Positions 1 through 41,208 of a DNA stretch of 41,208 bases are shown in pieces. Made by a program: the position numbers and the translations under genes. The notes beneath the pieces are model-generated. The model worked only from the letters and a program-made list of their open reading frames with translations. It did not search any database and was not told where the DNA came from. Every line of letters begins with the position of its first letter. Positions within the stretch are counted from its first letter, which is position 1. The DNA comes from Actinomycetota bacterium (lineage in GTDB: Bacteria > Actinomycetota > Acidimicrobiia > Spongiisociales > UBA11373), in contig JAHJML010000016.1 in assembly GCA_018821365.1 (NCBI GenBank), positions 1 to 41,208 on the forward strand. Reading direction: 5' to 3'.

Positions 1-2
1 CC

Positions 3-287
3 GTAAACGTCGGCGGTACCACGGAAGGCGGCGACGGCGTGATCACGCTGATCGTGGCGATCGCCACCGCCGCGGCGGCGATCTTCCTGAAGAACAAGGC
101 CCGCATGATCACGGTCGTCATCGGCGGCGCCATCCTCGCCATCGTCGGCCTCGTCAACGTGCTCGACATCAACAGCACGGCCACCGACTACGGGGACATC
201 GGCGTGAGTGTCTCCGTCGGCATCGGTCTGTGGATGGTGCTGGCCGGCGGCGTCGTCGCAGTGGTAGGGGCCTTCCTGAAGAAGTAG
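3..287 (+). CDS. Small membrane protein, 5' end cut by window edge
   Basis: The frame is open from the window edge, so the gene probably starts upstream; a GTG at 39 is an alternative start giving 82 residues. The visible part has three hydrophobic stretches (about residues 2-17, 24-42 and 56-80 counted from the GTG), the first two separated by a basic loop with KNKAR, and it ends in FLKK. It therefore looks like a small three-helix membrane protein or the membrane-anchoring end of a longer one. I do not recognise a family. The residues before the GTG (NVGGTTEGGDG) are polar and could be a linker from an upstream domain, which favours a partial gene. Confidence 0.55.
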   Translation, partial: VNVGGTTEGGDGVITLIVAIATAAAAIFLKNKARMITVVIGGAILAIVGLVNVLDINSTATDYGDIGVSVSVGIGLWMVLAGGVVAVVGAFLKK

Positions 288-403
288 CCCCGCAGGGACC
301 GTGGAATCGGCGGGCCGGGCAACCGGTCCGCCGACTCGTTTGTCGGGTTGGAGCGGCCGGGAACCCGGGCCCTCCCACCCCGGCAGCACCGGGTCGTTCC
401 GCC

Positions 404-769
404 CTACGAGGCTGGGGAGGCGGGGGTGAGGCTGCCGAGTCGTCGGCGGATTTCGGCGGTCTCGTCGGAGAAGGCGTAGTCCCAGAAGGCTTCCTGGGCC
501 CGGGTGGCCGGCCGGGAGGTGTCGCGGGCCAGGTAGAGGACACGCTCCGGCCTGACGCCCTCGACCTCGACGACCGAGACCTCCCCGTCTCCTGCCTCGG
601 TGGCGACCAGGGCCGAGACGAAGGCGACCCCGATGCCCTCCGCCACAGCCATCCGGATCGCCTCGGAGTTGCCCATTTCCATGATCCGGGGGAGGTCCTC
701 GATCCCGATGTCGTGGGGGGCCAGGGCTTCACGGACGGCGGCGACGGTTCCCGACCCGTCCTCGCGGGA
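404..769 (-). pseudogene. LysR-type regulator remnant (C-terminal effector-binding half only)
   Basis: The last 120 or so residues of this frame read like the second half of a LysR effector-binding domain: REDGSGT, then a helix, MGNSEAIRMAVAEGIGVAFVS (family pattern: GSTEAIKRAVEAGLGIAFLS), a beta-strand region and a closing helix. No helix-turn-helix and no first half of the domain are present. Similarity begins within a few bases of the stop codon of the GDP-mannose dehydratase, and the region upstream of that gene does not hold the missing part. There is no convincing start codon or ribosome site. I read this as a remnant left by a deletion or recombination; a misassembly is the alternative. 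Confidence 0.6.
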
Positions 770-773
770 GAAC

Positions 774-1790
774 CTACCCGGCCAGGGCGGCTTCCACCAT
801 CTCCTCGACGAGAGCGGTGAAGGTGTAGGTGGGCTGCCAGCCGAGCACCCGGCGCGCCTTGGATGCATCCCCGGTGAGCACCTCGACCTCGGCCGGGCGG
901 TAGAAGTCGGGTGACACGTCGACGACCGTCTTGCCGGTCGCCTCGTCGATGCCGACCTCGTCGACACCCTGCCCCTCCCAGCGGATGGTCACTCCCACCT
1001 TCTTGAAGGCGATCTCGGCGAGTTCCCTGACCGAGTGCACCTCGCCGGTGGCCAGCACGTAGTCGTCGCCGTGGGGTTGCTGCAGCATCAGCCACATGCC
1101 CTCCACGTAGTCCTTGGCGTGTCCCCAGTCGCGCTGGGCGTCGAGGTTCCCCAGCGTCAGCCTCTCCTGGCGCCCGGCCGCCACCGCCACCGCCCCGATG
1201 ATGATCTTCTGGGTGACGAAGTCCTTGCCGCGGAACGGCGACTCGTGGTTGAACAGGATGCCGTTGGAGCCGTGCAGGCCGTAGCCCTCTCGGTAGTTCT
1301 TGACGATCCAGTACGAGAACAACTTCGAGACCCCGTAGGGGGAGCGGGGATGGAAGGGGGTGTCCTCGTTCTGGGGCGTCTCCTTGACGAGTCCGAACAA
1401 CTCCGAGGTGGATGCCTGGTAGAAGCGCGTCGTCTCCATCAGGCCGAGGGTGCGGATGCACTCGAGGAGTCGGAGGGTGCCGAGGGCGTCCACATCCGCC
1501 GTGTACTCGGGGATGTCGAAGGAGATCCGCACATGCGACTGGGCGCCCAGGTTGTAGACCTCGTCGAAGTGGTACTCGTTGAAGAGCTTCAGCAGGCAAC
1601 CGGTGTCGGTCAGGTCGCCGTAGTGGTACTGGAGACCGCCGCCCGCCTCGAACGCCCGGAGCCTGAGGAGGTTCTCCTGGGTGGTCCGCCGCTTGAGTGC
1701 GTGAATCCGATAGCCCCGCTCGAGGAGAAACTCCACGAGGTAGCCGCCGTCTTGCCCGGTCACCCCGGTGATTAAGGCCGTCTTGCTCAT
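774..1790 (-). CDS. gmd: GDP-mannose 4,6-dehydratase
   Basis: The 338-residue protein should convert GDP-mannose to GDP-4-dehydro-6-deoxy-mannose, the entry to GDP-fucose, GDP-rhamnose and related cell-surface sugars. It is a short-chain dehydrogenase: the NAD(P) glycine motif is at residues 9-15 (GVTGQDG), the catalytic region TSELFG at 128-133 (Glu130), and YGVSK gives Tyr152 and Lys156. The phrase FNHESP typical of Gmd is present, but followed by FRGKDF rather than the usual RRGETF. The ATG is preceded by GAAGAGG at good spacing; the open frame continues upstream but that part is low-complexity. No other sugar-nucleotide gene lies nearby. Similarity to other GDP-sugar dehydratases or epimerases leaves some room, but Gmd is the best call. 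Confidence 0.88.
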
Positions 1791-1815
1791 CGTCCTCTTC
1801 CCGATCGTCGTCATG

Positions 1816-1853
1816 GTCGACGGGCCACCCGGCTCCGTCGACGGGCCACCCGG
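1816..1853. repeat. Two direct copies of a 17-bp sequence
   Basis: GTCGACGGGCCACCCGG occurs at 1816-1832 and again at 1837-1853, separated by four bases. It lies just upstream of the dehydratase start on the minus strand. The copy unit with spacer is 21 bp, so in the open minus frame it would read as a repeated PGGPST. Confidence 0.85.
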
Positions 1854-1887
1854 GTCTTCCGGCGGGCGTGGCCCCGGAACCGGACCA

Positions 1888-1893
1888 AGCATA
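1888..1893 (-). promoter_or_regulatory. Possible -10 box for gmd
   Basis: TATGCT on the minus strand matches the TANNNT pattern and would give a leader of roughly 90 bases before the gmd start. The rest of the gap between gmd and the RRM gene on this side shows only the short direct repeat. Weak evidence. Confidence 0.3.
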
Positions 1894-2007
1894 GGGTGGG
1901 CCGCCATCGCTCCGGGTAGCGTCGCCGGGACGGCCGCGGCCCGGCTCGGATCGACCGCTTCCGGGTGGCCGGCGGTCGGAAGGAAATCCGGTCGCAGCGG
2001 GTATTTA

Positions 2008-2038
2008 GGTTCCGGTAGCGACCGGAACCGGCTACAGT
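2008..2038 (+). promoter_or_regulatory. Promoter with perfect inverted-repeat operator for the RRM gene
   Basis: GGTTCCGGT (2008-2016) and ACCGGAACC (2021-2029) form a perfect 9-bp inverted repeat around AGCG. Four bases later TACAGT (2033-2038) fits a -10 box. An inverted repeat occupying the spacer of a promoter is the usual place for a repressor. Transcription would begin near 2045, leaving a leader of about 170 bases before the RRM start codon. Confidence 0.55.
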
Positions 2039-2046
2039 GGTAGTGA

Positions 2047-2064
2047 GCACGCCGATATGCGTGC
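2047..2064 (+). promoter_or_regulatory. Hairpin at the 5' end of the RRM leader RNA
   Basis: GCACGC (2047-2052) pairs perfectly with GCGTGC (2059-2064) around a six-base loop. It would sit at the very 5' end of the transcript predicted from the promoter at 2033-2038. The remaining leader to 2214 shows no gene; it may be a regulatory untranslated region, as cold-regulated RRM genes of other bacteria have long leaders, but that is inference. Confidence 0.4.
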
Positions 2065-2214
2065 AACGCCCGCCTTTGCTTCTTCTGTCCCGTCGAGTGA
2101 AGTCGCCGCAGGACCCCACGGCCTCCAACCGGCAACCGTGCCGCAATGGATGCGGGGTTTCAGCCTGCGGGGCGTTCCGATCAGACGGTTCAATGCTTCA
2201 GAAGGAGCACACCC

Positions 2215-2469
2215 ATGTCCACCAACATCTATGTTGGGAACCTTGCGTTCTCGACCGATTCCGCCGCGTTGCGGAAACTGTTCGGCGAGTACGGCGAGGT
2301 CACCAGCGCCCAGGTCGTCGACGACCGCGACACCGGCCGCTCCCGCGGCTTCGGTTTCGTCGAGATGGCCTCCTCCGAGGAAGCCAACAAGGCGATCTCC
2401 GAGATCAACGGCTCGACCGTCGACGGTCGCCAACTCAACGTGAACCTGGCCAAAGAGCGTTCCAGGTAA
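2215..2469 (+). CDS. Single-RRM RNA-binding protein
   Basis: An 84-residue protein that is one RNA recognition motif and little else. RNP2 is IYVGNL (residues 5-10) and RNP1 is RGFGFVEM, with the expected beta-alpha-beta spacing and a short basic tail ending KERSR. Such stand-alone RRM proteins bind single-stranded RNA in the cytoplasm and in cyanobacteria are linked to cold and mRNA fate. The ATG follows a strong GAAGGAG eight bases away. The gene has its own promoter with an inverted-repeat operator, a long leader and a strong terminator, so it is a regulated monocistronic unit. The exact RNA targets cannot be read from sequence. Confidence 0.93.
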   Translation: MSTNIYVGNLAFSTDSAALRKLFGEYGEVTSAQVVDDRDTGRSRGFGFVEMASSEEANKAISEINGSTVDGRQLNVNLAKERSR

Positions 2470-2480
2470 CCACTGTCGCA

Positions 2481-2510
2481 GGGGGTCGGAGATCACTCTC
2501 CGACCCCCTT
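2481..2510 (+). terminator. Strong hairpin terminator after the RRM gene
   Basis: A perfect 12-bp stem (2481-2492 with 2497-2508) closes a four-base loop TCAC; only two T residues follow. It sits 11 bases after the RRM stop codon. Confidence 0.75.
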
Positions 2511-2566
2511 GCACAACCGTCCTCCACCCCGCCCTGCGGGGGCTGATGTTTCGGAAGGAGAACGAC

Positions 2567-2641
2567 ATGATCAGGAGTCTCTCCTTGATCGCTCCGGAGA
2601 CGAAACGGCATCCGAATCCCGGCGCCGGGGGTTCCCGATGA
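2567..2641 (+). CDS. Leader peptide coupled to the zinc-knuckle gene
   Basis: A 24-codon frame beginning MIRSLSLIAPE has a near-ideal ribosome site (GGAAGGAG, six bases before the ATG). Its TGA stop overlaps the ATG of the next small gene in the sequence ATGA, the standard arrangement for translational coupling. The downstream ATG has no ribosome site of its own. The peptide itself has no recognisable domain. It may exist only to bring ribosomes to the second frame; a frameshift in one longer gene is the alternative. Confidence 0.45.
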   Translation: MIRSLSLIAPETKRHPNPGAGGSR

Positions 2642-2778
2642 AGCCGACCAAGGTGGTCGACGGGGGACGAGATCGCTGCTTGGCTTGCGGACATCCCAAA
2701 CGGGAGCATCGGGCCGGTCACTGCACGGTCCCCAAGTGCGCCTGCCTCATCCACTCCGTTGCGGAGCCGAAGAAGTAG
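2638..2778 (+). CDS. 46-residue Cys/His zinc-knuckle protein
   Basis: The protein carries a compact metal-ligand pattern: CLACGH, then H at the end of KREH, then C in GHC, and finally CAC before LIH. This spacing (CxxCxH...H...C...CxC) is seen in many tiny actinobacterial and archaeal proteins and probably binds one or two zinc ions. The start ATG overlaps the stop of the preceding 24-codon frame. The open frame extends further upstream to 2509, but that part overlaps the RRM terminator and is unlikely to be translated. Function unknown; its placement right after the RRM gene may be meaningful or accidental. Confidence 0.6.
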   Translation: MKPTKVVDGGRDRCLACGHPKREHRAGHCTVPKCACLIHSVAEPKK

Positions 2779-2844
2779 TTCGGCTCTGGCGGGGCGAACC
2801 GACGGGTGGGTCCCGCCCTCCCCGTCACACCACCCGGCGAAGGG

Positions 2845-3042
2845 TCAGCCGGATCCGGCCCGGTCTCTGGGCACCTCCTCCCACCGTCCGTCGGGGAGCC
2901 GCCGCAGGATCATCTCCGTGCCGCCCAGGCACTCGGGCTCCTGCCACCACTTCGCATTGGAAACGGTGATCCAATGGGGCCAGAGCCGGCCGTGCTCACA
3001 GGACCGGCTGTGATCCCGCACCCGGATCGTGTCGTCCGTCAC
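2845..3042 (-). CDS. Conserved-looking small Cys/His hypothetical protein
   Basis: From a GTG start with a purine-rich GGAGGGGAGG region upstream, this frame gives 65 residues. The core RVRDHSRSCEHGRLWPHW, followed by WWQEPECLGG and MILRRL, has the look of a short family found in actinobacterial and phage genomes, where a CxH pair, tryptophans and a CLGG or CPGG turn recur. It may bind a metal through Cys and His. Both flanking genes are on other transcripts: the zinc-knuckle gene converges on it, and the SRPBCC gene lies upstream on the same strand. No function is assigned. Confidence 0.5.
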   Translation of the reverse strand: MTDDTIRVRDHSRSCEHGRLWPHWITVSNAKWWQEPECLGGTEMILRRLPDGRWEEVPRDRAGSG

Positions 3043-3100
3043 GGTCCGCCCCCGCCTCCCCTCCGGCTCCACCCGGCGACCGGGCCGTCCGGTTGAGTGG

Positions 3101-3547
3101 TCATCCCTCCAACCCGCTCACGATGCGCTCGAAGAGGTCGCCGAGCGACTGCTCGGCGAGATGGTGGAGACCGAGCGTGTCGACGGCTCCGCCGATGACG
3201 CCCAGCGGCGGCTTGTAGGTGGCGATCAGGGCCAGCGAGGTGCGTTCGTCGGCCACCGGGATCGCATCGATCCTCGCCTCGAGGTGGGGGAACAGTTCGC
3301 CGTGGAGGGCAGCATCGGCGCTGAACATCAGATGGGCTCCCACGGCCTCGGCGTGGGGTTCGTCGTACCCGATGATTTCCACCGTGACATCCCTGGAGAT
3401 CTCGGTTCCCCGCAGGCGGGCGGCCAGCGTGGTGCGGAGCGGCGGGCCGGCGCCACCGAACAGCGCGGCCGCCTCATCGCGCAGGCGATCGCGCACCCGT
3501 TCGTACGGTGTTTCGATGGTCCTGGCGAATTGGATGTCGCGCTTCAT
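3101..3547 (-). CDS. SRPBCC (START-like) ligand-binding protein
   Basis: A 148-residue protein whose pattern fits the SRPBCC/polyketide-cyclase-like fold: an N-terminal strand MKRDIQFARTIETPYERV, a middle of alternating strands, and a long closing helix HHLAEQSLGDLFERIVSGLEG. Members form a deep hydrophobic pocket for lipids or aromatic ligands; the ligand here is unknown. The chosen ATG starts exactly at the first predicted strand; upstream codons are low-complexity. It is divergent from the tryptophanase-family gene, with 88 bases between the two starts, so the two could share control, but this is only positional evidence. Confidence 0.6.
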   Translation of the reverse strand: MKRDIQFARTIETPYERVRDRLRDEAAALFGGAGPPLRTTLAARLRGTEISRDVTVEIIGYDEPHAEAVGAHLMFSADAALHGELFPHLEARIDAIPVADERTSLALIATYKPPLGVIGGAVDTLGLHHLAEQSLGDLFERIVSGLEG

Positions 3548-3635
3548 TCCGCCCCGCGGACGATGCAGCAACCGTACCCTGAGAGTCGAGATTCCGCCAC
3601 GGCGTAGTGTCGGGTCGAACCGACGAAGGGTGCCC

Positions 3636-5012
3636 GTGCCGTATCGGACGATCATCGAGCCATTCAAGATCCACTCCGTCCAGGAGATCGCGTTGCCGAC
3701 CGCAGAGGAACGGGAGGCCGCCCTGCAACGCGCCGGGTACAACCTCTTCAATCTGCACGCCGACGAGGTGATCATCGACCTGCTCACCGACTCGGGCACC
3801 GGAGCGATGTCGGATCGGCAGTGGGCGGCGATGATGGTGGGCGACGAGTCCTATGCCGGGAGCAGGTCGTGGTACCGGCTCCGCGACTCCGTGCGCGATC
3901 TGACCGCCATGCCCGAGATGATTCCCACTCATCAGGGCCGGGCGGCCGAGCGGATTCTCTTCGCCGAGGCCGTCGAGGCAGGTGACGTCGTCCCCAACAA
4001 CACCCACTTCTACACCACCAGGGCCAACATCGAGTATCAGGGGGCCGAAGCCCTCGATCTCGTCATCCCGGAGGGGCGGAACCCGGCAGCCGACCATCCG
4101 TTCAAAGGCAACGTCGACATCGATCGGCTGGTGGCGCTGATCGAGGAGGTGGGCGTCGATCGCATCCCGATGGTGATGGTCACCATCACCAACAACTCGG
4201 GCGGTGGCCAACCGGTCTCCCTCGGCAACCTGCGAGCGGTGCGCCGGGTGTGCGATCGCTATCACCTGCCGCTGTTCCTCGACGCCTGCCGATTCGCCGA
4301 GAATGCTTGGTTCATCAAACTGCGGGAACCCGGGTATGCCGACAAGACCCCCCGCCAGATCGCCAAGGAGATGTTCTCCCTCGCCCACGGCGCCACCTTC
4401 TCGGCCAAGAAGGACGGCCTCGCCAACATCGGCGGATTCCTGGCGATGCACGATCAGGAACTAGCCGGGCGGTGCCGCAACCTGCTGATCCTGACCGAAG
4501 GGTTCCCGACCTATGGGGGCCTGGCCGGCCGCGACCTCGAAGCGATCGCCCAGGGCCTCGAGGAGGTGCTCGACGAGGAGTACCTCCGGTACCGGATTCG
4601 CTCCACTGCCTACCTGGCGGAGAAGGCCGACGCCGCCGGGGTGCCGATCGTCAAGCCCCCCGGCGGGCACGCCGTCTATCTGGACGCCAAGGGCCTGCTG
4701 CCGCACATTCCCCAGTCCGAGTACCCGGCCCAGGCGCTGGCCGTCGAGTTGTACCGGGACGGCGGGGTGCGGGGGGTCGAGATCGGCTCGGTGATGTTCG
4801 GCAAGCCCCGGCCGGATGGCACCGAGGAGCCGGCCGCGATGGAGCTGGTGCGGTTGGCGGTGCCCAGGCGCACCTACACCCAGAGCCACATCGACTACGT
4901 GGCCGAGGTGATCCTGTCGGTCGCCAACCGGGCCAAGGACATCCGCGGCTATCGGATCGCCGAGTCGGCCCCCTGGCTCCGCCACTTCTCGGCCAGGTTC
5001 GAGCCCCTGTAG
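3636..5012 (+). CDS. Beta-eliminating lyase of the tryptophanase / tyrosine phenol-lyase family
   Basis: A 458-residue PLP enzyme (TnaA is 471, Tpl 456). Expected residues are present: Tyr73 in GDESYAG, Arg102 in THQGR, Asp216 and Arg219 in LDACRFAEN, PLP lysine Lys259 in SAKKD, Arg406 for the substrate carboxylate. These enzymes split tryptophan or tyrosine into indole or phenol, pyruvate and ammonia. Discriminating positions are mixed: Ile383 (VEIGS) and His450 (LRHF) follow tryptophanase, many backbone stretches follow tyrosine phenol-lyase, and position 126 is Tyr where tryptophanase has Asp and Tpl has Thr. Start GTG 3636 is preferred over GTG 3630 because GAAGGG lies five bases ahead. 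Substrate left open. Confidence 0.9.
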   Translation: MPYRTIIEPFKIHSVQEIALPTAEEREAALQRAGYNLFNLHADEVIIDLLTDSGTGAMSDRQWAAMMVGDESYAGSRSWYRLRDSVRDLTAMPEMIPTHQGRAAERILFAEAVEAGDVVPNNTHFYTTRANIEYQGAEALDLVIPEGRNPAADHPFKGNVDIDRLVALIEEVGVDRIPMVMVTITNNSGGGQPVSLGNLRAVRRVCDRYHLPLFLDACRFAENAWFIKLREPGYADKTPRQIAKEMFSLAHGATFSAKKDGLANIGGFLAMHDQELAGRCRNLLILTEGFPTYGGLAGRDLEAIAQGLEEVLDEEYLRYRIRSTAYLAEKADAAGVPIVKPPGGHAVYLDAKGLLPHIPQSEYPAQALAVELYRDGGVRGVEIGSVMFGKPRPDGTEEPAAMELVRLAVPRRTYTQSHIDYVAEVILSVANRAKDIRGYRIAESAPWLRHFSARFEPL

Positions 5013-5022
5013 GCAGGCAGGG

Positions 5023-5052
5023 GACCCCGGACGCGACGGCGGGGCCGGGGTC
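5023..5052 (+). terminator. Possible terminator after the lyase gene
   Basis: GACCCCGG (5023-5030) pairs with CCGGGGTC (5045-5052) around a 14-base GC-rich loop. There is no T tract. The rest of the gap to 5287 contains no gene or riboswitch that I recognise. Confidence 0.35.
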
Positions 5053-5287
5053 GAGGACTTCGGACGCTCACAGGAGGGGGTGCTGTGTGCTCAGTCCTGC
5101 GACCCGGCCCCACACCGTCAGCCCCAAGCCCGTAGGCCGGGACACCAAAGGGAAGGGAGGCCCCCTCGCTTCTCCATCCATGATGGTACTCGCCGTCGAA
5201 TCACTGCTAGGGGCAAAGGTCACCATTCGGGAGCATCGGGACCTCCTCCGCTGGACACGGCATCGGCAGGCATGCCAGGCTGATCTC

Positions 5288-5911
5288 GTGTTCAGAGATC
5301 GCATCCACGCCGGTGAAGTGCTGGGGGAGGCGGTGGGGAGGGTCCCATTGGTGGACCCGATCGTCCTCGGGCTTCCCAGGGGCGGGGTGGTCGTGGCGGC
5401 CGGGGTTGCCGCGGCCATCGGGGCGCCGCTCGATGTGGTCGTGGTCCGCAAACTCGGCGCCCCCGGCAACCCCGAACTGGGGATCGGAGCGGTGGCCGAG
5501 GGGGGTGTGACCATCCTCAACGAGGAGTTGATCGGGCGGCTGGGGGTGACCCGGGAGGAACTCGACGAAGTCACCGCACGCGAGCACGCCGAACTCGAAC
5601 GACGGCGATCGGCCTACCGAGCCGGCGGCGAGCCCGAGCGATTGGACGGCAGGGATGCAGTGGTGGTCGACGACGGGTTGGCGACCGGCTACACCGCCCG
5701 GGCGGCGATCGCCGGGGCCCGCCGGCGGGGCGCCGCCCGGGTGGTCCTGGCGGTCCCGGTGGCAGCCGCCGAGACCGCCCGTGAGATCTCCCCGATCGTC
5801 GACGAGTTGGTGTGCGTCGAGAGGCTCACCACGATGCTGGGGGTGGGCGGGTCGTACCGGGACTTTCGCCAGACCAGCGATGAGGAGGTCCGCCGGGTGT
5901 TGGGGATGTGA
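5288..5911 (+). CDS. Phosphoribosyltransferase-like protein (COG1926 type)
   Basis: A 207-residue protein with the type I phosphoribosyltransferase core. The PRPP loop is VVVDDGLATGYTA, with the paired acidic residues, and an earlier loop LGLPRGGVVVA binds pyrophosphate. The family start (M/VFRDR..AG..L) matches the GTG at 5288; the frame is open further upstream, but that part does not resemble the family. Related proteins are annotated as predicted phosphoribosyltransferases and are often found near stress or dienelactone-hydrolase genes; the base used is not known. The ribosome site is weak. It converges with the glycosidase-like gene, with six bases between stops. Confidence 0.85.
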   Translation: MFRDRIHAGEVLGEAVGRVPLVDPIVLGLPRGGVVVAAGVAAAIGAPLDVVVVRKLGAPGNPELGIGAVAEGGVTILNEELIGRLGVTREELDEVTAREHAELERRRSAYRAGGEPERLDGRDAVVVDDGLATGYTARAAIAGARRRGAARVVLAVPVAAAETAREISPIVDELVCVERLTTMLGVGGSYRDFRQTSDEEVRRVLGM

Positions 5912-5917
5912 GAGCCG

Positions 5918-7468
5918 CTACTCGAGCGGCAGGGATCCCATCAGGTGATCGCTGCTGGAGTGCCACAGCATCCAACCCACCCCGCGCTCCTCGGCTTCGG
6001 CGATGCTCGCTTCGATCTGCGCCTCGGTGTAGCCCCACCCCTGGATCCAGGGACGCAGCACGGCGCCACCCGCCATCTTGGGGATGCCGCTGTCGAGGGC
6101 GTTGCCGATGACGGCATCCGGGTGGTCGACGGGCCGGTCGAACCCCAGCCATCCGGTCCCGTAGTGACTGGCGTAGATCATGGGGGAGATCGCATCCACC
6201 GACCAGGAGAGCTCTTCGGGGCGCTGGCCGAGCATCTGGTCGTCGGTGACCGACATGACGATGGCGAAGACGTCGGCGGACACCGCACATCCCAGCGGGT
6301 GAAGCCGGTTGCCGGCCTCCTTGAGGAATGCGTCCACCGTGGCGATCCGTTCGGTCGCAGAGGTGGTGGGATCGTCGTATTGGACGACGCTGAGGTCGCC
6401 GTCGGTGGGGAAGCGGACGTAGTCGAACTGGATCTCATCGAAGCCGAGTTGGCACGCCTCCACCGCCAGATCGAGCGGATACTCCCAGGCTTCCCGGTCG
6501 GTCGGGTCCATCCACCCAAGGCCCTGGCCGGTGGTCCAGATGCCGCCGGTCGCCGAGTTGTGGAGCGCCAACTCCTCGCGCACCGGCGCCCGCACCGGAT
6601 CCTGGAAGGTCACCACCCGGGTGATCGTGTAGAGGCCCCGTTCGTGGGCGGCCGCCAGCACCTCGCGGGGTTGGTAGCGGTCGGCGACGGCGCCGATGTC
6701 GCGGGCCTCCTGCACCTGCGACAGGTACGGGACGATCCCCTTCTCGTCCTTGGTGTCGAAGATGAGGGTGTTGACCGTCGATGCCTCCGCCATTCGCAGG
6801 ATGCCGGTGTACTTCTCCTGATCTCCGGCGGCCAGACCGTCGACCCTGAGGCCCCTGACGATGAAGGGATCGAGGGTCACATCGATGCGGGCGGCCTTGC
6901 CGTCCCATGCGGTCGAGGCCGGGGTCCAGGCCGTCTTGGAGGCGGTGACTTCGCCGGCCAATGCCTCGACGAACTCGAAGTTGCCGTATCCATCGGTCTG
7001 GGTCTGCAGGTCGCCGAGCGACACCTCCACCGCGGCCACCCCGATGCCGTTGGGGCCGACCACCCGGCCGGCTACCCGGATCGGCTCCAGTTGCAGATGG
7101 AGCGCCTGATCGAGGGGTACCTCGTCGATGGGGAAGGAGGCTTCGATGTAGCCGGGCGCCGAGATCTGGAGGGTCGCCGGTGCGATGAACTCCAGGGCCG
7201 CCCGCCCGTTCTCTCCGGATATCGTGGAACCGTTGGGCCCGGCGACGGTGGCGCCGGCCAAACCACCGCGGGTGCCCAGCACCGTGACCACGGTCTTGTC
7301 GCCCTGGAACATCGTCGGGATCAGCTTCCAGGCCGAGACGGCGAGGGCGGCGACGATGACGATCAGCATGGCCTTGCGCGGGTTGAAGTTGGGCAGGAAC
7401 CGCCGGCGGCGCCGGTAACCGGAACTGCCCGAACTGAAGATGCGGAGATCGCTGCCTCGCTGGGCCAC
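5918..7468 (-). CDS. Membrane-anchored putative glycoside hydrolase (DUF4015)
   Basis: A 516-residue protein: basic cytoplasmic N-terminus (RRRRRFLPNFNPRK), one transmembrane helix near residues 33-51, two beta-sandwich-like repeats resembling carboxypeptidase-regulatory or PEGA modules (about 60-210), and a C-terminal TIM-barrel domain of the DUF4015 putative glycoside hydrolase type with the signatures FDTKDEKG, GFDEIQFDYVRFPTDG and ISPMIYASHYG. The active domain should face outside the membrane and act on cell-wall or exopolysaccharide. GTG at 7468 is preferred over GTG 7495 because AAAGGA stands six bases ahead. It is divergent from xdhC-like. No substrate can be named. Confidence 0.82.
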   Translation of the reverse strand: MAQRGSDLRIFSSGSSGYRRRRRFLPNFNPRKAMLIVIVAALAVSAWKLIPTMFQGDKTVVTVLGTRGGLAGATVAGPNGSTISGENGRAALEFIAPATLQISAPGYIEASFPIDEVPLDQALHLQLEPIRVAGRVVGPNGIGVAAVEVSLGDLQTQTDGYGNFEFVEALAGEVTASKTAWTPASTAWDGKAARIDVTLDPFIVRGLRVDGLAAGDQEKYTGILRMAEASTVNTLIFDTKDEKGIVPYLSQVQEARDIGAVADRYQPREVLAAAHERGLYTITRVVTFQDPVRAPVREELALHNSATGGIWTTGQGLGWMDPTDREAWEYPLDLAVEACQLGFDEIQFDYVRFPTDGDLSVVQYDDPTTSATERIATVDAFLKEAGNRLHPLGCAVSADVFAIVMSVTDDQMLGQRPEELSWSVDAISPMIYASHYGTGWLGFDRPVDHPDAVIGNALDSGIPKMAGGAVLRPWIQGWGYTEAQIEASIAEAEERGVGWMLWHSSSDHLMGSLPLE

Positions 7469-7601
7469 GCTGGGTCCTTTCGCGCCGGGACCCACCCCGG
7501 CGGTTCTCAGGATAGGACGGGCCGAATCCTGGTTCGGGCAGGGGATGAACGCCCCGGGGGGAGTCCTGGTTCCCGCCGCGGCCCGTCGGCGGCCGCTTCC
7601 C

Positions 7602-7607
7602 TAGAGT
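7602..7607 (+). promoter_or_regulatory. -10 box of a leaderless promoter (XdhC gene)
   Basis: TAGAGT ends eight bases before the ATG at 7616, and there is no Shine-Dalgarno site between them. Confidence 0.5.
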
Positions 7608-7615
7608 GGCGGTCC

Positions 7616-8713
7616 ATGGCAACCGTGCACGAAGCCTTTGAGATCTGGGACGCCTGGTCGTCCGTCGGCGACTCGGTGGCGGTTGCCACCGTCGTCAGGG
7701 TGGCCGGTTCGGCCCCCCGGCCGGAGGGCTCACGGTTCCTGGTGTCGTCAGCGGGGGAGATGTCGGGGTCGGTCAGCGGGGGATGCGTCGAGAACGACGT
7801 GTACCTGCACGCCACCTCGGTGCTGGAGGGCGGCGGCCCCCTGCTGGTCACCTACGGCATCGCCGATGAAGAGGCCTTCGAGGTGGGTCTCGCCTGCGGG
7901 GGGACGATCCAGGTGTTCGTCGCACGGATGGGCGGCGAGGTCGATGCTGCCGCCCGCGACCTGGTGCGGGGCGCCCGGTCCGGGTCGCTGGCCACCGTGG
8001 TGGCGGGGCCGGCGATCGGGCAGTCCGTGCTCCTCGACGAGCACGGGACGGTCGTGGCCGGTTCGATCCCGGAGGAGATCGGGGACGACGTCGGTGTGGA
8101 TGCGGTCCGGTTGGCCGACACCGAGCAGGCGGTGACGCTGAGCTACCACGACCACGACGTCTTCATCGAGACGGTGGTGCCGCCCCCGATGCTGGTCATA
8201 TGGGGCGCCGACGAGGTCGCCGTCTCGTTGTCGGCGATGGCCCGCCGGGCCGGCTTCCGGGTGACGCTCTGCGATCCCCGCCCCGCCTTCACGGTCCCCG
8301 AACGGTTCCCCGACGCCGAACGGGTGGTCGTGGGGTGGCCGGACGACATCGCCGGGCAGGTGACGATCGACCACCGCACCTATGTGGTGTCGCTGACGCA
8401 CGATGGCAGGGTCGAGGGACCGCTGCTGCCGACGCTGCTGGCATCGCCGGCCAGGTACATCGGTGCGATGGGGAGTCGCCGCACCCACGCCAAGCGGGTC
8501 GAACGCCTCGCCGCCCAGGGATGGGATTCCGCCGCGATCGATCGGATCCACGGCCCGGTCGGCCTCGACATCGGAGCCGAGCGCCCTGCCGAGGTGGCGG
8601 TGTCGATCCTGGCGGAGATGATCGCCGCCCGCTACCGGTCCGGGTCGGGCGAGGCCCTGCGGGGCACCGAGGGCCGCATCCATCGGCAGCGGCCCGGCGA
8701 GGCAGACGTCTGA
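7616..8713 (+). CDS. XdhC/CoxI family molybdo-hydroxylase maturation factor
   Basis: A 365-residue XdhC/CoxF-type protein. The N-terminal XdhC/CoxI domain has GSAPRPEGSRFLVS and SGSVSGGCVENDV, the latter with the conserved cysteine that handles sulfur or molybdenum cofactor. The C-terminal Rossmann domain ends with RYIGAMGSRRTHAKR and HGPVGLDIGAERPAEVAVSILAE. Family members insert sulfurated molybdenum cofactor into xanthine or carbon monoxide dehydrogenase. The usual Rossmann glycine motif (GAGH) reads GADE here, so nucleotide binding may be altered. The start lacks a ribosome site but has a TANNNT box, suggesting a leaderless message. CoxG follows after two bases; no dehydrogenase subunits are in the window. 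Confidence 0.88.
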   Translation: MATVHEAFEIWDAWSSVGDSVAVATVVRVAGSAPRPEGSRFLVSSAGEMSGSVSGGCVENDVYLHATSVLEGGGPLLVTYGIADEEAFEVGLACGGTIQVFVARMGGEVDAAARDLVRGARSGSLATVVAGPAIGQSVLLDEHGTVVAGSIPEEIGDDVGVDAVRLADTEQAVTLSYHDHDVFIETVVPPPMLVIWGADEVAVSLSAMARRAGFRVTLCDPRPAFTVPERFPDAERVVVGWPDDIAGQVTIDHRTYVVSLTHDGRVEGPLLPTLLASPARYIGAMGSRRTHAKRVERLAAQGWDSAAIDRIHGPVGLDIGAERPAEVAVSILAEMIAARYRSGSGEALRGTEGRIHRQRPGEADV

Positions 8714-8715
8714 GC

Positions 8716-9237
8716 ATGAGGATCCGGGCTGACTTCGGCGTCGGACACCCCGCAGCCGATGTCTGGAGCCTGCTGGCCTCGAGTCAGGGGCACTCCTGTG
8801 TGCCCGGGCTTCAGGTCGACCAAGCCGGCCGCGGTTCGTTCGCCTTCGACGTGCAGGCTCGCCACCTGGTGTTCGACGGCACCGCGGCGGTGGCCTCCGA
8901 CGAGCGCGCCCGCACCATCACGGTGGAGGCGAGGGGCGCCGAGCAGGCCGGCCGCGGCAAGGCCCGCACCACCCTGATGGTGAAGGTCGCCGACGACGGC
9001 CTGTTCAGCACGGTCAACGTCGAGGCGGATCTCCACCTGACGGGCGAAATCGCTTCCCTGACACGATTGATCGCCGAGGCCGCCTACCGGATCGCCGACC
9101 AGGTCGCCGAGTGCCTGGAAGCCCGCCTCGGCACCGGCCCACCCCGGGTGAGGCCTGCTGCGCCACCCCCACCCGGGGAACCCGAACCGAAGACCGGGTG
9201 GCTCCGGAGACTGGCCGGCCGCCTCGGCGGGGGCTGA
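8716..9237 (+). CDS. CoxG-like SRPBCC protein
   Basis: A 173-residue protein with a CoxG (carbon monoxide dehydrogenase subunit G) type SRPBCC domain over the first 145 residues: MRIRADFGVGHPAADVWSLL, the strands around FDGTAAVASDERARTITVEARG, and the terminal helix ending VAECLEARL. A proline-rich linker leads to a short basic tail (WLRRLAGRLGGG) that could be an amphipathic membrane-associating helix, as in CoxG. CoxG recruits carbon monoxide dehydrogenase to the membrane; related proteins bind lipids or quinone. The ATG is two bases after the XdhC stop, so they form one operon. Structural dehydrogenase genes are missing here. Confidence 0.78.
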   Translation: MRIRADFGVGHPAADVWSLLASSQGHSCVPGLQVDQAGRGSFAFDVQARHLVFDGTAAVASDERARTITVEARGAEQAGRGKARTTLMVKVADDGLFSTVNVEADLHLTGEIASLTRLIAEAAYRIADQVAECLEARLGTGPPRVRPAAPPPPGEPEPKTGWLRRLAGRLGGG

Positions 9238-9241
9238 GTCG

Positions 9242-9438
9242 GGGGAGAGCACTTCGGAAGTGGCCGGGCGGTCTTGCTCTCTCCCGCGCAGCGGGGGAGA
9301 TGGGCCCGGCCGAGCAGGACGGGGCCAGAGGGGGACGGTGCTCATCCAGAGGCGCGCACGGCGCGCCACCAGAGGGCCTGGGCTCCCCCTCTGCCCCCTG
9401 CGGGGGCATCTCCCCCGCAAGCTGGGGAGAGCACTTCG
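9242..9438. repeat. Composite palindromic repeat element A
   Basis: The gap between CoxG and the alpha-glucosidase holds two inverted palindromic modules. A1 (9276-9334) combines a CTCTCCCGC...GCGGGGGAGA hairpin with a GGGCCC...GGGGCC hairpin. A2 (9385-9432) is a related module in the opposite direction. Between them is a short GC palindrome (9351-9367) and a 16-bp stretch (9363-9378) found inverted in element B. The whole is bordered by direct copies of GGGGAGAGCACTTCG (9242-9256 and 9424-9438). Elements B and C elsewhere in the window are homologous. No coding potential is credible. Confidence 0.85.
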
Positions 9439-9456
9439 TGACCCCTCTGCCCCTTC

Positions 9457-9462
9457 TAGTCT
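9457..9462 (+). promoter_or_regulatory. -10 box of a leaderless promoter (alpha-glucosidase)
   Basis: TAGTCT ends six bases before the ATG at 9469 with no Shine-Dalgarno site. It lies just past repeat element A. Confidence 0.6.
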
Positions 9463-9468
9463 GACCCG

Positions 9469-11052
9469 ATGGAGTGGTGGCAGACCGGGGTGATCTATCA
9501 GATCTATCCGCGCTCATTCCAGGACGGCAACGGCGATGGGGTCGGCGACCTGACCGGGATCCTCGGCAGGGTCGACTACCTGTCCGAGACGCTCGGGGTG
9601 GATGCGGTGTGGTTGTCGCCCTTCTACCGGTCGCCGATGGACGACTTCGGCTACGACATCAGCGACTACTGCGACGTCGACCCGTTGTTCGGCGGCCTGG
9701 ACGACTTCGATCGCCTGTTGGAGGCATTCCACGATCGGGGTGTCCGGGTGATCGTCGACCTGGTGCCCAACCACACCAGCGACCGGCATCCCTGGTTCCT
9801 GGAGTCCCGCTCTGGCCGTGATCACCCCAGGCGTGAATGGTACGTGTGGGCCGATCCCGGTCCCGACGGCGGTCCCCCCAACAACTGGCTGGCCGCCTTC
9901 GGGGGAGTCGCCTGGGAGTGGGACGAGTCCACCGGGCAGTACTACCTGCACTCGTTCCTGCGGTCCCAGCCCGATCTCAACTGGCGGAACCCCGAGGTCG
10001 AGGCTGCGATGTTCGATGTCATGCGCTTCTGGCTGGAGCGCGGTGTCGACGGTTTTCGACTCGATGTGGCCCATTTCGTGATGAAGGACCCCGATCTGCG
10101 GGACAACCCAGTGATCGAACCGGGGGTCGGGGCCTTCAAGGACATGGCCGAGTACGGCACCCAGGATCACCTCTACGACAAGGGACACCCCGATGTCCAC
10201 CCGCTGTTCCGGAGGATGCGGGCGCTGCTCGACGGGTACCGCTCGCCCCGGGTGGCGATCGGGGAGATCCACATCGACGACTACCGGCAATGGGCCGCCT
10301 ACTACGGGGCGGATCGGGACGAACTCCACCTGCCGTTCAACTTCCGGTTGCTGTACGCCGACTGGCAGGCGGATGCCATCGGCGCTCTCGTCGACGAGTT
10401 GGAGGCGGCCCTGCCGACGGGCGCCTGGCCCAACTACGTGCTCGGCAACCACGACGAACCCCGCCTGGCCACCCGGTTCGGGCCGGAGAACCGCCGCCTG
10501 GCTGCGATGCTGCTGCTGACCCTGCGGGGCACGCCGACCCTCTACTACGGCGACGAACTGGGACTGTTCGAGGTGGAGATCCCTCCCGACCGGCAGGTCG
10601 ACCCGTGGGGGTTGCAGGTCCCGGGACTGGGCCGCGACGGGTGCCGAACCCCGATGCCGTGGGACGGCACCCCCGGCGCCGGGTTCACCAGAGGCGAGCC
10701 GTGGCTGCCGCTCGGCCCGCAGGCGGCAGCCATGCACGTCGCCGCCCAGTTGGAGGATCCCGGATCCGTCCTCAACCTCTACCGGGCGCTGCTCGGCCTC
10801 CGCCGTGGGATGCCGTCGCTCCACCGGGGCGGCTACCGGAGGATCGAGGCGCCTGCCGGTGTGCTCGGCTACCGGAGGGAAGCCCCCGGTGCGGCACCCG
10901 TGGCGGTGATGCTCAACTTCACGGGGGAAGGGCAAGTGGTGGAGGCCGCCGGTGAGATCGCCCTGTCGACCACCATGAACCGAACCGGAACCAGGTCGGC
11001 CGGTTCGATCATCCTGGCTCCCCATGAGGGGATCGTGATCGTCGACCGTTGA
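9469..11052 (+). CDS. GH13 alpha-glucosidase (oligo-1,6-glucosidase / sucrose-hydrolase group)
   Basis: A 527-residue cytoplasmic glycosidase of family GH13 acting on alpha-glucosides. The conserved regions are in order: DLVPNH (residues 97-102), DGFRLDVAH with nucleophile Asp199, VAIGEIH with acid/base Glu266, and VLGNHDE with the transition-state Asp329. The start MEWWQTGVIYQIYPRSF is typical of the alpha-glucosidase/oligo-1,6-glucosidase subfamilies, and there is no signal peptide. A short C-terminal beta domain follows the barrel. It could equally prefer maltose, isomaltose, sucrose or trehalose; sequence alone does not decide. No transporter or sugar regulator is next to it. Confidence 0.92.
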   Translation: MEWWQTGVIYQIYPRSFQDGNGDGVGDLTGILGRVDYLSETLGVDAVWLSPFYRSPMDDFGYDISDYCDVDPLFGGLDDFDRLLEAFHDRGVRVIVDLVPNHTSDRHPWFLESRSGRDHPRREWYVWADPGPDGGPPNNWLAAFGGVAWEWDESTGQYYLHSFLRSQPDLNWRNPEVEAAMFDVMRFWLERGVDGFRLDVAHFVMKDPDLRDNPVIEPGVGAFKDMAEYGTQDHLYDKGHPDVHPLFRRMRALLDGYRSPRVAIGEIHIDDYRQWAAYYGADRDELHLPFNFRLLYADWQADAIGALVDELEAALPTGAWPNYVLGNHDEPRLATRFGPENRRLAAMLLLTLRGTPTLYYGDELGLFEVEIPPDRQVDPWGLQVPGLGRDGCRTPMPWDGTPGAGFTRGEPWLPLGPQAAAMHVAAQLEDPGSVLNLYRALLGLRRGMPSLHRGGYRRIEAPAGVLGYRREAPGAAPVAVMLNFTGEGQVVEAAGEIALSTTMNRTGTRSAGSIILAPHEGIVIVDR

Positions 11053-11069
11053 GCCCGATCCGGGTCGGC

Positions 11070-11591
11070 TCAGCGCCCGGGGTCTTCCCCCTGGTAGCGA
11101 TAGCGGACCTGGGGGAGGCGGTGCCCGGCCACGACGGGTGACTTCGCCGTCCCGTCGGGCATCCATCCCAGCCGCTCGTAGAAGCGGCGGGTGGCCGGGG
11201 CGTCGCGCAGGGTCCACAGGGTCGCCCGCCCGGGGGCGGCGGCGCCGAGATGGTCGAGGGCGTGCCGCATCAGCATCGTGCCGACGCCGCGTCCTTGGTG
11301 ATCCTGGTCGACATAGAGGCCGTAGACCTCGGGGTCGCCGCCGGTGTCCTGGTCGCGACTCGGTCCGATGTGGACGAACCCGATCACCGCACCGTCTTCG
11401 ACGGCCACCGCCGTGTGGAACGGTGGGGCCGACGGCAGGTGCTCGGTGAAGTACCTCTCCCTCGGGGCGGTCTCCTGGGCCTCCAACACGGTCGTGGGGA
11501 CGATCCCGGCGAATGAGGAGCGCCAGGTCCGGACGTTGAGATCGGCGATGGCAGGGGCGTCGGCCCGCTCCGCCGGCCGGATGTCGATCAT
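11070..11591 (-). CDS. GNAT-family N-acetyltransferase
   Basis: A 173-residue GNAT protein. It opens with MIDIRPAERADAPAIADL, the usual first strand and helix, and has the acetyl-CoA pyrophosphate loop QDHQGRGVG after VYGLYVD, then the late helix TRRFYERLGWMPDG. The acceptor substrate is unknown; small molecules, antibiotics or protein N-termini are all possible in this family. The ATG is preceded by TATCCT six bases away, and the GAGGGG between them touches the start codon, so a leaderless transcript is more likely than ribosome-site initiation. It converges with the alpha-glucosidase gene, and a weak hairpin around 11051-11073 lies between the stops. Confidence 0.88.
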   Translation of the reverse strand: MIDIRPAERADAPAIADLNVRTWRSSFAGIVPTTVLEAQETAPRERYFTEHLPSAPPFHTAVAVEDGAVIGFVHIGPSRDQDTGGDPEVYGLYVDQDHQGRGVGTMLMRHALDHLGAAAPGRATLWTLRDAPATRRFYERLGWMPDGTAKSPVVAGHRLPQVRYRYQGEDPGR

Positions 11592-11597
11592 CCCCTC

Positions 11598-11603
11598 AGG
11601 ATA
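11598..11603 (-). promoter_or_regulatory. -10 box of a leaderless promoter (GNAT gene)
   Basis: TATCCT on the minus strand ends exactly six bases before the ATG. Confidence 0.5.
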
Positions 11604-11629
11604 CGGATGCGGGTCTCGGGTCGGGACGG

Positions 11630-12169
11630 TCAGTGGGGGGATCCGAACTTCCCCCAGGAGGTCATCTCCTCGATTGCCTTGCGCCCCGCCTTCCCTGAAT
11701 CGCGCCGCTCCCGGCGTTCGGCCGCCTCAGCCTCCTGGTCGGGGTACCCCAGGGCGATCGCATACCGGCATTGGTGACCCTGCGGCACTCCGAGCACCCG
11801 GCGGGCGATGTCCTCGTCGTGGAGCGTCACCGGGCACGACCCGATGCCGAGGGCGGCGGCGGCGAGCATCATGTTCTGGGCGACCCTCCCGATGTCGAAC
11901 TCGTAGCCATCGGAGGGCCAGACGATGGCGATCGCCAGCGCGGCGGCCCGGATCGGGCGGGTGAACGAACCGGCCCCGGCCAGTGCCTGGCGGCCGGCCG
12001 GGTCGTCGACGACGACGAAGGCCCACTTCTGGGTGTTCTTGGAGGATCCGGTCCAGCGGGCCGCTTCGAGGATCGCTTCGACCTCGGTGCGGGGAATCGG
12101 GTCCGGCAGGTAGTTGCGGCAGACCCGCAGGCCCACCACGTCGGCATAGGTGCTCGGTCGGGGTTCCAT
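11630..12169 (-). CDS. Nitroreductase-family flavoprotein
   Basis: A 179-residue flavin enzyme of the nitroreductase superfamily. The N-terminal FMN phosphate-contact segment reads LRVCRNYLPDPIP (family: RRSIRxFxxxPV), followed by AARWTGSSKNTQKWAFVVVDD, and the mid-region GRVAQNMMLAAAALGIGSCPV is the dimer-interface helix with its glycine-rich end. Members reduce nitro compounds, quinones or flavins using NAD(P)H; the natural substrate is unknown. It is the shorter type of the family. The start has TAAGGT six bases upstream and no ribosome site. It lies between the GNAT gene and the penicillin-binding protein on the same strand, each with its own apparent promoter. Confidence 0.9.
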   Translation of the reverse strand: MEPRPSTYADVVGLRVCRNYLPDPIPRTEVEAILEAARWTGSSKNTQKWAFVVVDDPAGRQALAGAGSFTRPIRAAALAIAIVWPSDGYEFDIGRVAQNMMLAAAALGIGSCPVTLHDEDIARRVLGVPQGHQCRYAIALGYPDQEAEAAERRERRDSGKAGRKAIEEMTSWGKFGSPH

Positions 12170-12175
12170 GCCCCA

Positions 12176-12181
12176 ACCTTA
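12176..12181 (-). promoter_or_regulatory. -10 box of a leaderless promoter (nitroreductase)
   Basis: TAAGGT on the minus strand ends six bases before the ATG. Confidence 0.5.
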
Positions 12182-12201
12182 GGAGGGTGGCTGCACTCGA
12201 G

Positions 12202-14124
12202 TCAGCCTGCCAGGGCCTCGATGAAGGCGGCTGCGATGGGAGCGGCCACCGCGCCGCCGGCGCCGCCGGTCTCGACGACGACCGCAAAGGCGAGATCTCC
12301 CCAGAAGCCGATGAACCAGGCGTGGGTGGGCTCGGTCTCCGACCATTCCGCCGATCCGGTCTTCCCGTACACCTGCTCGCCTTCGATGCCGGCTGCGGTC
12401 CCGGTGCCGTCGGTGACGACGAGCCGCATCATGCCGGCGAGCATGTTCCGCACATCGGGGTCGAGGGGGATGGAGAGGCCGGAGGCCTCGCCTTCGAGGA
12501 TGGTGGGGGCGTGCCACTCGCCGGAGGCAACCGCGGCTGCGATCGAAGCCTGATGGATCGGGGTCACCTGGACGGCGCCCTGGCCGATGGCGGCCGCGCC
12601 GATGTCGGCGTCCTCGAAAGGTACGGGATAGGAGGGGGCCGCGGTGTCGACGGCCAGCGAGTAACCGGAGCCGTAGCCGAAGTCGGCTGCCGCTTCCACC
12701 AACCCGAGGGCGCCGAGGTCGGTGGTGGCCAGTGAGGCGAAGGTGGTGTTGCAGGAGAGGGCGAAGGCCGTTTCCAGGGGGATGTCGCCGCGGTCACGAT
12801 CGCCTGCATTGGTGAACTCCCTGCCGCCGATCGTGACCACAGCCGGGCACGGCACATCGGTCGATGGGCGGTACCCGGCCGAGAGCAACCCGTAGGCGGT
12901 CACCACCTTCGACGTGGACCCGGGTGGGTAGAGGCCGAGCGCCGCCCGGTTGAACCCGTCCAGGGGGCGGCTGGCGATGGCCCGGATCTGGCCGCTGGCG
13001 GTGTCGATCGCCACCAGTGCCGCCGGGAGTTCGACATCGACGAGGGCGCCCTCCGCCGCCAGTTGGATGTCGACGGCCAGCGTGGTGCGCACCGGGGTGG
13101 CCGGGACGCCCTCGACGGTGTGGAGGATCTCGACCACCCGGCCGAACTGGTTGACGCGCTGCACCTCGAAACTGGGGAACCCGGCCAGGGTCCGCTGCAG
13201 CGACCGTTCCAGGCCGGTCAGGCCGACCACATCGCCGACCCGGTAGGGGTCACCGAGGTCCGAGAGCATCTCGGCGGTGATCTCCCCGGTGGTGCCCAGC
13301 AGGTGATCGGCAAACGGGCCCGCCGGCGCCAGGCGGGCGGTGTCGTCGCGAAGGTCGAGGCCGGGGATGGCCTCCAGTTGCGACTGCACCGGGAGGAAGT
13401 CGACGAGCGGCATCCACCCCACCGGCACGAACCAATCCGGCTGCACCGCTGGCCGGCCGATCTCACGCAGCACCGCCGCCCGCGGGATGCCTGCGTAGTC
13501 CTCCAGGCCCTGCAGCAACGCTTCCCGGTCCTCGATCCTGCCCGGCACCACCCCGATGGTCTTGACCGCCCGTTCGGTCACGATCGTGATACCCCGCAGT
13601 CCCAGGATCGCCGCCCGTTCCGGCCAGTGGCGTTCGAGGAACAGGGTGTCGCTCTCCTCGAGGGCCGGGTGGATGACGGCCGGTGACCACGGGACCTGCC
13701 ATCCCGTCGCCGTCTCTGCCACTGGCAGGGTTGCTGCGTAGTCCCAGGTGCCCGCCGCTCCGAGGTCGAGGGAGGCCTGGTAGGTCGCCACGACCTCGCC
13801 TTCGACGAGTTCGGCTCCGGTCACCTGGTAGACCGCCGTCTGCAGCGAGAGGCCCCCGGTCCATGCGACGTGGAGGCCGAGGAGATCGTGGGGGGAATCG
13901 GGGGACAGGGCCCGCACGGCGGGGAAATCGCCGGCAGCCCAGGCATCGAGGAGGTCCTCGGTGGCAGCCATCGCGCCGGCCTGTTGGGCGTCGGACAGCA
14001 CCGGGGCGGGTGCCTCGGTGGTGGTCGGCGCCTCCGTCGTGGTGGTCGTTCCCGTGGACGACGGGAACGAGCATCCCGAAGCGAGGAGCATCAGGACGGT
14101 GGTGAGCAGGCCGATCCGTCGCAT
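12202..14124 (-). CDS. Penicillin-binding protein with lipoprotein signal (MecA/PBP3-like)
   Basis: A 640-residue peptidoglycan transpeptidase. A lipoprotein signal ends LASGC (Cys18), followed by a Thr-rich linker. Residues about 45-150 resemble the NTF2-like N-terminal domain of MecA-type proteins, then a dimerisation region, then the transpeptidase domain with STSK (nucleophile Ser403, Lys406), SCN (457-459) and KTG (588-590). It cross-links stem peptides on the outer membrane face. The class B architecture with an NTF2-like domain is shared with beta-lactam-tolerant PBPs, but resistance cannot be claimed. Start 14124 is chosen for the signal sequence and for a TACGAT box five bases ahead; ATG 14148 is the alternative. 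Confidence 0.9.
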   Translation of the reverse strand: MRRIGLLTTVLMLLASGCSFPSSTGTTTTTEAPTTTEAPAPVLSDAQQAGAMAATEDLLDAWAAGDFPAVRALSPDSPHDLLGLHVAWTGGLSLQTAVYQVTGAELVEGEVVATYQASLDLGAAGTWDYAATLPVAETATGWQVPWSPAVIHPALEESDTLFLERHWPERAAILGLRGITIVTERAVKTIGVVPGRIEDREALLQGLEDYAGIPRAAVLREIGRPAVQPDWFVPVGWMPLVDFLPVQSQLEAIPGLDLRDDTARLAPAGPFADHLLGTTGEITAEMLSDLGDPYRVGDVVGLTGLERSLQRTLAGFPSFEVQRVNQFGRVVEILHTVEGVPATPVRTTLAVDIQLAAEGALVDVELPAALVAIDTASGQIRAIASRPLDGFNRAALGLYPPGSTSKVVTAYGLLSAGYRPSTDVPCPAVVTIGGREFTNAGDRDRGDIPLETAFALSCNTTFASLATTDLGALGLVEAAADFGYGSGYSLAVDTAAPSYPVPFEDADIGAAAIGQGAVQVTPIHQASIAAAVASGEWHAPTILEGEASGLSIPLDPDVRNMLAGMMRLVVTDGTGTAAGIEGEQVYGKTGSAEWSETEPTHAWFIGFWGDLAFAVVVETGGAGGAVAAPIAAAFIEALAG

Positions 14125-14129
14125 GCGGC

Positions 14130-14135
14130 ATCGTA
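14130..14135 (-). promoter_or_regulatory. -10 box of a possible leaderless promoter (PBP)
   Basis: TACGAT on the minus strand ends five bases before the ATG at 14124. It supports that start over the ATG at 14148. Confidence 0.4.
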
Positions 14136-14148
14136 CGGCCACCGGCAA

Positions 14149-14910
14149 TCAGCGGGTGGCAATCGCGAACAGGCGGCGGAACGGGAAGAGGGTGGAACCG
14201 TCGGGGCCGGGGGGGTAGTGGGGCCGCAGGGCGGCGGCGTACTCGGCGAAGAACGCCCCGGCATCATCGCCGAGATCGTCCAGGAAGGGCCGGGCCGCGG
14301 CACCCTTGACCCATTCGGCGGCGGCATCCTCGCCGTGCAGCACTTGGTAGTAGACGGTTTCCCATAGGTCCACCGTCGCGCAGCGGGGGGCGAGTCGGCC
14401 GAAGTAGGCGTCCGGAGGATCGACCGGCCGCCACCCCGCCCGATGGCCGACCCGATCGGCCCAGCGGGGCCGTTCGGCGACCTCGCCGAGCACCCGGTGA
14501 GAAGGCTCGTCGAAGTTGCGAGGCATCTGAACCGCCAGCACTCCTCCCGGTGCCAGCGCCTCCGCCAGTGCGGGGAACAGTGCATCGTGATCGTCGACCC
14601 AGTGCAGAGATGCGTTGGCGAACACCAGGCCGGCCGGCTCTCCAGGGTCCCAATCGGCGATGTCACCCTGGACCCAGGCGACCCCGCTCTCTGCGCCGCC
14701 GGCTCGCTGGAGCATCTCCGGCGACGTGTCGAGGCCGGTCACCCGGGCGGCCGGCCACCGGGCGGCCAGCATCCGGGTGATGGCTCCGGTCCCGCACCCG
14801 AGGTCCCAGATGGTGGCCGGGTCGATGTCGGGGATGCGGGCGATGAGGTCGAGCGCCGGCCGGGTCCGGTGATCCTCGAAGCGCAGGTACTGGTGGGGAT
14901 CCCAGGTCAG
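14149..14910 (-). CDS. tam: Trans-aconitate 2-methyltransferase, apparent CTG start
   Basis: A 253-residue SAM methyltransferase (E. coli Tam has 252). Motif I is DLGCGTG, then GLDTSPEM and FANASLHWVDDH, and the tail LFPFRRLFAIATR aligns with the Tam end. Tam methylates trans-aconitate, a spontaneous inhibitor of aconitase. The family N-terminus (M.W.P..YL.F...R.RPA..LL.R.P) matches CTG-ACC-TGG-GAT, with GAGGAA seven bases ahead; no ATG, GTG or TTG exists between the upstream in-frame stop and this point. The first ATG inside the gene would remove motif I. So either CTG is the start codon, or a base change has hit the start. Ten bases separate it from the upstream membrane-protein gene. Confidence 0.85.
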   Translation of the reverse strand: MTWDPHQYLRFEDHRTRPALDLIARIPDIDPATIWDLGCGTGAITRMLAARWPAARVTGLDTSPEMLQRAGGAESGVAWVQGDIADWDPGEPAGLVFANASLHWVDDHDALFPALAEALAPGGVLAVQMPRNFDEPSHRVLGEVAERPRWADRVGHRAGWRPVDPPDAYFGRLAPRCATVDLWETVYYQVLHGEDAAAEWVKGAAARPFLDDLGDDAGAFFAEYAAALRPHYPPGPDGSTLFPFRRLFAIATR

Positions 14911-14920
14911 GTCGGGTTCC

Positions 14921-16123
14921 TCAGAGCTTCATCTTGTAGGGGACTGCGGCCAGCACCCCGCCGGCCAGGTAGACCCAGAAGCCGACCTCGAGGATCTTGA
15001 AGGCATCGGACCATCCCGGGGCCCGGGAGAACTGGACGAGGAAGAGAATCCCGACCAGCACAGCCACTGCCGAGACGGCCATCGCCGCCAAGCCAGACGC
15101 CCTTGGGAGCAGCGCCAGCGCCAGCGCCACAACGCCCAGGATCAGGACCACGATGCCGAGACGCGGTTGATCCGGGCTGAGGCTGTTCCACACGAAGGCA
15201 AACGGCCAGTCCATCGGCTTGCCGAATGGGATGACGTAGGAGCCGTCCAGCGCGGTGCCGGTGGCGTTCCACGGCAGGAATGCGGCGATGATCATCGCCA
15301 ACCCTCCCAGCAGGGCCAACGGGCGAATCGTCATGCCGGCCGTCCCTCCGGTGGCGGCGGCCCCGGTGGGCCCCGGTGCGCTCCCCATGGGTGCCATCGC
15401 CCCCGGTGCTGCCTCCAGAGGACGGAGCTTGCGGGCATCGACCCATCCGGTCCACCCGTTCGACCCGGTGACCCGGGCCCAGGCGCCCCGCTGCTCGTTC
15501 ACCTGCAACTCCACTCTGGCGGACAGCTTGGCGACGGGAGCCAGGGCTGGGTCGGGCTCGGCCCATGCCGACATCCCGCCACCGGGGACCGTGTGGGTCG
15601 CCACCCAGGCGGTGGCCGGGTGGGCGGCGACGGTTGTGGCCGCGGCGGGCTCCGACTCGGCCTCCGGTTCGGCCGCCGGAGCCAGGGCCGGTTCCGTCAC
15701 CAGGGTGGCGACGATCGGTGCTGCCTCGGACCGGGTGGCTGCGGCCGGGGTGTCGGCGGCGATCCCGGTCAGGGCGTCGGCCGTTGCGGTGATGTCCCGG
15801 ATCGCCAGCAGGAAGGTCTGACGGTTGAGGCCGTCGAGGTAGATCGGATAGCGGATCTCGACCCTGGTCCCGTTCTCGTCGGTGGCCACGTCGCCCTCGA
15901 GCATCGACCCGCGTCCGCCGAGCAGCGCCCTCGCCTTTGCGGCGAAGGCTTCGTGTGCCTCGCCCACGGGATGGGTGTAGTTCAGGATGAGGGCGTCGTC
16001 GCCCACCGCGACGGTGATGTGAACCGGCGGATCGCCGGCCACCGTGACCGTACTGCCGTCCATCTCGAGATCGGATGCCGCCGAACACCATTCGGCGATC
16101 CGGCCGAGGGTCTCGTCACTCAC
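14921..16123 (-). CDS. YbjN-like / SH3 / four-helix membrane protein, paralog 2
   Basis: A 400-residue protein in three parts. Residues 1-120 resemble the YbjN/type III chaperone-like fold (RVEIRYPIYLDGLNRQTFLLAIRDI). After an Ala/Pro/Glu-rich linker comes a bacterial SH3 domain (about 180-235) with AWARVTGSNGWTGWVDARKL. The last 130 residues hold about four transmembrane helices. It is a clear paralog of the gene just upstream, with the same domain order. The GTG start is preceded by GGAAGGAG in the same context as its paralog. SH3 domains of this type bind peptides or wall material, but here the topology suggests a cytoplasmic N-terminal part. Function unknown. Confidence 0.8.
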   Translation of the reverse strand: MSDETLGRIAEWCSAASDLEMDGSTVTVAGDPPVHITVAVGDDALILNYTHPVGEAHEAFAAKARALLGGRGSMLEGDVATDENGTRVEIRYPIYLDGLNRQTFLLAIRDITATADALTGIAADTPAAATRSEAAPIVATLVTEPALAPAAEPEAESEPAAATTVAAHPATAWVATHTVPGGGMSAWAEPDPALAPVAKLSARVELQVNEQRGAWARVTGSNGWTGWVDARKLRPLEAAPGAMAPMGSAPGPTGAAATGGTAGMTIRPLALLGGLAMIIAAFLPWNATGTALDGSYVIPFGKPMDWPFAFVWNSLSPDQPRLGIVVLILGVVALALALLPRASGLAAMAVSAVAVLVGILFLVQFSRAPGWSDAFKILEVGFWVYLAGGVLAAVPYKMKL

Positions 16124-16256
16124 GATGCTCCTTCCCGGCCTTCCGGGGCGGGAGCGACGGCGAGGGCCGTCCTGACACCGTCCCGGGCAGACCCGCGCGC
16201 GTGATCAGGGCTGAGATGCAACGCTACTCGCCTGCCGGCCCCGGTGGTCGGACGGT

Positions 16257-17390
16257 CTACCGGGCGGTGGACGGCATCATCGCCAGGATCCCGCCCACGA
16301 ACGCGACGTAGAGGCCGGTCAACTGGTGATCGAGCAGGTCGGAGACGGCTGCGCCGTTGACGAGTGCCGTCACCAACAAGCCGGCACTCATCCAGACCGC
16401 CAGAAGGCCCGCCAGGACTCTGAGCCCCGGCCTGATCGCGGGGATCAGCGAAGCGGCGATCGCCGCCGCCCCGGCCGCGAGCAGGACCATGCCGACCCGC
16501 GGTTGCGACCAGGTGAACCACTCGCTGAGCGGGTAGACGGAGGCCACCGAGAGGTCCAGTGCTTTGACGAACGTCCAGTGGCCCCAGGCGAGGAAGGTCG
16601 CCGCCACCATCAGGATGCCCCCGAGGAGCCCGACCGGGGAGCCGATCGGGAACGGACTGCCGGCCGCCGGACGGGTGGCCGACGGCGCCGACCACGACGG
16701 ACCGGCCGGGGAAGCGGCCGGTCCGATCGGTGGCAGGATGCGGGCATCGACCCACCCGGTCCATCCGTTGGAGCCGGTGACCGAGGCCCAGGCCCCTCGC
16801 TGCTCGTCCACTCGAAGCAGGACTCCGGGACTGAGGTTGGCGACGGGCGCCACGGAGGGATCGGGCGAGGACCACGCCGCCATGCCGGTCGCCGGCACCC
16901 GGTGGGTGGGAGCCCACGGTGCCGGAGCGGCCGCCGGCTTGGGTTCGGGTTGGCTCGGTGGCGGGGTTGGCCCGGCCGGGATCTCCCGTGTCGGGTGCTC
17001 CTCCAGCGATGCGGCGGCCGAGGCGGCCAGGCGGTCGAGGCCGTCGACGGTGCCGGTGACCTCCCGGACTCCGACGAGGAAGCTCTGCCGGTTGAGCCCG
17101 TCGAGGTAGATCGGGTAGCGGATGTGCACATCGGTCGAGTTGGCACCTGTTGCGACCTCGCCCGTCACCATCGATCCGCGTCGGCCGAGCATCTCGATCG
17201 CCCCATCGGCGAATCCGTGTGGGGCATGCGGCACGGTGTGGGTGTGGGTCAGCGCGAGCGCATCGCCACCGATCTCCACCACCAGTTCGAGGGCGGGGTC
17301 TCCCGCCACGGTGATGGTGGTCCCATCGATGGAGAGATCGTCCTCGGCTTCGCACCACCCGGCGATGCGGTTCAGGGTCTCGTCACTCAC
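16257..17390 (-). CDS. YbjN-like / SH3 / four-helix membrane protein, paralog 1
   Basis: A 377-residue protein with the same order as its downstream neighbour: YbjN-like domain (VHIRYPIYLDGLNRQSFLVGVREV), Pro-rich linker, the motif THRVPATGMAAWSSPDPS leading into an SH3 domain (AWASVTGSNGWTGWVDARIL), then four transmembrane helices. The two are most alike in the N-terminal domain and SH3 and diverge in the linker and membrane part. The frame extends upstream to 17459, but the GTG at 17390 with GGAAGGAG five bases ahead is shared between both genes, so it is chosen. The 133 bases between the two genes contain no gene. A receiver-only regulator lies just upstream on the same strand. Confidence 0.8.
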   Translation of the reverse strand: MSDETLNRIAGWCEAEDDLSIDGTTITVAGDPALELVVEIGGDALALTHTHTVPHAPHGFADGAIEMLGRRGSMVTGEVATGANSTDVHIRYPIYLDGLNRQSFLVGVREVTGTVDGLDRLAASAAASLEEHPTREIPAGPTPPPSQPEPKPAAAPAPWAPTHRVPATGMAAWSSPDPSVAPVANLSPGVLLRVDEQRGAWASVTGSNGWTGWVDARILPPIGPAASPAGPSWSAPSATRPAAGSPFPIGSPVGLLGGILMVAATFLAWGHWTFVKALDLSVASVYPLSEWFTWSQPRVGMVLLAAGAAAIAASLIPAIRPGLRVLAGLLAVWMSAGLLVTALVNGAAVSDLLDHQLTGLYVAFVGGILAMMPSTAR

Positions 17391-17462
17391 GGTGCTCCTT
17401 CCCGCCGGTGCGCCTCGTGGCGCGCACCATCCCGGCCTCTTCGTCGAGCCTCGGGGCACACG

Positions 17463-17879
17463 CTACTCGTGCGTCACAGGGACCGTCTGGCGGCCGGCGG
17501 GGGTGTGGGCGCCGGAGGCCAGGAGGGAGGAGGCGAGGGCGACCAGGTCGGAGGGATCGAACGGCTTGGTCATGAAGGCATCGGCCCCGTCGGTCCCGGC
17601 CCGGAACCGGTCCTCCTCATTGGCGTGGGCCGTCAAGATCAGGACGGGAATGCGGGCACCGACCGGTTGGGAGCGCACCGCGGCGAGCACGTCCCATCCG
17701 TGCATGCCCGGCAGGCCGATGTCGAGGACGATCAGCGCCGGGGGGTTGGAGACCGCCGATTGGAGCCCGGAGGGGCCGTCGGCTGCGGTGATGATGGTTG
17801 GGCCCACATCGCGCAGGCAGATCTCCACCAGGCGGCGGATCGGTGCCGAGTCTTCGATGACGAGGATGTGGTCGCCCAT
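17463..17879 (-). CDS. Stand-alone response-regulator receiver protein
   Basis: A receiver domain with almost nothing else (138 residues). The acidic pocket is ED (residues 9-10), the phosphoacceptor is Asp53 in VLDIGLPG, the switch threonine is in LILTAHA and the conserved lysine is in MTKPF. With no output domain it must work through partner proteins, like CheY or Spo0F types. ATG 17879 begins the first strand; ATG 17891 adds four residues, but AGGAG abuts it directly, so the start is uncertain. No kinase is adjacent; the nearest is 15 kb away. It heads a minus-strand run with the two SH3/membrane paralogs and is divergent from the ligase gene. Confidence 0.87.
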   Translation of the reverse strand: MGDHILVIEDSAPIRRLVEICLRDVGPTIITAADGPSGLQSAVSNPPALIVLDIGLPGMHGWDVLAAVRSQPVGARIPVLILTAHANEEDRFRAGTDGADAFMTKPFDPSDLVALASSLLASGAHTPAGRQTVPVTHE

Positions 17880-17999
17880 GGGTGTCTGCATCTCCTAGGC
17901 AGGATGCATCGGGCCTTTCGGGACGGAACTTGATCGGTTGTGGTGCCGGGGACGCCGGTGGTGGGTAGGGTTTCCGCCCAACCGGACGAGGAGTTGCAG

Positions 18000-19136
18000 G
18001 TGGCGATCCATCACCCCGCCTTCACCATCGGGATCGAAGAGGAGTACCTCCTGGTCGATCCGGCCACCCGCAACCTGGTCGACGACCCTCCGCCCTCCAT
18101 CATGGAGGAGGCGGAGGCTGCCCTCGGCCGGCAGGTGACCCATGAGTTCCTGCGGGCCCAGATCGAGGTGGGCACCAAGGTCGGAAAGGACCTTCCCGAA
18201 GCGGCCGCCGACCTCCGCCGCTTGCGGGCCACGGTGGGTGCGATCGCCGATTCCCACGGGCTCAAGCTGATCGCCGCCTCGACCCACCCGTTCGCCGAGT
18301 GGTCCCGGCAGCAGATCACCGACGAAGATCGCTACCAGATGCTCGCCAACGATCTGCAGCAGGTGGTCCGCCGGTTGGTGATCTGCGGCATGCACGTCCA
18401 TGTGGGGATCGAAGACCCAGACCTGCGGATCGACCTGATGAACCAGGTGTCCTACTTCCTGCCGCACCTGCTGGCCCTGACCACCTCCTCGCCGTTCTGG
18501 CATGGCCGCCGGACCGGGCTCAAGAGCTACCGGATGAGCGTCTTCAGGGGAATGCCGCGCACCGGATTGCCTCCCCATTTCCACAGTTGGGGCGAGTACC
18601 AGCGCCACGTCGACGCGGTGACCGGGGCCGGCCTGATCGAGGATGCCTCCAAGCTGTGGTGGGACGTCCGGCCCAGCAGCCGCTACCCGACACTCGAGAT
18701 GCGGATCTCCGACATCTGCACCAGGGTCGAGGATGGGATCGCCGTCGCCGCTCTCTACGTGTCGCTGCTGGGGATGCTGTTCCATCGCAGGCTCGACAAC
18801 CAGCGGTGGCGCATCTACGAGAACATGCTGGTTGCGGAGAACATCTGGCGGGCCCAGCGCTACGGGTTCGACGAGCCGTTGGCGGACTTCGGCAAGGGGG
18901 AGTTGGTCCCCTTCGCCGATCTGCTCGACGAGATCATCGAGGTGGTCACTCCTGCCGCCGAGGAACTCGGCTGCCTCGACGAGGTGCGGTCGGCGCGCAG
19001 CATCGTCGAGCGGGGCACCAGTGCCGATCGGCAATTGGCGGCCTACGACGGGGTCGTGGCGGCGGGAGGGACCACCGATGAGGCGCTGGCCGCGGTGGTC
19101 GACATGCTCATCGAGGACACGATGTACGGGCTCTGA
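18000..19136 (+). CDS. YbdK-type carboxylate-amine ligase (glutamate-cysteine ligase GCS2 family)
   Basis: A 378-residue member of the GCS2 family (E. coli YbdK has 372). Typical segments are TIGIEEEYLLVDP at the start, EFLRAQIEVGT, the CGMHVHVGI motif, and SSRYPTLEMRISDICTRVED. It joins a carboxylate, usually the gamma-carboxyl of glutamate, to an amine using ATP; YbdK itself has weak glutamate-cysteine ligase activity. In actinobacteria without glutathione the true substrate is often unknown. GTG 18000 has GAGGAG six bases ahead, and the family similarity starts there; the longer open frame to 17940 is rejected. It converges with the DUF2207 gene with six bases between them. Confidence 0.9.
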   Translation: MAIHHPAFTIGIEEEYLLVDPATRNLVDDPPPSIMEEAEAALGRQVTHEFLRAQIEVGTKVGKDLPEAAADLRRLRATVGAIADSHGLKLIAASTHPFAEWSRQQITDEDRYQMLANDLQQVVRRLVICGMHVHVGIEDPDLRIDLMNQVSYFLPHLLALTTSSPFWHGRRTGLKSYRMSVFRGMPRTGLPPHFHSWGEYQRHVDAVTGAGLIEDASKLWWDVRPSSRYPTLEMRISDICTRVEDGIAVAALYVSLLGMLFHRRLDNQRWRIYENMLVAENIWRAQRYGFDEPLADFGKGELVPFADLLDEIIEVVTPAAEELGCLDEVRSARSIVERGTSADRQLAAYDGVVAAGGTTDEALAAVVDMLIEDTMYGL

Positions 19137-19142
19137 GCCCGC

Positions 19143-21002
19143 TCACCAGGCGCCGCCGCCGCCGCCACCACCGCCGCCTCCGCCTCCGCCCGAGAACCCT
19201 CCACCCGAACCGCCACTCGATGGAGCGGCGAATGCCCCGCTGAGGGCTCGCTCGATGCCGGAGATGGCATTGCTGCTGTGGCCCCCGTATCCGTGGCTGC
19301 CGTACCAGTAGAGGTGGCTCTCGGATTCGAGGGCCTCGGGAGCCCTGAGGCGGGCGGCTTCGAGCACGTCGTCGGCCACCCCGAAGGCGATGGCATAGAC
19401 CAGATACTCCTCCCACAACCCGATGGCGATCGGGGGCGCCTCCTCGAGGCGGCTGAAGTCCTGCAGGTACCGCTTGAAGGCAGACCAACGGGCCGCCTCC
19501 AGCGCACCGGCCCTGGTCCGGCGGACCCACAGCCTGCGCATCGGCCCGGCCAGGGCGCCCAGGGTGGCGCCGAGACCGCCGATGACGGCGAAACCGGCCC
19601 GCAGCAGGTCGGGCTGCAGGCCCTCCGACAGGCCGGTGAGGATCGGTGTGACGACGAACCATCCGAAGGCCCCGAAGGCGATCGAAAGGCCGATCAGCCA
19701 ATAGGACGCCTTGAGGCCGTCCTGGTCGAGCAGGCGGTCACCGACCAGGGCGGCCCGGGTGCGCTTCTCGAACACCTGGTAGGTCTTTGCGTTGGCGGCG
19801 GCGTCCTCCCGGATGGCCTTGCGGAACTCGGTCAGCGGGGTGGGGCCGTCCCCGAGGACCCGCTTCAGCACGGTCAGCACCGAGCGCTCGAAGTCGCGCA
19901 GGCCCCCCGGGTCCGGTCCGAGGCCGACGAGCAGGTCCGATATCTGCTCGCGGCGCAGTCCTCCCCAGGTGCGCTGCTCCACCGTGGTGGGTTGGGCGGT
20001 GAGGACGCCGCGGCGGATGAAATCGAACATGGTGGCGACGAAGTCGGCCTCGTCCGATCCACCCTGGCGGAGCAGCGAGCCGACCAGCGCAGGTGCGAGG
20101 GCGGTGGGCGGCGACTGCTCGTAGCGGAGGTCGTAGTCCACCTTCGGCTCCCTGCCGTGGCGGAGGTACGCCCTCGCCACGAACAGCGGGAGCAGGCCGG
20201 CGGCGATGACAACGATCAGCAGGGAGTTGCGGGTGCCGCGCCGTTCGGTGTCGCCGCGGGCGGCGTAGGCCTCCTCCTCGGCGAGAATGCCCGCCAATCC
20301 CGATCCCGACTTCACGGTGGCCCCGCCGGTGGACGTCAGCCAGTCGGCGGGGAACACCACCCGGAACTCGACCCACTGGCGGCTGGGGATCCCGTCGGCG
20401 GCCAGTGCCGGCGACCTTCCGTCGGTGCCCAGGGTGGTGGACCCCTCGACGCTGTCGGGGTGGCCCCACACCAGGACGTCGCCGGGCGCCCCGGCGCCGG
20501 GCAGGGTCAGGTGCGACTCGAGGTGGTCGAGGCCGACCTTCCACTCGTCTCCCCACACCTGCAGGTAGACATCGGCGACATCGTCGTAGGCCACCGTCAG
20601 TCCGATCAACCGGTAGGTGATGCTGAAGGTCCGCACCTCGTCGCTGGCCCGGTAGTGCCACACGATCCGGAAGCGGTTCCCGAGGTCCTCGACGCCGAAG
20701 GTGCCCGGCGTGCCGCTCGATCCGAGTTCCGTCGGTGCTCCCGGCGAGTACCCGGTTTGCCCCTCCGCCACCGCGATGTCGGTGACGCGCTCACCGGTGC
20801 GCACCGCCACGTCCCGGTACGCCCCCGAGAACGAACCGCTGAAGGCGAAGGTGATCTGCTCGGTGACCAGCAGCGAGCCGTCGTCGGCGACGACGACCTC
20901 GACCTCGGCGGCTGGGAGGCGGTAGTCCTTGGCGAAGGCGTGGCCGGGCAGGGCGACCAGCACGGCCACGGTGAGGACGGCGAGGGTGGCGAAGCGCCTC
21001 AG
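19143..21002 (-). CDS. DUF2207 (YciQ-like) membrane protein, apparent CTG start
   Basis: A 619-residue exported membrane protein. A clean signal peptide (RRFATLAVLTVAVLVALPGHAFA) is followed by a DUF2207 ectodomain (about 25-235), a helix near 243-262, a cytoplasmic region, two further helices, and a C-terminal tail that becomes almost pure glycine, ending AW. All are typical of DUF2207 proteins. It is paired with LemA, as in many genomes. The frame has no ATG, GTG or TTG near the signal peptide; CTG at 21002 overlaps the LemA stop as CTGA, with a G-rich stretch upstream, which parallels ATGA coupling. GTG codons inside the signal peptide are poorer alternatives. Function unknown. Confidence 0.85.
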   Translation of the reverse strand: MRRFATLAVLTVAVLVALPGHAFAKDYRLPAAEVEVVVADDGSLLVTEQITFAFSGSFSGAYRDVAVRTGERVTDIAVAEGQTGYSPGAPTELGSSGTPGTFGVEDLGNRFRIVWHYRASDEVRTFSITYRLIGLTVAYDDVADVYLQVWGDEWKVGLDHLESHLTLPGAGAPGDVLVWGHPDSVEGSTTLGTDGRSPALAADGIPSRQWVEFRVVFPADWLTSTGGATVKSGSGLAGILAEEEAYAARGDTERRGTRNSLLIVVIAAGLLPLFVARAYLRHGREPKVDYDLRYEQSPPTALAPALVGSLLRQGGSDEADFVATMFDFIRRGVLTAQPTTVEQRTWGGLRREQISDLLVGLGPDPGGLRDFERSVLTVLKRVLGDGPTPLTEFRKAIREDAAANAKTYQVFEKRTRAALVGDRLLDQDGLKASYWLIGLSIAFGAFGWFVVTPILTGLSEGLQPDLLRAGFAVIGGLGATLGALAGPMRRLWVRRTRAGALEAARWSAFKRYLQDFSRLEEAPPIAIGLWEEYLVYAIAFGVADDVLEAARLRAPEALESESHLYWYGSHGYGGHSSNAISGIERALSGAFAAPSSGGSGGGFSGGGGGGGGGGGGGAW

Positions 21003-21547
21003 AAGGCCACCCCCGGGGCGTTCCTGGCATCGTCGGCGGTCTCGAAGAAGTCGCGGGTCTTGAAGCGGGCGAGCACCGCCACCAGATTGGCGGGGATGGT
21101 CTGTGTGGTGGTGTTGTAGGTGAGGACCGTGTCGTTGTAGATCTGGCGGGCGATGGCGATCTTGTCCTCGGTGTCGGAGAGTTCCGATTGGAGGTGCTGG
21201 AAGTTCTCGCTCGCCCGCAGGGCGGGGTATTGCTCGGCGAGGGCGAACAAGCGCTGCAGCATCGAGCCGAGTACGCCCTCGGCCTGGGCCTGATCGGCGA
21301 CCCCCGACGCCGACTGGGCTGCGGTGCGGGCCGTCACCACATCGACGAAGGTCTGCTGCTCGTGGCCGGCGTATCCCTTGACCGTCTCGACCAGGTTGGG
21401 GATCAGGTCGTAGCGCCTGCGCAGTTGGACATCCACCTGCGCCCAGGCGTTGTCCACCCGGTTTCGCTGCTTGATGAGGCGGTTGAAGATCGCAACGGCC
21501 ACCAGGAGCAGCACCCCGGTGATCGCGAGCACGATGGTGAGTGTCAT
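20999..21547 (-). CDS. lemA: LemA family protein
   Basis: A 182-residue LemA protein (usual length about 185). One N-terminal transmembrane helix (residues 4-20, VLAITGVLLLVAVAIFN) is followed by RLIKQRNRVDNAWAQVDVQLRRRYDLIPNLV, the defining LemA stretch, and then a helical bundle. The N-terminus is outside and the bundle is cytoplasmic in known members; their role is not settled. TACCAT stands seven bases before the ATG and there is no ribosome site, so the message is probably leaderless. The DUF2207 gene overlaps its stop codon. A divergent tldD gene starts 69 bases away. Confidence 0.93.
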   Translation of the reverse strand: MTLTIVLAITGVLLLVAVAIFNRLIKQRNRVDNAWAQVDVQLRRRYDLIPNLVETVKGYAGHEQQTFVDVVTARTAAQSASGVADQAQAEGVLGSMLQRLFALAEQYPALRASENFQHLQSELSDTEDKIAIARQIYNDTVLTYNTTTQTIPANLVAVLARFKTRDFFETADDARNAPGVAF

Positions 21548-21554
21548 GTGCCCG

Positions 21555-21560
21555 ATGGTA
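21555..21560 (-). promoter_or_regulatory. -10 box of a leaderless promoter (lemA)
   Basis: TACCAT on the minus strand ends seven bases before the lemA ATG. Confidence 0.45.
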
Positions 21561-21615
21561 TCGGCGAGTTTCCGGCACTGTCGTACCATGGTCCGGCCCG
21601 AGGAGGTACCAACCC

Positions 21616-23055
21616 GTGTTCGACTACGCGACAGCAGCCGTGGAGAGCGCCCTGGCGGCGGGGGCGTCCTACGCCGACGCCCGGGTGGTCTCCACCAGGA
21701 CCGAAGCCATCGAGGTCTTGAACCAGCAGCTCCAATCGGTGGACCGCGCCGAGACGATCGGCGTGGGGGTCCGAGCGCTGATCGGCTCGTCGTGGGGGTT
21801 CTACGCCACCGCCGAGTTGACCGATGCCGCCGCCCGCGCCGCCGGGATGCGCGCCGCCGCAGTGGCCAAGGCATCGGCCCTGGTGAGCGGTCCGCCCCTC
21901 GACCTGGCCGACGTGCCGGTGACCGAGGCGTTCTGGGAGACCCCCCACATCGAACACTGGGCCGACGTCTCCCTGTCGGAGAAGGTCGACATGCTCGTCG
22001 GCATCACTGGGACCATGCAGGGCGTGGCCGGCATCGCACTGGCCAGGGGCAATCTGGGCTTCTTCGACACCCTCAAGTGGTTCGTCTCTTCTCAGGGTCA
22101 CCGCATCCACCAGCACATCGTCGAGTCGGGCGGCGGCTACGACGCCACCGCTCTCGGGCAGCAGGAGACCCAACGGCGCTCGTATCCGCAGTCGTTCGGC
22201 CAGTTCGCCACCGGCGGCTACGAGACCATCCGGGCCTGGGACTACCCGGGCAACGCCCAGCGGATCGCCGAAGAGGCAGCTCAGCTGCTGACCGCCGGCA
22301 CCTGCCCCGAGGGTGAAAAGACCCTCATCCTGGAGGGCAGCCAGTTGGCGCTCCAGATCCACGAGTCGGTGGGACACGCCATCGAGCTCGACCGCATCCT
22401 CGGCTGGGAGGCCGCCTTCGCCGGCACCTCCCATCTGGAGCTGCCCAAGCTCGGCACCCACCGCTACGGGTCCGAGGTGATGCAGATCACCGCCGACGCC
22501 ACCATTCCCGGTTCGCTGGGCACCTTCGGGTACGACGACGAGGGAACCCCCGCCGGGTGCGTGGACATCGTCAAGGACGGCGTGTGGGTGGGTGTGCTCT
22601 CCGGCCGGGACTCCGCGGCGGTGGCGGGCCTGCCGCCGGGCGGGATGGTCCGCGCCGACGGGTACAACCGGCTGCCCATGGTCAGGATGACCAACGTGGG
22701 CCTGCTGCCGGGAGACTCCTCCCTGGAGGAGATCATCTCCGAGACGGAGGACGGCGTCTACATGGCCACCAACCGATCGTGGTCCATCGACGACCGGCGG
22801 CTCAACTTCCAGTTCGGCACCGAGATCGGCTGGGAGGTCAAGAACGGCAAACTCGGCAAGATGGTGAAGAACCCCACCTACACGGGGATCACCCCGCAGT
22901 TCTGGGGCCAGTTGGACATGCTGGCCGGAGTGGGCGAGCGGGTCGCCTGGGGCACTCCCAACTGCGGCAAGGGACAGCCGATGCAGATCGGGCACACCGG
23001 CCACCCCGCCTCGCCCGGACGGTTCAAGAGCGTGAGAGTGGGGGTGAAGGGATGA
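21616..23055 (+). CDS. tldD: TldD metalloprotease
   Basis: A 479-residue TldD. The zinc motif HExxxH is complete (His249, Glu250, His254 in HESVGH), and the C-terminal region has the family phrases GVLSGRDS, NRLPMVRMTN and MATNRSWSIDDRRLNFQFG. TldD and TldE form a heterodimer that cleaves unfolded peptides and, where such genes exist, trims modified peptides such as microcins; DNA gyrase-toxin processing is the classic case. GTG 21616 has AGGAGG nine bases ahead. The tldE start overlaps its stop as ATGA. No peptide-precursor gene is visible nearby, so a general proteolytic role is more likely. Confidence 0.93.
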   Translation: MFDYATAAVESALAAGASYADARVVSTRTEAIEVLNQQLQSVDRAETIGVGVRALIGSSWGFYATAELTDAAARAAGMRAAAVAKASALVSGPPLDLADVPVTEAFWETPHIEHWADVSLSEKVDMLVGITGTMQGVAGIALARGNLGFFDTLKWFVSSQGHRIHQHIVESGGGYDATALGQQETQRRSYPQSFGQFATGGYETIRAWDYPGNAQRIAEEAAQLLTAGTCPEGEKTLILEGSQLALQIHESVGHAIELDRILGWEAAFAGTSHLELPKLGTHRYGSEVMQITADATIPGSLGTFGYDDEGTPAGCVDIVKDGVWVGVLSGRDSAAVAGLPPGGMVRADGYNRLPMVRMTNVGLLPGDSSLEEIISETEDGVYMATNRSWSIDDRRLNFQFGTEIGWEVKNGKLGKMVKNPTYTGITPQFWGQLDMLAGVGERVAWGTPNCGKGQPMQIGHTGHPASPGRFKSVRVGVKG

Positions 23056-24383
23056 CCGATCCGGCAGCCATCGCACAGCGAGTCATCGACCTGGCCGGCG
23101 ACCGGGCCGAGGCCCAGGCCACCGTGGTGACCGGGGAGTCGGCACTCACCCGCTTCGCCAACTCGTTCATCCATCAGAACGTCGCCGACACGACCCGGGT
23201 GGTCACCGTCAAGATCTCCCTGGACGGCAAGGTGGCCAAGGGCACCGACAACCGATCCGACGACGCGGCACTCTCCGATCTGGTCGATCGCACCATCGAG
23301 GCCGCCCGGTTGTCGCCCGTCGACCCCGAGTGGGCCGGGTTCGCCCCACCCGCCCCGATCCCCGCCGTCGACAACTACGACGAGGCGACCGCCGCCGCCT
23401 CTCCCGAGGAACGGGCCGCCCGGGTGAAGGACTTCATCGATGCCGGCCGGGGCACCGACGCTGCCGGCTTCTGCGACACCGAGGCCATGACGGTGGCGTT
23501 TTCCAATAGCCTCGGCCAGCAGGCGGTGGGTCGCGACACCCGCGCCACCATCGACGGCATCCACCGGGTCGGCACCGTGGCCGGGTCGGCCCATCAGACC
23601 GCCCAGGCGCTCGGGGACATCGACGGAGCCGCCGCCGGGGCACTGGCCGCCGAGAGGTTCCGACTGGCCTCCGATCCCTACGACATCAAGCCCGGCGAGT
23701 ACGAGGTGGTGCTCTCTGCCGAGTGTGTCGCCACCATCGCGGTGTTCCTCGGCGTCTACGGCTTCAACGGGAAGGCCTTCAACGAGGGCCAATCGTTCCT
23801 GGAGATCGGCAAGCAGCAGTTCGACCAGAGCATCAACGTCTGGGACGACCCGTTCGCCCCCGGTTCGCTCGGGGTCGGCTTCGACGGCGACGGCACCCCC
23901 AAGCGCCGGATCGATCTGGTTCGCGACGGCGTCAGCCAGACGGCGGTCCACAACCGCAAGACGGCCGCCAAGGCAGGGGTCGAGTCGACCGGGCACGGTC
24001 TGGCGGGCATGGAGGCGTTCGGCGCCTTCCCGGCCAACGCCTTCGTCGGCGGCGGTTCGGCGTCCGTCGAGGAGATGATCGCTTCGGTGGACCGGGGCCT
24101 CTACGTGGCCACCTTCAACTACTGCCGAATCCTCGACCCCAAGAGCCAGGTGGTGACCGGCCTGACCCGCAACGGGACGTTCATGATCGAGAACGGCGCC
24201 ATCACCGGCGCCGTCACCAACCTGCGGTTCACGCAGTCGTTCGTCGAGGCACTTGGCGAGGGAAGGGTTCTACACCTCGGCGACGACCAGCGATTCGCCG
24301 ACAGCGAGTTCGGGGTGGGCCTGGTTCGGGCACCCTCGATGCACCTGTCCTCGTGGAACTTCACCGGCGGCGCCGAGGGGTGA
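23052..24383 (+). CDS. tldE: TldE/PmbA partner subunit
   Basis: A 443-residue TldE/PmbA protein, the subunit that lacks the HExxxH motif but shapes the TldD active site. Family features include ALTRFANSFIHQNV at the start, DPYDIKPGEYEVVLSAECVATI in the middle, and HGLAGMEAFGAFPANAFVGGG toward the end, closing with MHLSSWNFTGGAEG. It starts with an ATG that overlaps the tldD stop, so translation is coupled and the two subunits should be made in equal amounts. The next small gene overlaps its own stop as GTGA, extending the chain to three genes. Confidence 0.92.
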   Translation: MTDPAAIAQRVIDLAGDRAEAQATVVTGESALTRFANSFIHQNVADTTRVVTVKISLDGKVAKGTDNRSDDAALSDLVDRTIEAARLSPVDPEWAGFAPPAPIPAVDNYDEATAAASPEERAARVKDFIDAGRGTDAAGFCDTEAMTVAFSNSLGQQAVGRDTRATIDGIHRVGTVAGSAHQTAQALGDIDGAAAGALAAERFRLASDPYDIKPGEYEVVLSAECVATIAVFLGVYGFNGKAFNEGQSFLEIGKQQFDQSINVWDDPFAPGSLGVGFDGDGTPKRRIDLVRDGVSQTAVHNRKTAAKAGVESTGHGLAGMEAFGAFPANAFVGGGSASVEEMIASVDRGLYVATFNYCRILDPKSQVVTGLTRNGTFMIENGAITGAVTNLRFTQSFVEALGEGRVLHLGDDQRFADSEFGVGLVRAPSMHLSSWNFTGGAEG

Positions 24384-24634
24384 GCGAGGAATCTACGCCG
24401 GTGGTGGTCGCCTCCTACGGGGGACTGGGCGCATGGTCGGCCGCCGAACTGGATGCCGCCCTGCTGCAGTCGGCCGGGATCAGGGCGGTGGTGAGCGGAG
24501 ACGCCCATCACCCCGCCCCGCTGTTCACCGGCCACCAGGTGATGCTGCTGGTGGCCCGCTCCGAGAGGGATGAGGCGGCGGTGCTGCTGTCGGAGCAGGC
24601 TGCCGACGAAGCAGACCGGGTGGTGCTGCCGTAG
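24380..24634 (+). CDS. Small DUF2007-like protein
   Basis: An 84-residue protein that fits the DUF2007 (putative signal-transducing) pattern: VVVASYGGLGAWSAAELDAALLQSAGIRAVVSGD, then VMLLVARSERDEAAVLLSE. This is an alpha/beta ferredoxin-like domain often described as a small regulatory or binding module. The GTG start overlaps the tldE stop as GTGA, so it is translated with the TldD/TldE pair. The association could mean a functional link or simply operon packing. No metal ligand or catalytic residue is evident. Confidence 0.7.
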   Translation: MSEESTPVVVASYGGLGAWSAAELDAALLQSAGIRAVVSGDAHHPAPLFTGHQVMLLVARSERDEAAVLLSEQAADEADRVVLP

Positions 24635-24655
24635 GGGATAGGTGGGGAGTTCGGG

Positions 24656-24973
24656 TCAGTCGAGGCCGAGGACGGTGCGGAGGGCGGTGTCCACACCCCA
24701 TTGCTCCTCGGGGCTGAGCCTGCCGGCCAGATCCCCGAGGCGCTGGATGTCCACCGCCCCGACCTGCTCCACGAGCACCCGGGTGCGCGCCCCATGGATC
24801 TCGATCTCGGGTCTGAAGGACGCCGCCCGGGCGCCCTGTGAGGTTGGAGCAATCAGTATCACCGACCGCGGCAGGAGGGCATCGGCCTGGACGACGACCC
24901 CGAACCGCCGCCCGTGCTGTTCGTGCCCGATTCCCTTCGGGAGCCGCAGAGTGAGGATGTCACCCCTCCGCAC
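24656..24973 (-). CDS. MazF/PemK-like toxin
   Basis: A 105-residue PemK/MazF-fold protein: MRRGDILTLRLPKGIG (family RGDIVLVDLGP), then RRFGVVVQADALLPRSVILIAPTSQ (family RP.VVVQ.....S.....P.TS), and a closing helix around VDIQRLGDLAGRLS. MazF toxins are sequence-specific RNases. The GTG start lies within the end of the antitoxin gene (14-base overlap) and has GGAG seven bases ahead. The catalytic arginine and Thr/Ser positions near the first strand and IAPTS are kept, so it may be active, but cleavage specificity cannot be read. Confidence 0.82.
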   Translation of the reverse strand: MRRGDILTLRLPKGIGHEQHGRRFGVVVQADALLPRSVILIAPTSQGARAASFRPEIEIHGARTRVLVEQVGAVDIQRLGDLAGRLSPEEQWGVDTALRTVLGLD

Positions 24974-25199
24974 GCAGGTGCTCCATGAGACCCGCGACCG
25001 CCAGCATCTCGGCCCGGTCGGCTTCGTCCGCCTCCAACGCGGCCACCTCGGCCGCCAGGACCTGCCAGCTTTGAAGCCGATCGGCAGCCTGGATCAGCGC
25101 CGCCCTGATGGCCTCCGATCGATTCACACCGGTCGCCTCGAGTCGCCCCAGGGCTCTGAGGGCGGCATCGTCCAGTCGAACTGAGACTGCCTGTGACAT
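24960..25199 (-). CDS. Ribbon-helix-helix antitoxin
   Basis: A 79-residue antitoxin. The first 45 residues form a ribbon-helix-helix domain (QAVSVRLDDAALRALGRLEATGVNRSEAIRAALIQAA), which dimerises and binds DNA through the strand VSVRL. The remainder is acidic and helical (LEADEADRAEML) and probably wraps the toxin. It precedes the MazF-like gene and overlaps it by 14 bases, the standard order for these pairs. TACGAT six bases before the ATG is inside an inverted repeat, so the antitoxin, alone or with toxin, should shut off its own promoter. Confidence 0.85.
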   Translation of the reverse strand: MSQAVSVRLDDAALRALGRLEATGVNRSEAIRAALIQAADRLQSWQVLAAEVAALEADEADRAEMLAVAGLMEHLRAEG

Positions 25200-25205
25200 A
25201 CCGAC

Positions 25206-25221
25206 ATCGTATCACGATACG
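25206..25221 (-). promoter_or_regulatory. Leaderless promoter and operator of the toxin-antitoxin pair
   Basis: CGTAT and ATACG (25208-25221) form an inverted repeat around CACG. It overlaps TACGAT (25206-25211, minus strand), the -10 box six bases from the antitoxin ATG. This is the expected position for autorepression by a ribbon-helix-helix dimer. Confidence 0.6.
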
Positions 25222-25251
25222 TCATACAAGGGGGTGCAGTTGGGGAGCGTA

Positions 25252-25403
25252 GGCCCTCTGGTGGCGCACCCGGGGGAGATGCCCCTGTAGGGGCAGAGGG
25301 GGATGTCCAGAACCCTGGTGACGCGTCACGCCCGAACCAGTAGCCCCCCTCTGGCCCCGGCCTTCCCGGCCGGGCCCATCTCCCCCGCTTCGCGGGAGAG
25401 AGC
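25252..25403. repeat. Composite palindromic repeat element B
   Basis: Element B contains a 16-bp stretch (25252-25267) identical, inverted, to 9363-9378 in element A, then module B1 (25271-25302), then module B2 (25344-25403), which is very close to A1 on the opposite strand: GCTCTCTCCCGCG, GCGGGGGAGATGGGCCCGG and GGCCAGAGGGGG are shared. The order of parts differs from A. The remaining gap, 25404-25583, shows no gene or signal I can support. Confidence 0.85.
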
Positions 25404-25583
25404 AGGAACCGCGCCGGATCGCCCTTGGCTGGGCGCTTTCTCATCCCACCAGTCTGCGCGGTGTCACCGGAAGATCGACCTGGCGACGGGGCGGGGCAAA
25501 CAATGCGAGGCCCCCACCGAGCGCGTCGAACCCCGGGAACGTCTTGGCGAGACGCCGGTCCCGGGGCTCGGAGGGCGAGGGGG

Positions 25584-26165
25584 CTACGCGGCGGGTGAGG
25601 CCTGGGCCTCGATTTCGACGGTGATCTTCTTGGAAACGAGAACACCGCCCGTTTCGAGAGCCACGTTCCAGTTGAGGCCCCAATCTTCGCGCAGGATCTC
25701 ACCCGTGGCCGAGAATGCAGCCTTGGGGTTGCCCCATGGGTCGTCGATGAGTCCGACGAACTCCAGATCGAGCGTGGCCGGCCTGGTGATTCCCTTGATC
25801 GTCAGATCGCCGGTCATCGCCCACGAGTCTCCGTTGGGCGTGATGTCGGTGGATACGAACCGCATCTCCGGGAAGTTCTCGACATCGAGGAAATCGGCAC
25901 TCTTGACATGGTTGTCACGATCCACCGCACCGGTCGACACGGATGCGGTGTCGAGGACGACGTCGACGTGCGAGTCTGAGAGGGACTCGGCGATCTCGAT
26001 GGAACCGGCGGCCACCTCGAATCGACCGCGGACCTTGGTCACCATGAGATGGCGCGCGACGAACTCGGCCGATGTGTGAGCCGGATCGATGTTCCAGATG
26101 CCGACAGCCGGCACCGCGGCTCCGTCAACGATGCGGATCAGTGGGTGGGTGGTTGATGATGTCAT
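25584..26165 (-). CDS. YceI-family lipid-binding protein (cytoplasmic type)
   Basis: A 193-residue YceI protein. The lipocalin-like beta-barrel is evident from GIWNIDPAHTSAEFVARHLMVTKVRGRF, MRFVSTDITPNG, MTGDLTIKGITRPATLDLEF and the closing DWGLNWN. YceI barrels bind polyisoprenoid-type lipids or other amphiphiles. There is no signal peptide: MTSSTTHPLIRIVDG leads directly to the barrel, so it should stay in the cytoplasm. The ATG has GAGGAG seven bases ahead; upstream codons to 26213 are not used. It is divergent from a MarR-type regulator with two palindromes between them, which is a common arrangement for stress-inducible YceI genes. Confidence 0.93.
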   Translation of the reverse strand: MTSSTTHPLIRIVDGAAVPAVGIWNIDPAHTSAEFVARHLMVTKVRGRFEVAAGSIEIAESLSDSHVDVVLDTASVSTGAVDRDNHVKSADFLDVENFPEMRFVSTDITPNGDSWAMTGDLTIKGITRPATLDLEFVGLIDDPWGNPKAAFSATGEILREDWGLNWNVALETGGVLVSKKITVEIEAQASPAA

Positions 26166-26199
26166 TCTCGACTCCTCGATCATGTCCGACGGGGTTCTT

Positions 26200-26218
26200 G
26201 TTGCGCTACGCAACTATA
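26200..26218 (-). promoter_or_regulatory. YceI promoter with MarR operator 1
   Basis: GTTGCG and CGCAAC (26200-26214) form a perfect inverted repeat around CTA. It overlaps TATAGT (26213-26218, minus strand), the likely YceI -10 box, so a bound regulator would block transcription start. Confidence 0.65.
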
Positions 26219-26227
26219 TCTGATTGA

Positions 26228-26240
26228 TTGCATAACGCAA
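26228..26240. promoter_or_regulatory. MarR operator 2
   Basis: TTGC and GCAA around ATAAC repeat the half-sites of operator 1 (TTGC...GCAA), centred about 27 bases away, and lie ahead of the regulator's own -10 box. Confidence 0.55.
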
Positions 26241-26250
26241 CTACTGCCTC

Positions 26251-26256
26251 TACTAT
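26251..26256 (+). promoter_or_regulatory. -10 box of a leaderless promoter (marR-type gene)
   Basis: TACTAT ends six bases before the ATG at 26263; the spacer is only T and C, so no ribosome site exists. Confidence 0.6.
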
Positions 26257-26262
26257 TCCCCC

Positions 26263-26751
26263 ATGCGCGTCGAACTGAGAACCACACCTGCCTCCGAGGC
26301 GTGGCAAGCAGTGATGACAGCGTTCACCCGGGTCAGACGCCAACTAGCGCTCGAAGTGGAGCAAGAGGCTGGTATCCCCCTCGACTGGTACGGCATCTTG
26401 CTGATGCTGTCCCAAGCGGAGTCAGGAGTCATGCGCCCATCCGAGATCGCCGATCAGATCGGCCTCAGCAGGAGCGCAACCACCCGGTTTGTCGATCGGT
26501 TGGAGCATGAAGGCCTGGTGGAACGGCGCGAATGCCCCTCCGACGGCCGCGGGGCCCTGGTCGGACTCACCGCCGAAGGGGAGAAGGTCTTCCGCCGAGC
26601 GGGCAACGTCCACCTGCGCGGGATCGACGAACACATCGGGAGTCACCTCACACTCGACGAACTCGCTGACCTGAAATCACTCATGACCACACTCGCCAAC
26701 CGGGTCGAAGGAACGGCTCTGTCCCTGATTGCGAGGGTGCCGACGGACTAG
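26263..26751 (+). CDS. MarR-family transcriptional regulator
   Basis: A 162-residue winged-helix regulator of the MarR family. The recognition region is MRPSEIADQIGLSRSATTRFVDRLEHEGLVER, followed by the wing ECPSDGRGALVGLTAEGEKVF, and helices at both ends form the dimer. It probably represses the divergent YceI gene and itself through the two GTTGC/GCAAC palindromes in the 97-base gap. MarR proteins lose DNA binding when a small ligand or an oxidant is sensed; there is no cysteine in the first 90 residues except the one in RRECPSD in the wing, which could be an oxidation sensor. That last point is inference. Confidence 0.92.
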   Translation: MRVELRTTPASEAWQAVMTAFTRVRRQLALEVEQEAGIPLDWYGILLMLSQAESGVMRPSEIADQIGLSRSATTRFVDRLEHEGLVERRECPSDGRGALVGLTAEGEKVFRRAGNVHLRGIDEHIGSHLTLDELADLKSLMTTLANRVEGTALSLIARVPTD

Positions 26752-26852
26752 GGCCGTTCGAGGCGCGGACAAGGGGTACTCACCGTCGCCCTTTTGGACC
26801 CGATCACCCTCCGGCGACCAGGCCGACTGCAGGGCGGTGCGTTTCTCCCCCA

Positions 26853-26981
26853 CCCCCTCTGCCCCTCCGGGGCATCTCCCCCGCCCCAGGGCGGGAGAGA
26901 AGAAAGACCCGTCGATGAACGAGTCGCGCGGCTCTTCCTCTCTCCCGCGTAGCGGGGGAGATGCCCGCAGGGCAGAGGGGG
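26853..26981. repeat. Composite palindromic repeat element C
   Basis: Two modules face each other: C1 (26853-26900) and C2 (26938-26981), both built of a CTCTCCCGC...GCGGGGGAGA hairpin followed by a TGCCC...GGGCA hairpin and a run of G. The 37-base spacer is unlike A or B. It lies in the convergent gap between the MarR-type gene and arfB, where it could also end transcription from both sides. The rest of that gap (26752-26852 and 26982-27063) shows no gene. Confidence 0.85.
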
Positions 26982-27063
26982 CAGCCGGGGCCACTGGGCC
27001 GCCCCCGTTTCCGGGGTTCGTCGAGTGAGAAGCAGCACCCTGGGGTGACACATGTCATCAGGA

Positions 27064-27489
27064 CTACTCGGCCTCCGGGGGCTTTCTGAGGGTCTTGGTC
27101 TCGCTGCGGTGCCGTTTGGCTTCCCGGCGCCGCTTTCTGGCGCCGGCCGACGGCCGGGTCTCACGGCGGTGGCGGGGCGAGCGGCACGCCTCCCGGAGCA
27201 GGCGGGCCATCAGTTTGCGGGCGATCGCCCGGTTCCTCCACTGCGAGCGGCTCTCGTCCACCGTCACCGTGACGACCCCGTTGCGGGCCCGGCGCCCCAG
27301 GTTGGCGAGCATCCGGGTGCGGAGGTCGTCGGGCACCGAAGGACTGGAGCTCAGGTCGAACGACAACTCGGCCCGGCTGGAGGCACGATTGGCGTGCTGG
27401 CCCCCCGGGCCGCCCGAGGTGTCGAAACGCCACGTCAGCTCACCGGCCGGGATGGTCAGGCCGTTGCGGATCTCGAGTGGCTCGTTCAC
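27064..27489 (-). CDS. arfB: ArfB-type peptidyl-tRNA hydrolase
   Basis: A 141-residue ribosome-rescue factor (E. coli ArfB/YaeJ has 140). The catalytic GGQ is complete (residues 29-31 in SGGPGGQHANRASSR), and the C-terminal tail is very basic (RKRRREAKRHRSETKTLRK), as needed to enter the empty mRNA channel of stalled ribosomes. It would hydrolyse peptidyl-tRNA on ribosomes without a stop codon. GTG 27489 gives the family length and N-terminus; a GTG at 27537 would add 16 residues. It is divergent from hutH, with 83 bases between starts, and converges on the MarR-type gene across repeat element C. Confidence 0.9.
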   Translation of the reverse strand: MNEPLEIRNGLTIPAGELTWRFDTSGGPGGQHANRASSRAELSFDLSSSPSVPDDLRTRMLANLGRRARNGVVTVTVDESRSQWRNRAIARKLMARLLREACRSPRHRRETRPSAGARKRRREAKRHRSETKTLRKPPEAE

Positions 27490-27572
27490 GATCTCGTCCC
27501 GATCGGATGGCGGGCGAGAGCCCACTCTACGGGTCACCCGGTAACCTCGGTGGCGGTTCCGAAAGGGGAGAG

Positions 27573-29114
27573 ATGCCGGAGTCGATCGTGCTGGACGGGG
27601 AGCCGCTTCGCATCGATCAGGTCGTGTCGGTGGCCGAGCACGGTGCCTCGGTGACCCTCGACCCCGGATTGGCGGAGCGGATGGCTCCGGCGGCCCGCCT
27701 CGTCGAACAGGTGGTCGAGGAGGGAAGGACCGTCTACGGGGTCACCACCGGGTTCGGCGCCCTGGCATCGACGCGAATCGATCCCGCCCGGGCCGACGAG
27801 CTCCAACTGGAATTGCTCCGCAGTCATGCCGCCGGGGTGGGCGATCCGTTGTCCGACCAGCACGTCAGGGCAATGCTGCTGTTGCGGGCGCGCAGCCTGG
27901 CACAGGGGTATTCGGGCGTCCGTCCCATCGTGGTGGAGCGCCTGCTGGACTTGCTGCGGCTTGGGCTGCTCCCGGTCGTGCCCGGGCAGGGGTCGGTGGG
28001 GGCGTCGGGCGACCTGGCGCCCTTCGCCCACCTGGCGCTGCCGTTGGTGGGCGAGGGTGAGGTGCGGGTAGATGGGGTGGTCCGGCCCGCCGCCGAGGCG
28101 CTCGCCGAGCACGGCCTCGAGCCGCTGCGGCTGCGGGCCAAGGAAGGGCTGAGCCTGTTGAACGGAACCGAGGGGATGCTGGCCTTTGGGGTCCTCGGCC
28201 TGCATCGGTCCCGCCGGCTGGCGGTTGCCGCCGATCTGGCGTGCGCTCTGTCGGTAGAGGGTTTGCTGGCCAGCGACCGGCCGTTCCAGCAGCAGATCCA
28301 TGCGGTCCGGCCCCACCCCGGCCAGGTGGCATCGGCGGAGAACATCCGGCGGTTGCTGGCCGGCAGTGAGATCGTGGCGAGTCACCGGAACGACTTCGAG
28401 CATGCCGTCCAGGACGCCTACAGCCTCCGATGTGCCGCTCAGGTGCACGGTTCGGTGCGGGATGTGCTGTCGCATGCCGAATCGGTGTTCTCCATCGAGT
28501 TGGGCTCGGTGGTCGACAACCCGATCGTGTTCCCCGAGACCGGCGAGATCGTCTCGGGCGGCAACTTCCACGGACAGCCGCTGGCCTTTGCCATGGACTT
28601 CATGGCGATCGCCTCCACCGAATTGGGGAGCATCTCGGAGCGGAGGACCGATCGGATGCTCGATCCCCATCACTCCTCGGGCCTGCCGCCCTTCCTGTCG
28701 CCGGAGGCGGGTCTCCACTCCGGGTACATGCTGGCGCAGTACACCGCCGCCGCCCTCGTGGCCGAGAACCGGGTGCTGTCGCATCCCGCCTCGGTCGAGA
28801 GTATCCCCACCTCCGGGTCGCAGGAGGACCACGTCTCGATGGGGTTCGGGGCGGGCCGCAAACTGTGGGATGTGCTCGAGAACACCGCCAGGGTGATCGC
28901 CATCGAACTGGTGTGCGCCGCTCAGGCAGTCGATTTCCGGGCTCCGCTTCGGCCCGCCGCCGGAACTGCGGCGGTGCACCAGGCGATCCGCCACGTCGTG
29001 CCCCACCTGGATGCCGACCGTTCCCTCTCGGGGGAGATAGAGACGGTGGCCGGCCTGGTGAGGGACGGCTCGTTGGTGGCGGCCGCCGCAGAGGTCGTCG
29101 GACAACTACGCTGA
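27573..29114 (+). CDS. hutH: Histidine ammonia-lyase
   Basis: A 513-residue HutH, which removes ammonia from L-histidine to give urocanate. The MIO cofactor forms from Ala144-Ser145-Gly146 in GSVGASGDLAP. Tyr55 in TVYGVTTGFG, LLNGTE, and the C-terminal QEDHVSMG stretch are as expected for histidine rather than phenylalanine lyases. The start ATG has a purine-rich AAAGGGGAG site. The pathway continues with hutU and hutI 1 kb downstream on the same strand, separated by an LEA-like gene, a terminator and a DUF4389 gene on the other strand. So hutH is probably transcribed apart from hutUI. Confidence 0.95.
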   Translation: MPESIVLDGEPLRIDQVVSVAEHGASVTLDPGLAERMAPAARLVEQVVEEGRTVYGVTTGFGALASTRIDPARADELQLELLRSHAAGVGDPLSDQHVRAMLLLRARSLAQGYSGVRPIVVERLLDLLRLGLLPVVPGQGSVGASGDLAPFAHLALPLVGEGEVRVDGVVRPAAEALAEHGLEPLRLRAKEGLSLLNGTEGMLAFGVLGLHRSRRLAVAADLACALSVEGLLASDRPFQQQIHAVRPHPGQVASAENIRRLLAGSEIVASHRNDFEHAVQDAYSLRCAAQVHGSVRDVLSHAESVFSIELGSVVDNPIVFPETGEIVSGGNFHGQPLAFAMDFMAIASTELGSISERRTDRMLDPHHSSGLPPFLSPEAGLHSGYMLAQYTAAALVAENRVLSHPASVESIPTSGSQEDHVSMGFGAGRKLWDVLENTARVIAIELVCAAQAVDFRAPLRPAAGTAAVHQAIRHVVPHLDADRSLSGEIETVAGLVRDGSLVAAAAEVVGQLR

Positions 29115-29143
29115 GGTCACGGGACCAAGAAGGAGATCACACG

Positions 29144-29401
29144 ATGACCGAAGGGACGCCGGCCGCCAAGCCCAGCTTCTTCGAGAAGCTCAAGGGTTGG
29201 TTCACCAAGGCCAAGGAGAGCGAAGCCGCCGAGAAGATCGGCGACGTCGCCGAGAAGACCTGGGACAAGACCAAGGATGTCGCCGAGAAGACCTGGGACA
29301 AGACCAAGGACGTCGCCGAGGACGTCAAGGAGTGGGGCGAGGAGAAGATCGAGGATCTCCGCCACAAGGACGACGACGGCGAAGAGGCCAAGCCCGAGTA
29401 G
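29144..29401 (+). CDS. LEA-like amphipathic repeat protein
   Basis: An 85-residue, highly charged protein without a signal. It has tandem 11-residue repeats, AEKTWDKTKDV twice in a row, with looser copies before (AEKIGDVA) and after (AEDVKEWGEEKIEDL). Eleven-residue repeats with Lys, Glu, Thr and Ala are the hallmark of group 3 LEA proteins, which protect membranes and proteins during drying or freezing; YtxH-like small proteins look similar. The N-terminal FFEKLKGWFTKAKE is an amphipathic helix that could bind membrane. A good AAGGAG precedes the ATG. It follows hutH by 29 bases and ends in a strong terminator, so it may be read with hutH. Confidence 0.75.
   Translation: MTEGTPAAKPSFFEKLKGWFTKAKESEAAEKIGDVAEKTWDKTKDVAEKTWDKTKDVAEDVKEWGEEKIEDLRHKDDDGEEAKPE
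29249..29314 (+). repeat. Tandem 33-bp repeat inside the LEA-like gene
   Basis: Two adjacent 33-base copies (29249-29281 and 29282-29314) differ at one base and encode the same 11 residues. Their near identity suggests a recent duplication or gene conversion. Confidence 0.9.
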
Positions 29402-29419
29402 CGCAGCCAGGACGCACGC

Positions 29420-29449
29420 GAAGTGGCCCGCCGACCGGCGGGCCACTTC
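29420..29449. terminator. Bidirectional terminator between LEA-like and DUF4389 genes
   Basis: A perfect 13-bp stem (29420-29432 with 29437-29449) closes the loop GACC. The two genes converge here. The arms end in TTC on one side and begin GAA on the other, so either direction leaves only a short T tract. Confidence 0.8.
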
Positions 29450-29463
29450 TTCTACGAGCGGAT

Positions 29464-30066
29464 CTAGGCGGCCGGCGGTGCCTGGAGGGAGAAGGGCGGG
29501 TAGTCGTCGGTGAGCCCGAGGATCCAGGCCACCACCCTGGCTTCCCATTGCAGGACTCCGGCGGCGAACTCCTGGATGCCCACGGGGAGACGCCCCGTGA
29601 AGGCGGTGACGATGAACCCGAACCAGGTGATCACCAGGGCGATGAAGCCCAGGACGAACAGCACGATGAAGTGGGGGATCGCCGCAAAGAACTTCAGCAG
29701 GAAGATCCCGGCGACGGCCCAACCGGTGCGGGGCGCATCGTTGCGGGGCACCTGGAGATCGATGCTGTAGGGGGCATCCGCCTCGAAGGGCGGGTAGGCG
29801 TCCTCGTTGCCGAAGTACCACCCGAAGGTGCGGGTCTGCCAGCGCAGGTACCAGGTCACGAAGTCCTGGAAGCTATTCGGCAGGCTGCCGGTGAAGGCCA
29901 CCACCCAGTAGCCGACGTAGGCGGCTCCGAAGGCCAGCGTGCTCAGACCGTTGACGATGATCAGGTGGGGGACCGCCATGATCGCCTTGATCAGGAAGAT
30001 CCCGGCGGTGGCGAGTCCCCGCCTCGGTTCGGTGTTGATGCGGTAGCTGATCTTGGCTTGGCTCAT
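29464..30066 (-). CDS. DUF4389 membrane protein with two repeats
   Basis: A 200-residue membrane protein containing two DUF4389-type units. Each has a cytoplasmic start, hydrophobic helices ([24 protein letters not shown] and later [26 protein letters not shown]), the phrase AFTGSLP or AFTGRLP, and ends in an aromatic YPPF motif. Such proteins are common in actinobacteria and often lie near lipid or stress genes; function is unknown. The ATG has GGGGAG three bases ahead, which is close. It is divergent from hutU and convergent with the LEA-like gene, so it interrupts the hut cluster on the opposite strand. Confidence 0.85.
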
Positions 30067-30154
30067 CGGCTCCCCTGGTCGGTCTGTGGTCAATCTAGCG
30101 GGACGGCTCCCGGCCCGGCCGGTACCCTTACGGCATCGCCACCGAGGAGGTCCT

Positions 30155-31810
30155 GTGTCCGGTCCGCGGCCTGTCAGGGCTCCGCGCGGCACCTCGCTGA
30201 CCACCGGCGGGTGGCTGCAGGAGGCCGCCCTGCGGTGCCTGATGAACAACCTCGATCCGGAGGTGGCCGAGAACCCCGATGAACTGGTGGTCTACGGGGG
30301 GCGGGGCAAGGCGGCCCGCTCGTGGGAGGCCTTCGATGCGATCGTCGCCACCCTGACCGGTCTGCGGGACGACGAGACCATGCTGGTGCAATCCGGCAAG
30401 CCGGTGGGGGTGTTCCGGACTCACGAACTGGCCCCCCGGGTGCTGATCGCCAACAGCCTGCTGGTACCGGATTGGGCCGACTGGGAGACCTTCTGGGATC
30501 TCGAGGCGGCCGGCTTGATGATGTACGGCCAGATGACGGCCGGTTCATGGATCTACATCGGCACCCAGGGGATCCTGCAGGGCACCTATCAGACCTTCGT
30601 CGCCATCGCCGAGCAGCGGTTCGGCGGAACCCTGCGAGGGACCCTCACGCTGACCGCCGGCCTCGGCGGGATGGGCGGCGCCCAGCCGTTGGCCGTCACC
30701 ATGGCCGACGGGGTGGCGCTCTGCGTGGAGGTCGATCCCGGGCGGATCCGCCGCCGCCTCGAGACTCGGTACCTCGACGTGATGGCCGCCGACCTCGACG
30801 AAGCGGTCGCCATGTGCCTGGCCGCCAAGGCAGAAGGGCGCCGCCTCTCGGTGGGCGTCGAGGGCAACGCCGCCGATGTGTTCCCCGAGTTGCTGGGGCG
30901 CGGCGTGGAGATCGACATCGTCACCGACCAGACGTCGGCTCACGACCCGCTCAACGGGTACATCCCTCGCGGCTACGACCTCGCCGGGGCCGCCGACCTG
31001 CGCATCAAGGACCGTGACCGGTACCTGCAGGAGTCCCGCGCCTCGATGGCCCGCCATTGCGCTGCCATGGTCGGCTTCCAGAAGGCGGGCGCCGAGGTGT
31101 TCGACTACGGCAACAACCTGCGGGGCGAGGCCAAGATGGGCGGGTTCGCCGACGCCTTCGCCTATCCCGGGTTCGTCCCCGCCTACATCCGCCCGCTGTT
31201 CTGCGAGGGGATGGGGCCGTTCCGGTGGGTGGCCCTGTCCGGTGATCCCGCCGACATCGCCGTCACCGACCGGGCGCTGGCGAGGCTGTTCCCCGACAAC
31301 CGCCCACTGCACCGCTGGCTGGAGTTGGCGCGCGAGCGGGTGGCGTTCCAGGGCCTCCCGGCCCGGATCTGCTGGCTCGGCTACGGGGAGCGGGACCGGG
31401 CCGGCCTGGCCTTCAACGACCTGGTCCGCCGCGGCGAGATCACCGCACCGATCGTCATCGGGCGGGATCACCTCGACTCGGGGTCGGTGGCCTCCCCGTA
31501 CCGGGAGACCGAGGGCATGGCCGACGGCTCGGATGCCGTGGCCGATTGGCCCATCCTCAATGCGCTCCTCAACACCGCCTCGGGGGCTGCCTGGGTGGCG
31601 GTCCACCACGGCGGCGGTGTCGGCATCGGAAAGTCGATCCACGCCGGTGCCCAGGTGGTGGCAGACGGCACCGACGACGGCGCCTTCCGACTGGAGAGGG
31701 TGCTGACCAACGATCCCGGGACCGGGGTGATGCGGCACGCCGATGCCGGGTACCCGCGAGCGATCGAGGTGGCCGCCGAACGGGGCGTCCGTCTCCCGAT
31801 GCAAGAATGA
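30155..31810 (+). CDS. hutU: Urocanate hydratase
   Basis: A 551-residue HutU (family about 550-560), which converts urocanate to imidazolonepropionate using tightly bound NAD. Characteristic segments are [34 protein letters not shown] (NAD loop), [35 protein letters not shown] and [21 protein letters not shown] 30155 is chosen because GAGGAGG lies four to five bases ahead and the N-terminus then matches the family; the open frame to 30053 overlaps the promoter region of the divergent gene. Its stop overlaps the hutI start as ATGA, so the two are translationally coupled. Confidence 0.95.
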
Positions 31811-33036
31811 GTGGGAGCCTGCTGGTCACCGGGATCGGGGAACTGGTCACCAACTCACCCGGGTCCGGCGATCTGCTCGGCGCCGTCGCCGATGCCGCGG
31901 TGGCGATCGGCGACGGGGTGGTGGTGTGGGCCGGGCCTGAAGCCGATCTCCCCGATGAGCACCGTGGCGGCGCCTCGATCGATGTCGGGGGCAGGGCCGT
32001 CATCCCCGGATTCGTCGACGCTCATACCCATCTGGTGTTCGGTGGCGATCGATCGGACGAGTTCGCCAGACGGCTGCGAGGCGAGTCGTACCGTCAGATC
32101 CTGGCGGCAGGAGGCGGGATCCACGCCACGGTGGCGGCCACCCGCCGGGCGTCGGACTCGGACCTGATCGCCGATGCCGCCGCCAGGGCCCTCCGCATGC
32201 TGGCATCGGGCACCACGACCGTCGAGGTGAAGTCGGGCTACGGGTTGGACACCGCCACCGAGGTGCGGATGCTGCGGGCCGCCGCAGAGGTGGACGCCGC
32301 GACGCCCATCGACGTGGTCCCCACCTTCCTGGGAGCCCATGTCGTCGATCGCGGATCCGATCGGGATGACTACCTGCGCCTGGTGGTGGGCGAGATGCTC
32401 CCCGCCTGCGCCCCGTTGGCCCGCTTCTGCGACGTGTTCTCCGATGAGGGGGCGTTCACGGTGGAGGAGGCCCGCATCGTGCTGGAGGCGGGCCTCGCCC
32501 ACGGCCTGCGCCCCCGGATCCATGCCGATCAACTCAGCCACACCGGGGCGGCCGCCCTCGCCGCCCGGTTGGGGGCCGCCTCGGCCGATCACCTGGATCA
32601 CGCCACTCCCGAGGATGCCGCCGCCCTGCGGGAGGCGGGGACGGTGGCGGTGCTGCTACCGGGCGCCTCGTTCTCGCTGCGCTCGTCGCCGGCACCGGGC
32701 CGGATGCTGTGGGATGCCGGCGTCACCGTGGCGTTGGCGACCGACTGCAATCCGGGAACGTCCTACGTCGAGTCGATGCCGCTCGTGGTGGCGCTCGCCT
32801 GCCTCGAGATGGGCCTCACCCCCGCCGAGGCGCTGTGGGGGGCAACCCGGGGCGGGGCGCTGGCGCTCGAGATGCCCGACCGGGGCTGGATCGGGCCGGG
32901 GGCCATCGGCGACCTGGTGGTGCTGGATGCCCCCTCGCACCTCCACATCCCCTACCGGCCCGGAACCGCTCTGGTCGACACGGTGATCAAGCGCGGTGAG
33001 ATCGTCGCCGGCCTCCGCCCGGAGGCCGATCGGTAG
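31807..33036 (+). CDS. hutI: Imidazolonepropionase
   Basis: A 409-residue amidohydrolase that opens imidazolonepropionate to N-formimino-L-glutamate. The metal-binding [10 protein letters not shown] lies at residues 71-80 (His73, His75), VKSGYGLD and PTFLGAH follow, then RIHADQL and the metal-binding Asp in ATDCNPGT. The ATG overlaps the hutU stop. The product would be taken by the fused formimidoyltransferase 6 kb downstream; no HutF or HutG alternative is present in the window. The gene converges with the sensor kinase with 15 bases between stops and no evident terminator. Confidence 0.95.
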
Positions 33037-33051
33037 CCTCTCGCCGCACCT

Positions 33052-34236
33052 TCAGGGAGCCGTTGGTGGAGAAGCGGTGAACCCCGGTCGGGTGGCCGAG
33101 GGGAGTGTCACCGTGAAGGTGGAGCCCTGGTGGGGGCCTTCTGACGCGGCGGTGATCGTCCCCCCGTGGGCAGCGGCGATCCCCCGGGCGATGGTCAGTC
33201 CGATTCCCGCTCCTCCTGCGGAACCGGCATCGCCGTCGATCCGGAAGAAGCGATCGAACACCCGGTCGACGTGCTCGGGGGGGATCCCGGCGCCGGTGTC
33301 GGAGACCGCCACCACGCAGGAGCCTCCCCGAAGTGCTCCCGAGAGCGTCACGGTGCCGCCCGACGGGGTGTGCTGCAGGGCGTTGCGGAGCAGGTTGGCG
33401 AACACCTGCCCCATCCGATCGACGTCGATCATCGCCGGAAGGTCCGGCATCTCCTCGATCACGATCTCGACGCCGGCGCTGCGGAAAGCCGCCGTGAGGC
33501 CCCGGGCGGCGGCGGCGGCGACCGTCGCCAGGTCGGCGCTGCCGACCCGGAGGTCGAAGGCGGCCTCGTCGGTGCGGGAGAGCGCTCCGAGATCGTCGGC
33601 CAACCGGCGCAGGCGCCCGGTTTCGTGCCGCATCGCCGCCAGGATGTCGTCGTCGGGTGCGAACACCCCATCTTCGAGTCCCTCGACGAAACCGTCGAGG
33701 GCGGTGATCGGCGTCCGTAACTCGTGAGAGAGATCCGACACCAGCCGGGCACGCCGCGCCTCGGTGCCGGCGAGGGCGGCACCGAGTGCGTTGACATCGG
33801 TGGCGAGGAGGGCGAGTTCGCGCTCGCCGGGCTCGGGAACTTCCTGGTCGTAGTGGCCCTCGGCCATGTTGCGGACGGCGGTCCCCATCCGCGAGATGGG
33901 CCGCACCAACCGCTTCGAGACGACCGCGGCGGCGGCCGCACTCGCCACCACCCCGGTGGCGATGGCCACCAGCAGGGCCAGGTCGAGCGATCCGGTGAAG
34001 GCGTCCCGCAGATCGCTCTCGATGGCGCCGGCCGGTTGGGCCGTGCCATCACCGCCGCCCCTCCCGGGACCGCCCCCCTGGCTCCACCCGTACCTCTGGC
34101 CGATCCGCTGCACCTCCGAGTCGAACAGGTGCGGCCCGAGGAGGCGGGCGGTGGCGAACAGGGCGACGGCGCCGACCGCCACCACCACCAGGTTGGCGAC
34201 GAGCAGGCGGAAGGCGAGGCTGCGGCGCCGCCCCAT
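33052..34236 (-). CDS. Sensor histidine kinase of a two-component system
   Basis: A 394-residue membrane kinase. Helix 1 spans about 9-31 and helix 2 about 84-106, enclosing a short outside loop that is Gly-rich (SQGGGPGRGGG) and thus an unlikely classical ligand pocket. A HAMP domain follows, then the phosphoacceptor His171 in SDLSHELRTP, the N box NLLRNALQH, and the G boxes DTGAGIP and GAGIGLTI. ATG 34236 overlaps the response-regulator stop as TGATG, so kinase synthesis is coupled. It probably senses something in or near the membrane. The secreted GDG-repeat gene beside it is a candidate target. Confidence 0.94.
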   Translation of the reverse strand: MGRRRSLAFRLLVANLVVVAVGAVALFATARLLGPHLFDSEVQRIGQRYGWSQGGGPGRGGGDGTAQPAGAIESDLRDAFTGSLDLALLVAIATGVVASAAAAAVVSKRLVRPISRMGTAVRNMAEGHYDQEVPEPGERELALLATDVNALGAALAGTEARRARLVSDLSHELRTPITALDGFVEGLEDGVFAPDDDILAAMRHETGRLRRLADDLGALSRTDEAAFDLRVGSADLATVAAAAARGLTAAFRSAGVEIVIEEMPDLPAMIDVDRMGQVFANLLRNALQHTPSGGTVTLSGALRGGSCVVAVSDTGAGIPPEHVDRVFDRFFRIDGDAGSAGGAGIGLTIARGIAAAHGGTITAASEGPHQGSTFTVTLPSATRPGFTASPPTAP

Positions 34237-34928
34237 CACCCGACCACCTTGTAGCCGACGCCGCGCACCGTAGCGATGATCCGCGGGGCGGTGGCGTCGT
34301 CGCCGATCGCCCTGCGCAACTTGCGAATGTGCACGTCGACCACCCGTTCGTCGCCGATGTGGTCCCAGCCCCACACCTGCTCCAGCAGTTGGCGGCGGGA
34401 GTACACCCTCCCCGGTGCGGCGGCCATCGTGGAGAGCAACTCGAACTCGAGGGCGGTCAGCGTGACCGGTTCGCCGTCGACCGTGACCTCGTGGCGCTCC
34501 AGGTCCACTCGCAGCGCACCGGCGGCCATGAGCCCCGATGGGTTGGATCGGGCCGCCTCGGGCCGCTCCCGGCGGAGCACGGCCTTGACCCTGGCCACCA
34601 GTTCCTTGGTGCTGAAGGGCTTGGTCACGTAGTCGTCGGCACCGACGGTCAGGCCGATGACGAGGTCCGTCTCCTCGGCGCGCGCGGTCAGCATGATCAC
34701 GTACACATCGGAGCGGCGCCGGATGTCGCGCAGCACCTCGATGCCGTCCTTCCCCGGCATCATCACATCGAGGAGGACCAGGTCCGGGGCCCACCGATCG
34801 AACTCGATGAGGCCGGTGGCGCCGTCGGAGGCCTCGGTGACGTCGAAACCCTCCCGGCGGAGGTAGGTGGAGACGATGCGGCGGATGTTCGCCTCGTCGT
34901 CGATGACGAGGATCCGGTGGGGGCGCAT
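34236..34928 (-). CDS. OmpR/PhoB-family response regulator
   Basis: A 230-residue DNA-binding regulator. The receiver has Asp10-Asp11, phosphoacceptor Asp54 (VLLDVMMPG), the switch residue in IMLTARAEE and Lys103 in VTKPF. The C-terminal winged helix of the OmpR type has LTALEFELLSTMAAAPGRV, SRRQLLEQVWG and VDVHIRKLRRAIG. It is the partner of the kinase whose gene overlaps its stop. TAACAT lies six bases before the ATG, and the spacer CCCCTC holds no ribosome site, so the message is probably leaderless. Binding sites for it cannot be predicted here. Confidence 0.95.
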   Translation of the reverse strand: MRPHRILVIDDEANIRRIVSTYLRREGFDVTEASDGATGLIEFDRWAPDLVLLDVMMPGKDGIEVLRDIRRRSDVYVIMLTARAEETDLVIGLTVGADDYVTKPFSTKELVARVKAVLRRERPEAARSNPSGLMAAGALRVDLERHEVTVDGEPVTLTALEFELLSTMAAAPGRVYSRRQLLEQVWGWDHIGDERVVDVHIRKLRRAIGDDATAPRIIATVRGVGYKVVG

Positions 34929-34934
34929 GAGGGG

Positions 34935-34940
34935 ATGTTA
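34935..34940 (-). promoter_or_regulatory. -10 box of a leaderless promoter (response regulator)
   Basis: TAACAT on the minus strand ends six bases before the ATG. It sits in the 61-base gap after the GDG-repeat gene. Confidence 0.6.
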
Positions 34941-34989
34941 GAGACGGGCTCCGGTACCTCCGGAACCCGTCTCGTCACAGTCGGCTCGG

Positions 34990-35433
34990 TTAGCGGTTTC
35001 TGCCGTGCTGGGCGCCGGAGGGCGTCCCGCTGGGGGCGCCGCTGCCGTCGCAGTCGCCGCTGCCGTAGCAGTCGCCGCTGCCGTCGCCGGGCCCGAACCC
35101 GGTACCGTCACCGGGCCCGTTGCCGGACAGGCCGGTCCCGTCACCGGGCCCGTAGCCGTTGCCGGAACCACTTCCGATGCCGGTGCCGTTCCCGGTTCCA
35201 TCGCCGGGTCCATAGCCGGTGCCGTCGCCGGGCGCCGGGGCGAGCCCGGATCCGTCGCCCACCCCGTACCCGTATGCGTTGCCGGTTCCGTCACAGTCCT
35301 GCATCTGGGCCTGAGACTGGGTCTGGGCCTTGGCGGAGTTGCCGTTGCCGTTTCCGCCGGCGGCAAACGCCACGACCGGCACCGCTGCCAGCACGGCGAC
35401 CACCGCCGTCACCACAACAATCTTGCGGATCAT
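34990..35433 (-). CDS. Secreted glycine/aspartate repeat protein
   Basis: A 147-residue exported protein. A classical signal peptide (MIRKIVVVTAVVAVLAAVPVVAFA) is followed by a short Gln/Ser-rich part, then about 85 residues of low-complexity repeats with the units GPGDGTG and GDGSG, three cysteines (CDG, and DCYGSGDCDG), and a short tail. The regular Gly-Asp spacing could bind calcium or other divalent ions, or make a flexible wall-associated chain; it is not the RTX consensus. AAGGAG precedes the ATG by nine bases. It lies just upstream of a two-component system on the same strand, suggesting linked control. No family recognised. Confidence 0.7.
   Translation of the reverse strand: MIRKIVVVTAVVAVLAAVPVVAFAAGGNGNGNSAKAQTQSQAQMQDCDGTGNAYGYGVGDGSGLAPAPGDGTGYGPGDGTGNGTGIGSGSGNGYGPGDGTGLSGNGPGDGTGFGPGDGSGDCYGSGDCDGSGAPSGTPSGAQHGRNR
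35105..35153. repeat. Internal DNA repeats in the GDG gene
   Basis: CCGTCACCGGGCCCGT occurs at 35105-35120 and 35138-35153, with looser copies on both sides that match the GPGDGTG protein repeats. Slippage or recombination could change the number of units. Confidence 0.8.
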
Positions 35434-35591
35434 GTTTCGTCTCTCCTTGCGGGGCGCTCCGCCCCTTCGCTGTTTCGTACACCCATAGGGAACCTCTCCC
35501 GCATGAACGGTCGGAGACACGCTGTGTGAAGCCCTCGTGAACCCCGGCGGTGCAGGAATCGGGCAGACGCGGGCCGAGAGTCGGAGGCACC

Positions 35592-35759
35592 ATGGATGGC
35601 GCCGCCATCGACGGGCTGTTCGGTCGCTGCGGAGACGCCCCCCGCCGGAAGCACCGTCGCCGTGGTGCGGGGCGGCGAGGTCGCGACGTTCGCCGAGGGG
35701 AGCGCCGATCCGGAGCGGAGGGACGCCGGCCCGGTTGGGTTGCGGTTCTTGGGGGATCA
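35592..35759 (+). pseudogene. Serine beta-lactamase-family N-terminal remnant with frameshift
   Basis: An ATG at 35592 with GGAGG in good position opens MDGAAIDGLFGRCGDAP, then the frame breaks at a run of six C (35638-35643). Removing one C restores AGSTVAVVRGGEVATFAEGSADPERR, which closely follows the N-terminal strand region of class C beta-lactamase-like and esterase proteins (P.G..VAVV.DGE......G.AD). The expected SxxK motif never appears: similarity stops around 35755, about 45 bases before the DUF885 start. So this is both frameshifted and truncated. The rest of the gap back to 35434 shows no gene. Confidence 0.45.
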
Positions 35760-35801
35760 GGTGCGAGAATCGCGGTCCGGGCGAGGCGGAGGAGGATGTC
35801 G

Positions 35802-37700
35802 ATGCGGCGAGTGGTGGCCATCGTCGTGGCATTGGCGATGGTGGGTGGCGGGTGTTCCTCGGGAGCGGCGGAGTCCTCGACCACGGAGACCACCGGGGGG
35901 ACGTCGAGCACGGTCGCCGACACGACGACTCCGACCACCACCGGACCCCCCACTGCCGCAGACCTCGTGGTGACCCGCTTGGCCGGGTTGCCGTTCGATG
36001 AGTTCGCCGACCGCTCGTTCGAGGAGTTGCTGCTGCGGAGCCCCCAGTTGGTCACCGAACTCGGCATCAACGATCGGCTCGGGTCGGACCGGGCCGCCCT
36101 CGACGATCTCTCCGACGGGTTCGTCGCCGACACGATGGAGATCGAGTCGGCGGTCCTCGACCTGCTCCACGGGTTCGACCGCGCCTCGCTCGATCCCAAT
36201 GCCGGGCTCACCTACGACGTGTACGAGTGGTACCTCGACGACCTGGTGCGGGGCCATCCCTTCGTGCACCACGACTATCCACTCCATCATTCGCTGGGGT
36301 CGTACCACTGGAACACCTTCTTCTACTTCACCGACACCTTCCCCCTCGCCACCGTCGAGGACGCAGAGGACTTCGTGACCGCGGTCGGGCAGGTCGGCCG
36401 TCAGGCGGTCCAGGTCCTCGACGGCCTCGAGATCCGGGAGGCGATGGGCATCTACCCGCCCGACTTCATCGTCGAGATGGTCCGCGAGGCGATGAAAGGC
36501 CAACTCGGGATGAGGACCCTGGTGGTGGACGACGTCGACCCGACCGCCAACGAGATCTACCGGCGCTTCGAGGAGGACACGGCCGGCCTCGGCCTGGACT
36601 CGGGCCGGCGGGACGGGCTCCTCGACGACCTGAAGACGGCGATCAGCGAGTCGGTGGCACCCGCCTGGATCGATCTGATCACCTACCTGGATCACCTCAG
36701 GGGCATCGCCGGATCCGATGCCGGGGTGTGGAAGTTGCCCGACGGTGAGGCCTACTACGCCTATCTGCTCCACCGGGAGACGTCGACCGATCTGACCGCC
36801 GCTGAGATCCACGCGTTGGGACTCGCCGAAGTGGACCGTGTCCGCGGCGAACTGCGGGACGTCTTCGAGGGACTCGGGTACGGCGCCGACATCAGCCTGT
36901 CGGACGCCTTGACCCGGGTGGTGGTCGAGGGCGGTGTCGTCGACACCAGGGTGGAGGGGCCTGAGGCCGTGATCGATGCGTACCAGGGGTACCTGGCCAG
37001 AATCGAACCGGCTCTGGATGCCGTGTTCGACCTGCAGCCGGCCGCACCGCTCGCCATCGAAGCCGACCGGTCGTTCGGCGGCGGCGGGGGTTTCTACAGC
37101 CCCGGGTCGCTCGACGGCACCCGCCCGGGTGCGTTCTACGCCGGTTCCGCCCCCGGGGCGGTGGCCCGCTACCAAATGGCGACGATCCTCCACCACGAAG
37201 GCGTGCCGGGCCACCACTTCCAGATCGCCCTCGCCCAGGAGTTGGGACTGCCCCTGATGAGGTCGGTGGTCAACTTCAACGGGTACGTGGAGGGGTGGGC
37301 CGTGTATGCGGAATACCTGGCCGAGGAGATGGGGGTGTACGACGACGACCCCTACGGCGACGTCGGGCGCCTCTACCTGGAGTTGCTGCGGGCGGTCCGC
37401 CTGGTGGCCGACACCGGGATCCACTCGGTGCGCTGGACCCGGCAGGAGGCCGGGGACTACATGATCCGGGCGATGGAGGGGTGGACCCACGAGGTCGACC
37501 GGTACATCGTGATGCCCGCCCAGGCAACCGGCTACAAGGTCGGGATGCTCGAGATCCTCCGCCTGCGGGGCATCGCCGAGAGGGAGATGGGCGACGCCTT
37601 CGATCTCGCCGGGTTTCACGATGTCGTGATCGGGCACGGCTCGCTGCCGCTGGAGATTCTGGGCCGCCTGGTCGATGAGTGGATAGCCGGAGGTTCGTGA
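35802..37700 (+). CDS. DUF885-family lipoprotein, putative metallopeptidase
   Basis: A 632-residue exported protein. The signal MRRVVAIVVALAMVGGGCSS ends in an unusual lipobox (GGGC), followed by a Thr-rich linker. The body fits DUF885, a zinc-peptidase-like family with the HExxxxH-type motif HHEGVPGHHFQ and later FNGYVEGWAVYAEYLAEEMG, whose Glu probably completes the metal site. Residues further on (YIVMPAQATGYKVG) are also family-typical. It should act outside the membrane on peptides. ATG 35802 has GGAGG six bases ahead; ATG 35796 abuts that site. The upstream 250 bases hold a beta-lactamase-like remnant. Confidence 0.87.
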   Translation: MRRVVAIVVALAMVGGGCSSGAAESSTTETTGGTSSTVADTTTPTTTGPPTAADLVVTRLAGLPFDEFADRSFEELLLRSPQLVTELGINDRLGSDRAALDDLSDGFVADTMEIESAVLDLLHGFDRASLDPNAGLTYDVYEWYLDDLVRGHPFVHHDYPLHHSLGSYHWNTFFYFTDTFPLATVEDAEDFVTAVGQVGRQAVQVLDGLEIREAMGIYPPDFIVEMVREAMKGQLGMRTLVVDDVDPTANEIYRRFEEDTAGLGLDSGRRDGLLDDLKTAISESVAPAWIDLITYLDHLRGIAGSDAGVWKLPDGEAYYAYLLHRETSTDLTAAEIHALGLAEVDRVRGELRDVFEGLGYGADISLSDALTRVVVEGGVVDTRVEGPEAVIDAYQGYLARIEPALDAVFDLQPAAPLAIEADRSFGGGGGFYSPGSLDGTRPGAFYAGSAPGAVARYQMATILHHEGVPGHHFQIALAQELGLPLMRSVVNFNGYVEGWAVYAEYLAEEMGVYDDDPYGDVGRLYLELLRAVRLVADTGIHSVRWTRQEAGDYMIRAMEGWTHEVDRYIVMPAQATGYKVGMLEILRLRGIAEREMGDAFDLAGFHDVVIGHGSLPLEILGRLVDEWIAGGS

Positions 37701-37731
37701 TCAGGTACGGTGGAAGGCAGAAGGAGGACCG

Positions 37732-38448
37732 ATGCCGACGCCTCACATCTCTGCGCCCGACGGCGCCGTCGCCGAGGCGGTGCTGCTGCCCGGCGACCCG
37801 CTGCGAGCCAAGTACATCGCCGAGACCTTCCTGACCGGCGCCCGCCAGATCACCGGGGTCCGCAACATGCTCGGCTTCACCGGGGAGCACGGGGGGATGG
37901 CGGTCTCGGTGATGGGCACCGGGATGGGCATCCCGTCCGCTTCGATCTACTGCACGGAGTTGATCCGCCACTACGGGGTGCAGCGCCTGGTGCGGGTGGG
38001 GTCGTGCGGCGCGATCGGAGACGGTCCCCGGTTGCGGGACGTCATCGTGGCGACCGGGGCTTCCACCGATTCGGGGGTCAACCGGCAGCGCTTCGGCGGC
38101 ATGGACTTCCCCGCCGTCGCCGACTTCGGGTTGGCGAGGGCGGCGGTTGCCGCCGCCGAGGCCAGGGGAGCGGCGGTTCGGACCGGAGTCGTCCACAGCG
38201 CCGATCTCTTCTACGTGCCCGACGCCGCCGTGTTCGCCACCCTGGAGAGGATGGGCATCCTGGCGGTCGAGATGGAGGCCGCCGGCCTGTACGGTCTCGC
38301 CGCCGAGCACGGCGCCAGGGCGTTGGCGATCGTGACGGTCACCGACCTCATCGGCAAGGAAGAGAAGATGTCGTCCGAAGAGCGGGAGACCAGCCTGGCC
38401 GAGATGATCGAGATCGCCCTCGACGCCCTCCACCGCGACGCCGGCTAG
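37732..38448 (+). CDS. deoD: Purine-nucleoside phosphorylase, DeoD type
   Basis: A 238-residue hexameric-type purine nucleoside phosphorylase (E. coli DeoD has 239). It splits purine (deoxy)nucleosides with phosphate. TPHISA, MPGDPLRAKYIAE-like LLPGDPLRAKYIAE, RVGSCGA (Arg88, phosphate), GVEMEAAG-like AVEMEAAGLYG and the catalytic Asp205 in TVTDLI are all present. AGAAGGAGG precedes the ATG. It ends four bases inside the acyltransferase gene coming from the other strand, so the two converge and overlap. Thirty-one bases separate it from the DUF885 gene, and co-transcription is possible. Confidence 0.94.
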   Translation: MPTPHISAPDGAVAEAVLLPGDPLRAKYIAETFLTGARQITGVRNMLGFTGEHGGMAVSVMGTGMGIPSASIYCTELIRHYGVQRLVRVGSCGAIGDGPRLRDVIVATGASTDSGVNRQRFGGMDFPAVADFGLARAAVAAAEARGAAVRTGVVHSADLFYVPDAAVFATLERMGILAVEMEAAGLYGLAAEHGARALAIVTVTDLIGKEEKMSSEERETSLAEMIEIALDALHRDAG

Positions 38449-39065
38449 ACCTCCGGCAGCGCAAACCGCTCCGGGTACCGGGGGCGCTTGCCGCCGTAGA
38501 ACTCCCCGAGCCGGGCGAAGTCGGCGGCCATGTCGCCGGTGGGGACGAACCAGGTGTCGGCGCCGACGATCCGCCGCCCGTAGTCGACGTAGGCCAGCAG
38601 CAGCGGCACCTGTGCCCCGTTGGCGATGTGGTAGAAGCCGGTCCGCCAGGTGGTGACGGGACTCAATCCCGCCTCGGGGGCGATTCCGATCCGCATCCGG
38701 TCGTTCTCCTCGAACATCCGCACCACCCCGGCCACCCGGCCGTCGCCGCTGTCGGCGGGATCGACCGGGATCCCGCCGAGCCAGCGGAAGAAGTAGAAGA
38801 ACGGTCCCCGGAACAGGGTGTGCTTGCCCAACCAATTGGCCTTGATCCGGTGCTTGAGGGCCAGCGAGACCAGGAGCGGGAAGTCCCAGAACGAGGTGTG
38901 GGGAGCGATCACGGCCACCCAGGAGGGCGTGTCGGGGAGTCGGACGCTGGTCCTCCAGCGTTTGACCCACAACAGGGTGACCCCGACGAGGCGCAGGATC
39001 GATCTCAGGATTGGTGTGTCGAAGACGGTGAAGCGGGGTGGATGGGTCGGAAGCACTCGGGACAT
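38445..39065 (-). CDS. PlsC-like acyltransferase
   Basis: A 206-residue member of the lysophospholipid acyltransferase superfamily. The catalytic HxxxxD is present in APHTSFWDF, followed by NWLGKHTLFRGPFFYFFRWLGGIPVD. The usual second motif (F.EGTRS) reads IAPEAGLSPV, a variant seen in the short YihG/MlaF-distant group of actinobacterial proteins; the acceptor is therefore uncertain. An acyl-glycerol-phosphate is the default guess. A hydrophobic segment near residues 20-35 may lie on the membrane. It starts seven bases after the FTCD stop on the same strand without a good ribosome site, so it probably depends on FTCD translation. Confidence 0.8.
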   Translation of the reverse strand: MSRVLPTHPPRFTVFDTPILRSILRLVGVTLLWVKRWRTSVRLPDTPSWVAVIAPHTSFWDFPLLVSLALKHRIKANWLGKHTLFRGPFFYFFRWLGGIPVDPADSGDGRVAGVVRMFEENDRMRIGIAPEAGLSPVTTWRTGFYHIANGAQVPLLLAYVDYGRRIVGADTWFVPTGDMAADFARLGEFYGGKRPRYPERFALPEV

Positions 39066-39072
39066 GGTCGGA

Positions 39073-40749
39073 TCAGGGTGCTTCGGCCATTCGGCGTCCG
39101 ACGATGGCCATGACGGCGGCCTCACCGCCGGCCGCCTCGATCTCGAGTGACGAGGCCTGCTCCAGGTAGGCATCGGCTCCGTCGAGTCCGGCTGCGTTGA
39201 CCCTGACGTTGAGCGCCGCCCCCCGGGCCGCCGCCCGGGCCATGATCGCTCCCACCCCGGCATCCGAAACCGACGAGGTCATCCCTTGCTCCGCCATGGC
39301 GGTGAGGACTTCGAACGAGGCGACGGCCGTCTCCATGACCGCCAGCGGCACCTCGATCGCCCGACGGGTGGCCGCCTCGATCGCCGCCATCCGGGCCGCC
39401 ACCTCGGCCGGGGTGGCGGCGGGGAGTCGGTGGGCGGCGAGGATCCCGTTGAACGCGTCGGTGTCCTGGTCCACCAGGGCCAGCAGGCGTTGGTGGAGGC
39501 CCTTGCCGCGCTCGGCCCAGTCGGAGAACTCCTCCCACCGGTCGTCCCATCCCCGCTTGTGGGCCGACAGGTTGGCGACCATGGTGCCGAGACCGGCGCC
39601 GAGGGCACCGGCCAGCGCTGCCACCGAACCGCCCCCTGGGGCAACCGACTCCGAGGCGGTCTCCTCGACGAATCCCCGCACCGTCCGGTCGACGAGTCGG
39701 GCGCCGTCGGTGGGTGCCAGTCGGTACTCGATGATCTTCTGGGCCGGGTCGAAGGGTCCCAGTTCGTCGAGGCCCATCGACCGGACGGCGATCTTGATCA
39801 GTTCGGTGTCGGCGACCCCGGTGGAGCGCTGCTGTTTGCGGAGGTAGTGGCGGCCGGCGTCGAGCATCGCCTGCAGAGGGATCAAACCGACGATCTCCGA
39901 TCCGGTCACCCGCATCCCCCTGGCGGCCGCCATTGCGGCGGCCTCGTCGAAGGCGGCGTGGATCGGCGTCACCGAGATGTCGGTCAGGTTCATGGAGATC
40001 TGGGCAATGCCGTACTCCTCGATGTACAAGCCGATCGCCTTGACCGACGGCAGGCTCCCCGGGATCCAGACCGGTTCGCCTGCCGGGTCGCGGACGATGC
40101 CGCCGGCGGCGTCCCGTTCGACGCGGCCCTTCTCCCTCACGTCGAAGGCGACGGCATTGGCGCGCCGGGTGGAGGTCGTGTTGAGGTTGACGTTGTAGGC
40201 GATCAGGAAGTCGCGGGCGCCCACCGCGGTGGCGCCCGATCGGGGATTGAAGGTGGCCGGCCCGAAGTCGGGCTGCCAGGCCCGGTCCCGCAGTTTGTCT
40301 TCGAGGCCCTCGTACTCACCGGCCCTCACGTCGGCCAGGTTGCGGTGGTGCTCGGCCGAGGCCGCCTTCTCATACAGGAAGACGGTCAGGCCGGCGTCTC
40401 CGAGGCGGCTCCCAACCTCCCGGGCCAACCCCATGGTCTCCTCCATGGTGATGCCGCTCACCGGCACCAGGGGGCACACGTCCATCGCCCCGAAACGGGG
40501 ATGCTCCCCGTGGTGGGCGCCCATGTCGATGACGTCGGCCGCCGTCACCCCGGCCGCCACCGCCGCCTCGACCACCGCATCCGGAGGGCCGACGAAGGTC
40601 ACCACGGTGCGATTGGTGGCGGCGCCGGGGTCGACGTCGAGCAGGGTGACGCCGTCGACGGCCTCGATGGCACTGGTGATCCGATCGATGGCGGCGCGGT
40701 TGCGACCCTCGGAGAAGTTGGGGACGCATTCGACGAGTGGCTCGGTCAT
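39073..40749 (-). CDS. ftcD: Bifunctional glutamate formimidoyltransferase / formimidoyl-THF cyclodeaminase
   Basis: A 558-residue fusion. The N-terminal transferase (about 1-330) has VECVPNFSEG, the catalytic His in GEHPRFGAMDVCP (His83), and RDFLIAYNVNLNT. The C-terminal cyclodeaminase (about 355-558) has SVAPGGGSVAALAGALGAGLGTMVANL. It moves the formimino group from formimino-glutamate to tetrahydrofolate and then releases ammonia, giving 5,10-methenyl-THF. It completes histidine breakdown with HutH, HutU and HutI. The fused form is the animal-type layout; many bacteria keep two genes. GGGAG precedes the ATG. It is separated from the hut genes by 6 kb of unrelated genes. Confidence 0.95.
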   Translation of the reverse strand: MTEPLVECVPNFSEGRNRAAIDRITSAIEAVDGVTLLDVDPGAATNRTVVTFVGPPDAVVEAAVAAGVTAADVIDMGAHHGEHPRFGAMDVCPLVPVSGITMEETMGLAREVGSRLGDAGLTVFLYEKAASAEHHRNLADVRAGEYEGLEDKLRDRAWQPDFGPATFNPRSGATAVGARDFLIAYNVNLNTTSTRRANAVAFDVREKGRVERDAAGGIVRDPAGEPVWIPGSLPSVKAIGLYIEEYGIAQISMNLTDISVTPIHAAFDEAAAMAAARGMRVTGSEIVGLIPLQAMLDAGRHYLRKQQRSTGVADTELIKIAVRSMGLDELGPFDPAQKIIEYRLAPTDGARLVDRTVRGFVEETASESVAPGGGSVAALAGALGAGLGTMVANLSAHKRGWDDRWEEFSDWAERGKGLHQRLLALVDQDTDAFNGILAAHRLPAATPAEVAARMAAIEAATRRAIEVPLAVMETAVASFEVLTAMAEQGMTSSVSDAGVGAIMARAAARGAALNVRVNAAGLDGADAYLEQASSLEIEAAGGEAAVMAIVGRRMAEAP

Positions 40750-40956
40750 GGGGACTCCCGCTCGGGGCCGAGGGGAACGATACCGGCCGCGCCGCCGACC
40801 CGGCGTCAGGATGCCGCCCAACCGGATGGCGGGCCGCCCGGAGAGCGACCCTGGCGGGAAGGGCCGGAGGCCCCTAGCGGTGCCAATCGGGGTGGTGGAG
40901 GGTGGGGGGACCGCCGCACCAACGACGGCGTCCCGCGAGCGTGGAGGCCTCTGGAG

Positions 40957-41208
40957 ATGAATGACAAGAAGGCCGATCTGGCCGGCCCCGGGATCAGCAC
41001 CTACCCGGAGGTCGCCAAGGTCCTGCCGACCGGCTACCGGTCGGTGCTGACCCCCATGGAGACGATGGAGGCGCTGTTCGCCTCCAAGGCCTTCATCGAG
41101 GAGGGCCTGTGTCGTGAGTTGAACCTCAAGATGGTCCAGGTCCCCCTGATCGTGACCCGGGAGAGCGGTGTCAACGACATGCTCGACCGTGACGGCTCCC
41201 GCACCCCG
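40957..41208 (+). CDS. asnA: Aspartate-ammonia ligase (asparagine synthetase A), cut by window end
   Basis: The first 84 codons of a class II tRNA-synthetase-like AsnA. The stretch LFASKAFIEEGLCRELNLKMVQVPLIVTRESGVNDMLDRDGSRTP matches the AsnA helix and strand that carry IEVQAPILS and DNLSG in E. coli, in the variant with GSRTP found in other phyla. It would make asparagine from aspartate and ammonia with ATP. A GGAGG lies nine bases before the ATG. The 207-base gap to the divergent FTCD start holds no gene I can support. Release of ammonia by HutH and FTCD next door would give it substrate, but a link is inference. Confidence 0.75.
   Translation, partial: MNDKKADLAGPGISTYPEVAKVLPTGYRSVLTPMETMEALFASKAFIEEGLCRELNLKMVQVPLIVTRESGVNDMLDRDGSRTP

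Follow-up and report, generated by a model that had tools for sequence, protein, structure and literature searches.

Which codon starts the DUF2207 membrane protein gene that lies downstream of lemA? A preliminary description had proposed that its signal peptide begins at a CTG overlapping the lemA stop codon, and the minus-strand sequence from 21020 to 20960 (cgccccgggggtggccttCTGAggcgcttcgcc) places both codons exactly there (Table 1). The window, i.e. the whole stretch of 41,208 nucleotides analysed here, was compared with related junctions from the same order and beyond.

Table 1. Features of the lemA–DUF2207 junction (positions in the window)
Feature	Position	Strand	Remarks
lemA (182 aa)	20999..21547	-	LemA PF04011; 3' end CCG GGG GTG GCC TTC TGA
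DUF2207 membrane protein gene (619 aa from CTG)	19143..21002	-	PF09972 and PF20990
Proposed CTG start	21000..21002	-	shares bases with lemA TGA 21001-20999 as CTGA
Shine-Dalgarno-like GGGGGTGG	21007..21014	-	in lemA codons; duplex -13.3 kcal/mol with generic 16S tail
Predicted signal peptide of DUF2207 (24 aa)	20931..21002	-	RR n-region, AFA/K boundary by eye

The junction and its missing standard start

All three domains (PF04011; PF09972, DUF2207; PF20990, DUF2207_C) exceed the curated Pfam cut-offs, and the LemA match (E 6e-58, profile positions 1-149 of 149) reaches the final residue of the protein. The DUF2207 frame is -1 relative to lemA, and the proposed start shares a four-base overlap with the TGA. 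Translation from the CTG yields LRRFATLAVLTVAVLVALPGHAFA followed by KDYRLP, which by eye looks like a normal signal peptide. No ATG, GTG or TTG lies beside the start of this signal peptide; the only nearby in-frame standard starts are a GTG at 21578, which precedes the lemA ATG, and two GTGs at +32 and +38 within the hydrophobic core. Scanning for codon usage, without regard to start codons, likewise sets the coding boundary at the CTG, with the caveat that the overlap with lemA biases the boundary toward the lemA end.

Searching 99 genomes of the same order, which according to named contigs are Acidimicrobiia MAGs of Actinomycetota, returned DUF2207 in 53, and 50 junctions were readable, the window included. 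All 50 have lemA immediately upstream on the same strand, and DUF2207 is in the overlap-start (-1) frame at 34 of them (binomial p 6e-7, the rows not being independent). We define as CTG-only those junctions with an overlap CTG and no in-frame ATG, GTG or TTG from -60 to +26. This class comprises 22 loci, ten others have the CTG plus a nearby alternative, two have a standard overlap (one TTGA, one GTGA) and 16 fall outside these types. An ATGA in relatives, which had been named as evidence against the CTG start, occurs at none of the 50 junctions. That a sequencing or assembly error had turned ATGA or GTGA into CTGA in one genome might be suspected of an incomplete assembly of 318 contigs, but its probability is practically nil: 32 of the 50 assemblies, the window included, share the in-frame overlap CTG across six family groups of the same order, other named MAGs have it too, and this conservation already refutes the error.

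The same comparison bears on the two downstream GTGs. Gene callers would pick +32, +38 or the distant upstream GTG, and either of the former would shorten the signal peptide; we nevertheless regard a true start there as very unlikely, since it would lie inside the hydrophobic core and forfeit the Arg-Arg n-region. GTG positions vary between relatives and are not kept even within the genus (+29 in L002), which removes the objection raised in the preliminary description that a downstream GTG might prove to be the start. In 12 of the 22 CTG-only loci the whole stretch between the upstream in-frame stop and +60 has no standard start, and in seven of them the same is true as far as +110. Any given downstream codon index holds a standard start in at most three of the 22, and between codons -12 and +10 no other start-like codon occupies a fixed position, apart from the Lys/Arg codons right after the CTG (K/R within codons 2-4 in 21/22).

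On a tree, both of the order's large clades contain the CTG state, a spread that would fit an ancient origin within the order; over 64 rows, Thermoleophilia among them, the CTG-only label requires 13 changes. Nine of 130 loci without lemA adjoining DUF2207 were dropped and duplicates were merged to 84; 20 short rows were removed from the first tree. Substitution counts after the CTG in close pairs are mixed and too few to carry weight. Judged from these sequences, the CTG belongs to the order and not to a single organism. Prodigal, a common gene finder, accepts solely ATG, GTG and TTG (PMC2848648); throughout the order it would therefore misplace the N-terminus of DUF2207 and with it the signal peptide.

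The end of LemA and the Shine-Dalgarno sequence

The choice of the codon may be dictated by LemA. Its C-terminal residue is Phe in 48 of the 50 same-order loci, and a Phe codon (TTC or TTT) directly before TGA limits a four-base overlap to CTG or TTG, so that in a G+C-rich genome CTG is what would be expected, and its fixation has a simple reason. Three Thermoleophilia read TTT TGA and thus have TTG as the overlap codon, and the relatives with a standard overlap carry one additional LemA residue behind the Phe (TTC TCT TGA in L024, TTC GGG TGA in L026). Because LemA ends in Phe before TGA, the CTGA alone is no proof of its use: TTCTGA also terminates lemA in 14 of the 16 relatives whose DUF2207 starts elsewhere. 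The signals not attributable to chance are the shared frame (34/50), the absence of standard starts and the Shine-Dalgarno sequence.

The LemA codons for P-E-V often read GGAGGTG about six bases ahead of the CTG. All duplex energies refer to a generic anti-Shine-Dalgarno, since a search of the assembly for the organism's 16S found none. Their mean is -10.3 kcal/mol in CTG-only loci, -5.0 in those with an alternative start and -3.9 in the others (CTG-only versus other: Mann-Whitney p 8e-6, rows not independent), and merely 0.5% of 4350 background sites in lemA reach the CTG-only median. The starts available to the other loci are likewise weakly equipped (mean -3.0). GTG encodes the Val of the PxVxF motif in 16 of 22 CTG-only loci and in 3 of 16 others, compared with 253 of 650 internal Val codons. 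The association between Shine-Dalgarno and CTG lies mainly between clades, with two (at most five) independent tree pairs, a number at which no significance is attainable. Taken together, the reading frame, the lack of standard starts, the conservation across relatives, the Shine-Dalgarno and the signal peptide support the predicted CTG start; the observation made at the junction is right, and stronger than could be told from the window.

Proposed reinitiation at the overlap and its main rival

We put at roughly 80% the probability that translation of DUF2207 starts at CTG 21002 through termination-reinitiation coupled to lemA. The ribosome would finish lemA at the TGA, be held after termination by the strong Shine-Dalgarno in the last LemA codons, step one base back and restart on the overlapping CTG with fMet. 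The strong Shine-Dalgarno would thereby make up for the weak codon, and restarting at CTG may set a low DUF2207:LemA ratio. We infer that ribosomes start on the CTG by reinitiation rather than fresh initiation. Neither the initiator tRNA nor IF3 is missing, and both have a normal appearance. Loss of IF3 was rejected as a cause, since IF3 is found in 20 of 21 genomes, and so was an odd initiator tRNA, whose anticodon-stem pattern is present in 5/5 genomes of the family (ARAGORN confirms four of five loci).

Reinitiation is described as requiring the initiator tRNA and as inhibited by excess IF3, with partial protection by a Shine-Dalgarno, and loss of ribosome recycling factor reportedly leads to initiation at non-canonical codons close to stops (PMC2268962); these observations fit a more permissive post-termination ribosome. 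Against the CTG stand a mycobacterial selection with Shine-Dalgarno, in which CTG was not enriched (0.03%; PMC4633059), and the use of an AUG-to-CUG change as a non-start mutant (PMC11260477). The order-wide CTG conflicts with the view from mycobacterial assays that this codon hardly initiates in Actinobacteria, and the junction lends itself to testing, in a natural setting, whether the choice of start codon is loosened under coupled reinitiation.

Termination-reinitiation at NTGA motifs (Huber et al. 2019, PMC6728339; 2025 review, PMC12548453) resembles the junction in the shared stop and start bases and in a Shine-Dalgarno within the upstream gene. In a large survey the -4 overlap is given as ATGA or GTGA (PMC10666635), whereas the overlap codon at lemA–DUF2207 is a conserved, Phe-constrained CTG and not a standard start (ATG, GTG or TTG) as in usual coupled pairs with a four-base overlap. 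The trend that a weaker start codon accompanies a stronger Shine-Dalgarno also matches Belinky et al. 2017 (PMC5622118), but their trend concerns GUG and UUG, and CUG is excluded from the Shine-Dalgarno analysis; the same study counts two AUG-to-CUG switches among 61,358 ancestral AUG starts. In the literature searched, mostly outside subscription papers, no paper was found that describes a conserved CTG at this junction.

The main rival is a -1 frameshift, or stop suppression combined with a frameshift, at the end of lemA, which would generate a LemA-DUF2207 fusion and make a start codon unnecessary. The -1 frame at 34/50 loci is in line with such a fusion, and in mycobacteria an AUGA overlap is reported to yield a frameshifted fusion as a minor product, with reinitiation as the main route (PMC11260477). 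Inspection revealed no conserved slippery site, the codons preceding TTC TGA vary, and a slip from TTC to CTT or GTT would mispair. Furthermore, DUF2207 lies in a different frame or has a start of its own in 16 of 50 relatives, and the overlap start is a standard codon in two. We consider the fusion unlikely.

An Actinomycetota-wide search of 396 genomes matched 75; of the 30 loci given, seven were from the order already seen and 23 were read. No lemA occurs in the fetched upstream stretch of 21 of them, all of which have an in-frame ATG, GTG or TTG ahead of the match, and the two with an upstream lemA show one CTGA and one ATG at +5. The odd start goes with the lemA overlap rather than with the family of DUF2207 proteins. 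In Thermoleophilia, four loci (L140, L151, L158, L164) keep the -1 frame but read CTAG at the junction, hence CTA, and contain no ATG, GTG or TTG from -400 to +130. The absence of any NTG at these junctions speaks for a frameshift, and other means of starting DUF2207 are thus possible elsewhere.

CTG starts elsewhere in the genome

The preliminary description also suspected that CTG initiation in coupled genes is a habit of this organism. A sample of 369,134 bp (12.7% of the genome), processed with our own simple gene caller instead of a published one, contains three clear CTG starts among 339 genes: DUF2207, a Tam-like methyltransferase (window 14910) and folK (L072:14754, CTGA). Among 111 coupled pairs, 48 have standard four-base overlaps (25 ATGA, 23 GTGA) and 13 overlap in a CTG frame. 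In five of these 13 no standard start occurs within 30 nt. DUF2207 and folK are the convincing cases among the five; the other three have an ATG 32-62 nt downstream as the likelier start. None of the 12 CTG-frame overlaps in the relative G004 lacks a nearby standard start. CTG starts therefore recur in this genome but are rare, and the suspected habit is borne out in part. Genome-wide, Shine-Dalgarno enrichment rises near gene starts for ATG, GTG and TTG; CTG is not among the top codons listed and is thus not a common start overall. Genes without a standard start near the coding boundary (9/186 in the first sample of the genome, 8/353 in G004) were discarded as candidates, most being false boundaries on inspection.

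The Tam-like gene, probably the second CTG case of the preliminary description, has no ATG, GTG or TTG near its start. Its CTG (14908-14910, minus strand) does not lie on an overlap; GAGGAA is located six bases upstream, and the GTG or ATG starts of relatives fall on the same codon or adjoin it. The Tam-like gene of G004 (L175) also lacks a standard start and has an in-frame CTG on a TGA, the upstream reading frame being short (41 aa).

The query for folK matched 57 genomes, some via its second domain only, and 36 loci were examined. A standard start is present in 25 and absent in 11, where the start was placed by hand. These 11 (L072:14754, L196-L225, L284-L303) are found among the 13 genomes of the organism's own family with a readable folK start; outside the family all 23 loci have a standard start, that of L302 solely seven codons upstream. 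Four of the 11 offer a CTG and one a CTG one codon further on, while the remaining six, without a usable CTG, have only ACG (four), GCG (one) or TCG (one), located one base past the upstream stop. A Shine-Dalgarno-like stretch precedes each of the 11 starts. Together with the CTG of DUF2207 these codons might suggest that post-termination ribosomes of this lineage restart by position and Shine-Dalgarno, the codon mattering little, a generalization that we consider doubtful; a +1 frameshift could explain the folK cases without NTG. The folK gene at L072:14754-16263 encodes a fusion with an APH-type phosphotransferase domain (HPPK + APH).
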